Origin: a virus
IMG/VR virus record: IMGVR_UViG_3300026116_000066
Span: 1-39,029 of that record
Direction: 5' to 3' (one strand)
Length of the DNA stretch: 39,029 nucleotides
The notes below the pieces were generated by a model. It made no database searches and was not told where the DNA came from. It was given only the letters and a program-made list of their open reading frames with translations. Shown here one piece after another: positions 1 to 39,029 of this stretch (positions are counted from its first letter, which is position 1; each line of letters opens with the position of its first letter). A program made the translations under genes and the position numbers.

Positions 1-255
1 GTAATCCTTCGCCGCATAGTTGCGGTATTCAATCCGCGCCTTTGCCGCGTTGTGGATGGCCGCCAGCTCGGCGGGGGGTTGTGCGAAGTCAACCGACGCG
101 CAGCCGCTAAGGGCGCACGCGCCGGCGATGGCAGCAGCAGCCAGGGCGACACCGCCGGCCACCTTTAGCCAGGTGGGGCAGGTGGCGGGCTCGCCTTCCT
201 CCGCGTGCATCCGCGCGATGTGTGCGCGTTCCCGTTTTGTGGGTTCTCGTTTCAT
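1..255 (-). CDS. Transglutaminase-like cysteine peptidase lipoprotein, N-terminal part (continues at right end)
   Basis: These are the first 85 residues of a protein cut by the window edge. Starting at ATG 255, the sequence has a basic N-terminus, then a hydrophobic Ala-rich segment (about residues 30-48) ending in the lipobox LSGC with Cys52. This predicts an exported, lipid-anchored protein. A later Met16 start is possible. A GAAAGGAAAG ribosome site lies upstream. The last residues read IEYRNYAAKDY and open the peptidase domain. When the duplicated GTAAT at the two window ends is collapsed, the frame continues into the right-end fragment and gives 156 residues with GNC (Cys98), GTGHAF (His130) and WVSD (Asp141). 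That matches the Cys-His-Asp order of bacterial transglutaminase-like cysteine peptidases. The gene lies in the leftward early operon, so a role at the host envelope during infection is inferred, not shown. Confidence 0.7.
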   Translation of the reverse strand, partial: MKREPTKRERAHIARMHAEEGEPATCPTWLKVAGGVALAAAAIAGACALSGCASVDFAQPPAELAAIHNAAKARIEYRNYAAKDY

Positions 256-321
256 GGGTCGTCGTCTTTCCTTTCGGTTTGGCTTGCCTTCATCAGGGGG
301 GAGGGTGCCACCACTCCCGCG

Positions 322-337
322 ACCGGGTTGCCCCGGT
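322..337 (-). other. Short GCAA-loop hairpin between two early genes
   Basis: A perfect 6-bp stem (ACCGGG with CCCGGT) closes a GCAA tetraloop on the minus strand. It sits just after the stop of the 199-residue early gene and before the lipoprotein gene. No T-run follows, so it is more likely an mRNA stability, processing or attenuation element than a full terminator. A similar GCAA hairpin follows the lipoprotein gene at 38787-38802. Confidence 0.4.
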
Positions 338-344
338 TTCGGCG

Positions 345-944
345 CTAGTCGACCAGCTCGCCCTCTTCGTTGGCCTTGTAGGTGCCCAGCAGCCGCCCGA
401 TGCCGCCGAGCGGGTCGAATGCGTGGACGTGATACTCGCCCGCCGCTTCCCCATAGGGCAGCAGGTCACAAGCCGCCCCTGCCCCTACTTCAGCAGCGCC
501 GACCTCGGTGTTTGCTTCAATATAAAAAGCCTCGGGGAGGTTGGCATGGCGCACAAAATAGCCCTTGCGGGTTTCCTCGTCGCTGTCGCTGTCGTAGATC
601 TCGCGCTCTTCCATGAAAGTAAAGTTTACCGGGCTTTGTGCGTTGCCGTTCTCGTCGGGGATACTCGGGGGCAAATCGTCGGAAAAGGTGCCCATGAGGC
701 CGCTGCGGAGGTAAACGCTGATTTCATCAGCATCCCACCCCATCGGGAGGCAAAGGGTGATTGTCGCCACCACGTCCACCTGCTGCTGCTCGTGGCGTGC
801 GGTGGGGTTCTTTTCCCATGAAGCCTTCACGAAGTCGGAGAGCGCAGCCCATGACCGGCGAGCTTCGCCGGTGTGGTAGGTCGGGAGTTTGAGCAGGTCG
901 GCCTCATAGGCCAGCTGCCCGGGGGTTTTGGCGGTTTGTGTCAT
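345..944 (-). CDS. Hypothetical early protein, 199 aa
   Basis: I do not recognise a family. The protein is acidic and soluble, with no signal peptide or membrane segment. The N-terminal third contains an aromatic helical stretch (RRSWAALSDFVKASWEK, about residues 29-45), and the middle has a very acidic patch (REIYDSDSDEETRK, about 113-126). It is the second gene of the leftward early operon and starts 4 nt after the stop of the gene before it. The ATG at 944 follows GAAAGGCTAAAGAC, which fits the GAARGGGTAA-like leaders seen upstream of other genes in this operon. Host takeover or protection functions are typical for this position, but nothing in the sequence shows one. Confidence 0.7.
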   Translation of the reverse strand: MTQTAKTPGQLAYEADLLKLPTYHTGEARRSWAALSDFVKASWEKNPTARHEQQQVDVVATITLCLPMGWDADEISVYLRSGLMGTFSDDLPPSIPDENGNAQSPVNFTFMEEREIYDSDSDEETRKGYFVRHANLPEAFYIEANTEVGAAEVGAGAACDLLPYGEAAGEYHVHAFDPLGGIGRLLGTYKANEEGELVD

Positions 945-948
945 GTCT

Positions 949-1518
949 TTAGCCTTTCAAGATGTCGGATTGGATTTGGATGAAGGTGAGCGCGTTATCG
1001 GCTTCACGCTTCCAGCGCGGGAGCTGGGAGTCACAAAACAGCGTAAAAGCCAGCTTGTTGACCGTGCCATCGGCCACCGATTTAATGATGGCCGCCGCCT
1101 TGTCCTTCTCGATGCGGAGGTGGGAGGCGAGGTGGTCGACGTTGGCGGGGTAGCGCTCGGGGTTTGTGGCGTTGGGGTTGGCTCCGTGCTTGATGCAGCC
1201 GCCCGCGTGATACCAACCATTCTCGACCGCGTACATGGGAACGCCATTATCATCGGACAAATGCACCGCGACAACCAGCGCCGCCGCCTTCCAATACTTG
1301 ACGATAAGCTCGTGGCAGCAGCCGCCGAAATCAATATCGCGGCTTACGGGGCGAGTGGTATATGGCCGGTTCCAGCCGTTGACGGTGGCGGAGAAGTGCG
1401 GGCGCTCATTGCCCGCGAGCTGGTGGAGCTCAAGTGTGACCTCAAAGCTCACGCGCTCACCCTGCCATAACTTGCCGGGGAACCAGCGCACGGCCTTCGC
1501 GATTGTGGTGTCTTTCAT
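949..1518 (-). CDS. Hypothetical protein, first gene of the leftward early operon, 189 aa
   Basis: No family is recognised. The chosen start is ATG 1518 (MKDTTIAK), which has AAGGG at 7 nt. An upstream in-frame ATG at 1533 (MKGNPM) lies within the ribosome-site motif itself, and the longer reading from 1593 adds an unlikely hydrophobic tail. The protein has a central Cys/Gly/His-rich stretch (DFGGCCHELIVKYW, then VHLSDDNGVPMYAVENGWYHAGGC), suggesting a compact domain or metal site. The C-terminal third is helical. As the first gene downstream of the 1519-2264 control region on this strand it is probably among the earliest expressed. Function unknown. Confidence 0.7.
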   Translation of the reverse strand: MKDTTIAKAVRWFPGKLWQGERVSFEVTLELHQLAGNERPHFSATVNGWNRPYTTRPVSRDIDFGGCCHELIVKYWKAAALVVAVHLSDDNGVPMYAVENGWYHAGGCIKHGANPNATNPERYPANVDHLASHLRIEKDKAAAIIKSVADGTVNKLAFTLFCDSQLPRWKREADNALTFIQIQSDILKG

Positions 1519-1753
1519 AGGATTACCCTTCATTGTTTGAACGTAAGCAGGGATGCAAAGCCCTACCAACGCCCCCAAGCTACACCACCCCACCGCCTCA
1601 CGTCAAGCCCCTACCGTCGCCCCCACATACACACCCACCACGCACACGCACGAGCGCACGCACACACGATACGGGTGGACGCGGTGGTGGTCGTCGGGCA
1701 TAGTCAATTCCAAGCGCCAGCCGCCGACCTCCCCCACCCAGCCAGAAGGTACG

Positions 1754-1769
1754 CATAATAGTCATTATG
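1754..1769. repeat. Palindrome, candidate operator
   Basis: CATAAT and ATTATG form a perfect inverted repeat around AGTC, in the only AT-rich patch of this part of the control region. The arm resembles a -10 hexamer on either strand. It could be a regulator-binding site or overlapping divergent promoter elements. No matching regulator is identified. Confidence 0.4.
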
Positions 1770-1900
1770 TTAAACATGGTTCCACGCTTCTCTTCAAGGT
1801 GAGAGCCAACAAACAATGGGAATGGTGAAACAATAGCAGCACTTCCACCCAAATCGGCACAGAAAGCACACAAGCGAGGGGAACAAATAGGGGGGCGGGG

Positions 1901-2034
1901 GGCGGAAATCCGCCAAAAACGACCCCCGGCCTCCGAAACGCGGCCCGTCAACCCCCGTGAGGTAGCACCCCCGCTACATTTTCCATTTTGGGTTTTACAT
2001 CAGATACTTGGATTGGAAGTGGCAGAAATCCGCC
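1901..2034. repeat. Pair of GGCGGAAATCCGCC-like palindromes 120 bp apart
   Basis: The first copy (1901-1914) is GGCGG-AAAT-CCGCC. The second (2021-2034) is GGCAGAAATCCGCC. Both continue with A, and they differ at one base within the palindrome. Two related palindromes spaced by 120 bp upstream of the late operon look like paired operator sites, possibly for looping or cooperative binding. The protein that would bind them is unknown. Confidence 0.4.
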
Positions 2035-2057
2035 AGTTAAGGCCCCCCCAGGATGTC

Positions 2058-2206
2058 CGGTAAGCCCCCCGGCGTCCCGCGCTCGGAAGGGAGCTTACCG
2101 TCCACCCCCCCTCAAAGTCAAGATAGAGGACTGTTTGGAATTATGGAGATCGATATTCATTATAGTGAGGTGCCCAGCTACCCGGCTTTGGGCCGGGGCT
2201 GGGCAC
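2058..2206 (+). promoter_or_regulatory. Structured 5' leader of the late operon: two strong hairpins
   Basis: Hairpin one pairs CGGTAAGC (2058-2065) with GCTTACCG (2093-2100), an 8-bp perfect stem around a GC-rich loop. Hairpin two pairs GTGCCCAGC (2170-2178) with GCTGGGCAC (2198-2206), with an inner CCGGC/GCCGG stem at 2182-2196. Neither is followed by a run of T, so they are not classical terminators. Their position between the candidate promoter region and the first late gene suggests a regulatory leader, for example for antitermination or attenuation. That role is inference. Confidence 0.45.
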
Positions 2207-2264
2207 TCCCGTTGTGTAAACCCGGAGGAAAGTGTAGGTTTTTAAGGTAAAGGAGATTATGCAG

Positions 2265-2861
2265 ATGGCGGACGTAATTTCGGCGGGAAACCAGCCGGTT
2301 AAGGAGAAAAAGCGTGGCAGGGGGCGGCCGCCTAAAACTTTAGCGGAAAAGAAGAAGGGGGGTGTGGTGGGCTCGACACAGTATAGCCAGGACGACATCG
2401 CCTTCTGCAAGCACATTGTCATAGGGGGCTCGCCTGCAGATTTCTTTGTGCAGCGGGGCGTGGAGGCCGATAACGCGCCGGTGGAGGCGGCGGTGTTATT
2501 GGGCCGTTTGGACATTCTCGACCTCATCGACCGGCTGTTGGCGACGACGGGTGATGGCACTTCCATCAAGAAGTCGGCCCTGATAACCTACCACTGGCGT
2601 CGGATGCTGGATCCGCGAACCCCGCAGGCCAGTAAAGACGCATCGGCAAAGGAAGTGAAGGATCTGATGGGCTTTAGCAACGACAAGAACCAGGGTGTCC
2701 GCATCCTGCTCAACGTCCAGCTGGGGAACGGCAAATCCATCGTAACCTCGGTGAACGGGCAGAAGGGCCAGATTACCGATGTGCCGGTGAATGACGACGA
2801 AACAGGAGCATTAGAACATGAACAAGGAACCGAAGCCGGCTCTCCCGAGCCTGCCGAGTGA
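2265..2861 (+). CDS. Probable small terminase subunit or DNA-binding protein with AT-hook-like N-terminus
   Basis: This is the first gene of the rightward operon. The N-terminus has a basic AT-hook-like segment (KKRGRGRPPKT, about residues 15-25 from this start), which suggests DNA binding. The middle (about 40-150) is mixed helical with no motif I can name. The tail is acidic. Its place shortly upstream of the large terminase makes a small terminase (pac/cos recognition) the best guess, but sequence alone does not prove it. The start is ambiguous: GGAG lies only 3 nt from ATG 2259 but 9 nt from ATG 2265, so 2265 is preferred. The 3' end overlaps the next gene by 44 nt. Confidence 0.6.
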   Translation: MADVISAGNQPVKEKKRGRGRPPKTLAEKKKGGVVGSTQYSQDDIAFCKHIVIGGSPADFFVQRGVEADNAPVEAAVLLGRLDILDLIDRLLATTGDGTSIKKSALITYHWRRMLDPRTPQASKDASAKEVKDLMGFSNDKNQGVRILLNVQLGNGKSIVTSVNGQKGQITDVPVNDDETGALEHEQGTEAGSPEPAE

Positions 2862-3060
2862 GATCCCGGCGGTGCGCCAGCGCACCATCGGTGATGTGAA
2901 GGTGAATATCCGCGAGATCACCACCAGCGAGGTTGACGACGGCGGCGCTGCAGCCCGGCGCGAGTATGAGCTGCAGGATCAGGCGGCGGCCAAGAACCCC
3001 GAGCCATCGGATAATTCCGATGAGGCGACCCCTGGCCCGGACAGCGAGCCGGCTGAATAA
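2818..3060 (+). CDS. Small acidic hypothetical protein, 80 aa
   Basis: A short, strongly hydrophilic protein. The N-terminal half (PALPSLPSEIPAVRQRTIGD) is Pro-rich and mixed, and the C-terminal half is Asp/Glu/Ser/Pro-rich and probably disordered. AGGAG lies 9 nt upstream of ATG 2818, which makes translation plausible despite the 44-nt overlap with the preceding gene. The stop codon directly abuts the ATG of the next gene, so the two are probably translationally coupled. No family is recognised. Confidence 0.6.
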   Translation: MNKEPKPALPSLPSEIPAVRQRTIGDVKVNIREITTSEVDDGGAAARREYELQDQAAAKNPEPSDNSDEATPGPDSEPAE

Positions 3061-3597
3061 ATGGTTGGCGGCGTATCCCCCTTCGCCGCCCAGCTGCTTC
3101 GGGAAATCGAAGCCGCCGGCGTCGCTGCCGGCAAAGTGAAGGTGAGCTCGCGTGTGCGTGACGGGTTGCTGGTGCTTTACTGCAGCTGGCGATGCGGCCC
3201 TTACACCGTTTACGACCTCACTTTTTTTTCGCCAGGCGAAGGGCCTGGCATATTTTTAACTGCGCTCGTCGGGCGCGTAGCGAAAGCAATCGAACGTGGA
3301 TACATTCCTAGCGGATACGGAACAGAAAATTACACCCCCCGAACCTTCGGTTCCCCAGGGCAAAACCCTGCAGGAGCTCGCGCTGGACGCGGGGTTCGCC
3401 TTCAACGAAACGGGGATGCGGCTGGGGAAGGCGATGAACAAGCTGCTGGAACGCTACTCCGATCGGCCGAAGGCTGTGGTATCGGTGATAGTGTGGCCGG
3501 CGTTGAGCAGCTCGGGCATGTGGGCCTCGTGGCTGACAGCGCGGATAGAGTTTCCCGGGGAAAAAGAACCCCTGGAAGTAAGAGAGCTGGCGGTTGA
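3061..3597 (+). CDS. Hypothetical protein, possibly frameshifted into the next frame
   Basis: The first about 95 residues look like a genuine protein (for example RDGLLVLYCSWRCGPYTVYDLTF and LTALVGRVAKAIERGYIPSG). After about position 3340 the translation becomes Gly/Ala/Arg-rich with the look of an out-of-frame read, while the +1 frame (the next entry) becomes protein-like. The switch region contains a six-C tract at 3336-3341, and an eight-T tract lies upstream at 3222-3229. Either the two frames are one protein of about 215 residues joined by a +1 shift (programmed, or a sequencing indel), or this is a natural 300-nt overlap of two genes. The ATG directly follows the previous stop. Function unknown. 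Confidence 0.5.
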   Translation: MVGGVSPFAAQLLREIEAAGVAAGKVKVSSRVRDGLLVLYCSWRCGPYTVYDLTFFSPGEGPGIFLTALVGRVAKAIERGYIPSGYGTENYTPRTFGSPGQNPAGARAGRGVRLQRNGDAAGEGDEQAAGTLLRSAEGCGIGDSVAGVEQLGHVGLVADSADRVSRGKRTPGSKRAGG

Positions 3598-3709
3598 CAT
3601 CGACGATCTCGAAAGAGCGGCGAAGGAAACGCTGAACCAGCTGGTTAGAAAACTGACGAAGGAAGGGAAAACCCCAAATGGAACCAACAACGGCACAACT
3701 GGCGCTTAG
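3296..3709 (+). CDS. Hypothetical protein, 137 aa, possibly the second half of the preceding gene
   Basis: The reading starts at GTG 3296 without a visible ribosome site, 18 nt after an in-frame TAG at 3278. From about residue 12 the composition is convincing: PPEPSVPQGKTLQELALDAGFAFNETG, then a helical region and a segment VVSVIVWPALSSSGMWASWLTARIEFPGEKEP. The C-terminus is basic and helical. The lack of a ribosome site and the large overlap with the preceding frame suggest that translation enters from that frame near the C tract at 3336-3341. It overlaps the next gene by 32 nt. No family is recognised. Confidence 0.55.
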   Translation: MDTFLADTEQKITPPEPSVPQGKTLQELALDAGFAFNETGMRLGKAMNKLLERYSDRPKAVVSVIVWPALSSSGMWASWLTARIEFPGEKEPLEVRELAVDIDDLERAAKETLNQLVRKLTKEGKTPNGTNNGTTGA

Positions 3710-4010
3710 TGCGGCCGGTTTAGTCGGCGGCCTCGTGATCGCCGGAATAGTAATCCGCCTCGGCATCCGCGCCGCGCGGGAAGTATGGAAGGCGGTGCGC
3801 CGCGACGTGGAGCGGGAAGCTGCATCGCGCTTCGGTTGCGCCCTGGCGAGCGAGATCCAAAAACGGCACATGAGCGTGGCCGCCCGGGTCGATGAAGCCT
3901 GCGACGCCAAGAACGGTATGTTCCGCAAGGCCGACGCAATCCGCGTGTGCGACCAAATGCTCGAAGGCATCCTGCTCTCCACCACCGAGCTCTACGCGAA
4001 GATCAAGTAG
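3678..4010 (+). CDS. Small protein with one N-terminal membrane segment, 110 aa
   Basis: Residues about 8-30 (LALSAAGLVGGLVIAGIVIRLGI) form a hydrophobic segment followed by an Arg/Lys-rich helical region. This predicts a single-pass inner-membrane protein with a cytoplasmic tail. The C-terminal half is an amphipathic helix with two Cys (ACDAKNGM, RVCDQM). An AAGGAAGG element precedes ATG 3678. Its stop TAG overlaps the GTG start of the large terminase. Position and shape would allow a holin or other lysis accessory, but it is also consistent with an unrelated membrane protein. Confidence 0.6.
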   Translation: MEPTTAQLALSAAGLVGGLVIAGIVIRLGIRAAREVWKAVRRDVEREAASRFGCALASEIQKRHMSVAARVDEACDAKNGMFRKADAIRVCDQMLEGILLSTTELYAKIK

Positions 4011-5554
4011 TGACGCAGGACTTCCAGCTCACCTACAATGCGCCGCCGACGGTGGCCCGGTTTATGGACAGCCGGGCCTTTGTCGCGTGCATCATGGGGC
4101 CGGTTGGATCCGGCAAGAGCTCGGGAGTGTGTTTTAAGCTGCTGCAGCTGAACCTTGAGCAGCCGCCTTCTCCGATCGACGGGATCCGCCGCGCACGCAC
4201 CGTGATCATCCGCAACACCTACAACGACCTCGAAGCCACCACTCTGCAGACGTTCAACGATTGGTTTCCCCCCGAGATCTTCCCGGGATACTACATGCGG
4301 ACGCGCCCGCCAAAGCGCCTGATTGAGTTTCACACCGACCCCGACCCGACCAGCGAGTTTGAGGCGGAGCGGAAGAACGGCCGGCACTACCACATGGAGT
4401 TTTGGTTTATCGCGCTCGACCGCGAAGAGCACGTCCGCAAGCTGAAGTCGCTGGAAATGACGAACGCCTGGATCAACGAAGGCTCCGAAGTCGTTTATGT
4501 GATCTACAAACACCTCACCACCCGCGTCGGCCGCTACCCGGCGATGCGCCATGGTGGGGCTCCGCAGCGTTGTGTGCTGATTGATACCAACCCCCCGGAC
4601 AAAAAGCATTGGATCCACGACGTTTTCGAGAAGAAAAAGCTATATCCGATTTATAAGCAGCCCTCCGGCCTGGCTCCCAATGCCGAAAACATTGAAAACC
4701 TGCCAGTTAATTACTACATCGAAATGATGAAAAACCTCGATGAAGATGAAATTGAGGTACTGGTTAAGGGCAATTTCGGCTCGATAAAGCGTGGCGAGCC
4801 GGTTTATGGCAAGTTTTTCAACTCGAGCATCCACGTCGCCAACGAAAACCTCGATGCGCTGCCGAAGGAAATGAACGTGCCGCTCCACATCGGCGTCGAC
4901 TTTGGCCTCACCCCCGCCGCCGGCGTCTGGCAGAAGCGGCCGAACGGGCAATGGGTGATGCTGGCCGAGTTTGTGCCGGTGGACAGCAAGGGCGACCTCA
5001 TCGTCATGGGGGCCGAGCAGTTTGCGCCGGCGCTCAAAACCTTCCTGGGCGAGCGGTTCGGCGTCGGCTACCCCTACATGATGCACGGCGACCCTGCCGG
5101 CAACCACCGCAGCGAAACCGACAGCACCGTTACTCCCATGACGGTATTTTGGAAAAAGGGGCTGAATATCCACCCCGCCCCCACCAACGACCTCAAGGCC
5201 CGCCTGATGTGCGTGCGTAACCCGCTGCGTCGCCTGGTCGACGGCCAGCCCGGGTTGCTGATTGACCCCCGGTGCGAGAGATCCATCGCGGGCTTCGGCG
5301 GCGATTACCACTACCGCAAAACCCGCATTATGGGGGTGGTGAAACTCTCCGATGTGCCGGAAAAGAACGACGCATCGCACATCATGAACGGGAACGAGTA
5401 TGCCCTTTCCGGCGGCGGCGAGTTTCTGAATATCCGCCTGGACGAGGAAGAGGGCGCGACCGAGCTGGTGACGGAGCCGATGGTGATGGACGTGGGCTTC
5501 AACCCACTTTCCGGCCGCAGTAATCAGTGGAAAATGGACAACTCCGATGAATGA
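4010..5554 (+). CDS. terL: Terminase large subunit (DNA packaging ATPase/nuclease)
   Basis: The packaging motor drives DNA into the prohead through the portal and cuts concatemers. The start is taken as GTG 4010, overlapping the previous stop (TAGTG), giving 514 residues. Earlier in-frame codons lie inside the upstream gene. The Walker A motif is GPVGSGKS at residues 30-37. The acidic motif WINEGSE (about 148-154) fits the Walker B/catalytic Glu position. The nuclease domain shows VDFGLTPA (Asp297), HGDPAGNH (Asp361) and NDASH (Asp454), the spaced acidic residues of RNase H-like terminase nucleases. Length is normal for the family. The 3' end overlaps the following gene by 8 nt. Confidence 0.95.
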   Translation: MTQDFQLTYNAPPTVARFMDSRAFVACIMGPVGSGKSSGVCFKLLQLNLEQPPSPIDGIRRARTVIIRNTYNDLEATTLQTFNDWFPPEIFPGYYMRTRPPKRLIEFHTDPDPTSEFEAERKNGRHYHMEFWFIALDREEHVRKLKSLEMTNAWINEGSEVVYVIYKHLTTRVGRYPAMRHGGAPQRCVLIDTNPPDKKHWIHDVFEKKKLYPIYKQPSGLAPNAENIENLPVNYYIEMMKNLDEDEIEVLVKGNFGSIKRGEPVYGKFFNSSIHVANENLDALPKEMNVPLHIGVDFGLTPAAGVWQKRPNGQWVMLAEFVPVDSKGDLIVMGAEQFAPALKTFLGERFGVGYPYMMHGDPAGNHRSETDSTVTPMTVFWKKGLNIHPAPTNDLKARLMCVRNPLRRLVDGQPGLLIDPRCERSIAGFGGDYHYRKTRIMGVVKLSDVPEKNDASHIMNGNEYALSGGGEFLNIRLDEEEGATELVTEPMVMDVGFNPLSGRSNQWKMDNSDE

Positions 5555-5957
5555 CGTGGAGAACCCGCCGCGAGATTGGTATGTGGTTTTTAACGCCGGC
5601 GGCCGCCGGTGGTGGTGGTCGAAATACCTGCAGCCCGGCTTCTCCCATGCCTTCGTCATTGGCGAAATCACCGAGAAGCTCTCCGTTGCGATCGACCCGG
5701 TGTTGCACGGCTGTAACATCATCCATTGGAACGATGAAGCCGAGATTGTGGCCCGCTGCTACGCCTCTTACCCCGACCATACCGTGCTGAAAGTGACGCT
5801 ACCCGGGGAGCCGAGAAAGCTTTTCCAGCTAGAGAGTCATTGTGTTGGGGTGGTAAAGCGTATTATGGGTATTGAAAGTGGTTTGACGCTCACCCCGCAC
5901 GGCCTTTACCGGCTTCTCTGCAGGAAATACGCCGCCACCCAGGTAAATCCATTCTAA
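5547..5957 (+). CDS. Conserved-looking phage protein, possible permuted papain-like (NlpC/P60) fold
   Basis: 136 residues, starting inside the last codons of the terminase (ATGAATGA overlap). The N-terminus is Trp-rich (RDWYVVFNAGGRRWWWSKYLQPGFSHAFVIGEI). His at about residue 34 comes before a Cys in ESHCVGVVKRIMGI (about 98), and TPHGLYRLLCRK follows. The order His then Cys, with the Cys at the start of a helix, resembles circularly permuted NlpC/P60 (papain-like) domains. This is my inference from motif order. A structural or peptidase role linked to the head is possible. Its place between terminase and portal suggests a morphogenesis or entry function. Confidence 0.6.
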   Translation: MNDVENPPRDWYVVFNAGGRRWWWSKYLQPGFSHAFVIGEITEKLSVAIDPVLHGCNIIHWNDEAEIVARCYASYPDHTVLKVTLPGEPRKLFQLESHCVGVVKRIMGIESGLTLTPHGLYRLLCRKYAATQVNPF

Positions 5958-5972
5958 CGGGAGTGTTGTGAA

Positions 5973-6188
5973 ATGTCCGGCCCCAAACAAAAAGGCCCCA
6001 GCCAAGCGGAGCTCGACCTGCAGCGCCAGCAGCAGGATCAAATGGATCAGCAGAAGCGCGATCTCAAGGATCAGGCTGACTCCGCCGCCGCCATCCGCCG
6101 CTCGCGCATGTTCGGGCTGGCGGGCCTGATGAACCAGGACACCGGCGCGGTAGGCGTTCCCGACCGCAAGCAGAAAAACCTCGGATAA
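5973..6188 (+). CDS. Small Gln/Asp-rich helical protein preceding the portal, 71 aa
   Basis: The N-terminal half (QAELDLQRQQQDQMDQ...KDQADSAAAIRRSR) is a charged, probably coiled-coil helix. The C-terminal part has a short hydrophobic piece (MFGLAGLMNQDTGAVGV). GGGAG lies upstream of ATG 5973. Its TAA overlaps the portal ATG (TAATG), so the two are likely translated together. A small gene directly before the portal is common in short-tailed phages. The function is unknown, possibly a head-assembly or minor virion protein. Confidence 0.65.
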   Translation: MSGPKQKGPSQAELDLQRQQQDQMDQQKRDLKDQADSAAAIRRSRMFGLAGLMNQDTGAVGVPDRKQKNLG

Positions 6189-7825
6189 TGGCCGAATACG
6201 TCGCAACAATGCCGAGCGCCGGGAAGGGCGACGATGAAGTAACCTTCCTCCGCGATTTCGTGGACGCGGTGGCACGCCGGCAGCTGTATGAGCCGACGAT
6301 GTATGACACCTACCGCTGGTTGATCCCCACCCGAGAAAACTTCTACCAGCCGACCGAAGGCCAGCGCCGCGATGAGCACCTTTTCGAGAGCGGCACCCAA
6401 GCGGCCGCCATCAATTTCGCCAACCGCATCCAATCCATCATGCTTCCGCAGTTCCGCAACTGGGCGGGGTTGAGCCCGGGCACCAAGTTCCTCTCGATGC
6501 CCTACGAGGCGCGGCTGCAGGCGCAGATCCAAACCGAAACCGTAACCCAGCTGATGTTCGCTCACCTGCACCAGAGCAACTTCGACAGCGAAGTCACCCC
6601 CAGCCTACTCGACCTGGGCGTCGGCACCGGCGCATTGCTGCTGCAGCCGGGATCTCTCGAAACCAACATCTTCCAGTTTCAATCCGTTCCCCAAGCCGAG
6701 CTCTTCCTGCAGGAGGGGCCTTATGGTTCTGTGGGCACCAAGTTCCGCCGCTACAAAATGGCCGCGCGCAACATCAAGCCGACGTGGGATGATGCCGAGC
6801 TGCCGGAAAAGCTCACCAAAATCATCGATGCGACGCCCAACCAGCAGATTGAGCTCATCGAGGGTATCCGCTACCAGCCGCACCTCGACGAAAAGCGGCC
6901 GTATTGCTACTACGTCCTCGAGCCGACCGAGAAAAAGTTTATCGTAAAGCGCCGCTACCGCACCGATCCACTCATCGTGTTCCGCTGGATGCGGATGCCC
7001 GGTGAGGTTTACGGTCGCGGCCCCTTCATGACCGCCTTGGCCGACGTGAAGGTGATGAACAAGGTGCTCGAGTATATTCTGCAGAATGCGGCGATGGCGA
7101 TTGCCGGCGTCTACATGGTGCAGAGCGGCACGGTGATGAACCCGAAGAAGCTCAAGTTCCAGCCTGGTATGATGATCCCGGTGCTCCCCACCGGCGGCAA
7201 CCACAAGCCCATCGAGCGCGTCGACAACAACGGCAACTTCGATGTCGGCCAGATGATCGTGAAGGACATGCGCGAGGCGGTGAACAACCACCTCTTCAAC
7301 AACCCTCTTGGATCCATCAACGACCCGGTGCGGAGTGCCACCGAGATTTCCTACCGCCAGCAAGAGTTTGCCGACCGCATTGGTTCCAGCTTCGGCCGCC
7401 TGCACTTCGAGCTCATCCAGCCACTCGTCGCGCGGATGCTCGACATCATGGATCAGCTGGGCGTGATCGACCTGGGCGGCCTCAAGGTGAACGGGCAGGA
7501 GCTGAAAGTCAGCGTGGAAAGCCCGATTGCCGAAGCTCAAAACATGGAAGAAGCCATGCGTATCGACCGCTTCATGAAAACCATCCTGGGCACGGCCGGC
7601 ATGCAGGGCCTCACCCTCGGCACCAAGCTCGAGGATTACCCGGAAATCATGGCCGAGCTGTTCAAGGTCACGCCGCGTCTGGTTCGCCCGAAGAGCGAGC
7701 GCGACCAGATGCAGCAGGATCTCGCTGCCGGCATGATGGCCGGTGGTGCTCCGGGGCAACCCGGGGGCGGCGGGATCGACCCGGCCGCGTTGACGAAGGT
7801 TGCAACGGCGGGCGTCGGGAGTTAA
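6188..7825 (+). CDS. Portal (head-tail connector) protein, T7 gp8-like
   Basis: The portal is the dodecameric ring through which DNA enters and leaves the capsid and to which the tail attaches. At 545 residues the protein has the length expected for T7-type head-tail connectors. Recognisable stretches include YRWLIPTRENFYQ and the Asp/Glu-rich N-terminal region, GVGTGALLL (about 147-155), VFRWMRMPGEVYGRGPFMTALADVKVMNKV (about 264-293) and VRSATEISYRQQEFADRIGSSFGRL (about 381-405), a segment typical of this family. The C-terminus is Gly/Pro-rich. It lies between the terminase and the scaffold gene, as expected. ATG overlaps the stop of the preceding small gene. Confidence 0.93.
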   Translation: MAEYVATMPSAGKGDDEVTFLRDFVDAVARRQLYEPTMYDTYRWLIPTRENFYQPTEGQRRDEHLFESGTQAAAINFANRIQSIMLPQFRNWAGLSPGTKFLSMPYEARLQAQIQTETVTQLMFAHLHQSNFDSEVTPSLLDLGVGTGALLLQPGSLETNIFQFQSVPQAELFLQEGPYGSVGTKFRRYKMAARNIKPTWDDAELPEKLTKIIDATPNQQIELIEGIRYQPHLDEKRPYCYYVLEPTEKKFIVKRRYRTDPLIVFRWMRMPGEVYGRGPFMTALADVKVMNKVLEYILQNAAMAIAGVYMVQSGTVMNPKKLKFQPGMMIPVLPTGGNHKPIERVDNNGNFDVGQMIVKDMREAVNNHLFNNPLGSINDPVRSATEISYRQQEFADRIGSSFGRLHFELIQPLVARMLDIMDQLGVIDLGGLKVNGQELKVSVESPIAEAQNMEEAMRIDRFMKTILGTAGMQGLTLGTKLEDYPEIMAELFKVTPRLVRPKSERDQMQQDLAAGMMAGGAPGQPGGGGIDPAALTKVATAGVGS

Positions 7826-7834
7826 TCTCCCGGC

Positions 7835-8248
7835 ATGACAGGACGCATGCACGAAATACCAGAAGGAGAAGGCCAGATCAGCGGGCTCCCCGACACGTCG
7901 GCGGAGCCCGCACCTGCGACCAGCTTTACCCCCGAGCTCGAAGCCGCCGGCATCCGCCCGCGTGACGAGAACGACCCCGCCGAGAAGATGGAAATGCAGC
8001 AAAAAACGCTGCGAGATCTCGCGGGGGAAACCGGCCTCTCTTTCGCCGCCCTCCGCGCCGGCAAGCGCCTACTCGCCAGCGCCGACGGCATCGCCCTCTT
8101 CGTGGCCCTGCGCCAGCTCTACGAGCAAAACCCCTTCACCGCGCCAGGCTGCGACGCCGGCTACCCGCATAAACGTGACGGGCAGGCAGACGTGGTGAGG
8201 CTGTTGCGACGCATCCGCGAAGCTGACATCATAGCAATCGAAAACTAA
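7835..8248 (+). CDS. Hypothetical protein between portal and scaffold, 137 aa
   Basis: The protein has an acidic, Pro/Ala-rich N-terminal part (to about residue 45). A helical region follows (MEMQQKTLRDLAGETGLSFAALRAGKRLLASADGIALFVALRQLYEQNPF), then a short basic C-terminus. The ATG at 7835 has no visible ribosome site, and Met5 (7847) has AGGA only 3 nt away, so the start is uncertain. It is not a recognised family. Position in the capsid cluster suggests an accessory head protein. Confidence 0.6.
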   Translation: MTGRMHEIPEGEGQISGLPDTSAEPAPATSFTPELEAAGIRPRDENDPAEKMEMQQKTLRDLAGETGLSFAALRAGKRLLASADGIALFVALRQLYEQNPFTAPGCDAGYPHKRDGQADVVRLLRRIREADIIAIEN

Positions 8249-8263
8249 TCAAGGAGTAAAATC

Positions 8264-9172
8264 ATGGCTGATACAGGATTACAGGCTGGTGCCGAGGGCA
8301 TCGATGAAGCAGCGGCGGGTGGTGCTGCTGCAGCTGCCGGGGGTGCGAGCGGAAGCGACGCTGCCGGTGGTAATGCGGGCGGAAACAAGGATGGCGCTGC
8401 AGGCGCTGGTGCTGGCGGCGATAAAGGCGCTGCAGGCGCTACCGGCTCTTTCGCCTACGACAAGCCCGGCCTCTCGAAACACTATGGCCTGCCTGAAAAG
8501 TTCGCCAACGCAGAGGATCCCGTCAAGGCCATCGTCGAAGCCTACACCTCCCTCGAGAAGGGGATGCCTAAAGCCCCGGACACCTACGAAATCAAGCTCG
8601 CGGACGACATCACGAAATCGGGCTTCAAGATTGAGGCGGACGACCCCGCGATGAAGGAAGTGCTCGAGATCGGCAAGAAGCACAAGATCTCGGGTGAGGC
8701 GATGAACGACCTGGCGAACCTGCACGCCCGCTTGATGGTGGCGATTAACCCCGATCGTGGCGCTGAAATGACCAAACTTGGTGCAAATGGAACACAGACC
8801 ATCGGCCATAACGTCGCATGGCTCAAGAAGGTTGTCGGTGACAAAACCGTGTCCGATAAACAGGGCTCCCCGAAGCTGGCCGACGTGCTCATCAACATGC
8901 CGCGCACGGCCGACGAAGTGCTCGCCATAGCAGCTCTTCGCCAGGCGGTCGGCATCGATAAGGCCATCCCCACCACACAGACGGATGGCGTAGGAAAAAC
9001 GCCTCTCGACCAGCTGAACGAGCTCAAGGCCCAGCTGCCCGAGCTCACCAGCCACTCCACCAAGGCGAACCCCGCCAAGGCCGAGCAAGTGCGGAAGGAA
9101 ATCGCGGATCTTTTGAACCGCTATCCCGACCTCAAAAAGCAGCGCGACCAGCAGTTCCAATCCGTCGCATAG
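8264..9172 (+). CDS. Capsid assembly (scaffolding) protein, T7 gp9-like
   Basis: Scaffolding protein guides polymerisation of the capsid protein and then leaves the prohead. The first about 60 residues are a Gly/Ala-rich low-complexity segment. The conserved part begins at about residue 62 with a Tyr-Gly-Leu-Pro-Glu-Lys motif (YGLPEKFANAEDPVKAIVEAY), then a Lys/Pro/Asp region (PKAPDTYEIKLAD) and a helical second half with a charged C-terminus, as in T7-type assembly proteins. GGAG precedes ATG 8264. It is followed by a terminator at 9190-9216, so the capsid gene downstream is at least partly transcribed on its own. Confidence 0.88.
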   Translation: MADTGLQAGAEGIDEAAAGGAAAAAGGASGSDAAGGNAGGNKDGAAGAGAGGDKGAAGATGSFAYDKPGLSKHYGLPEKFANAEDPVKAIVEAYTSLEKGMPKAPDTYEIKLADDITKSGFKIEADDPAMKEVLEIGKKHKISGEAMNDLANLHARLMVAINPDRGAEMTKLGANGTQTIGHNVAWLKKVVGDKTVSDKQGSPKLADVLINMPRTADEVLAIAALRQAVGIDKAIPTTQTDGVGKTPLDQLNELKAQLPELTSHSTKANPAKAEQVRKEIADLLNRYPDLKKQRDQQFQSVA

Positions 9173-9189
9173 GAGCGAAATCGTGCATG

Positions 9190-9216
9190 AGCCCCCTTGC
9201 GGGGGCTTTTGCTTTT
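9190..9216 (+). terminator. Rho-independent terminator after the scaffold gene
   Basis: AGCCCCC and GGGGGCT form a perfect 7-bp stem around TTGC, followed by TTTTGCTTTTT. It separates the scaffold gene from the capsid gene and implies a new promoter, or partial read-through, for the capsid gene. Confidence 0.85.
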
Positions 9217-9231
9217 TGCGATGTGTGATGT

Positions 9232-9371
9232 GACGGCGTGAATGGATAATCGCATCACGGCAGACCCGACGGCAACGAGCGGATAATCTAGCCAAGCGAC
9301 CCGGCACCAGCTGCCTCCCGGTAGGGGGAAGGCCCTACAAGCACCGACCCGACGGCAACGAGCGGATAATC
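9232..9371 (+). repeat. Three-copy GACGGC...GGATAATC repeat upstream of the capsid gene
   Basis: Two perfect 26-base copies lie at 9263-9288 and 9346-9371 (they begin GACCCGACGGC and end GCGGATAATC), 83 bp apart. A degenerate copy is at 9232-9251 (GACGGCGTGAATGGATAATC). Each ends with a GATAAT -10-like hexamer, but no shared -35 is seen at the usual distance. Their position, between the terminator and the capsid gene, makes tandem promoters or activator-dependent promoters likely. A hairpin (GTAGGG/CCCTAC, 9321-9338) lies between copies two and three. Confidence 0.7.
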
Positions 9372-9416
9372 GAGGCGAAGGCAAAAAAGAATTGAAACCA
9401 ACTAGGAGATACTTCG

Positions 9417-10313
9417 ATGGCCGATAACACCGTCACCGATTACCTGTCTGGTGTAGGTCGTGAGGAATACGACTCCAACGTGAAGCAGGCCTACCAGGCC
9501 GAAGGCGACATGCTGGTTCGTAGCGTGATGTTCAAGCCTTACAAGGGCAAGAAAGTCTACTTCCGCCGCACCAACAACAAAAAGCGCATGCAAGAGCGCA
9601 CCGGCTCGAGCTTCCAGCCCGTCACCAACGATGGCCTGCTGCACAGCCTGATCCCTTGCCCGATCCGCAAGTTCCACCTCACCACTTTCAGTGATGAAAT
9701 GGATCGCGAAACGGTGGATTTTGATGAAATCCCCCTGATCGGTGAAGCCCACGGTAAGGCCGCCCGCCGGATGCGTGACCAGGTTATTCTGGACGCCCTG
9801 GCCCAAGCCCTCACCGATGGCATCATCCCGGCCGCCAACATTATCAGCGTTGATTTTGGTGGCACCGGCAGCAACCTGCTCTTGGATAAGACTTCCGAGC
9901 TGCGCCGCATCATGAACAAAACGAGCATTCCGATGAATGATCGTGCGTTGGTGGTCGGTTCCAGCCAGGAGAGCTTCTACCGCGAGCAAACCAAGGTTGC
10001 GTCCGTCGACTTCAACGACCAGAAACCGCTCGCCGGCGGTGGCCTCATGATGAGCCACAACGGCTTCGGCTTCTACGTCGTGCCCGACATGGACGAAGGT
10101 GGCCTGCCGATCGACGCCAACAACGTGCGTACCTGCTACAGCTACTCTAAGGGTGCTGTTGGCTTCACGTCCGTTATGGAGCCGACCGTCAAGGCGGGTG
10201 ACAACCTGAACGTGCTGGCCTATCAATACAGCACGATCATGATGTGCTCCGCCGTGGTCATTGACCCCGCCGGTGTGTTCGTCATTTACTGCGACGAGGA
10301 CGACACGGTTTAA
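9417..10313 (+). CDS. Major capsid protein
   Basis: 298 residues forming the icosahedral shell. The start ATG 9417 follows AGGAG at about 8 nt. The sequence is that of a HK97-fold capsid protein of short-tailed phages: an N-terminal arm (residues 1-35), the FKPYKGKKVYFRRTNNKKRMQERTG loop, the DEMDRETVDFDEIPLIGEAHGKAARRMRDQVILDAL helix (spine) and the C-terminal domain ending VIDPAGVFVIYCDEDDTV. It lies directly after the scaffold. A terminator before it, repeated promoter-like elements in its leader and a strong hairpin after it set it apart as a separately regulated, highly expressed unit. Confidence 0.93.
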   Translation: MADNTVTDYLSGVGREEYDSNVKQAYQAEGDMLVRSVMFKPYKGKKVYFRRTNNKKRMQERTGSSFQPVTNDGLLHSLIPCPIRKFHLTTFSDEMDRETVDFDEIPLIGEAHGKAARRMRDQVILDALAQALTDGIIPAANIISVDFGGTGSNLLLDKTSELRRIMNKTSIPMNDRALVVGSSQESFYREQTKVASVDFNDQKPLAGGGLMMSHNGFGFYVVPDMDEGGLPIDANNVRTCYSYSKGAVGFTSVMEPTVKAGDNLNVLAYQYSTIMMCSAVVIDPAGVFVIYCDEDDTV

Positions 10314-10317
10314 GGTT

Positions 10318-10335
10318 TGGGGGCTTCGGCCCCCA
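10318..10335 (+). terminator. Strong hairpin after the capsid gene
   Basis: TGGGGGC and GCCCCCA form a 7-bp stem around a UUCG-type tetraloop just after the capsid stop codon. There is no T-run, so it may cause pausing or partial termination, or protect the 3' end of the capsid mRNA. T7 has a terminator at the equivalent position. Confidence 0.6.
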
Positions 10336-10375
10336 CCCCTAGTTCCGTGAAACTGCAACAACAGGAGATAAGAAG

Positions 10376-10681
10376 ATGGCAAACGCTTTTACCGTTGCAA
10401 CCTTCTGGCCGAAGTATCCCCGCTACGACAGCAATATGCCGATCGAGTGGGTTTACAAAACGGCCGACACCCAGGCGCAAGTCAAGGTGGATGGCTACTG
10501 GAATTACGCCACAAATCCCCGCCTGAAAGAGGTTAAAGCCCTCGACACCATTCTGGTGTATGGCGGAATTGTGAATGGCGTGGCAACCACCGTCAGCCTC
10601 CACGTCGTCTTGAGCGTCGATACCGTCAACGGAACCCTCGTGGTTTCCGACGGCACGACCATCAGCGTGGCAAACACCTAA
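10376..10681 (+). CDS. Small beta-rich virion protein, candidate head decoration protein
   Basis: 101 residues, mostly short beta-prone segments (FTVATFWPKYPRYDSNMPIEWVYKT, TILVYGGIVNGVATTVSLHVV, GTLVVSDGTTISVA), no membrane segment or signal. An AGGAG element precedes ATG 10376. It stands alone between the post-capsid hairpin and a strong terminator (10700-10737), so it is probably expressed at capsid-like levels. A decoration (cement) protein or head fibre is the likely role from position and shape. I do not recognise a specific family. Confidence 0.6.
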   Translation: MANAFTVATFWPKYPRYDSNMPIEWVYKTADTQAQVKVDGYWNYATNPRLKEVKALDTILVYGGIVNGVATTVSLHVVLSVDTVNGTLVVSDGTTISVANT

Positions 10682-10699
10682 TCGGTGTTGAAGTAACCG

Positions 10700-10737
10700 A
10701 AAAGCGGGGTGTGGCCGTAGCCTCGCCCCGCTTTTTT
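10700..10737 (+). terminator. Rho-independent terminator
   Basis: AAAAGCGGGG and CCCCGCTTTT form a perfect 10-bp stem with an inner GGC/GCC pairing and end in a T6 run. It is the strongest terminator of the structural operon and closes the capsid/decoration block before the tail genes. Confidence 0.9.
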
Positions 10738-10754
10738 CATAAAGGATTTAAGAA

Positions 10755-11339
10755 ATGGCTACCAGCAGCGTCGATATTTGCAACCAGGGCGTGATCCTCA
10801 TTGGCGACGCCGGCAGCATAACCTCCTTCGCGGAGGCTTCGCGGCCTGCCCAGGTCGCCGCCGCGCAATACCGGCGCATCAAGGAAACTCTGCTCTCGAA
10901 GCGCAACTGGAAGTTCGCCTCTTTCTGGCGGCCGCTCAACCGCCTCACCACCCCGCCTAAAGCCCGCTGGGCCTACGCCTTCGCCGTTCCCCCGGGTGCG
11001 TTCCGCGTCTACGAAGTGGATGGTGATTTTGATTATGAGATCCTCGAGGGCGGCAAGCAGCTGCATTGCGACGAGCCGGAAGTGATGGGCCTGTGTCTGA
11101 TGAATGTGGTGGAGGCTTACTTCCCCGCCTTTTTTGAAACGGTGCTGGTAGAGCGCATGGCTGGCGTGTTCGGCGTGGGGGTGCTCGGCAAGCCCGACAT
11201 CGCCCGCTACTGGAACAACGAAGCCGCCGGCCACCTTCTCGAAGCGGAGTTTCTCGACGACAGCATGGATCCGCCAGATGCCCCGCGCATGAATGAATTG
11301 ACCCGGATGCGTAGCGCCGGCGGGGGCATCCTCATTTAA
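10755..11339 (+). CDS. Tail tubular protein A, T7 gp11-like (adaptor)
   Basis: The gatekeeper/adaptor ring sits below the portal and joins the tail nozzle to it. At 194 residues the length fits. Typical features are the N-terminal DICNQGVILIGDAGSITSF (about residues 7-25), the RRIKETLLSKRNWKFASFWRPLNRL segment (about 40-64) and the central WAYAFAVPPGAFRVYEV strand pair. AAGGA precedes ATG 10755. Its stop overlaps the start of the tubular B gene (TAATG), so the two tail proteins are made in a coupled way. Confidence 0.92.
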   Translation: MATSSVDICNQGVILIGDAGSITSFAEASRPAQVAAAQYRRIKETLLSKRNWKFASFWRPLNRLTTPPKARWAYAFAVPPGAFRVYEVDGDFDYEILEGGKQLHCDEPEVMGLCLMNVVEAYFPAFFETVLVERMAGVFGVGVLGKPDIARYWNNEAAGHLLEAEFLDDSMDPPDAPRMNELTRMRSAGGGILI

Positions 11340-13315
11340 TGGCTACCGTCCGCACCCTCAAAGTTAAATATACCAGCGGCGAGCTCGACCCCCGCCTGAT
11401 TGCGCGTAACGATACCCGCCACCTCGAGGAAGGGGCGGCAAAAATGCGTGACGTGCTGCTGCTCACCCAGGGTGGCTTCGTCCGCCGGCCGGGGCTCGAG
11501 AAGCTGGTGGCCCTCGGCTTCGACGGCTACGCCCGCGTGATCCGCTTCCGCTTTAACAAGGATCAGCAATACCTCCTGTGCTTCAAGGACACCCAGCTCC
11601 GCATCTTCCGCGTCGACACCGACGACTCTCTGCTCCTGGTGGCAACCCTCAACTCCGGCGACGGTGCGGTGTGGACGGCCGACCAGGTGAAGAAGATTTG
11701 GGTGACGCAATACACCGACACCATGATCATTTTCCACAATGACGTTGAGCCGGTGAAGCTGAAACGCGGTGGATCTCACACCAGCTGGACGCTCACCGCC
11801 TGGGGCGCGGCCAACATTCCGTTCTTCCCCTTTGCCGGCACCACCGTCACCGCTCCTGCCGGCACGCTCACCCCCTCCGGCACCACCGGCACCGTCACCC
11901 TCACCGCCAGCACCGGCACCCCCTTCTCCGCCGCGACCGTCGGCCAGTATATCAACGGCAACGGTGGCCGCGCCCGGGTTGTGCAATACAATTCCGGCAC
12001 CGTCGTTCGTGGGGTTATGGACACCACATTCTACGACACCACCGCCATCGCCTCGGGCAGCTGGAACATCGAGAGCGGGTATGAAGCAAGCTGGTCGAAC
12101 ACGCGCGGCTGGCCCAGCAGCGGAGCCCTCATCCGCCAGCGCCTCTTCGTCGGTGGATCCACACAGATCCCGAACGGGGTGTGGGGGAGCCGGATCGGCA
12201 TTCCCTTCGACTTCGACATTGGCCGTGGCCTGGACAACGAAGGGATCGCCTACATCACCGACGGCGAGCCGGATCCGATTGTCGGCACCTATGCCGGCGC
12301 TCACCTGATGTTCTTTTCCCAAAGCCGCGAAATGTTCGTGCCCTATGCCAACGGCAGCACCCCGACATTCACCCCGGGCAGCTTCTCCATCATCAACGCC
12401 TCCGAGAACGGCACCCGCGCCATTAAGCCGGTTTCCGTCGAGGGGGCCATCTACTTCGTCGGGGATGGCGGTAAAACGATTTATGCGGCGGTTTATAACG
12501 ACGTGAAGCAGGCTTACGAAAGCGCCTCCGTCACCACGCTCTCCGCCCACCTCATCCGCGACCCGCAGGATATGGCCTACCTCCGGCCAAGCGACGACTC
12601 CACGGCAAACTACATTCTGGTGGTGAACGGCGACGGCACACTCGCCACCCTCAACACCCTCCGGGCAGAAGAGATCAACGGTTGGACGTTGCAAACCACC
12701 ACCGGCCGCCACCTCTCCGTCGCGGAAATGGACAACCGGGCCTACTTCACGGTGAGCCGCACCATCAACGGCGTTACCCAAACCTTCATCGAACGCTGGA
12801 ATTATGCCAACTGGCTTGATTGCAGCGTGGTAAAAAGCGGGGCATCCGCAACGGTATGGAGCGGCTTCTCCCACCTCAACGGCCAGAACAGCTCCATCCG
12901 CGCCGACGACTTCATCGTGGCCGACCAGGCCCCCGCCAGCGGAAACATCACTCTGGCTAAGGCGGCGACCTCGGTGGAAGCCGGCCTGCCCTTCCTCGCC
13001 GTCACAACCACGATGCCTTACGACGTGAAGCTCGGGCTCTACGATACCTTCGGCAAACCCCGGCAGCTGGTGCGTGTGGACATCGAAACCTTCAACACCC
13101 GCGAGTTTGTCGTGAAGTGTAAAAATGACACGGTGATTTACCGCCCCCCTCTCAAAAAGTTCGACGGGGCCTTATTCGACGCGCCAGCCGAGTCATTTTC
13201 TGGCAAAGTTCCTGTATGGCTTGGTGTGGTCGACGTGACCGCTCAGCTGACAATAACCCAAGAAAAACCGCTCCCCCTCGGCATCCTCGGGGTAGCGTTG
13301 GAGGTAAACTTCTAA
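11339..13315 (+). CDS. Tail tubular protein B, T7 gp12-like (nozzle)
   Basis: The nozzle is the main part of the short tail and binds the tubular A ring and fibres. The 658-residue sequence starts LKVKYTSGELDPRLIARNDTRHLEEGAAKMRDVLLLTQGGFVRRPG, the signature opening of gp12-type nozzle proteins, followed by alternating beta-rich repeats. A Thr/Ser/Pro/Gly-rich insertion (about residues 165-215, TVTAPAGTLTPSGTTGTVTLT) could be a surface loop or a small inserted domain. The C-terminus is beta-rich. Start and stop overlap the neighbouring genes by TAATG. Confidence 0.92.
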   Translation: MATVRTLKVKYTSGELDPRLIARNDTRHLEEGAAKMRDVLLLTQGGFVRRPGLEKLVALGFDGYARVIRFRFNKDQQYLLCFKDTQLRIFRVDTDDSLLLVATLNSGDGAVWTADQVKKIWVTQYTDTMIIFHNDVEPVKLKRGGSHTSWTLTAWGAANIPFFPFAGTTVTAPAGTLTPSGTTGTVTLTASTGTPFSAATVGQYINGNGGRARVVQYNSGTVVRGVMDTTFYDTTAIASGSWNIESGYEASWSNTRGWPSSGALIRQRLFVGGSTQIPNGVWGSRIGIPFDFDIGRGLDNEGIAYITDGEPDPIVGTYAGAHLMFFSQSREMFVPYANGSTPTFTPGSFSIINASENGTRAIKPVSVEGAIYFVGDGGKTIYAAVYNDVKQAYESASVTTLSAHLIRDPQDMAYLRPSDDSTANYILVVNGDGTLATLNTLRAEEINGWTLQTTTGRHLSVAEMDNRAYFTVSRTINGVTQTFIERWNYANWLDCSVVKSGASATVWSGFSHLNGQNSSIRADDFIVADQAPASGNITLAKAATSVEAGLPFLAVTTTMPYDVKLGLYDTFGKPRQLVRVDIETFNTREFVVKCKNDTVIYRPPLKKFDGALFDAPAESFSGKVPVWLGVVDVTAQLTITQEKPLPLGILGVALEVNF

Positions 13316-13947
13316 TGAGCGGCACCGCACGCACGATCGGACTCATGGCCCTCGCTGGGGGCATTGGCTTTGCAACTGGCGGTTTGGGCTTCGCCGCGAT
13401 GCCCGCCATCGCCGGAGCTGGCGGAGCGGCAGCTGCAGGAGGTGCCGCAGCTGCCGGCACGGCCGCCACCACCGCCGCCAGCTCTGGCTTCTTCGCAACC
13501 ATCATGGCTTCCCCCTGGACTTCGTTTGGCCTCTCCGCATTGAGCGCCGGTGGTTCCCTCTTCTCCGGCATGCAGGCTTCCAAGGCCGCGAAGATCGAGC
13601 AGCAATACAAGGATTTCGCCGTGGGCAATGAGAAGGTGAAAGCCGCTGCCATGGAAAATGAGCGCCTCGATAAACTGCTCCGCACGCAGGCCGCGCAAGA
13701 TGCCACCTTCGCCGGCCGTGGCATCCAGCTCAACAGCCCCAGCGTGCAGACGATTAACCAGGACACCATCAACCAGAGCCGCATCACCGGCGACCTGCAG
13801 AACCTGGCATCAGCTTCCACCATCAGCTCCCTCCGCGCCGACTCCGCTGCCTCCGGCTCCGAAGCCAGCAACGCCCTCATCAAGGGGGGCACCGATGCGG
13901 CGAGCGGGCTTATGACCTGGTACATGAACAGGAATAGGATCGGATAA
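13315..13947 (+). CDS. Internal virion protein, T7 gp14-like position
   Basis: 210 residues from ATG 13315, which overlaps the previous stop (TAATG). Longer readings from 13216 lie inside the nozzle gene. The N-terminal about 90 residues are Gly/Ala-rich and hydrophobic (TIGLMALAGGIGFATGG, GAGGAAAAGGAAAAG). The remainder is a helical, Gln/Asn-rich region (KAAKIEQQYKDFAVGNEKVKAAAMENERLDKLLRTQAAQDATFAGRG), as in small core proteins that are ejected into the cell wall and outer membrane. Directly followed by the two large internal proteins, as in T7. Confidence 0.8.
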   Translation: MSGTARTIGLMALAGGIGFATGGLGFAAMPAIAGAGGAAAAGGAAAAGTAATTAASSGFFATIMASPWTSFGLSALSAGGSLFSGMQASKAAKIEQQYKDFAVGNEKVKAAAMENERLDKLLRTQAAQDATFAGRGIQLNSPSVQTINQDTINQSRITGDLQNLASASTISSLRADSAASGSEASNALIKGGTDAASGLMTWYMNRNRIG

Positions 13948-15656
13948 TGGTCGATTTTAACAACGTCGTTCGCCTAAACTTCGACATTCCGCAAGGGCTG
14001 GGTGGTGCGTCCACCGTCCGCGTTTCGCGCGATGCCGCGCAGGTATGGAGCGGGGTGTCGCAGCTGGCCTTCCAAACCGCCAACAAGGTGCAGCAGAATG
14101 AAGCCGAACGGGTGAAGCTCGAGGCCAGTAAGCAAGGCATTACTGACTATGTGGAAGGCAAAGCCACGCTTGATAATCTGCCACCCGACGACACCATCCG
14201 CAACCAGGCTTACCGCAGCGCCGCCCTGAATGGTGCCTCCGTGGATCTCGACGTGGACATGCAGAGCAATTTCGGGAAGATCCTGGCGGAAAATCCCAAT
14301 GACCCGGAAACCATCGCCAAGCAAACCCAAGCCTATGTGCAGGGTAAGCAGGACGTTTTGGTGCAAAAAGCCCCCGACCTGCTGGAACGCTTCACCACTT
14401 CGGCCGGATCGATGCGCGGCAAAATGCTCGCCACCGCTCAAGGCAACCTGGTGCAGAAGCAGCGCGACGAAGCAAAGGCCCGCGTGAACACGGCAGAGCA
14501 AGCCTACGCACCAATGGCGGCCGACGCGCTGGCCCGGGGCGATCACGAGCTCTTTCAGGAAACCATGTCGAAGATGCACACCGTCTACTCCGACGCGGTG
14601 AGTGTGAACGCGCTTCTCCCTGCCGAAGCCGCCGAGAAGGCGATCGTGGCCGAGCGGAAGATCCGCAACCAGGCGCTCACCCTGCAGGGCCTCCGTGCCG
14701 GCGACCCGGTAAAGTTCGTGAGCAGCCTGCCGGAGGTTGCCGTGAAGAACGGGCTCGAGGCCGACGACGTGGTGGAGATCACCAACAAAACCATCAGCTA
14801 CGCCAGCCAAAAAAATACGATGGAAGAACAGGCACGCGTTAAAAATGAGCGTGCAACTAAGCTCCAAGCGGCGTCTGATTACCTTGACCTGAAAGTGAAA
14901 GCCGATGCACACCAGCTCACCAGCGACGATATTCGCGCCTATGGGGATAAATACAAAAGCTCCTTCGATGTTAGCTCCGACATCACCCAGCTTTTCTCAT
15001 CTAAAAAAGAAGCTGCTCAATCTAGCGACCTGGCGACCCTCGCCCAAACCTATAAGGGCGTCAGCGACCGATCCGAAACTGTGGATTCCATCATCACAAA
15101 ACACAAGGCTGGCCTCCTTTCTACGCAGGATAGCCGGGATCTCGTAGAAATGGTTGCTAACTCCGATAAGAATAACGTGATCAACAGCCAGCAATATAAA
15201 ACTTTCCAGCAGCAGCTCTCCACCGTGTTCCCCGCCACCGATGGCGCAGCCATACCCGGCATGCCGAAGTGGATGCAAAACGTCGACGAACAGGCAACAC
15301 AGCTCCGCAAAACCGCAGAGCTCGAGGCTCAACGCCGGCTGCTTGATAAGCCCGACGACATTTCCTCGATCGGAGAATGGGGCAACGAAATCATTACCCG
15401 CGTTGCTGGCCCGCGCTACACCCAGCAGCAGATGATGGCCCTCCGTTCGCAGGCCACCGGCATCCTCGGCGGGGTGGACGTGTTCAACAGCCGCTACGAT
15501 TGGCCTACCGTTCAGGAGATGATTGTGAAAAGATATGCCAGCGACGACCGCCAGGCAGCGCAAAAACTTCGTGAAATGGAGCTCATCACGAACCGTTATA
15601 ACCAGCTCCTAGACTCAACAGCAAAGGTGCAAAATGGCAAACCTGCAGCAAAATAA
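13947..15656 (+). CDS. Internal virion (core/ejection) protein, T7 gp15-like position
   Basis: 569 residues, almost wholly helical, with long charged stretches (QTANKVQQNEAERVKLEASKQG, QAYVQGKQDVLVQKAPDLLERF, NTMEEQARVKNERATKLQAASDYLDLKV). This fits the second T7-type core protein, which forms the periplasmic tunnel segment during DNA ejection. Family membership is inferred from order, length and composition. Residues about 290-420 are encoded by a stretch (about 14800-15220) visibly richer in A/T codons than the rest, which may reflect recombination. It overlaps the next gene by 23 nt. Confidence 0.8.
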   Translation: MVDFNNVVRLNFDIPQGLGGASTVRVSRDAAQVWSGVSQLAFQTANKVQQNEAERVKLEASKQGITDYVEGKATLDNLPPDDTIRNQAYRSAALNGASVDLDVDMQSNFGKILAENPNDPETIAKQTQAYVQGKQDVLVQKAPDLLERFTTSAGSMRGKMLATAQGNLVQKQRDEAKARVNTAEQAYAPMAADALARGDHELFQETMSKMHTVYSDAVSVNALLPAEAAEKAIVAERKIRNQALTLQGLRAGDPVKFVSSLPEVAVKNGLEADDVVEITNKTISYASQKNTMEEQARVKNERATKLQAASDYLDLKVKADAHQLTSDDIRAYGDKYKSSFDVSSDITQLFSSKKEAAQSSDLATLAQTYKGVSDRSETVDSIITKHKAGLLSTQDSRDLVEMVANSDKNNVINSQQYKTFQQQLSTVFPATDGAAIPGMPKWMQNVDEQATQLRKTAELEAQRRLLDKPDDISSIGEWGNEIITRVAGPRYTQQQMMALRSQATGILGGVDVFNSRYDWPTVQEMIVKRYASDDRQAAQKLREMELITNRYNQLLDSTAKVQNGKPAAK

Positions 15657-18600
15657 CGACCAGCTTTACCTGCAGGGGCAACAGGCCAAACAGGTTGACC
15701 CTTACCTTGACCAGGTGCAGCAGATTAAGGCCCGCATCGCCGGCACTCCCACCGGCCCCGGGCGTCCGGCCGAAGGATCCTCCCCCACCACCCCGGCCGT
15801 GAATGCCGAGCTCGCCCCCGCCACCGCGCCCATCAAGCCCACCGGCCCGGTAATCACACCCGAGCGCGTACAAACCCACCTGCAGGCCGACACCGCCACC
15901 TTCAACGGTGGCAAAATCGCGTTTGAACCTTCCCCCAGCTGGGAAGAGGACATCGGCTACCGCACCGTGATTGGTGGTGCGCGTGATGCGGCCGAGAGCG
16001 TGAAGAACCTCACCGTCGACCTCGGCAACCTGGTTGCTAAAAATGTGCTCGACCCCGCCGCCTCCTACCTCGCCAACACCAAGCCCGGATCCCCCGAGTA
16101 TTACGACGCGCTGGCGGAAAACCTCAAGTCGCGCTTTTCCCTCCCCGACGTTCCCGAGCCCGACCGGGCTATTCTCGGTTACGCGCGGCCGGTAGTGCAG
16201 TTCCTCGCCCCCTTCGCTGCCATTGGCAAGGTAGGCATGATCGCCAAGGCTGGCGACGCACTCGAGAGCGGTGTGCAAATCCTCGCATCCAAAACCGGCA
16301 GTAAGGTTGTGGAAAAGGTCGCCGGCGCTGCAGCCAAGGGTATCGTTCCGGGCGCGGCCGCAGACTTCACCGCCTTCGAGCCCGACCAAAAACGGCTTTC
16401 CGATCTGCTTACCAGCGTGGACAACCCGGTGCTCAACAACACCGTAACGCAATACCTTGCCCACCATGGCGACGACACCCCGCTCGAAGGCCGCCTGAAA
16501 AATGCGATCGAAGGTGCCGGCCTCGGCGGCTTGGTAAACGAGCTTATCCTCGGCATTAAAGCGACCAAAGCCAGCGGTGCGATGCGCCAGGTGGAAGGTG
16601 CTGCCGGCCGTGCCACCGCCGCCGGCGCTGATGCCGCCCCCGGTACTACCCCGCAAGCTGCCGCGCAAGCCACCCTATCCCCCGGGGCCGAGGTAAAGGC
16701 TGAAACGGGTGCCGGCGCTACCCACGCCACCGACCCCCTGATCAACGCCGGCGAGAAGCAACCAACCCCGGCTGCAGCTGCAGAAGCTCCGGCCGCACCA
16801 GCTGCTCCTATCTTCGCCCAAGCCGACCCCGCTGCCCGCGACCTGGCTATTCGCGTAATGCTGGGAGAAGCCAGCAACCAAGGCGATGAGGGCCTCGCTG
16901 CCGTCGCAAATGTTTATGCGAACCGAGCAACGGCCGGGAAATACGGCAAAGATCTCGGCGGCATCCTGAAAAAGAAAGGTGCCTTCGAGGCCTACGGCGA
17001 CCCCACCGCCCGGGCAAAGCTGATGGCGATTGACCCCAACAGCGAGGAATATAAAAAAGCCGCGCAGATCTTCGATGAGGTTTCCAATGGCACCCGGCCG
17101 GACAACACCGGCGGGGCTACCCACTACCTCAACCGCAACCTGCAGGCCGCCGAAGGGCGCGATCAACCGAAGTGGTCGAAGGGCAAGGTGCTTGCCCAGG
17201 TTGGCGACCACACATTCCTCTCCCCCGACGGAGCCCCGGTAATCAGGGGCGTTAGCGCATCTAAGGCTCCGGCCGGAGCGGAAACGCTGGTAGTAAACTC
17301 CGCCGCCCCGGGAACCAGCGCCGAGCGCCTGGCGGCCGAACAAGCCGTTCCCCCCGTCACCCCGCAGGCGAAGCAGGCGAAGATGGCGCAGTTCGTCAAG
17401 AATGCCCGCGATGGCCTATGGGATAAGGCATGGGATGATATTCACCCCATCAAAAACATGGACGATAACGAGCTGGCGAAGGTCGTGGGTGAGCTCTACA
17501 ACACCGAGAAGGCCGCCGTTGAGGCTGGACGTGGTGGGGCAAAGGTTGACGCCACCGGCCGCCGCGTGATGAGCGATGCCGAGCTGGCAGATCTCACCGC
17601 CAAATCCGGCCTCACCGCCGACGATGTGCTTTCCTTCACCGAGGATCAGCTCTCCAACTTCGAGGTGAACGCCAACCTCACCCGCTACATCGCCCGCGCG
17701 TCCGCCAAAAACCTCAAGGCGGCGACCGACGAGGTTTACACCAGCGGCGGTTCCCCCGAGGCATACGAGAAGCTCACCGATGCGTACCGTTTCGGCCTCC
17801 GCGCCCTCACCGCCAAGGCCCGCGTTGCCGCCGCCTCCGCCCGCAGCTTGCGGATGGAGCGTTTCTTCACCGAGGAAAACCAGCTGGCCGTCGGCCTGCA
17901 GAAGGCCTTATCCGACGTGCGGAACGTGAACACCGTGCGGATTGGTGAGATCATGAAGAACATGAACAACGACCAGGCTGGCGATTTCCTCGTCGAGCTC
18001 GGCCGCCGGAGTTATGCCCAGCGTGCCGGCGATGCGGTTTATGAAGCCTTCGTGAACAATATCCTCTCCGGCCCCGCCACCCACCTCACCAACATCGTGA
18101 GCAACCTGGCCTACGGGGCGCAAGAGCTCACCGCCCACGCGGTATCCGCCATCCCCGGGGCCCGCAAGGCCTTTCGTCGTTACCAAAACTTCCGGGGCGC
18201 GAACCTCGGCCCTGCCGGCCAGGCCAACATCAACACCTTCGATGAAACCCGGGCAATGCTCACCTCGAGCCTGCAGGGCTTCTCTGATGCGATTTCCCTT
18301 TACGGCAAGCACGTCGTTGCCCCCGCGCTCGAGGGCGACTTTGTAGGAGCTGCCAAGGGCTTCTCGACAGCAGCCGACGCGGTGGAGAAGCTCACCCCCT
18401 CCGGCGCACAAGGTTCCAAGTTTGAGAGCGGCCCCGGTGCCATCAGCGGCGACCTGCTCAATCCCTTCGCCAGCATGCGCGACCGCGACGACCACATTGG
18501 CGCTTTCGCCCGCATGACCGACGTGGGTTTGGATTGGCTGGGCTGGACGCTCCGCCGCCCCACCGCCGTAATCAAGGGCACCGACGACATCTTCAAGGCC

Positions 18601-20187
18601 GCATGGTATCGCTCCGGCCTCACCTATAACGCCATGCAGGCGGCGCAAACTGAAATGGTCGACCAGACGCTGCGTTCCGGCAAAGCCATCCTCGACCCGG
18701 ATGCCTTCGCCAAGGCCAATAAAGAGGCCATCTGGCAGCGTGCCCAGGATCTGATGAGCCAATCCGACCCCAACCGTTTCTCGGCCGAGGACATCTTGAA
18801 GCAGGATCTGGTGCGCCGGTATGCCTCCGATCTGGCAAAAGACTGGACTTTCCAAAGCGAAATGGGGAAAACCGGCGAGGCCGTGCAGAACCTGGTGAGC
18901 AACCTGCCTACCGCGAAGTTCGTGCTGCCCTTCGTCCGCACCCCCACAAACCTCATCTACAAGGGAATTATTCAGTATTCTCCGCTGGCCGATGCCCCGA
19001 TGCTCACCCGCTTCAACGGCCAGATCCGCGAAGCCATCCAGCGCGGCGGCCCCGAAGCCGACCTGGCAATGGCGCGGGTAGCGGTGGGCACAAGCCTGAT
19101 GGCGGCCATGACCGGCCTTGCGATGGACGGCCGGGTGCAATGTTCCCTCTCCTACGACCCGGGCAAGCGCAACGTGCAGCGTGGTGTAGGGTTGCAGCCG
19201 GACTCCGTATCCATCAACGGCCAAAACTACAGCTTCCAAAAGATACAGCCGATGGCCCTCACCGCCTGCATGGCTACCGATATTTCCAATGCCCTCAAGG
19301 TTTACAACCCGGCCGACCCGGACGAGGACAATGCGATGATGCGGATGGTTGGTGCCGGCGTGAACGCCATCGCCGCCAGCGTGGGCAACAGTACCTGGAT
19401 GGAGAGCTTCGCGCAGTTCTTCGGCATTCTCTCCGGCACACAGAATGACGGCCGCACGATTGGCGATTTCCTCTCCCGCCAGATTTCCTCGGCCGCCGTG
19501 CCGCTTTCCGGGCTCATGAAGCAGACGACGCGCGAGGTTGATCCCTATATGCGCGAAGCAACCTCCGTTTGGCAGCAGGCCCGGGCAATGATCCCCGGCC
19601 TCTCCGAAGGCCTGCCCGAGCGCCGTGACTTTGACGGCTACCCGGTTAAGCATACCGACGCGGTGAGCTGGGGCGTCCTGCCGGTGAGCCGCACCAAGAT
19701 CTCCACCGACCCGGTTTACCAGGAGTATTACCGCCTCAACATGAGCATGGAAATGCCGCCGCGCTCGGTCGGGAACGGCACCCGCATGAACAACGAGGAA
19801 TACAGCACCTTCCTCGGCATCATGGCGGACGGCAAAATCTTCCCCGGGGCGGATGGTAAGATGCTCACTCACCACCAATACGTCGAGAAACTGCTCAATA
19901 GTGACCAATATAACAAGGATTTTGAGGCGTATTTCGATAAGATGTATGCCCAACACCCCGAGCTGCCCGACAGCGCGGCCGATGCCCTGCGTGCAAATAT
20001 GCTCTCGCAGATCCGGCAAACCGCCATCAGGGGCGCACGCGCGGTGTTCCTTTCCTCCCCCGCCGGCGCGAATCTCCGCGACCGCATGGCGCGTGATGAA
20101 TTAGGCACGCTGGACATCGACATAAACAACGCGATGTCGACAATCCCCGTTGAACAGCCGGTGTTAAACATGATACCGAAAAGGTAA
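15634..20187 (+). CDS. Large internal virion protein with SleB-type cell wall hydrolase domain (T7 gp16-like role)
   Basis: At 1517 residues it is the largest protein in the window. Residues about 400-530 form a SleB/CwlJ-like hydrolase (RVMLGEASNQGDEGLAAVANVYANR, with Glu412 the likely catalytic acid, then ATHYLNRNL), which would cut peptidoglycan as the DNA channel crosses the cell wall. T7 gp16 carries a different transglycosylase domain at its N-terminus, so this is a functional replacement. Upstream lies a helical region and an Ala/Pro/Thr-rich linker (about 325-395). The long C-terminal part (about 590-1517) is helical with hydrophobic pieces (for example FVNNILSGPATHLTNIVSNLAYGAQEL, about 807-833) that may enter the membrane. 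AAAGG precedes ATG 15634. Confidence 0.88.
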   Translation: MANLQQNNDQLYLQGQQAKQVDPYLDQVQQIKARIAGTPTGPGRPAEGSSPTTPAVNAELAPATAPIKPTGPVITPERVQTHLQADTATFNGGKIAFEPSPSWEEDIGYRTVIGGARDAAESVKNLTVDLGNLVAKNVLDPAASYLANTKPGSPEYYDALAENLKSRFSLPDVPEPDRAILGYARPVVQFLAPFAAIGKVGMIAKAGDALESGVQILASKTGSKVVEKVAGAAAKGIVPGAAADFTAFEPDQKRLSDLLTSVDNPVLNNTVTQYLAHHGDDTPLEGRLKNAIEGAGLGGLVNELILGIKATKASGAMRQVEGAAGRATAAGADAAPGTTPQAAAQATLSPGAEVKAETGAGATHATDPLINAGEKQPTPAAAAEAPAAPAAPIFAQADPAARDLAIRVMLGEASNQGDEGLAAVANVYANRATAGKYGKDLGGILKKKGAFEAYGDPTARAKLMAIDPNSEEYKKAAQIFDEVSNGTRPDNTGGATHYLNRNLQAAEGRDQPKWSKGKVLAQVGDHTFLSPDGAPVIRGVSASKAPAGAETLVVNSAAPGTSAERLAAEQAVPPVTPQAKQAKMAQFVKNARDGLWDKAWDDIHPIKNMDDNELAKVVGELYNTEKAAVEAGRGGAKVDATGRRVMSDAELADLTAKSGLTADDVLSFTEDQLSNFEVNANLTRYIARASAKNLKAATDEVYTSGGSPEAYEKLTDAYRFGLRALTAKARVAAASARSLRMERFFTEENQLAVGLQKALSDVRNVNTVRIGEIMKNMNNDQAGDFLVELGRRSYAQRAGDAVYEAFVNNILSGPATHLTNIVSNLAYGAQELTAHAVSAIPGARKAFRRYQNFRGANLGPAGQANINTFDETRAMLTSSLQGFSDAISLYGKHVVAPALEGDFVGAAKGFSTAADAVEKLTPSGAQGSKFESGPGAISGDLLNPFASMRDRDDHIGAFARMTDVGLDWLGWTLRRPTAVIKGTDDIFKAAWYRSGLTYNAMQAAQTEMVDQTLRSGKAILDPDAFAKANKEAIWQRAQDLMSQSDPNRFSAEDILKQDLVRRYASDLAKDWTFQSEMGKTGEAVQNLVSNLPTAKFVLPFVRTPTNLIYKGIIQYSPLADAPMLTRFNGQIREAIQRGGPEADLAMARVAVGTSLMAAMTGLAMDGRVQCSLSYDPGKRNVQRGVGLQPDSVSINGQNYSFQKIQPMALTACMATDISNALKVYNPADPDEDNAMMRMVGAGVNAIAASVGNSTWMESFAQFFGILSGTQNDGRTIGDFLSRQISSAAVPLSGLMKQTTREVDPYMREATSVWQQARAMIPGLSEGLPERRDFDGYPVKHTDAVSWGVLPVSRTKISTDPVYQEYYRLNMSMEMPPRSVGNGTRMNNEEYSTFLGIMADGKIFPGADGKMLTHHQYVEKLLNSDQYNKDFEAYFDKMYAQHPELPDSAADALRANMLSQIRQTAIRGARAVFLSSPAGANLRDRMARDELGTLDIDINNAMSTIPVEQPVLNMIPKR

Positions 20188-20201
20188 CGAGGTATTAAAA
20201 C

Positions 20202-20645
20202 ATGGCCGATGAAGTCGTTTTAGAGCAGCAGCCGCTCAACATCTACACCGCAACGGTGGGTCAGGATGATTTCGATTTCCAGTTCCGCGTTGACAAGGAA
20301 GAATGGCTTAACTTCACCGTCGACAGCGTTGTGATGATCGATGGCATCGATTATGAGATCGTAACTGGCGGCCTCGAGGATCCTGATGGCGGCACCGTTC
20401 ACCTCTTCACCCCGCTCGATGGCGGGGAAGTCGTGAGCTTGAGCCGTAACGTCGTGCTCTCCCGCGATAACCGCTACAGCGCCGGCAGCGATATTTCCTC
20501 CGAAGCCCTTGAGTCTGATTTGGATACGATTTGGATGGTGCTGCAGGATCAGCGCCGCGACATCGACCGCCGCATCGGCTTCCCCATCGATAGCGTGATT
20601 GACGCAACGGTCGTCGGCCTCCCCCCCCCTCGAACGACCTGGTGA
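20202..20645 (+). CDS. Tail fibre, N-terminal virion-attachment part (T7 gp17-type), out of frame with its continuation
   Basis: The 147-residue reading matches the N-terminal domain of T7-type tail fibres, which docks fibres onto the tail: TATVGQDDFDFQFRVDKEEWLNFTVDSVVMIDGIDYEIVTGG, then VSLSRNVVLSRDNRYSAGSDISSEALESDLDTIWMVLQDQRRDID. The frame breaks at a nine-C tract (20621-20629). After it the zero frame gives only PRTTW and a stop, while the -1 frame continues as SNDLVIAWDGNLGK, the expected next part of a fibre. The fibre is therefore either made by -1 slippage, switched by length change of the C tract, or one C is missing or extra in the assembly. Together with the next entry it would be about 1150 residues. 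Confidence 0.88.
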   Translation: MADEVVLEQQPLNIYTATVGQDDFDFQFRVDKEEWLNFTVDSVVMIDGIDYEIVTGGLEDPDGGTVHLFTPLDGGEVVSLSRNVVLSRDNRYSAGSDISSEALESDLDTIWMVLQDQRRDIDRRIGFPIDSVIDATVVGLPPPRTTW

Positions 20646-23600
20646 TCGCGTGGGATGGCAACCTCGGCAAAATGAAGAACGGCCCGAGCACCGCCAGCAT
20701 TTCCGCCGCCTCCGGCTTCGCAGCTGCAGCATCCGCCTCCGCCATCGCCTCCGCCGGCAGCGCCGCCCTCGCACAAAACTATGCCGCCGCCGCGCAAGCA
20801 GCGGTTGACCAGGCGGTCGGTGTTCCCGGCAACAGCCTGGTTCGCCCGTCCGGGGCCATTCTTTTCCGCTCCCTCTCCGACCATTTGAGCCAGGGTGCCA
20901 AGGTTTTTCACTCCAAGGATTTTAGCGGTATCGACCACACCGGCGTCACCGACAGCCTCTCGGGGATGCAAAAGTTCTTCAACAAGGCGGGCGACCTCAA
21001 CAGCCACACCATCCTCATCATCGACTCCGGCAAGATCAAGCTCGGGAACGACGTGGCCGCGATGAGCGCCATCCTGGGCAACCTCACCATCAACGCCATC
21101 AAATACCTCTCGACCAACGTGGTGAAGGTTAATATGTCCTTGGGTAGCGCACTCACCAGCTCTACCGTTATCAACGCCATTGCCACCGGCAGCTCCTTCC
21201 TCACCATCGAGGGCGCGGCGAACGACGATAACAACGGCCGCTTCACGATTACCGACATGAAGAACGCCTCGGCATCTTCTACGGCCAACGGCAGCACCGA
21301 TACCTTCTCCTTCCCCTCCTACCTCGAGAATGCCGGCGAGCTCACCGTCACCGTCGCCAAGAGCTACACCGGCGATGGATCCACCGTCACCTATGCCTTC
21401 CCCCCGCAAATCTCCGCTGCCGGCGAGCTGGCCGTTACCGTGGCTGGCGTGCTCAAAACGAACGGCGTGCATTACAACATCGATACTGGCGGCGTAGGCA
21501 ACCCTGCCGGCGGCACCATCACCTTCACCGGTGGCAACACCCCGGCCAACCTGGCGGCGATTGTGCTCACCGCAACAAAGGTGAACGGTGTCCACTACAA
21601 CATCAACACCGGCGGCCTGCAGAACCTCACCGGCGGCATGATTACCTTCACCTCCGGCAACGTACCCGCCAACGCCACCACCGTCGCGCTGCAGGGGCAG
21701 AAGTATGTGCTCATCAGCACCACCCGCTCCGACGCCAGCCTGGACGAAACCAGCCTCAACCTCACCAGCAACACCAACCGCATCCGCATCGCGGGCATGG
21801 AGTCACTCTACTACCGCGACAACTGCACCATCATCTGCCACGCGGAGCTCATCGACTATATCAACACCGGCAAAAACTTCTGCATCAGCAGCTATAACCC
21901 GGATAACGATGCCGGCATCCTCACCGTTCAGGTGTTTTGGGATTTTCAGGGCGGCTTCCTTCGCTTCCCCGATGTGAGAAACTTCACGCAGAGCCAAAAA
22001 GGGCTCGGCATGACCAACGTGGAATACTTCGGTGTGAAGGGCTATCGCACCGTCGGATACATGGAAAACAGCTTTACCGGGCAGGGCCGCAACTCTCGCT
22101 ACGGTGTTATCACCGGCGCTGGTATTTTCAGCGGCGACACCGTGGGCGAGGATGGATGGCACCACACCCGCAACTGCTGGGATATTATCATTGCCGACAT
22201 GATCATCTTCGGGGGTGACGACTGCATCAGCCTTACCCAGGAGAACGACGCGGCCGCCTACCTGATGGAGCGCATTCAGATCTCCAACTGTATCCTCCGC
22301 ACCAAGAACAATAGCTCCTTCAAGTGCCTGCTGGACTCCGTGAGCGTGAATGCCGGCGCACGCATCCGCGACATCACCGTCAACGGTTGCCACTTCGGCG
22401 TTCAAAACAACACCGGCGCGGGTTCCCTCGTCCGCCTCACCACCATCACCGGCTTCGAGGAAAGCCTCTGCGATGTGATCCTTAGCGATTGCACGATGGA
22501 TAACCAGGCGGGCGGCGTAGGCTTCCTCGCCAGCACCAGCATCCGCTTCGATTACACCGCCCGTTGCCAGCTCTCCGACAGCTCCATCACCGGCTGCGTC
22601 CGCAACGCCATCATCATGAATGGCGGCTATGACAACGTGATCAAGGATAACCTCATCGGCATGCCGGCGACGCAGGCCTCCGTGACCGACGTTACCGGCA
22701 CCATCACCGACATTGCCTCGGTATCTGGCACCACCATGAAGGCGACCTTCTCCGGCTCCCCGGACTTCTCCACCGTCGGAGCGACCTTCACCACCATCAC
22801 CATCACCGGCGCGGCGCTGCCTTCCAACAACGGCACGTTCATCGTCACCACCTCCGACAACACCCTGAAAACGGTGAGCTACACCAAGCACGCCAAGGTG
22901 GCCGGGGCTTCCTTTAACGAAACCGGACTCACCGCCACCGGCACCGTGCGGAAGCAGGCTGGTGAGCTTATCTCCCTCGCGGGCGGGGATTGCCACAAGA
23001 TCTCCGGCAACGATTTCATCGGTTCCTACACCGACGCCGGCGGCAAACTCGTCACCGCCATCAATGCCATCGTGCTCAAAACCAACTCCGCCACCAGCCA
23101 AGAGCCGGTGAACATTCGCATCAACGACAACCACTTCGAGAAGTTTGTCACCAGCGGCATCGTGTTCCTGCAAAACGGGCAATACATCATGGTCGACGGC
23201 AACAAGGCGTGCAAAAACACCGCGACCGTCTGGCTGCTCGAGGGCTCCGGCGCGACCGGCAACAACGTGTTCCTCGACAACGAGGAATATGGCAACCAGC
23301 GCACCGTTGCGAGCTTCCAAATGGCGAAGGCAACCAGCCGCCACCAGCGCAATATGGGCAGCAATGCCGACGTTGTGACCGGCACCGCCACCCTGCTCGC
23401 GGCCGCCACCACCATCGTTATAAACATTCCCGACTCCACCACCGGCCCGTCTGGCACAAACGCTGCATCCGACGACGCGACCCTTGGCTGGACGCAGGGC
23501 TTTAACCAGGGCGACCCGAAGCCGCTGAACTTCTCGTTCGTATTCACCAGCTCCCCGGGCAACGCAACGGCATGGTGGGTGGGCTATAACAGCGGCACCC

Positions 23601-23671
23601 GCAACCTCACCATCACTTTCAACAACGCACCAGGCGCTGATGCTACGATCGCTTGGCGACTCTTCCTCTAA
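20642..23671 (+). CDS. Tail fibre/tailspike, distal part with right-handed beta-helix (GH28-like depolymerase) domain
   Basis: 1009 residues if read from GTG 20642, which overlaps the stop of the preceding frame (GTGA) but has no ribosome site. It is more likely the continuation of the fibre gene past the C tract. Order: an Ala/Ser-rich helical stalk (to about residue 50), a region of beta repeats (about 215-360) containing two copies of a GVHYNI(D/N)TGG module, then a parallel beta-helix (about 390-720). In the helix, GEDGWHHTRNCWDIIIADMI and FGGDDCISL resemble the NTD/GDD motifs of polygalacturonase-type GH28 enzymes, so polysaccharide cleavage is plausible, although the exact catalytic set is not complete by eye. 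The C-terminus is beta-rich. It probably recognises and degrades host surface polysaccharide. Confidence 0.85.
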   Translation: MIAWDGNLGKMKNGPSTASISAASGFAAAASASAIASAGSAALAQNYAAAAQAAVDQAVGVPGNSLVRPSGAILFRSLSDHLSQGAKVFHSKDFSGIDHTGVTDSLSGMQKFFNKAGDLNSHTILIIDSGKIKLGNDVAAMSAILGNLTINAIKYLSTNVVKVNMSLGSALTSSTVINAIATGSSFLTIEGAANDDNNGRFTITDMKNASASSTANGSTDTFSFPSYLENAGELTVTVAKSYTGDGSTVTYAFPPQISAAGELAVTVAGVLKTNGVHYNIDTGGVGNPAGGTITFTGGNTPANLAAIVLTATKVNGVHYNINTGGLQNLTGGMITFTSGNVPANATTVALQGQKYVLISTTRSDASLDETSLNLTSNTNRIRIAGMESLYYRDNCTIICHAELIDYINTGKNFCISSYNPDNDAGILTVQVFWDFQGGFLRFPDVRNFTQSQKGLGMTNVEYFGVKGYRTVGYMENSFTGQGRNSRYGVITGAGIFSGDTVGEDGWHHTRNCWDIIIADMIIFGGDDCISLTQENDAAAYLMERIQISNCILRTKNNSSFKCLLDSVSVNAGARIRDITVNGCHFGVQNNTGAGSLVRLTTITGFEESLCDVILSDCTMDNQAGGVGFLASTSIRFDYTARCQLSDSSITGCVRNAIIMNGGYDNVIKDNLIGMPATQASVTDVTGTITDIASVSGTTMKATFSGSPDFSTVGATFTTITITGAALPSNNGTFIVTTSDNTLKTVSYTKHAKVAGASFNETGLTATGTVRKQAGELISLAGGDCHKISGNDFIGSYTDAGGKLVTAINAIVLKTNSATSQEPVNIRINDNHFEKFVTSGIVFLQNGQYIMVDGNKACKNTATVWLLEGSGATGNNVFLDNEEYGNQRTVASFQMAKATSRHQRNMGSNADVVTGTATLLAAATTIVINIPDSTTGPSGTNAASDDATLGWTQGFNQGDPKPLNFSFVFTSSPGNATAWWVGYNSGTRNLTITFNNAPGADATIAWRLFL

Positions 23672-23686
23672 GCAAAGGAGATGTTT

Positions 23687-24064
23687 ATGAACTCGATCCC
23701 GCTCCCCTCCCCGGATCACACCCTCGATCTCTTCGGCCAATATGGCGGCCTGATTGGTGTGATTATTGGCATGCTCTTCCTGCTCATCCTCGCCGGCAGC
23801 GTGATTGGCTTCTTCCTGCAGCGGTGGAACAGCGTCGCCACGCACAAGCGGATGGAAGAGCTGGCCGCCACAATCGCCGGCCAGGGCAAGGATATTGCCG
23901 CCTCCATCCGCGACACGGCCGACACCTTTGTCACCGCGCTCGAGGGCCTGCAGAAGAACCAGCAGGAGGAACGGAAGGAAATGCTGGGCCTGATTAACGA
24001 CCTTTCCCGTCGGGGAAACGTGGCACATAAGCCACGAACCATCCCAATGAAGCGTGCAGCATAG
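23687..24064 (+). CDS. Single-pass membrane protein with coiled coil, candidate holin or spanin
   Basis: Start ATG 23687 is preferred because AAGGAG lies 6 nt away. An in-frame ATG at 23681 lies directly on the ribosome site. The 125-residue protein has one strongly hydrophobic segment (GGLIGVIIGMLFLLILAGSVIGFFL, about residues 20-44) and then a long charged helix (THKRMEELAATIAGQGKDIAASIRDTADTFVTALEGLQKNQQEERKEM). That shape fits an inner-membrane spanin (Rz-like) or a class III-type holin. It opens the lysis/secreted-protein block after the fibre. Confidence 0.65.
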   Translation: MNSIPLPSPDHTLDLFGQYGGLIGVIIGMLFLLILAGSVIGFFLQRWNSVATHKRMEELAATIAGQGKDIAASIRDTADTFVTALEGLQKNQQEERKEMLGLINDLSRRGNVAHKPRTIPMKRAA

Positions 24065-24123
24065 GCTTGACGGCTCCCGAGTGGGGCCGTAATTGTTTTT
24101 TACCAACCAGAAAGGCATACACA

Positions 24124-24645
24124 ATGCGTAAACTCTCACTCAAAGCCCTGGGGTTCGCCATTGTAGCGGCCCTCATCACCCTCTCACCGGCCGTAAAAGC
24201 GGCCAACCTCGACGATGGCCTCGTCGCCGGTGCGTGGAAAACCTCGGTCATTAACGATGGCGACGTGACCCGCTATGTGGCGGCCACCCTGCTCACCGCC
24301 GCCCAGCCGAGCGCAACCGAGATCACCCTGCCGACCGACCGCCTCGGCACCGCGCAGGCGATCATGCAAACCTCGGGCACCTTGGTCGACGGGATCTCCG
24401 GCACCATCACCCAGGCACCGTACCCGGCTAGCTTCATCATCGGTGGTGTCACCTACACCGACCCGGTATCCATCACCACCCAAGTCGGGGATCTCGTTAC
24501 CACCACCACCGTTGTCACCGCCCAGCTGCGGGGCGATGCGGTGCGCGTGAAGCCGAGCGCCCCCAACCTGGCTGCTGCCGAGCGCGTCAAGGTGTTCATC
24601 ACCTGGAACGTCGCCAAGGCTAACAGCCGCTGGCCCGCCCGCTAA
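24124..24645 (+). CDS. Secreted protein with Sec signal peptide (1 of 3), 173 aa
   Basis: From ATG 24124 (AAAGG upstream) the protein begins with a textbook signal peptide: MRKLSLKALGF, a hydrophobic core, and a cleavage site after SPAVKA (about residue 26). The mature part is Thr/Ala/Val-rich and beta-prone, with no Cys or recognised domain. An earlier in-frame start at 24067 would hide the signal and has no ribosome site. It is the first of three adjacent genes with signal peptides, joined by TAATG and short spacing. Phage virion proteins do not normally use Sec, so a role in the host periplasm or outer membrane is likely. Function unknown. Confidence 0.75.
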   Translation: MRKLSLKALGFAIVAALITLSPAVKAANLDDGLVAGAWKTSVINDGDVTRYVAATLLTAAQPSATEITLPTDRLGTAQAIMQTSGTLVDGISGTITQAPYPASFIIGGVTYTDPVSITTQVGDLVTTTTVVTAQLRGDAVRVKPSAPNLAAAERVKVFITWNVAKANSRWPAR

Positions 24646-25103
24646 TGTTCAACGTCACCGCCATTAAGCGCAGCGCCTGGGGTATCCTGGGCGCGGCGCT
24701 TTTGTCTGCTTCCGCCTTCGCGGCCGACCTGCAGCCCTTTGAAGTGCAAACCAACAGCCAGGGCGAAGTTCTCGGTGTGCCGGTAAACACCCCCAAGGGC
24801 GGCATGACGCGCCTGCCCACCACCACCTCCAAGACTTTCGTGCTCACCAGCGGCACGCAGATCGTCGGCTTGCCCGCGACCGGCAATTACCTGGTGTGCC
24901 CCTTCTCCCTGCAGGCCGACCCCTGCGGCGCGACCCCCACGCAGAATACCGAAGTGCTCGATGGCACCTCCGCCTGGACGCTCAACCCGGGCATCCTCAA
25001 GGTCGGCCCCATCAGCGGCAGCATCGTATGGGATCGCTTCTACGCCACCGCTTACGACGTGAGCGGCACCGGCCTTGCCCCCAAATACTACAAGAAGCCG
25101 TAA
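24645..25103 (+). CDS. Secreted protein with Sec signal peptide (2 of 3), 152 aa
   Basis: ATG overlaps the stop of the preceding gene (TAATG). The N-terminus has a basic/hydrophobic signal (MFNVTAIKRSAWGILGAALLSASAFA) with a likely cleavage site after AFA. The mature region is beta-prone and contains two Cys in NYLVCPFSLQADPCGAT, 12 residues apart, which could form a disulphide in the periplasm. The C-terminus is Tyr/Lys-rich. No family is recognised. Its coupling to the neighbouring secreted genes suggests a shared complex or pathway. Confidence 0.75.
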   Translation: MFNVTAIKRSAWGILGAALLSASAFAADLQPFEVQTNSQGEVLGVPVNTPKGGMTRLPTTTSKTFVLTSGTQIVGLPATGNYLVCPFSLQADPCGATPTQNTEVLDGTSAWTLNPGILKVGPISGSIVWDRFYATAYDVSGTGLAPKYYKKP

Positions 25104-25104
25104 C

Positions 25105-25875
25105 ATGAAGATCCTCCGTCAACTTGTCCTGGCGGCGCTTCTCGTTGCCCTACCCTTTACCGCCAAGGCGGACGGCACCCTCGGCATGTGGGGCCCCTAC
25201 CTCTCCTTCGCCAGCGGCGGCCTTGTCAGCGGGCAGGACATCACCCCCGGTAATGTGACAGCCAGCGGTATTTTCACCGGCGACGGATCTGGGCTCTTCA
25301 ACCTCAACCTGGCGCAAGTCAGCTCGACGAACCCCGCCACCAGCTCCACCATCCTCGTCGGCGGGATCTCCGGCACCCTCGTTGCCGGCAGCACCAACAC
25401 CGCCAGCATGACCACCATTTATGCGGTGAATAACCTGATCATCGGCAATAGCGCCAGCGTTCCCAGCCTCTCCGGCAAGCTGCTCATCCGCCAAACCTCC
25501 GACGGCGCGGGCCTTGCCATGCGGATCTACAACCAGAGCCAGAGCCAGTTTACCGGCGTCGGCATGGATACCTCTTCGGTGCCGTGCTGGTATCGCGGGG
25601 CCAGCTGCATTGTGAACCTGATGTCCACCGGCATCAGCGTTGCGGTCGTCAGCGCCACCACCGGCAACTTCGGCGGCACCGTGAGCGCGTCGCAAGTCAG
25701 CGCCACCACCGCTTCCCTCACCACCATCCAATTCGCGCAGAACAACACCGGCTCGGCCCCGTTCACTTGCGCGGCCGGCACGAAGAACAGCATGCAGCTC
25801 GCCAGCAATTCCCTGCCCAACTTCTGCAACGGTTCGAGCTGGGTTAAATCCGACGGCACGGCTGCAGTATGGTAA
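25105..25875 (+). CDS. Secreted fibre-like protein with Sec signal peptide (3 of 3), 256 aa
   Basis: From ATG 25105, one base after the previous stop, the protein starts with a signal peptide (MKILRQLVLAALLVALPFTAKA). The mature part is Ser/Thr/Gly/Asn-rich and has the repeat style of fibres and adhesins (GNVTASGIFTGDGSGLFNLNLAQV, and VVSATTGNFGGTVSASQVSATTASLTTIQ). Cys pairs (PCWYRGASC, and FTCAAG...FCNGSS) fit an oxidising compartment. An in-frame upstream start at 25075 lies inside the previous gene. It may be a surface-exposed or outer membrane protein. A tail-associated fibre is less likely because of the signal. Confidence 0.75.
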   Translation: MKILRQLVLAALLVALPFTAKADGTLGMWGPYLSFASGGLVSGQDITPGNVTASGIFTGDGSGLFNLNLAQVSSTNPATSSTILVGGISGTLVAGSTNTASMTTIYAVNNLIIGNSASVPSLSGKLLIRQTSDGAGLAMRIYNQSQSQFTGVGMDTSSVPCWYRGASCIVNLMSTGISVAVVSATTGNFGGTVSASQVSATTASLTTIQFAQNNTGSAPFTCAAGTKNSMQLASNSLPNFCNGSSWVKSDGTAAVW

Positions 25876-26327
25876 GCCTCACCTTTGGTTCCGTCAGCCA
25901 GGCGCACCTCGCCGGCGTCACTCCTGCCCTTCGGGGCATTTGTGTCAGGGCCCTCGAGCTCGGCAGCTCCATCGGCTTCGACTTCTCCGTGATTGACGGC
26001 CTCCGCACCCCGGCCGAGGCGAAAGCCAACACCGCCAAGGGCACCAGCCAAACCACCCACAGCAAGCACCTACCCAGCCCTCCCGATGGTTTGGCCCGGG
26101 CGGTTGACCTGTGCCCCTACCCCAAGGTTCAAAATGGCCTGCAGGTCGATATGGCAGGCTGGGCCACCCAACCCGAAGTGCTCGGCCGGTGGTGGACACT
26201 ACGCGCCCTGATGATGCTCGCGGCCGCCGAGCAGGGCCTCACCCTCCGTTGGGGTGGGGATTGGGATAGCGACCTGGACATGCGCGACCACACCATGCTT
26301 GATGCGTTTCATTTCGAGCTGGTGTAG
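25869..26327 (+). CDS. Endolysin, M15-type peptidoglycan peptidase
   Basis: This enzyme would cleave peptide bonds in peptidoglycan at the end of infection. The 152-residue protein shows the zinc motifs of the M15 (D-Ala-D-Ala carboxypeptidase / L-alanyl-D-glutamate endopeptidase) family: THSKH with His67, then ARAVDL with Asp80, and DAFHFEL with His148 near the C-terminus. There is no signal peptide or transmembrane segment, so release through a holin is expected. ATG overlaps the stop of the third secreted protein. The catalytic spacing HLPSPPDGLARAVD has a small insertion compared with compact members. Confidence 0.88.
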   Translation: MVSLTFGSVSQAHLAGVTPALRGICVRALELGSSIGFDFSVIDGLRTPAEAKANTAKGTSQTTHSKHLPSPPDGLARAVDLCPYPKVQNGLQVDMAGWATQPEVLGRWWTLRALMMLAAAEQGLTLRWGGDWDSDLDMRDHTMLDAFHFELV

Positions 26328-26351
26328 AATTAACCAAAAGGAGAACCCCTC

Positions 26352-26711
26352 ATGAATATCTTTGCTCGTGCCGCTGCCGCCCTGGCCGGTTACAAAACCC
26401 ACGTTGCCAATATCTCGAGTGCGGCCGGCACCCTGCTCGTCGCCTCCGGCTTGAACGTCGACCCCCAAACCATCACCGACATCGCCATGAACGGCGTGAC
26501 CACCGCCCAACAAGCGGCCCAGCTCGGCTCCGAACTCTCCGGCGCGAACTGGCAGCAAGTGGGCATCGGCCTTGGCGTGGCCCTCGGCGGCAACCTTCTC
26601 TCGAGCCTGATGCGCTCCCTCGTCGCAACCCCGGGCACGCTCGCGGTGGTGACAGGTGTTGCCCAGGCCGTTGCACAATCAGGACAGGCCACGATTAAAT
26701 CCGGCAAATAG
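26352..26711 (+). CDS. Small Ala/Gly-rich hydrophobic protein, candidate holin
   Basis: 119 residues preceded by AAGGAG. Three hydrophobic stretches can be seen (ISSAAGTLLVASGL, VGIGLGVALGGNLLSSLM and GTLAVVTGVAQAVA), with a basic C-terminus (TIKSGK). Next to the endolysin, a holin is the obvious guess, but the segments are short and Ala/Gly-rich, so membrane insertion is not certain. It could also be a virion protein. A terminator follows at 26727. Confidence 0.6.
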   Translation: MNIFARAAAALAGYKTHVANISSAAGTLLVASGLNVDPQTITDIAMNGVTTAQQAAQLGSELSGANWQQVGIGLGVALGGNLLSSLMRSLVATPGTLAVVTGVAQAVAQSGQATIKSGK

Positions 26712-26726
26712 GCCGGCCTCTACCTC

Positions 26727-26750
26727 AAGCCCCCCTACCCGGGGGCTTTT
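26727..26750 (+). terminator. Rho-independent terminator after the lysis genes
   Basis: AGCCCCC and GGGGGCT form a stem around CTACCC, followed by TTTTGTTT. It ends the main structural/lysis transcript. Confidence 0.85.
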
Positions 26751-26811
26751 GTTTGGGCGTAGGGTTGAAGGGTTAAGCGTAACACCTCACCTCTTACCCA
26801 CGGAGATCCCA

Positions 26812-27006
26812 ATGCCCCGCGATCCGAACTGGTTGCCGCCGGTGCTTGTCCACCAAACGCAGCTCGAGCTCCCGTTCCCCCCGCGCCCTGGCGTTAAGAC
26901 GCGCCGGATGCTGGCCGATGCCTGCCCCAAGTGCCGATGCCTGCACACCAGCGTCGAGAGCGCCCAGGCCTGCCGCTCGATGGTGAACAGCCGAGAGCAG
27001 CAATAA
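26812..27006 (+). CDS. Small zinc-ribbon-like protein, 64 aa
   Basis: The start ATG 26812 has GGAG upstream. The longer reading from 26656 runs through the terminator and is rejected. The C-terminal half contains CPKCRCLH and a further Cys (AQACRS), a spacing suggestive of a small zinc-binding fold. The N-terminus is Pro-rich. It stands alone between two terminators, so it either has its own promoter or uses read-through. No function is known. Confidence 0.55.
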   Translation: MPRDPNWLPPVLVHQTQLELPFPPRPGVKTRRMLADACPKCRCLHTSVESAQACRSMVNSREQQ

Positions 27007-27008
27007 AG

Positions 27009-27034
27009 AAAGCCCCCTTAACCGGGGGCTTTTT
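27009..27034. terminator. Bidirectional terminator between convergent operons
   Basis: AAAGCCCCC (27009-27017) pairs with GGGGGCTTT (27024-27032). A T5 run follows on the plus strand, and CTTTCTTTATT follows on the minus strand. It separates the rightward late operon from the leftward recombination operon. Confidence 0.85.
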
Positions 27035-27047
27035 CGTGGGCGGTAGC

Positions 27048-27659
27048 TTAGAAGCTGCCACCGTTGGCGGGAGCATCGGACGCCGGCGTTTCCTTGCCCG
27101 GGTCGAACTCGGCCGTGGTGCCAACACCAGCGGTGGCCTCATTGCCTTCGGCCGCTTCTTCGCCTGCAGCTTCGGCTCCTTCGGCTTCATCCTCTTCGGC
27201 ACCAGCTTCACCTTCGGCCGTGGCTTCGCCGGCATCGGCATCGAGCAGCTCAGGTTGGTCGGGCTCGGCCGCCGGCATCGAGCGGGCCAGGTGGCCGATC
27301 TCATCCACCGGGATCAGGTAGGCGTCGGTGTCGGGGAGGGCGCTGATGTCGTGGACGTTCTCGAGGTTGCGCGGGGCGGACACAGCGATCTTCAAAGTCT
27401 TGCCGATCTTCACTTCACCGATGCTCACGCGGATGGATTTGCGGCCTTCGGTGGCAAGCTCATCCAGCATGCGGGTGACAACCAGTTTCGTGATCTGGTC
27501 GAGTTTGCTGAACTGGATGCGCTGCTCTTGCTCGGAGAGCTTATCCCAACCCGGCACATTCTTGAGCAGGTCGGCCATGTTATCCTGCAGCAGCTGGCGG
27601 ATGGATCCGTCGACCTCGATTAGGGTGGCTTCGGTGATGGTTTGGTCATTCGTCGTCAT
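27048..27659 (-). CDS. Hypothetical protein with acidic low-complexity tail, 203 aa
   Basis: Last gene of the leftward recombination operon. Residues 1-125 form a helical/mixed domain (IRQLLQDNMADLLKNVPGWDKLSEQEQRIQFSKLDQITKLVVTRMLDEL, then KSIRVSIGEVKIGKTLKIAVSA). Residues about 140-203 are an Ala/Glu/Gly-rich acidic tail, probably disordered. AAAGGAAT precedes ATG 27659. Acidic tails of this type in replication proteins often mimic nucleic acid or recruit partners such as SSB, but here that is only a possibility. No family is recognised. Confidence 0.7.
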   Translation of the reverse strand: MTTNDQTITEATLIEVDGSIRQLLQDNMADLLKNVPGWDKLSEQEQRIQFSKLDQITKLVVTRMLDELATEGRKSIRVSIGEVKIGKTLKIAVSAPRNLENVHDISALPDTDAYLIPVDEIGHLARSMPAAEPDQPELLDADAGEATAEGEAGAEEDEAEGAEAAGEEAAEGNEATAGVGTTAEFDPGKETPASDAPANGGSF

Positions 27660-27882
27660 GATTTATTCCTTTGGTTTTGATTTTGTTTCAGTAGGTTATG
27701 GTTATAAAAATGAGGTAGCCACCCAATTGCGGCTACCTCGACCCATGACCCCGCGATACTTCCCGGGAAGTGAAGCGGCGGAGCTTTGCACCACGAAGGG
27801 TAATAAGTGGCGGCTGGGCTTTCGCTTCAACCACTCCTGCATTCACGCTTTTCATTTGAGGTAATCCCCGGGGGTTTGTCAA
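27660..27882. other. Gap between the 203-aa gene and SSB: terminator, palindrome, no confident gene
   Basis: Besides the hairpin at 27712-27739, the gap has a perfect 14-base palindrome at 27758-27771 (ACTTCCCGGGAAGT). Two tiny frames cross it: 40 codons on minus (27733-27855) and 39 codons on plus (27745-27864). Neither has a ribosome site, so I do not call a gene. The 50 bases upstream of the 203-aa gene are AT-rich and could hold a separate promoter. Confidence 0.45.
27712..27739 (-). terminator. Hairpin terminator (minus strand) after SSB
   Basis: GAGGTAGCC and GGCTACCTC form a perfect 9-bp stem, followed on the minus strand by ATTTTTA. It lies about 145 bp after the SSB stop and would end or attenuate the ERF-SSB transcript before the last gene. 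Confidence 0.7.
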
Positions 27883-28344
27883 CTAGAACGGGATCTCGTC
27901 GTCAAACGGAGCATCGGTTGGCGATGCCTGCTTGGCGGCGGTGGCGGGCTTGGAGCGCGGGGTTGGATCACCCTCGCCGCTGCGGTCGGAAGATCCGTCC
28001 TTGCGGTCGAGCATCACCAGCTGGCCGCGCGGGGTTTCCACCACGACTTCCGTGGTGTACCGCTCGCTGCCGTCCTTGTCCGTCCACTTGCGGGTTTGGA
28101 GCTTGCCCTCGACGTAAACTCGACTGCCCTTGTTGAGGTATTTTTCCGCTACCTCCGCCAGGGTGCCGAACATCACGACCTTGTGCCATTCGGTTTTTTC
28201 CTTGTTTTCGCCGGATTGTTTATCTTTCCAGCGCTCCGTAGTAGCGACCGAGAGGGTCGCTATCTTGGAGCCGCCGGTGGTGGATCGTACTTCGGGATCC
28301 TTACCGATGTTCCCGAGAAGAACAACGCGGTTGATGGCGCTCAT
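27883..28344 (-). CDS. ssb: Single-stranded DNA-binding protein
   Basis: SSB coats single-stranded DNA during replication and recombination. The 153-residue protein has the bacterial-type OB fold: MSAINRVVLLGNIGKDPEVRST at the N-terminus, TEWHKVVMFGTLAEVAEKYLNKGSRVYVEGKLQTRKW (about residues 52-88), then a disordered linker and the acidic tip DDEIPF, the tail that recruits partner proteins. Length is slightly short. ATG overlaps the stop of the upstream gene (TAATG), so it is coupled to it. Confidence 0.95.
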   Translation of the reverse strand: MSAINRVVLLGNIGKDPEVRSTTGGSKIATLSVATTERWKDKQSGENKEKTEWHKVVMFGTLAEVAEKYLNKGSRVYVEGKLQTRKWTDKDGSERYTTEVVVETPRGQLVMLDRKDGSSDRSGEGDPTPRSKPATAAKQASPTDAPFDDEIPF

Positions 28345-28811
28345 TATGCAGCGCCCCCGGTCGTTTCTTCACCCTGGGCGGTGGTAGCACCAGCCTCGGC
28401 ACCTGCGGCTGCAGGAGCGGGCGCGGGCGCGGTGGTGGCCGCTGCGGTAGGCGTTGGGGCAGGGGTCGGTGCCGGCGTCGGCTTGGGAGCCGGGGCCGGG
28501 GTAGGCTTAGGCGCAGGCGTCACCTTGCCGGCACCGCCAGCAGGGGCGGGCGCGGCAGCGGGGGCGGTCGTCGGCTTGGGAGCCTTGGCACCCGGGTCGC
28601 CCTCAATGACGGTGGCGGTGATAACGTGCGCCAACATCAGGGTTGTAACCTGGCCCTTCTCGTTGCGGTATTCATGACCAGTAACCTTCTGCCGGCTGCA
28701 TTGCCGGATGAGGTTCATGGCATCCTTCGCGGCCATCTTAACGACCTGCGTTTTGCCGCTGTCCAGCTCGAGCTCAACGCTCACCAGCTGGTTAGCTTGT
28801 TTTGCATCCAT
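28344..28811 (-). CDS. Hypothetical protein with Pro/Ala-rich tail, between ERF and SSB
   Basis: 155 residues. The first about 75 form a compact domain (ANQLVSVELELDSGKTQVVKMAAKDAMNLIRQCSRQKVTGHEYRNEKGQVTTLMLAHVITATVI) of unknown family. The rest is a Pro/Ala/Thr low-complexity segment with repeated APKPTPAP units. It lies between the ERF annealase and SSB and starts after AAGGAG. A nucleic-acid-associated role is likely from context only. Confidence 0.75.
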   Translation of the reverse strand: MDAKQANQLVSVELELDSGKTQVVKMAAKDAMNLIRQCSRQKVTGHEYRNEKGQVTTLMLAHVITATVIEGDPGAKAPKPTTAPAAAPAPAGGAGKVTPAPKPTPAPAPKPTPAPTPAPTPTAAATTAPAPAPAAAGAEAGATTAQGEETTGGAA

Positions 28812-28835
28812 GGTTAGGTGCTCCTTTTGGTGGGG

Positions 28836-29813
28836 TTAAAACAGCTCGTCGGCCGGGGAGCCAGCTGCAGGTGCAGCGGCCGGAGCGGCGACGGGTTGTT
28901 CCTCAACCGGCGAGGGTGCCGGAGAAGTGGGGGTGGGCTCGGGCGCGGGGGCCGGAGCTGGCGCGGCTGCAGGTGCAGCGGCCGGAGTGGGGGCGACGGT
29001 GGCTTGCACCGGGGCAGCGGCAACCGTGGCGGTTTTCGCTGCGTCAGCCGCCTTCTTCTTCGCCTCCGAAAGCTCGGCAATCAGCGTATCGTATCCGGGC
29101 TTATCCATTTCCTGCAGGCGCTTGAACTTGGTGCTGTTCAACGTCCAGATGGTGTTGATCTCCGGCACCGAAGAGGCGTGCGCGACGCTATCGCGGATCT
29201 CCTGCATGAACTCCTTGGGCTCGAAGGCACCGGCGGTTTGTCGGTTCGCCGTGGTGTGTTCGGTATCTTCGGACTCATCGCTCGCCAGGAGGAACTCGGA
29301 TTTGAGCAGCTGCTTCCGGGCTTGGGTGAGGAACTTGCCGACGGCCTTATCCTGTTTATCGTTTGCCTCGGCCATGATTTTGCGGTCGAGGGTTTGCGCG
29401 GAGTCGGGGTGGCTGATGCGGAAGATCACATAACCAATAACCTTGTTGGCGTCGGGCTGCTGGATGATCTCATAATCCTGCAGGTGGATGCGGATGCCAG
29501 CCTGGTTGAGGTATTTGCGGACGTGCTTAATGTAGTCCGTGTCCTTCGAGTAGTTATATTTGGCGTGGGTATTCTCGCCGGACATGGCGACGGCATCACC
29601 GCAAGCCCGCTGCACCGCGAGCATGGCTTGCTCGAGGGTGGGCCACTTGCCGTCCTCACCCTTCTTGATGGTGACATCAGCCTCGGGTTTAGTTTCAACG
29701 GGAGCTGCAGGTGTTAGGGGTGCAGCAACGCCGGCAGCTGGTGCCGGCGCGGGAGTGGGGGTTGGGGTGGGTTGGGCAGCAGGTGTTGCCTCGGGAGTGG
29801 GGGTAGTTGTCAT
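28836..29813 (-). CDS. erf: ERF-family single-strand annealing protein (recombinase)
   Basis: Annealing proteins of this family pair complementary single strands in phage recombination and genome circularisation. The 325-residue protein has an Ala/Pro/Thr-rich N-terminus (to about residue 48). The conserved ERF region follows (about 55-190: WPTLEQAMLAVQRACGDAVAMSGENTHAKYNYSKDTDYIKHVRKYLNQAGIRIHL, then VIFRISHPDSAQTLDRKIMAEANDKQDKAVGKFLTQARKQLLKSEFLL), and then a helical C-terminus with another Ala/Pro-rich tail. The family match is from sequence pattern (A-KY-Y motif and KAVG--LT-ARK-LL). It is first in its operon, downstream of a TTGACC/TAGCTT promoter. AAAAGGAAAG precedes ATG 29813. Confidence 0.85.
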   Translation of the reverse strand: MTTTPTPEATPAAQPTPTPTPAPAPAAGVAAPLTPAAPVETKPEADVTIKKGEDGKWPTLEQAMLAVQRACGDAVAMSGENTHAKYNYSKDTDYIKHVRKYLNQAGIRIHLQDYEIIQQPDANKVIGYVIFRISHPDSAQTLDRKIMAEANDKQDKAVGKFLTQARKQLLKSEFLLASDESEDTEHTTANRQTAGAFEPKEFMQEIRDSVAHASSVPEINTIWTLNSTKFKRLQEMDKPGYDTLIAELSEAKKKAADAAKTATVAAAPVQATVAPTPAAAPAAAPAPAPAPEPTPTSPAPSPVEEQPVAAPAAAPAAGSPADELF

Positions 29814-29842
29814 GGTGTCTTTCCTTTTTTGATTGACGACCT

Positions 29843-29902
29843 AAGCTACCCCGCCACGCCTTAAACGGTCAATGCCAAACTTGGCACATTTTTCTGTTGA
29901 CG
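29843..29902. promoter_or_regulatory. Divergent promoter/operator region between ERF operon and repressor operon
   Basis: On the minus strand, -35 TTGACC (29867-29872) is spaced 18 bases from -10 TAGCTT (29843-29848). A perfect palindrome TGCCAA-AC-TTGGCA lies at 29873-29886, directly upstream of that -35. On the plus strand a TTGACG at 29897-29902 is a candidate -35 for the HTH/helicase operon, although its -10 is weak. The palindrome is well placed to be the operator of the small HTH protein encoded next to it. Confidence 0.6.
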
Positions 29903-29958
29903 AGGGGGGGAGTGTTGCGGCTAACCTATGAGCGACCCATAAAAACAGGAAACCCCCG

Positions 29959-30186
29959 ATGCTAAATATCCCTGATAATACAGACACTCGGCTCGAAGTT
30001 AAGAGCTGGGAAGCCAGGATAAAAGCCCTTGGCCTCACGCCGCCCGAGTTTGCGGTGAAGGCCGATGTGCCATACCGCTCGCTTCGGAATTACCTGAATG
30101 GTAAATCCGAACCTCTCGCCTCAACCTACGTTAAAATCGTAGAGCTGCTGCGCGACCTCGAGCGTGTGGCACCGGCCCATGTATAA
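29959..30186 (+). CDS. Small HTH transcriptional regulator (XRE/Cro-like)
   Basis: 75 residues. The segment WEARIKALGLTPPEFAVKADVPYRSLRNYLNGKSEPLASTYVKIVELLRDL is a helix-turn-helix of the XRE/Cro type, with the recognition helix at YRSLRNYLN. ACAGGAAA precedes ATG 29959. It is the first gene of the rightward replication operon and stands next to a palindromic operator, so it probably represses its own and the divergent promoter. Its small size is like Cro. No integrase or lysogeny genes are present, so a lytic timing switch is more likely than a lysogeny switch. Confidence 0.8.
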   Translation: MLNIPDNTDTRLEVKSWEARIKALGLTPPEFAVKADVPYRSLRNYLNGKSEPLASTYVKIVELLRDLERVAPAHV

Positions 30187-31561
30187 GTTTGCCGAACCCG
30201 GTTCGCCTGAACAAAGCTGGCTATGGATTGAGCAGCGCCTTCTAGGTGCGCTGCTCAACCGGCCGGAGCTTTACGGGCAGCTCAAGGCGATGCTCCCCGA
30301 GGACGCCTTCACCATCCGCATCCACGCAACTATATGGAAGTCGGTTCACCTGGCCGTGAAGAGTCAGAAGCCGGTGAGCATAGCGTCCATTGTGCCACAG
30401 CTGCAGACGTTCATTGATAACTATATGCCGCAGGATCTCGAGGCCCGGCCGGTGGACGCCGCCACCTACCTGAACTTCCTCGCCGTGACCGAGCAGATGG
30501 AACGGGAAGAGGTGGGCATGAAGGCCCACGACCCGATGCAGCTGGCGACCGAAATGCGGGAGGGGCACAGCCGCCACCTTATCTCGACCAGGTTGGATAA
30601 GCTGCAGGCCAGCATCCGCGAGGGCACGCCGCTTGCCATGGTGGAGGCAGGGTTGCGCGGGGTGATGGAGGGGGCGCAGACTTCCACCGGCAACGCAGAT
30701 GTGAACGCCACCGAAGCCGCGCGGCGCACGATGGAAATGCTTACGGAGAAACAAACCGACGGCTTCCATTGGGGTATGAAGTGCATCGAAGATCTCACCG
30801 GCCTCATCCGCCGGAAGGAATACTCGGTGGTGCTGGCGAAGAGCGGCGGTGCCAAGACAGCCTTTGCCCTCTCGGTTGCCTACAACGTGCTCAAGCAGGG
30901 GGGGCGCGTGCGGTTCATCACCCTCGAAATGGGGGTGGAAGAACTGATGATGCGCTTCTTCGCCCGGGAAAGTGGCGTGCCCTATGCTGCCATCTACCGC
31001 CGCGACATGAACGAGGTGAGGATCCGCGAGCTCAACGCTGCCGGCAAACACCTGGGCAAGCTGCCGCTGGTGATCGACGACCGCAGCTTCCTCTCCATCG
31101 ACGACATCTACGCATCGTGCGCCAGGCAGAAGCAGACGGAGGGGCTCGACCTGATCATCGTTGATCACCTCTCCAACATTTCCGTGCCCGACACCACGCA
31201 CATCGGGAAGGAGGCGGAGAAGAAAGGCTACGCCTTCAAGGCGATGGCGAAGGATTTAGATTGCCACGTTATCGGGGTGAGCCAGGTGAACCAGGCGGCC
31301 CTCGCCAAGGACAGCTCGCCCAGCCAGAGCAACATGCGCGACGGCCCGGGCGGGGCGCAGGCACCAAGCATCATGATCGAGCTCCGCAAAAAGAAGAAGG
31401 ACAAGGAGGACGACAGCCCCAACCACATCATCGAGGCAACGCTGGTGAAGAACCGCCACGGCCCCGAAGGTGAGCAGGCGAAGCTCACCTTCAACACCGA
31501 CCGCATGGCCCTCCACGACAGCCGCGATAGGAGCCCCTTCGGTGACACTGTATTTGAGTAA
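30179..31561 (+). CDS. DnaB-like replicative helicase
   Basis: A RecA-fold hexameric helicase that unwinds DNA at the replication fork. Start ATG 30179 overlaps the end of the HTH gene (an upstream GTG 30164 is less likely), giving 460 residues. The N-terminal domain (PEQSWLWIEQRLLGALLNRPELYGQLKAMLPEDAF) matches DnaB N-terminal primase-interacting domains. In the ATPase domain, Walker A reads AKSGGAKT (220-227) with Ala where the family has Gly before Lys, and Walker B is LDLIIVDHLS. KGYAFKAMAKDLDCHVIGVSQVNQAAL follows, as expected. No primase or polymerase gene is adjacent, so host enzymes are probably recruited. Confidence 0.9.
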   Translation: MYKFAEPGSPEQSWLWIEQRLLGALLNRPELYGQLKAMLPEDAFTIRIHATIWKSVHLAVKSQKPVSIASIVPQLQTFIDNYMPQDLEARPVDAATYLNFLAVTEQMEREEVGMKAHDPMQLATEMREGHSRHLISTRLDKLQASIREGTPLAMVEAGLRGVMEGAQTSTGNADVNATEAARRTMEMLTEKQTDGFHWGMKCIEDLTGLIRRKEYSVVLAKSGGAKTAFALSVAYNVLKQGGRVRFITLEMGVEELMMRFFARESGVPYAAIYRRDMNEVRIRELNAAGKHLGKLPLVIDDRSFLSIDDIYASCARQKQTEGLDLIIVDHLSNISVPDTTHIGKEAEKKGYAFKAMAKDLDCHVIGVSQVNQAALAKDSSPSQSNMRDGPGGAQAPSIMIELRKKKKDKEDDSPNHIIEATLVKNRHGPEGEQAKLTFNTDRMALHDSRDRSPFGDTVFE

Positions 31562-31946
31562 CGGCCTGGTCGGCTTCCGCATGTCGGATGCCAGCAAGGC
31601 ACACGTCAACGCCATCCTCGACCGCGCACGCGAGGCGGCCGCCCGCACCTTCACCGATTACGCCGAGGCCATGATGGGTTTGTCCTGCTGCATCGGCAGC
31701 TTCCGCGTCACCCTCGAGTGGGAGGTGGGGGATGATTTGTTCCAAACGCCACACACCCTCGAGCTGTTATGCCGAGCGCCGGTGAAGGGGTGGCTGGCCC
31801 GGGAAGTGGTGCGGGCCAGCCCTGAAACCCCGACGCGGTGGCGGGTGACGAGGCTGGTGATGGAGTGCCACGAGATTTTTTCCTGCAGGGAGGTGAAACA
31901 GGAAGTGTATGATGAGCTCCTGATGAAAGAGTGGATCCCCCTATGA
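31542..31946 (+). CDS. Hypothetical protein between helicase and resolvase, 134 aa
   Basis: GTG 31542 is chosen because AGGAG lies 8 nt upstream. The longer reading from 31470 lies inside the helicase and is rejected. The protein has a helical N-terminal region (SKAHVNAILDRAREAAARTFTDYAEAMM) followed by beta-prone segments (SFRVTLEWEVGDDLF), a Cys-containing stretch and a charged C-terminus. It overlaps both neighbours by a few bases. No family is recognised. Location suggests a replication accessory role. Confidence 0.65.
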   Translation: MTLYLSNGLVGFRMSDASKAHVNAILDRAREAAARTFTDYAEAMMGLSCCIGSFRVTLEWEVGDDLFQTPHTLELLCRAPVKGWLAREVVRASPETPTRWRVTRLVMECHEIFSCREVKQEVYDELLMKEWIPL

Positions 31947-32440
31947 CCGTTATCCTCGGCCTCGATAGCGCCGGCTGCAGCGGCATCGCCCGCATGGATC
32001 GCCTGCCCGATGGGAGCTCACGCTGCCAGGTGCGCGACGACCTGGACTTCAAGCACGAGAAGGATCCAGCCAAGCGGATGATGCGTTACCGCGACGAGCT
32101 GCAGGGTATCTTCGCCCGGGTGAAGCCGACCTTTGTGTTGTTCGAGAAGCCACACCTACGCGGTGCCGGCACCTACTTCCTCGCCGGCCTCCGCACAATC
32201 AACGTGCTCACCTGCCTCGACCACGGTGTCAGCTTCCTCGAGGTGCCCACCACCACCCTCAAGGTATTCGCCACCGGCAAGGGCAAGGCGGACAAGGAAC
32301 AAATGAAAGCAGCCGCCCGGGAGCGGCTGGGTTTAACCATTCACACCGACAACCAATCAGACGCGGCGCTGCTCTGCTACTACGGATGGATTAAACACTT
32401 CGGCTACCCGCCCGTTGCCGGCGACACGTTCCGCCGTTAA
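31943..32440 (+). CDS. RuvC-like Holliday junction resolvase
   Basis: An RNase H-fold endonuclease that cuts branched DNA during recombination or before packaging. The 165-residue protein shows the four-acid set: ILGLDSAG (Asp8), VLFEKP (Glu68) and HTDNQSDAALL (Asp136, Asp140). A Lys-rich helix (KGKADKEQMKAAAR) fits RuvC-type DNA contacts. ATG overlaps the stop of the previous gene. The 3' end overlaps the convergent gene on the other strand by 84 nt. Confidence 0.85.
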   Translation: MTVILGLDSAGCSGIARMDRLPDGSSRCQVRDDLDFKHEKDPAKRMMRYRDELQGIFARVKPTFVLFEKPHLRGAGTYFLAGLRTINVLTCLDHGVSFLEVPTTTLKVFATGKGKADKEQMKAAARERLGLTIHTDNQSDAALLCYYGWIKHFGYPPVAGDTFRR

Positions 32441-32953
32441 GGCCTTGGCCTCGAGCCTCTCATCGCGGCGGGCAAGGGTGTGCAGCCGGCCGCGCACCGA
32501 GTTATTTTTCCGGCCGATCGCCTCCGCTATTTTGTGAACCTTCATGCCTTGAGCCTCGAGCTCGAGCAGCCGGCGATCTTCCTCCGGGGTGAAGCCTCGA
32601 ACCTGGTGCCCGTTACGCATGAAGGTGTAGTGCTCCGGCGATTGTGGCTTGTAGTTTTTGGGCGGCTCCCCGCCCTTCTCGATGCCGAGCTTGAGCAGGT
32701 GCCAGGACACCGCGCCCTTGCTAAGGCCGAGGCGGTTGGCGATGTTCTGGCAGCTCATCTTTTTATCCACCCGCATGTCGACAATCTTAATCGATTGTTC
32801 CGGGGTGATGGGGGCATGCTTCGCCTTCTTCCCACCGGCCGCGTCGCAGGCGCTGCACACATCTTCGCACACCCACCAGCACGGAGCGCCGGTGCGTTCG
32901 ACACATTGGTTGCAGTTGTTATCGGTGCAGCCGCAATGCTTACACGTTCTCAT
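32357..32953 (-). CDS. Zinc-finger/HTH DNA-binding protein, 198 aa
   Basis: The N-terminus is Cys-rich (TCKHCGCTDNNCNQC, then CWWVCEDVCSAC, residues 3-36), a likely zinc-binding module. Two helix-turn-helix-like segments follow: ITPEQSIKIVDMRVDKKMSCQNIANRLGLSKGAVSWHLLKLGI (about 49-91) and FTPEEDRRLLELEAQGMKVHKIAEAIGRKNNSVRGRLHTLARRDE (about 120-164), the second with a Myb/SANT-like look. This suggests a transcription regulator or DNA-processing factor. GGAGGG precedes ATG 32953. It is the last gene of the long leftward operon, and its 3' end overlaps the resolvase gene antisense. Confidence 0.8.
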   Translation of the reverse strand: MRTCKHCGCTDNNCNQCVERTGAPCWWVCEDVCSACDAAGGKKAKHAPITPEQSIKIVDMRVDKKMSCQNIANRLGLSKGAVSWHLLKLGIEKGGEPPKNYKPQSPEHYTFMRNGHQVRGFTPEEDRRLLELEAQGMKVHKIAEAIGRKNNSVRGRLHTLARRDERLEAKALTAERVAGNGRVAEVFNPSVVAEQRRV

Positions 32954-32956
32954 CGT

Positions 32957-33394
32957 CTAACCCTCCATCATGAATACGCCCTTGGCCTGCTGGGCCTGGG
33001 CGAGGTTGTCGTGTTCGGGCGCACGCTGGATGCGGAATGCAGGAACGTCGCCCATCTTCTCCTTCGTGAAGCTGCCCCACTCCGGGTCGGTGGACAGCCC
33101 CTTGAACCAGAGGATCGCCTGGTAGCTTGCCTGCCCCCTGTGTTCAGCCGCGCAGATGCCGGGCTGGTATCCCTCGGCAATGATGCGGAACGCTTTTAAC
33201 GGGGCGTCAGGCTCCCGCTGCCCGTCCTTACGCAGGCCGAGGATGCGACGGATCACCGCCACTTCTCCGCGCACATACTTCTGCAGCTCGGGTTCGCGCA
33301 GCCGGTCGGCCAGCTCCCATAGGTTATTGAGGTGGCCGCGCAGCACGCCAATCTTGACGGTGCCGCGCACGGTGATGTTGGTTCGCTTAGGCAT
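32957..33394 (-). CDS. Hypothetical protein, 145 aa, next to the Cas4-like nuclease
   Basis: No family is recognised. A basic N-terminus (MPKRTNITVRGTVKIGVLRGHLNNLWELADRLREPELQKYVRGEVAVIRRILGLRK) is helical. The rest is mixed (ICAAEHRGQASYQAILWFKGLSTDPEWGSF). ATG lies inside the last codons of the exonuclease gene (8-nt overlap), and the stop is 3 bases from the next start, so translation is coupled. A recombination-related role is suggested only by position. Confidence 0.7.
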   Translation of the reverse strand: MPKRTNITVRGTVKIGVLRGHLNNLWELADRLREPELQKYVRGEVAVIRRILGLRKDGQREPDAPLKAFRIIAEGYQPGICAAEHRGQASYQAILWFKGLSTDPEWGSFTKEKMGDVPAFRIQRAPEHDNLAQAQQAKGVFMMEG

Positions 33395-34385
33395 TCCAGG
33401 GTAACTCCATATCTTTTGTTGTGTATCTCACCGTCGATCCCTCGACGAGGAACTTGGCGTAAATGTCGGGGCGCTCGGCCTTGAGCTTATCGGCATTGAA
33501 CCGCCGCTGCTTGCTCACCTTGCGCTCGACAAATCTTTTCTCCGTCACCACCGCCGCGACCTGGTGAATACCGATCTGCTTATCGATGATGGCCTTGGCT
33601 GTTTCCTCCCGCAGCTCGGCATCCTTCTTGTCCACCCGGGCAATCTCGAGGGCGATGGCGGCCGCCTCGAGGTGCTCGTCGTCGACGTTGAGCGTGAGGT
33701 TGGTGGCCGCATCGTTGGCCGGCAGGTATTCGTAGATGGGGCAGCGGTCGTTGAAGGGGCAGAAGTTGCAGACGTGGCCGCCCGGTGCCTGGTCGGGGTA
33801 GGGTGGTTCCTCCGATGTGCATGCCACCTCCGCGCGGATGAGCATTTCGCGGTAGAGGCCATCATCCCATGCCACAAAGTCGAGCTCCATTTCCCCGGTG
33901 TCGCGGTTCACCCCGGCAATCGCCATCTTCATCGTGCGCGGGTCGGTGCCCGGGTCGATCGGGAAGGTGCCGGCGCGGCATAGCCCGTCGGTGTAGATCA
34001 TCAGCTGGCCCACATATTGAGGCATCGCCTTCGCCGTGCCATCCGTTTTCCAGATGGCGTAGACGTGGGAACCCATGGTTTTAATATCGATCACCACCCA
34101 GCCGTGCTCGGGATGATAGGCAATCAAGTCATGGTGGCCCTCGATCTCCCCGCCCGGGATGATGGTGCGGATAACGTCGGCCGCCTGCTGGCTTCCCGGG
34201 TTGTAAATCACCGTCCACCCCAGCTCTTCCAACCACTTCACCGCGACGGGTTCGATGGCGTGGCCAAGGTCGAAGAGGTGCTTGAGGCGGGAGGGGAATG
34301 TGCCCTCGCCACCGTTCACCTGATACCAGGTGCGGAGCACGCAGGGGTGGCCGAGGCTTGAGGCCCGGACGATTTTAACCTTCAT
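33387..34385 (-). CDS. PD-(D/E)XK exonuclease with iron-sulphur cysteines (Cas4/RecB-like)
   Basis: A nuclease that likely resects DNA ends for the annealase. The 332-residue protein has the RecB-nuclease motifs: His42/Glu45 (GHAIEP), Asp86 (EGHHDLIAY), Asp100-Ile-Lys102 (VVIDIKTM) and the QYVGQLMIY helix (123-131). Four cysteines (Cys15, then Cys206, Cys209 and Cys215 in HVCNFCPFNDRC) have the spacing of a 4Fe-4S cluster in Cas4/AddB-type enzymes. AAAGGAG precedes ATG 34385. It overlaps both neighbours. It is in a different operon from ERF, SSB and RuvC. Confidence 0.88.
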   Translation of the reverse strand: MKVKIVRASSLGHPCVLRTWYQVNGGEGTFPSRLKHLFDLGHAIEPVAVKWLEELGWTVIYNPGSQQAADVIRTIIPGGEIEGHHDLIAYHPEHGWVVIDIKTMGSHVYAIWKTDGTAKAMPQYVGQLMIYTDGLCRAGTFPIDPGTDPRTMKMAIAGVNRDTGEMELDFVAWDDGLYREMLIRAEVACTSEEPPYPDQAPGGHVCNFCPFNDRCPIYEYLPANDAATNLTLNVDDEHLEAAAIALEIARVDKKDAELREETAKAIIDKQIGIHQVAAVVTEKRFVERKVSKQRRFNADKLKAERPDIYAKFLVEGSTVRYTTKDMELPWNA

Positions 34386-34890
34386 AGGTGAGCTCCTTTA
34401 CCATATCCACATAATCATCGGCCGCATCTGCAGCCGGGTCATGTTCAAAATCCGCCTCGGAGATTTTTTCCTCAATCCGTTTTTGCAGCTCGGCCGAGAG
34501 GGGAACTAGGTGGCGAACAAACTCGTGGCCGAACTGGTCGCACATCGCCGGCTTGAGGGCGAGGCGGTGGCGCGGGGGAATGGTGATGCCCGGCACCTTC
34601 ACGTCCGCCAGGAACACCGCCGGCACCCCATGCTTAACTGTGTGAATTATATTATCAATCCAAACCAGCTGCCGGTCGAGGCGCGACACATACACATCAT
34701 CGAGCGCATCGAGATCCACCTCGCCGTCGCCGGCGTTAAAGGTGGCGGAGCGCAGCTCGGGGCCGGAGCCCGGGTGCGCGGTGTCGGGGTTGCCATAGCT
34801 GGCCGCCTCGCCCGGTTCATACTCGGCCGTGATGGTGAGCGTCAGCCCCAGCTCTTCAACCTCGTGCGTGAACTCAACGGATTGGGTCAT
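34375..34890 (-). CDS. Hypothetical protein, 171 aa
   Basis: Start ATG 34890 has AGGAGG upstream. The longer reading from 34986 lies inside the methyltransferase-like gene. The N-terminal part is beta-prone with many acidic residues (TQSVEFTHEVEELGLTLTITAEYEPGEAA, EVDLDALDDVYVSRLDRQL). The middle has VWIDNIIHTVKHGVPAVFLADVKVPG. The C-terminus is helical and acidic (EKISEADFEHDPAADAADDYVDMVKEL). It overlaps the preceding gene by 17 nt and the exonuclease start by 11 nt. No family is recognised. Confidence 0.7.
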   Translation of the reverse strand: MTQSVEFTHEVEELGLTLTITAEYEPGEAASYGNPDTAHPGSGPELRSATFNAGDGEVDLDALDDVYVSRLDRQLVWIDNIIHTVKHGVPAVFLADVKVPGITIPPRHRLALKPAMCDQFGHEFVRHLVPLSAELQKRIEEKISEADFEHDPAADAADDYVDMVKELTYEG

Positions 34891-35779
34891 GGTGCCTCCT
34901 GTAAATGGTGAGTTGGTCGGTAAAGCCGCCCCAATTTGGAACCTGCAGCTGTTGCACCACGTCGAAGCCCTTGCGGAGAACCTCAAACCCGCGCTCGCTA
35001 CCCATCGCGCCTTGCGGTGGCGGGGTATTCTCCCCGATGTAGGCGACGAACTTGCCGTGATGGATGGCGCGGTAGAGCTGTTCGTCGCTGGGGCTGTTGT
35101 CGTCCGGCCAGGCGGCGAGGGTGAGGGTGGCGGAGATCCGCTTGCCCGCCATCTGTGCGCTCAATTTGCGGACGGGGAACCAGCGGCCGAAGGCCATGCC
35201 GTTGTGCTTGTGCTGGTCGGCATAGCCATCGGTGGCAATCACCAGCTGCTGCTTCGGCCTCACGTTTTTGTAGCGGGCGAGCAGGAAGGCGAACCAGCCG
35301 GTGCCGGCGAAGGCGTCGTGGATGGTGGGGTAGGCGGACAGCACCGTCAGCACCTCATGGCAGGGAATGGCCCAGCCAAATATACGGACGAACGGGTCGC
35401 GGTCGGCGTAAGGCATACCGCGCAGCGCCTCGTTCCATTGCGCCAGCGGAGCCGCCCGGCCGGTGATGAGGGAGTCGATGGCGAGCTGGTAGTGGGGTAG
35501 CCGGGATTGGTGCATCCACATTTTCACGATGCGCCAGGTGCCGGAGCACCAGCGCGGCATGTCGGACTCGATGAAGATTTTTAGGGCCCGCCAATCGAGC
35601 TCGCCCAGCTTCACCTCGCACCGCTTCTCCGCCTCTTCCCAATCCCGCGCCATCACCGCCCGCATAAACGGGGTGGTTGCACGCTCGAGTAACCACGCAG
35701 CGTAAGCCTCGTAAAGGTCATGGTGGAGGCCGCGCAGCAGCCACTCGTTCGGCGTCATGGGGAGATCAGCTGGTTGCAT
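34874..35779 (-). CDS. Class I SAM-dependent methyltransferase-like protein, 301 aa
   Basis: Start ATG 35779 follows GGGAGGGG. Readings from 35848 are rejected. The first about 150 residues are helical (many Trp/Arg), with no named domain. Residues 155-165 (DAFAGTGWFAF) look like a SAM-binding glycine loop, followed by VIATDGYADQH, an acidic strand end as in class I methyltransferases, and LTLAAWPDDNSPSDEQLYRAIHHGKFVAYIGE (about 220-250). This ordering resembles methyltransferase-like proteins with an LCWPPY motif, but here PP(Y/F) is replaced by PDD, so the catalytic site is divergent. Substrate unknown. DNA or protein modification against host defence is possible. Confidence 0.7.
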   Translation of the reverse strand: MQPADLPMTPNEWLLRGLHHDLYEAYAAWLLERATTPFMRAVMARDWEEAEKRCEVKLGELDWRALKIFIESDMPRWCSGTWRIVKMWMHQSRLPHYQLAIDSLITGRAAPLAQWNEALRGMPYADRDPFVRIFGWAIPCHEVLTVLSAYPTIHDAFAGTGWFAFLLARYKNVRPKQQLVIATDGYADQHKHNGMAFGRWFPVRKLSAQMAGKRISATLTLAAWPDDNSPSDEQLYRAIHHGKFVAYIGENTPPPQGAMGSERGFEVLRKGFDVVQQLQVPNWGGFTDQLTIYRRHHDPIR

Positions 35780-36011
35780 CGGCCCCTCCCGGGTTCCAAC
35801 GTGGGCAACCGTCAATCCGTGCAGCGCATGGGGAAGCGGCATCAGCACCGCACAAGCGGCAGGTATGCGAGGGGCTCACGTCGATAATCTCGCGCCCCTC
35901 CTGCATTCGCACCACATCAGTTGCGGTGAGCACGCCGGGGCTGGTTTGCACAACCTGGTCGGGCGTCACCTCGCGCGATGGGATGGTGACTCCGAGCTCT
36001 TTTTGTTCTAT
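35766..36011 (-). CDS. Small Cys-rich (zinc-binding) protein, 81 aa
   Basis: GTG 36011 is preferred because a GAAAGGGTAAG ribosome site lies upstream. An ATG at 36050 would overlap the preceding gene. The C-terminal half has CRLCGADAASPCAARIDGCPRW, a Cys arrangement suggesting a zinc knuckle. The N-terminus is polar. It overlaps the start of the methyltransferase-like gene by 14 nt, so the two are coupled. Function unknown. Confidence 0.65.
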   Translation of the reverse strand: MEQKELGVTIPSREVTPDQVVQTSPGVLTATDVVRMQEGREIIDVSPSHTCRLCGADAASPCAARIDGCPRWNPGGADATS

Positions 36012-36033
36012 CACTCTACTTACCCTTTCGTCG

Positions 36034-36240
36034 TCAGGAAGGTAAGCCACTCCCGCATTCAGCCGTTGGGGTGGCTTTTTCGTGGGTTAAAATCGCGGCG
36101 ACATCAAGGGTCGCCTCCCAATACACGGACACCGGCACCAGGGCGGTAAACCCTGCAGCCCACCGACGTAAACGAAAGGCGGCAAGACTCGCCGCCTCCC
36201 ATTGACGTTCCGTGACCTTTGTGTGGTCAACCTGCCCCAT
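36034..36240 (-). CDS. Small hypothetical protein, 68 aa
   Basis: ATG directly follows the TAA of the preceding gene. The protein has an amphipathic helical region (ERQWEAASLAAFRLRRWAAGFTALVPVSVYWEATLDVAAIL) with several Trp residues and no clear membrane span. There is no independent ribosome site, so it depends on coupling. No family is recognised. The composition is compatible with a real small early protein. Confidence 0.5.
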   Translation of the reverse strand: MGQVDHTKVTERQWEAASLAAFRLRRWAAGFTALVPVSVYWEATLDVAAILTHEKATPTAECGSGLPS

Positions 36241-36615
36241 TTAGACAGCGGCCGGAGCTTCGGCCGGTTCACCTTCACCAGCGGCGGTTTCGGTGGCAGC
36301 AGCGTCAGCAGCCGGAGCTTCTGCAGCGTTGGCACCTTCGGCGGATGCGTCGGTCGCACCATCCTCGGCCTCGTTGTTAATCTGCACGGAGGCAGACACC
36401 GCTTCGCCCTTGGCGAGCAGCTCGCGCCGACGCTCGGCCTGGGTGAGGGTGTAGATGCACTCGGCATTGGCGTTGTTCAGACGGAATGCCAGGCCGTATT
36501 CACCGACCGCACGCAAGGCTTCTTGCGCCTTGGCGATGGCATCGACGGCCTTGTTGATGTGCTTGTCGCTCTTTTCCAGGGCGTCAATCCGCACCTGGGC
36601 TTTGTTCTCGCTCAT
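36241..36615 (-). CDS. Hypothetical protein with helical N-terminus and Ala/Glu-rich tail, 124 aa
   Basis: Residues 1-70 are helical and charged (QVRIDALEKSDKHINKAVDAIAKAQEALRAVGEYGLAFRLNNANAECIYTLTQAERRRELLAKGE). Residues about 75-124 are a low-complexity Ala/Glu/Thr/Gly tail. AAAAAAGGAG lies upstream of ATG 36615. The general plan, a short domain plus acidic/Ala-rich tail, is shared by the 152-aa gene next to it and by proteins in the recombination operon. No family is recognised. Confidence 0.65.
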   Translation of the reverse strand: MSENKAQVRIDALEKSDKHINKAVDAIAKAQEALRAVGEYGLAFRLNNANAECIYTLTQAERRRELLAKGEAVSASVQINNEAEDGATDASAEGANAAEAPAADAAATETAAGEGEPAEAPAAV

Positions 36616-36652
36616 GGCGATCTCCTTTTTTGGTTAATCCAGCTTCCGTGTA

Positions 36653-36716
36653 GGGGCTGGTTGCTGCGTCGCGGGGGAGGGTGCGGCGCAGCAATCAGCC
36701 CCCGCCGTGGCGGGGG
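36653..36716 (-). promoter_or_regulatory. Two mutually exclusive RNA hairpins between early genes
   Basis: A long stem pairs 36653-36668 with 36687-36702 (16 bp with one G-U type mismatch). A second hairpin pairs CCCCCGCC with GGCGGGGG at 36699-36716. They share the bases 36699-36702, so they cannot form at the same time. There is no T-run. The arrangement resembles an attenuator-like switch in the leader of the 124-aa gene. Function inferred. Confidence 0.45.
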
Positions 36717-36723
36717 TAGTGGG

Positions 36724-37182
36724 TTAGGCAGCAGCCGGTGCTTCGGCGGCAGGTTCAGGTGTGGCTTCTGCAGCCGGGGTTGCATCGGCCCCTCCCGCAT
36801 CAGACGAAGCGGTCGCACTTGAAGGCTCGGGTGACGGCTCGCTCGAGCTCGCGGTATCGCTCGCTGATGGCGTAGGCTGGGAGGTTTCGGCATCCGTCGA
36901 AGAGGCCGAACCAGCATCCTCCCCCGCACCCTTTGGGGCGTCGGTGGTGTTGGCTCCTGCCCCGGTGAGGATGATGCCCGCGAAGTTAGGGCGGCCCTCA
37001 ATCTTCTGCTTCATGTAGGACTGTTCCGTGCTCAACTGGCTAACCAGGTGGGCGAGCTGGGCGCATTGGCCGTGCATCGATGCGTTATTCAGGTCGGTGG
37101 TGGCAAGCAGCAGCTTAGAAATGCCTTCGCCGGTGCGCTTGTAAGCACTCTCGAGCAGGGCTTTGTTGGGGTTTTCGGTCAT
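36724..37182 (-). CDS. Hypothetical protein with Ser/Ala/Pro/Glu-rich tail, 152 aa
   Basis: The N-terminal about 75 residues are helical (NKALLESAYKRTGEGISKLLLATTDLNNASMHGQCAQLAHLVSQLSTEQSYMKQKIEGRPNFAGIIL). The rest is a low-complexity Ser/Ala/Pro/Glu segment (DAETSQPTPSASDTASSSEPSPEPSSATASSDAGG). It is similar in plan to the neighbouring 124-aa protein but without obvious sequence identity. It precedes the dual hairpin. No family is recognised. Confidence 0.65.
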   Translation of the reverse strand: MTENPNKALLESAYKRTGEGISKLLLATTDLNNASMHGQCAQLAHLVSQLSTEQSYMKQKIEGRPNFAGIILTGAGANTTDAPKGAGEDAGSASSTDAETSQPTPSASDTASSSEPSPEPSSATASSDAGGADATPAAEATPEPAAEAPAAA

Positions 37183-37197
37183 GGTTTTCTCCTGTGA

Positions 37198-37398
37198 TTA
37201 TGGTTGTTCCGGCAGGCGATAGGCTCGTCGCTCCATCCGTTCCTGCACGCGAGCAGCTTGCCATCGCTCTAGCACGTTTGGCAAGTCGGGAAAAAAGAGC
37301 TCGAGCAGGATGAGGAAGAGGAAGAATGCTGCCAAAAGCCAGCAAATCAGGCTCGTTGTGTAGATGATTTCGGTTGTGTTTTGCATGATACAGTCCAT
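37198..37398 (-). CDS. Small single-pass membrane protein, 66 aa
   Basis: One strongly hydrophobic segment (IIYTTSLICWLLAAFFLFLILLELFF, about residues 10-35) is followed by a basic amphipathic tail (NVLERWQAARVQERMERRAYRLPEQP). This predicts an inner-membrane protein with a cytoplasmic C-terminus. Met5 (37386) is an alternative start, and neither has a clear ribosome site. Small early membrane proteins of phages often act in exclusion or inhibition, but nothing here shows that. Confidence 0.6.
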   Translation of the reverse strand: MDCIMQNTTEIIYTTSLICWLLAAFFLFLILLELFFPDLPNVLERWQAARVQERMERRAYRLPEQP

Positions 37399-37440
37399 TG
37401 ATTATTGTTTAAGCGCCCCTCCCTCAAAAGGCACCGCCTC

Positions 37441-37818
37441 CTAGTCGTCGGATGGCGGTGCAATAACCTCGCGGTTGTAGGCTTCGGCTTGCAGCTTCCG
37501 GGCTTCCCCGTCCGCCAGCTCGTAGCTCTGATGGGTGCCGCGTACACCCTTCATCTTGCCATCGCCGTCGAGCTCGAGCACGGAATAGGTGGTGCCCATC
37601 AGCCGGGGCTCGAACTTCTTGACCTCGCCGGTTTTGACGCCGGTGGACTGTTCCAGTAGCCGCCGCCAGTAGCGGATGCGTGCGCGGGCGTGGTAGCCCG
37701 GGCTCTCCTGCTCCTTCAATGCCATGCGCCAAAACGTGTCCACGTCCGCGCGTTCCCAGCCCATATCCTCAACCAGCACGCGCAACTGGCTGCGCGTGAG
37801 TGTAACGGTTCTAACCAT
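37441..37818 (-). CDS. Hypothetical protein, 125 aa
   Basis: Start ATG 37818 has AAGGG upstream within an ACAAATGAAGGGTAAAACT leader. The longer reading from 37845 begins within that leader. The protein begins with a helical HTH-like stretch (TLTRSQLRVLVEDMGWERADVDTFWRMALKEQ), a basic region (HARARIRYWRRLLEQ), then beta-prone segments and an acidic C-terminus. DNA binding is possible but not shown. It lies in the leftward early operon. Confidence 0.65.
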   Translation of the reverse strand: MVRTVTLTRSQLRVLVEDMGWERADVDTFWRMALKEQESPGYHARARIRYWRRLLEQSTGVKTGEVKKFEPRLMGTTYSVLELDGDGKMKGVRGTHQSYELADGEARKLQAEAYNREVIAPPSDD

Positions 37819-37917
37819 AGTTTTACCCTTCATTTGTTGCACCACACCGCACCATGCAGCGTGGCTAGAGCTTGGCGCTCACTACTGCCCCACGGTGAAG
37901 GGGGGCAGGCGTTAGAG

Positions 37918-38244
37918 TCAAGCGGCGCGTTGATCGATTTCAACCGGCCCCTCCCTGAAAAGGGTGAGCTGGGCAGGCATGGGTTGCGGTGGGATTTGCT
38001 GGGCCTGCTTGGGTTCCGGCTGTTGCCCCTCGAGCTGGGCGACGTTGTAGAAGGAACACAGGCGCTCCCCCATCATGAGCTTCACCGGCTCGGCCCCGCG
38101 CTGGATGGTGAGGCCCCGGGTGGCAGCTTGGGCGCGGGTCAACCAATCCCCGCGCTTCCAACCCGCCGCCGTTGCCGCCTTGTCGAGCAGCTTCACGGCT
38201 TCGCGCTTGAACTCGTACCCGCTGATTATGTTGTGGTGATACAT
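37918..38244 (-). CDS. Hypothetical protein, weak ArdC-like similarity, 108 aa
   Basis: The segment GDWLTRAQAATRGLTIQRGAEPVKLMM (about residues 32-58) resembles the WLT-x-KQA...GG-x-RKGEKG...V pattern of the ArdC/DUF1738 N-terminal ssDNA-binding domain. That is a low-confidence inference from pattern. The rest is a helical N-terminus and a Pro/Gln-rich stretch (QPEPKQAQQIPPQPMPAQ). GGGGAGG precedes ATG 38244. If the resemblance is real, an anti-restriction or ssDNA-protecting role would fit an early gene. Confidence 0.6.
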   Translation of the reverse strand: MYHHNIISGYEFKREAVKLLDKAATAAGWKRGDWLTRAQAATRGLTIQRGAEPVKLMMGERLCSFYNVAQLEGQQPEPKQAQQIPPQPMPAQLTLFREGPVEIDQRAA

Positions 38245-38258
38245 GGCTTTGCCTCCCC

Positions 38259-38708
38259 TTAAATCTCATGCACTTCAAGGGCGGCACCGTGAGCCCCGAG
38301 CCAGCGCGGCCAAGTGCCCGCGCGGTCGTTCTGGCTCCCCGCGAAAATGGCGGCCGTGATTTGCTGGGCGTGCGCGAGCGCGGTGTCGTCCTCTTCATCC
38401 GTCACCGGCTCCTCGTCCAAGTATTTCTGAAACTTGGTGCATGCGTCCAGCACGGCGGAGGTGTGCAGGTCGGGGCCGTCACCCTTCCAAGCATGCCCCT
38501 CGATGGTGGGGAAGCCGTCGGGCTTTAACCAGCAGCGGGCGCGGGTGTTGCCGTTGCGGTCGCGCCATTCCTTCACCACCACACTCGCCACCATCCACAC
38601 CCGGGCGGGCGCATCGTCGGCATTGTCCAGCTTCGTCACCCCGTAAATGGTGAGCCCGCGCAAGGCGGCAACGCGCCGCTTATCCATGTTTTCAATTCTC
38701 TTATTCAT
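38259..38708 (-). CDS. Hypothetical protein, 149 aa
   Basis: ATG 38708 follows ACAATGAAAGGGTAAACCG. The protein has a beta-rich N-terminal half (LRGLTIYGVTKLDNADDAPARVWMVASVVVKEWRDRNGNTRARCWLKPDGFPTIEG) and a helical, acidic C-terminal half. No membrane segment or signal. No family is recognised. Confidence 0.65.
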   Translation of the reverse strand: MNKRIENMDKRRVAALRGLTIYGVTKLDNADDAPARVWMVASVVVKEWRDRNGNTRARCWLKPDGFPTIEGHAWKGDGPDLHTSAVLDACTKFQKYLDEEPVTDEEDDTALAHAQQITAAIFAGSQNDRAGTWPRWLGAHGAALEVHEI

Positions 38709-38786
38709 CGGTTTACCCTTTCATTGTTGCCGCCTGCAAAGGGCGGGGCCTGCCATCATCGGGCGGGGGCGGCCAGCTCTCCCGCG

Positions 38787-38802
38787 ACGCCCTTGCGGGC
38801 GT
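38787..38802 (-). other. Short GCAA-loop hairpin after the lipoprotein gene
   Basis: ACGCCC and GGGCGT form a 6-bp stem around GCAA on the minus strand, 6 nt downstream of the TAA of the transglutaminase-like lipoprotein. It has no T-run. Together with the hairpin at 322-337 it brackets that gene. Confidence 0.35.
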
Positions 38803-38808
38803 TTCGGC

Positions 38809-39029
38809 TTACTTACAGTCTTCCTCCCCGGCGCGGATGAGGTGGGAGAAGCGCACATCGCTCACCCAATCCCCAACCCGGGCGAAGGCGTGCCCGGTTC
38901 CATCCGGCAGGCGGCAGAGTGTCACCGGCTCGGGGCTCATTCCCGCCGCGATGGCGTCCACCGTCACCGTGAAAGCGAAGGTGGCGCAATTTCCAGCGCC
39001 GACGGTTCCCGGCTCAATCCAGCGGTAAT
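38809..39029 (-). CDS. Transglutaminase-like cysteine peptidase lipoprotein, C-terminal part (continues at left end)
   Basis: This fragment reads YRWIEPGTVGAGNCATFAF, then VTLCRLPDGTGHAFARVGDWVSDVRFSHLIRAGEEDCK and stops at 38809. The GNC Cys, the GHAF His and the VSD Asp have the order and spacing of the catalytic triad in bacterial transglutaminase-like cysteine peptidases. Read with the left-end fragment and the GTAAT overlap collapsed, they are Cys98, His130 and Asp141 of a 156-residue lipoprotein. A blunt join without collapsing the overlap would create a stop after about 25 codons, which supports the overlap. Substrate unknown. Confidence 0.7.
   Translation of the reverse strand, partial: YRWIEPGTVGAGNCATFAFTVTVDAIAAGMSPEPVTLCRLPDGTGHAFARVGDWVSDVRFSHLIRAGEEDCK

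Follow-up and report, generated by a model that had tools for sequence, protein, structure and literature searches.

Hammerhead ribozymes have been known in phage intergenic regions since 2011. Perreault et al. (2011; PMC3088659) described type II hammerheads and reported that prophage genes, singly or in short blocks, often have several hammerheads around them. In that work tandem hammerheads cleaved in vitro, and the A. tumefaciens ones did so in E. coli as well, several core variants were slow or inactive, and circular or spliced products were sought but none were found. Among the transglutaminase-like cysteine peptidases of the BTLCP family, LapG is the best studied (PMC3032545). In DvhG, which has a LapG-like core, the double change D316A/E318A in the calcium site inactivates the enzyme (PMC13090378), and in Caulobacter the BTLCP HvyA employs a catalytic C-H-D triad to prevent capsulation, thereby allowing phage infection (PMC4241560).

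We analyzed a 39,029-nt stretch of viral DNA (the window), comprising the whole of IMG/VR record IMGVR_UViG_3300026116_000066, on which an earlier note had placed a lipoprotein gene with a transglutaminase-like cysteine peptidase domain at 38809-39029. The gene is real, but these coordinates hold just its C-terminal half, the N-terminal 85 codons lying at 255-1 (Table 1). Overall, we consider it likely that a BTLCP-type lipoprotein gene is situated between two self-cleaving type II hammerheads, that it is excised as a single-gene mRNA, and that its product alters the cell surface. The reading frame, both ribozyme structures and the BTLCP-like profile match were computed, and are taken in turn below.

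Table 1. Features at and around the lipoprotein gene, in positions of the window.
Feature	Positions	Strand	Details
Lipoprotein gene, N-terminal 85 codons	1..255	minus	ATG start 255-253; from translation
Type II hammerhead ribozyme B (predicted)	277..344	minus	RF02276 32.6 bits, E 0.006; R2 50.2 bits
Gene upstream of ribozyme B, same operon, 199 aa	345..944	minus	weak match to a PHROG of unknown function, E 2.4e-4
Gene downstream of ribozyme A, same operon, 149 aa	38259..38708	minus	no function assigned
Type II hammerhead ribozyme A (predicted)	38744..38809	minus	RF02276 35.4 bits, E 0.0011; R2 51.2 bits
Lipoprotein gene, C-terminal part	38809..39029	minus	Cys98, His130, Asp141; TAA stop 38811-38809

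The lipoprotein gene spans the contig ends, running on the minus strand from 255 to 1 and then from 39029 to 38809. The sequence GTAAT is common to both ends of the 39,029-base record, and when this 5-base overlap is removed, translation of the joined ends gives one frame of 156 residues. Plain abutment of the ends is out of frame with many stops, and only the overlap-removing join keeps the frame. IMG/VR classifies the record as linear, without an end repeat. The same phage is represented by another contig (L002), which terminates within the lipoprotein gene and cannot confirm the join, and no homologue spanning the junction was found. Independent support comes from the alignment with BTLCP proteins, in which the catalytic G-[DN]-C is preceded, at a distance of about 10 residues, by a D-x-W motif. 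In the phage protein this motif is completed across the junction, with D84 derived from one contig end and W87 from the other, and the distance from D-x-W to the catalytic Cys is kept. Together, the frame and the D-x-W register support the view that the lipoprotein gene runs across the contig ends as one gene, as had been proposed.

The N-terminal layout of the joined frame consists of a 30-residue n-region, a hydrophobic stretch followed by the lipobox (VALAAAAIAGACALSGC, L49-S50-G51-C52; LSGC), and a helix region up to Y85. The lipobox, a motif read by eye, conforms to [LVI][ASTVI][GAS]C. The 30 residues ahead of the hydrophobic stretch are long for a signal peptide, which counts against a lipoprotein. 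The joined frame does have the hydrophobic signal and lipobox of a bacterial lipoprotein, and we infer Cys52 to be lipidated.

The earlier note had also described GCAA-loop hairpins bracketing the gene. These are present on both sides, but what had been missed is that each belongs to a larger element: based on sequence and structure models, each hairpin is predicted to form stem III of a type II hammerhead ribozyme capable of self-cleavage. In the Rfam search, RF02276 was the only family convincingly matched in the window, on both sides of the gene, on the same strand and over the whole model. Both matches fall under the Rfam Hammerhead_II gathering cut-off of 37 bits, a curated score threshold. 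Ribozyme B, upstream of the lipoprotein gene, begins 1 nt past the stop codon of the preceding gene, and ribozyme A begins at the lipoprotein stop codon. These are the only two hammerheads found in the record, and they bracket exactly the lipoprotein gene. Both elements have the block order GAAA, stem III, UH cleavage site, stem I and CUGANGA, with stem II open; that is, GAAA and an A-U-closed stem are followed by GUC, then by CUGAUGA (CCGAUGA in A) and a GGC that pairs with the first GCC. In ribozyme B, the parts are stem II GCC/GGC, the core GAAA plus CUGAUGA, and stem III with its GCAA loop. The two GCAA hairpins also share their flanks, in the arrangement GCCGAAAC-[stem-GCAA-stem]-GUCGCGGGAG, for which no match is expected in shuffled sequence, and the same core is present in other viral contigs. 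Cleavage is predicted at GUC^G between 321 and 320 in ribozyme B, and between 38786 and 38785 in ribozyme A.

To assess these matches with an independent model, we relied on a type II pattern search of viral contigs, which returned seven further loci besides the same phage. Six of the seven were scanned with Rfam, and four of these six match RF02276 above the cut-off. Most other type II loci that we inspected place the ribozyme 2-20 nt past a stop codon and ~20-30 nt ahead of the next start. A covariance model, R2, was derived from 13 elements at seven loci of other phages, with the window elements excluded. In the 13-element alignment, 86% of cells are paired, compared to at most 48.5% when the alignment is slid, and the covariation score is 0.382 compared to 0.130 for shuffled alignments (0/500). 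On the window, R2 scored 51.2 bits for ribozyme A and 50.2 bits for ribozyme B, with the next best place at 10.3 bits; E-values from R2 are rough, and this gap in bits is the safer measure. Neither window element was picked up by a regular-expression hammerhead scan that required stems I and II to be perfect, since each has an additional nucleotide following A9, a trait shared with the reference elements, and stem I of ribozyme B contains one C-C mismatch.

The two elements differ in how closely they conform to the consensus. Ribozyme B has a canonical core in which all invariant positions are conserved (C3 U4 G5 A6 N7 G8 A9, G12 A13 A14, A15.1-U16.1 and H17), and its minimum-energy fold is a three-way hammerhead junction. 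Ribozyme A has C for U at core position 4 (U4C, CCGAUGA), and at minimum energy it is predicted to adopt a competing structure (-28.9 kcal/mol, compared to -22.8 kcal/mol for the hammerhead without pseudoknot). Possible pseudoknots are UGGC (loop I) with GCCA (3' tail) in B, and GGCC with GGCC in A; covariation between loop I and the 3' tail was suggestive but not significant in a permutation test (p 0.06 for type II, p 0.11 for type I). Given U4C and the competing fold, ribozyme A may cut poorly, and its activity is less certain. It is accordingly conceivable, at rather less than even chances, that B is active while A is a decaying or slow copy, in which case ribozyme cleavage would define the lipoprotein message at its 5' end only. 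This is consistent with the presence of U at position 4 in all 13 of the 13 reference type II elements, with the competing minimum-energy fold, and with the slow or inactive core variants of Perreault et al. (PMC3088659). However, A outscores B in both covariance models, its stems and H17 are intact, and C4 is also found in a type I element (L006a) of another phage array.

With regard to the enzyme, direct searches gave little. Pfam (hmmscan) and PHROG scans of the 156-aa protein returned nothing significant, PF06035 had no match in a six-frame search of the record, and neither a PDB sequence search nor tblastn of INPHARED with the phage protein produced anything significant. In viral contigs, the only close protein relative was in the other contig of the same phage, and a terminase scan for related phages likewise recovered the same phage only. 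The sole match of a genome-wide scan (L009) was rejected as RibD, matched through the chance string CRLPDGTG. Single-sequence AlphaFold2 prediction of the C-terminal 72 aa gave an uninformative model (pLDDT 50), too poor for a fold search.

Profile comparison was more productive. Twelve BTLCP proteins were obtained through a tblastn search of annotated phages and plasmids that used a short catalytic-region consensus, written from general knowledge, as query, and all 12 individually match Pfam PF06035. One further BTLCP gene near a hammerhead (L063) was set aside, as the two are ~10 kb apart and not linked. The profile search against the BTLCP family that the earlier note had called for was clearly positive: hhalign of the 12 PF06035 members against the phage protein gave a score of 42.4 (E 2.7e-6, probability 88.6, 100 columns), compared to a best score of 20.8 among 300 shuffles of the part after the lipobox. 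In hmmsearch, the phage protein ranked first among 2337 sequences, made up of itself, 2000 shuffles and the open frames of the window. In the joint alignment (A2), G96, C98, H130 and D141 are invariant and the C-H-D triad is in register, so the proposed numbering of the triad as Cys98/His130/Asp141 is correct. Based on this profile match, the protein appears to be a divergent BTLCP-like lipoprotein, outside PF06035 proper and too distant for Pfam; as it matches no Pfam model, we call it BTLCP-like rather than a PF06035 member. The enzyme class named earlier is thus probably right in the broad sense, given the match in order and spacing of the catalytic residues, but it lacks a direct Pfam or PHROG match. 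The hammerhead pair is both better supported and more informative than this enzyme reading.

The analogy with LapG-type enzymes that release adhesins fared less well. In the phage protein, N97-C98-A99 replaces D-C-E, and both acidic calcium ligands beside the catalytic Cys are absent; N97 occupies a column where Asp is invariant in the 12 BTLCP proteins. Since the acidic ligands essential in DvhG are N97 and A99 here, the analogy is weak. The superfamily and the catalytic order are shared with LapG and DvhG, but the phage protein is without calcium ligands and its anchoring differs, LapG being soluble and without lipidation. Furthermore, neither LapD nor a large adhesin was seen among the phage proteins scanned. 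A LapG-type protease that cleaves a host surface adhesin, causing infected cells to detach or progeny to be released, is therefore improbable despite the BTLCP-like profile match with C-H-D and the standing of LapG as the best studied BTLCP (PMC3032545), given the inactivity of D316A/E318A DvhG (PMC13090378), the lack of an identified LapD, and the soluble, non-lipidated nature of LapG.

HvyA is a better functional precedent than LapG, and the closest one. It shares a periplasm-facing BTLCP domain with a C-H-D triad, and its activity alters phage sensitivity via the capsule; it differs in being a host gene product that is soluble, not lipidated, and 272 residues long. Nor is a lipid-anchored cysteine peptidase of a phage as unusual as had been supposed. 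BTLCPs are annotated in Rhizobium phage RHph_I4 and in Shewanella phages 3/49 and 1/4, and they share export, C-H-D, similar spacing and D-x-W with the protein described here. That of Shewanella phage 1/4 also has a lipobox, LIITGC, and begins MKLLLTLILLIITGC, a lipoprotein signal. The window protein differs from known BTLCPs in having G-N-C-A in place of G-D-C-[ED], a short C-terminus and no direct Pfam match, and in Shewanella phage 3/49 the BTLCP gene comes after the tailspike, not in an early operon.

The placement of the gene in an early operon was upheld in part. The left-hand region of the minus strand encodes an ERF-like annealing protein and a Cas4-like exonuclease, and a leftward operon that also carries recombination genes is consistent with early genes, but 'early' itself is deduced from this gene content. 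The terminase is most similar to those of podophages of Gram-negative bacteria, which is consistent with a host that has a periplasm. The second gene after ribozyme A (37918-38244, minus strand) has a weak match, below cut-off (E 0.0011), to ArdcN, the ArdC N-terminal domain (anti-restriction); the antirestriction gene ardA neighbours hammerheads in A. tumefaciens (PMC3088659).

For cleavage in the cell, enzymatic activity, target and purpose, we infer the following course. The lipoprotein gene, third in the leftward operon, would be transcribed within a polycistronic mRNA, and each ribozyme would cut after GUC (321|320 and 38786|38785), freeing a 559-nt mRNA with the lipoprotein gene only. 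This mRNA would open with the stem I hairpin, at the head of a 65-nt leader, and close with a 23-nt trailer whose last elements would be the GCAA hairpin of stem III and a 2',3'-cyclic phosphate. After type II cleavage, stem III remains at the 3' end of the upstream product and stem I at the 5' end of the downstream one, so that a gene between two such ribozymes would acquire a hairpin at both ends, and these hairpins could plausibly uncouple the stability and translation of the message from those of its neighbours. The protein would be exported, lipidated at Cys52 and anchored at the periplasmic face of the membrane, where Cys98, His130 and Asp141 would hydrolyse or transamidate an envelope protein. 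By analogy, the most likely role would be a change to the surface of the infected cell, either superinfection exclusion or capsule control. The most specific form of this account, in which the hammerhead pair is a gene-specific device that excises a hairpin-capped message from the early polycistron, and a calcium-independent BTLCP lipoprotein with its own expression level remodels the host surface, is offered tentatively and is on balance unlikely to be correct in every part.

Two other explanations have very little to recommend them. One, in which the purpose of cleavage is circularisation or a stable excised RNA and not translation of the lipoprotein, draws on the ligatable 5'-OH and 2',3'-cyclic phosphate ends and was raised as a possibility by Perreault et al. 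(PMC3088659), but is highly improbable given that the same study found no such products and that the excised piece carries an intact gene with its own leader. It is equally far-fetched to read the GCAA hairpins as plain, non-catalytic stem-loops that stabilise mRNA or terminate transcription. Each does have a strong GC stem and a GNRA loop directly past a stop codon, like stabilisers, but the conserved part exceeds the hairpin in exact type II order (GCCGAAAC ahead, GUCG behind, stem I, CUGAUGA or CCGAUGA in A, and GGC), a terminator U-run is absent past both stems, and the terminator scan, whose range included element B, did not list it.

Several other hammerhead loci were encountered. In L102 (IMGVR_UViG_2744054895_000001), the 6 kb spanned by positions 3742-9597 contain seven type II hammerheads together with two pistol ribozymes, and nearly every one immediately precedes a gene, forming a ribozyme-punctuated operon in which two ribozyme classes are mixed; megablast found no similar phage in INPHARED. 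In the cultured Streptomyces phage Thestral (L098; MH651190), about a dozen type II matches to R2, at about 42.5-51.2 kb, were obtained in 13.8 kb of sequence, almost all in gaps between annotated early genes, and none are annotated in the stretch viewed. One adjoins an OCR-like antirestriction gene, and 61 Streptomyces phage records are similar to this stretch.

Type I hammerhead-like arrays were observed in L003, L004, L005, L006 and L060 (CCCGC CUGACGA U - stem II - GAAAC - stem III - GUC GCGGG). Their elements typically lie just ahead of a gene's AAGGAGG site, and the structure is backed by a sliding control. Rfam gave no hammerhead match in these arrays (none in L003-L006 even at E 5, and none in L060 with the gathering cut-off applied), possibly due to the extra U after A9. 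A narrow type I pattern matched 77 viral stretches. The arrays of L004-L006 and the type II elements of the window share the exact string GCCGAAAC..GCAA..GUCGCGGGAG; deleting the gene between two type I units would leave the type II order, which may be how the permutation arose. At 2063 and 2635 of L006, the CUGANGA block is now CCAAACG with stems I and III kept, and these elements are probably dead ribozymes within the array.

With two ribozymes in the record, one gene between them, defined predicted cuts and a 559-nt product, the case is about as simple as possible, and the hammerhead bracket provides a testable account of the expression of one gene. Thestral, being cultured, offers a laboratory system for the same question. 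Moreover, a BTLCP-like phage lipoprotein without the calcium site would test whether the family can act on the envelope independently of LapG, in the manner of HvyA. Compared with the prophage type II hammerheads of Perreault et al. (PMC3088659), the window elements share the permutation, the core order, the intergenic position, past one stop codon and ahead of the following gene, and the occurrence of several copies per phage operon; they differ in that the record holds only two copies around one lipoprotein gene, that A carries U4C, and that both score just under the Rfam cut-off. Hammerheads flanking one phage gene are thus an arrangement already known, and the novelty lies in this particular pair, in its cargo and in the phage.
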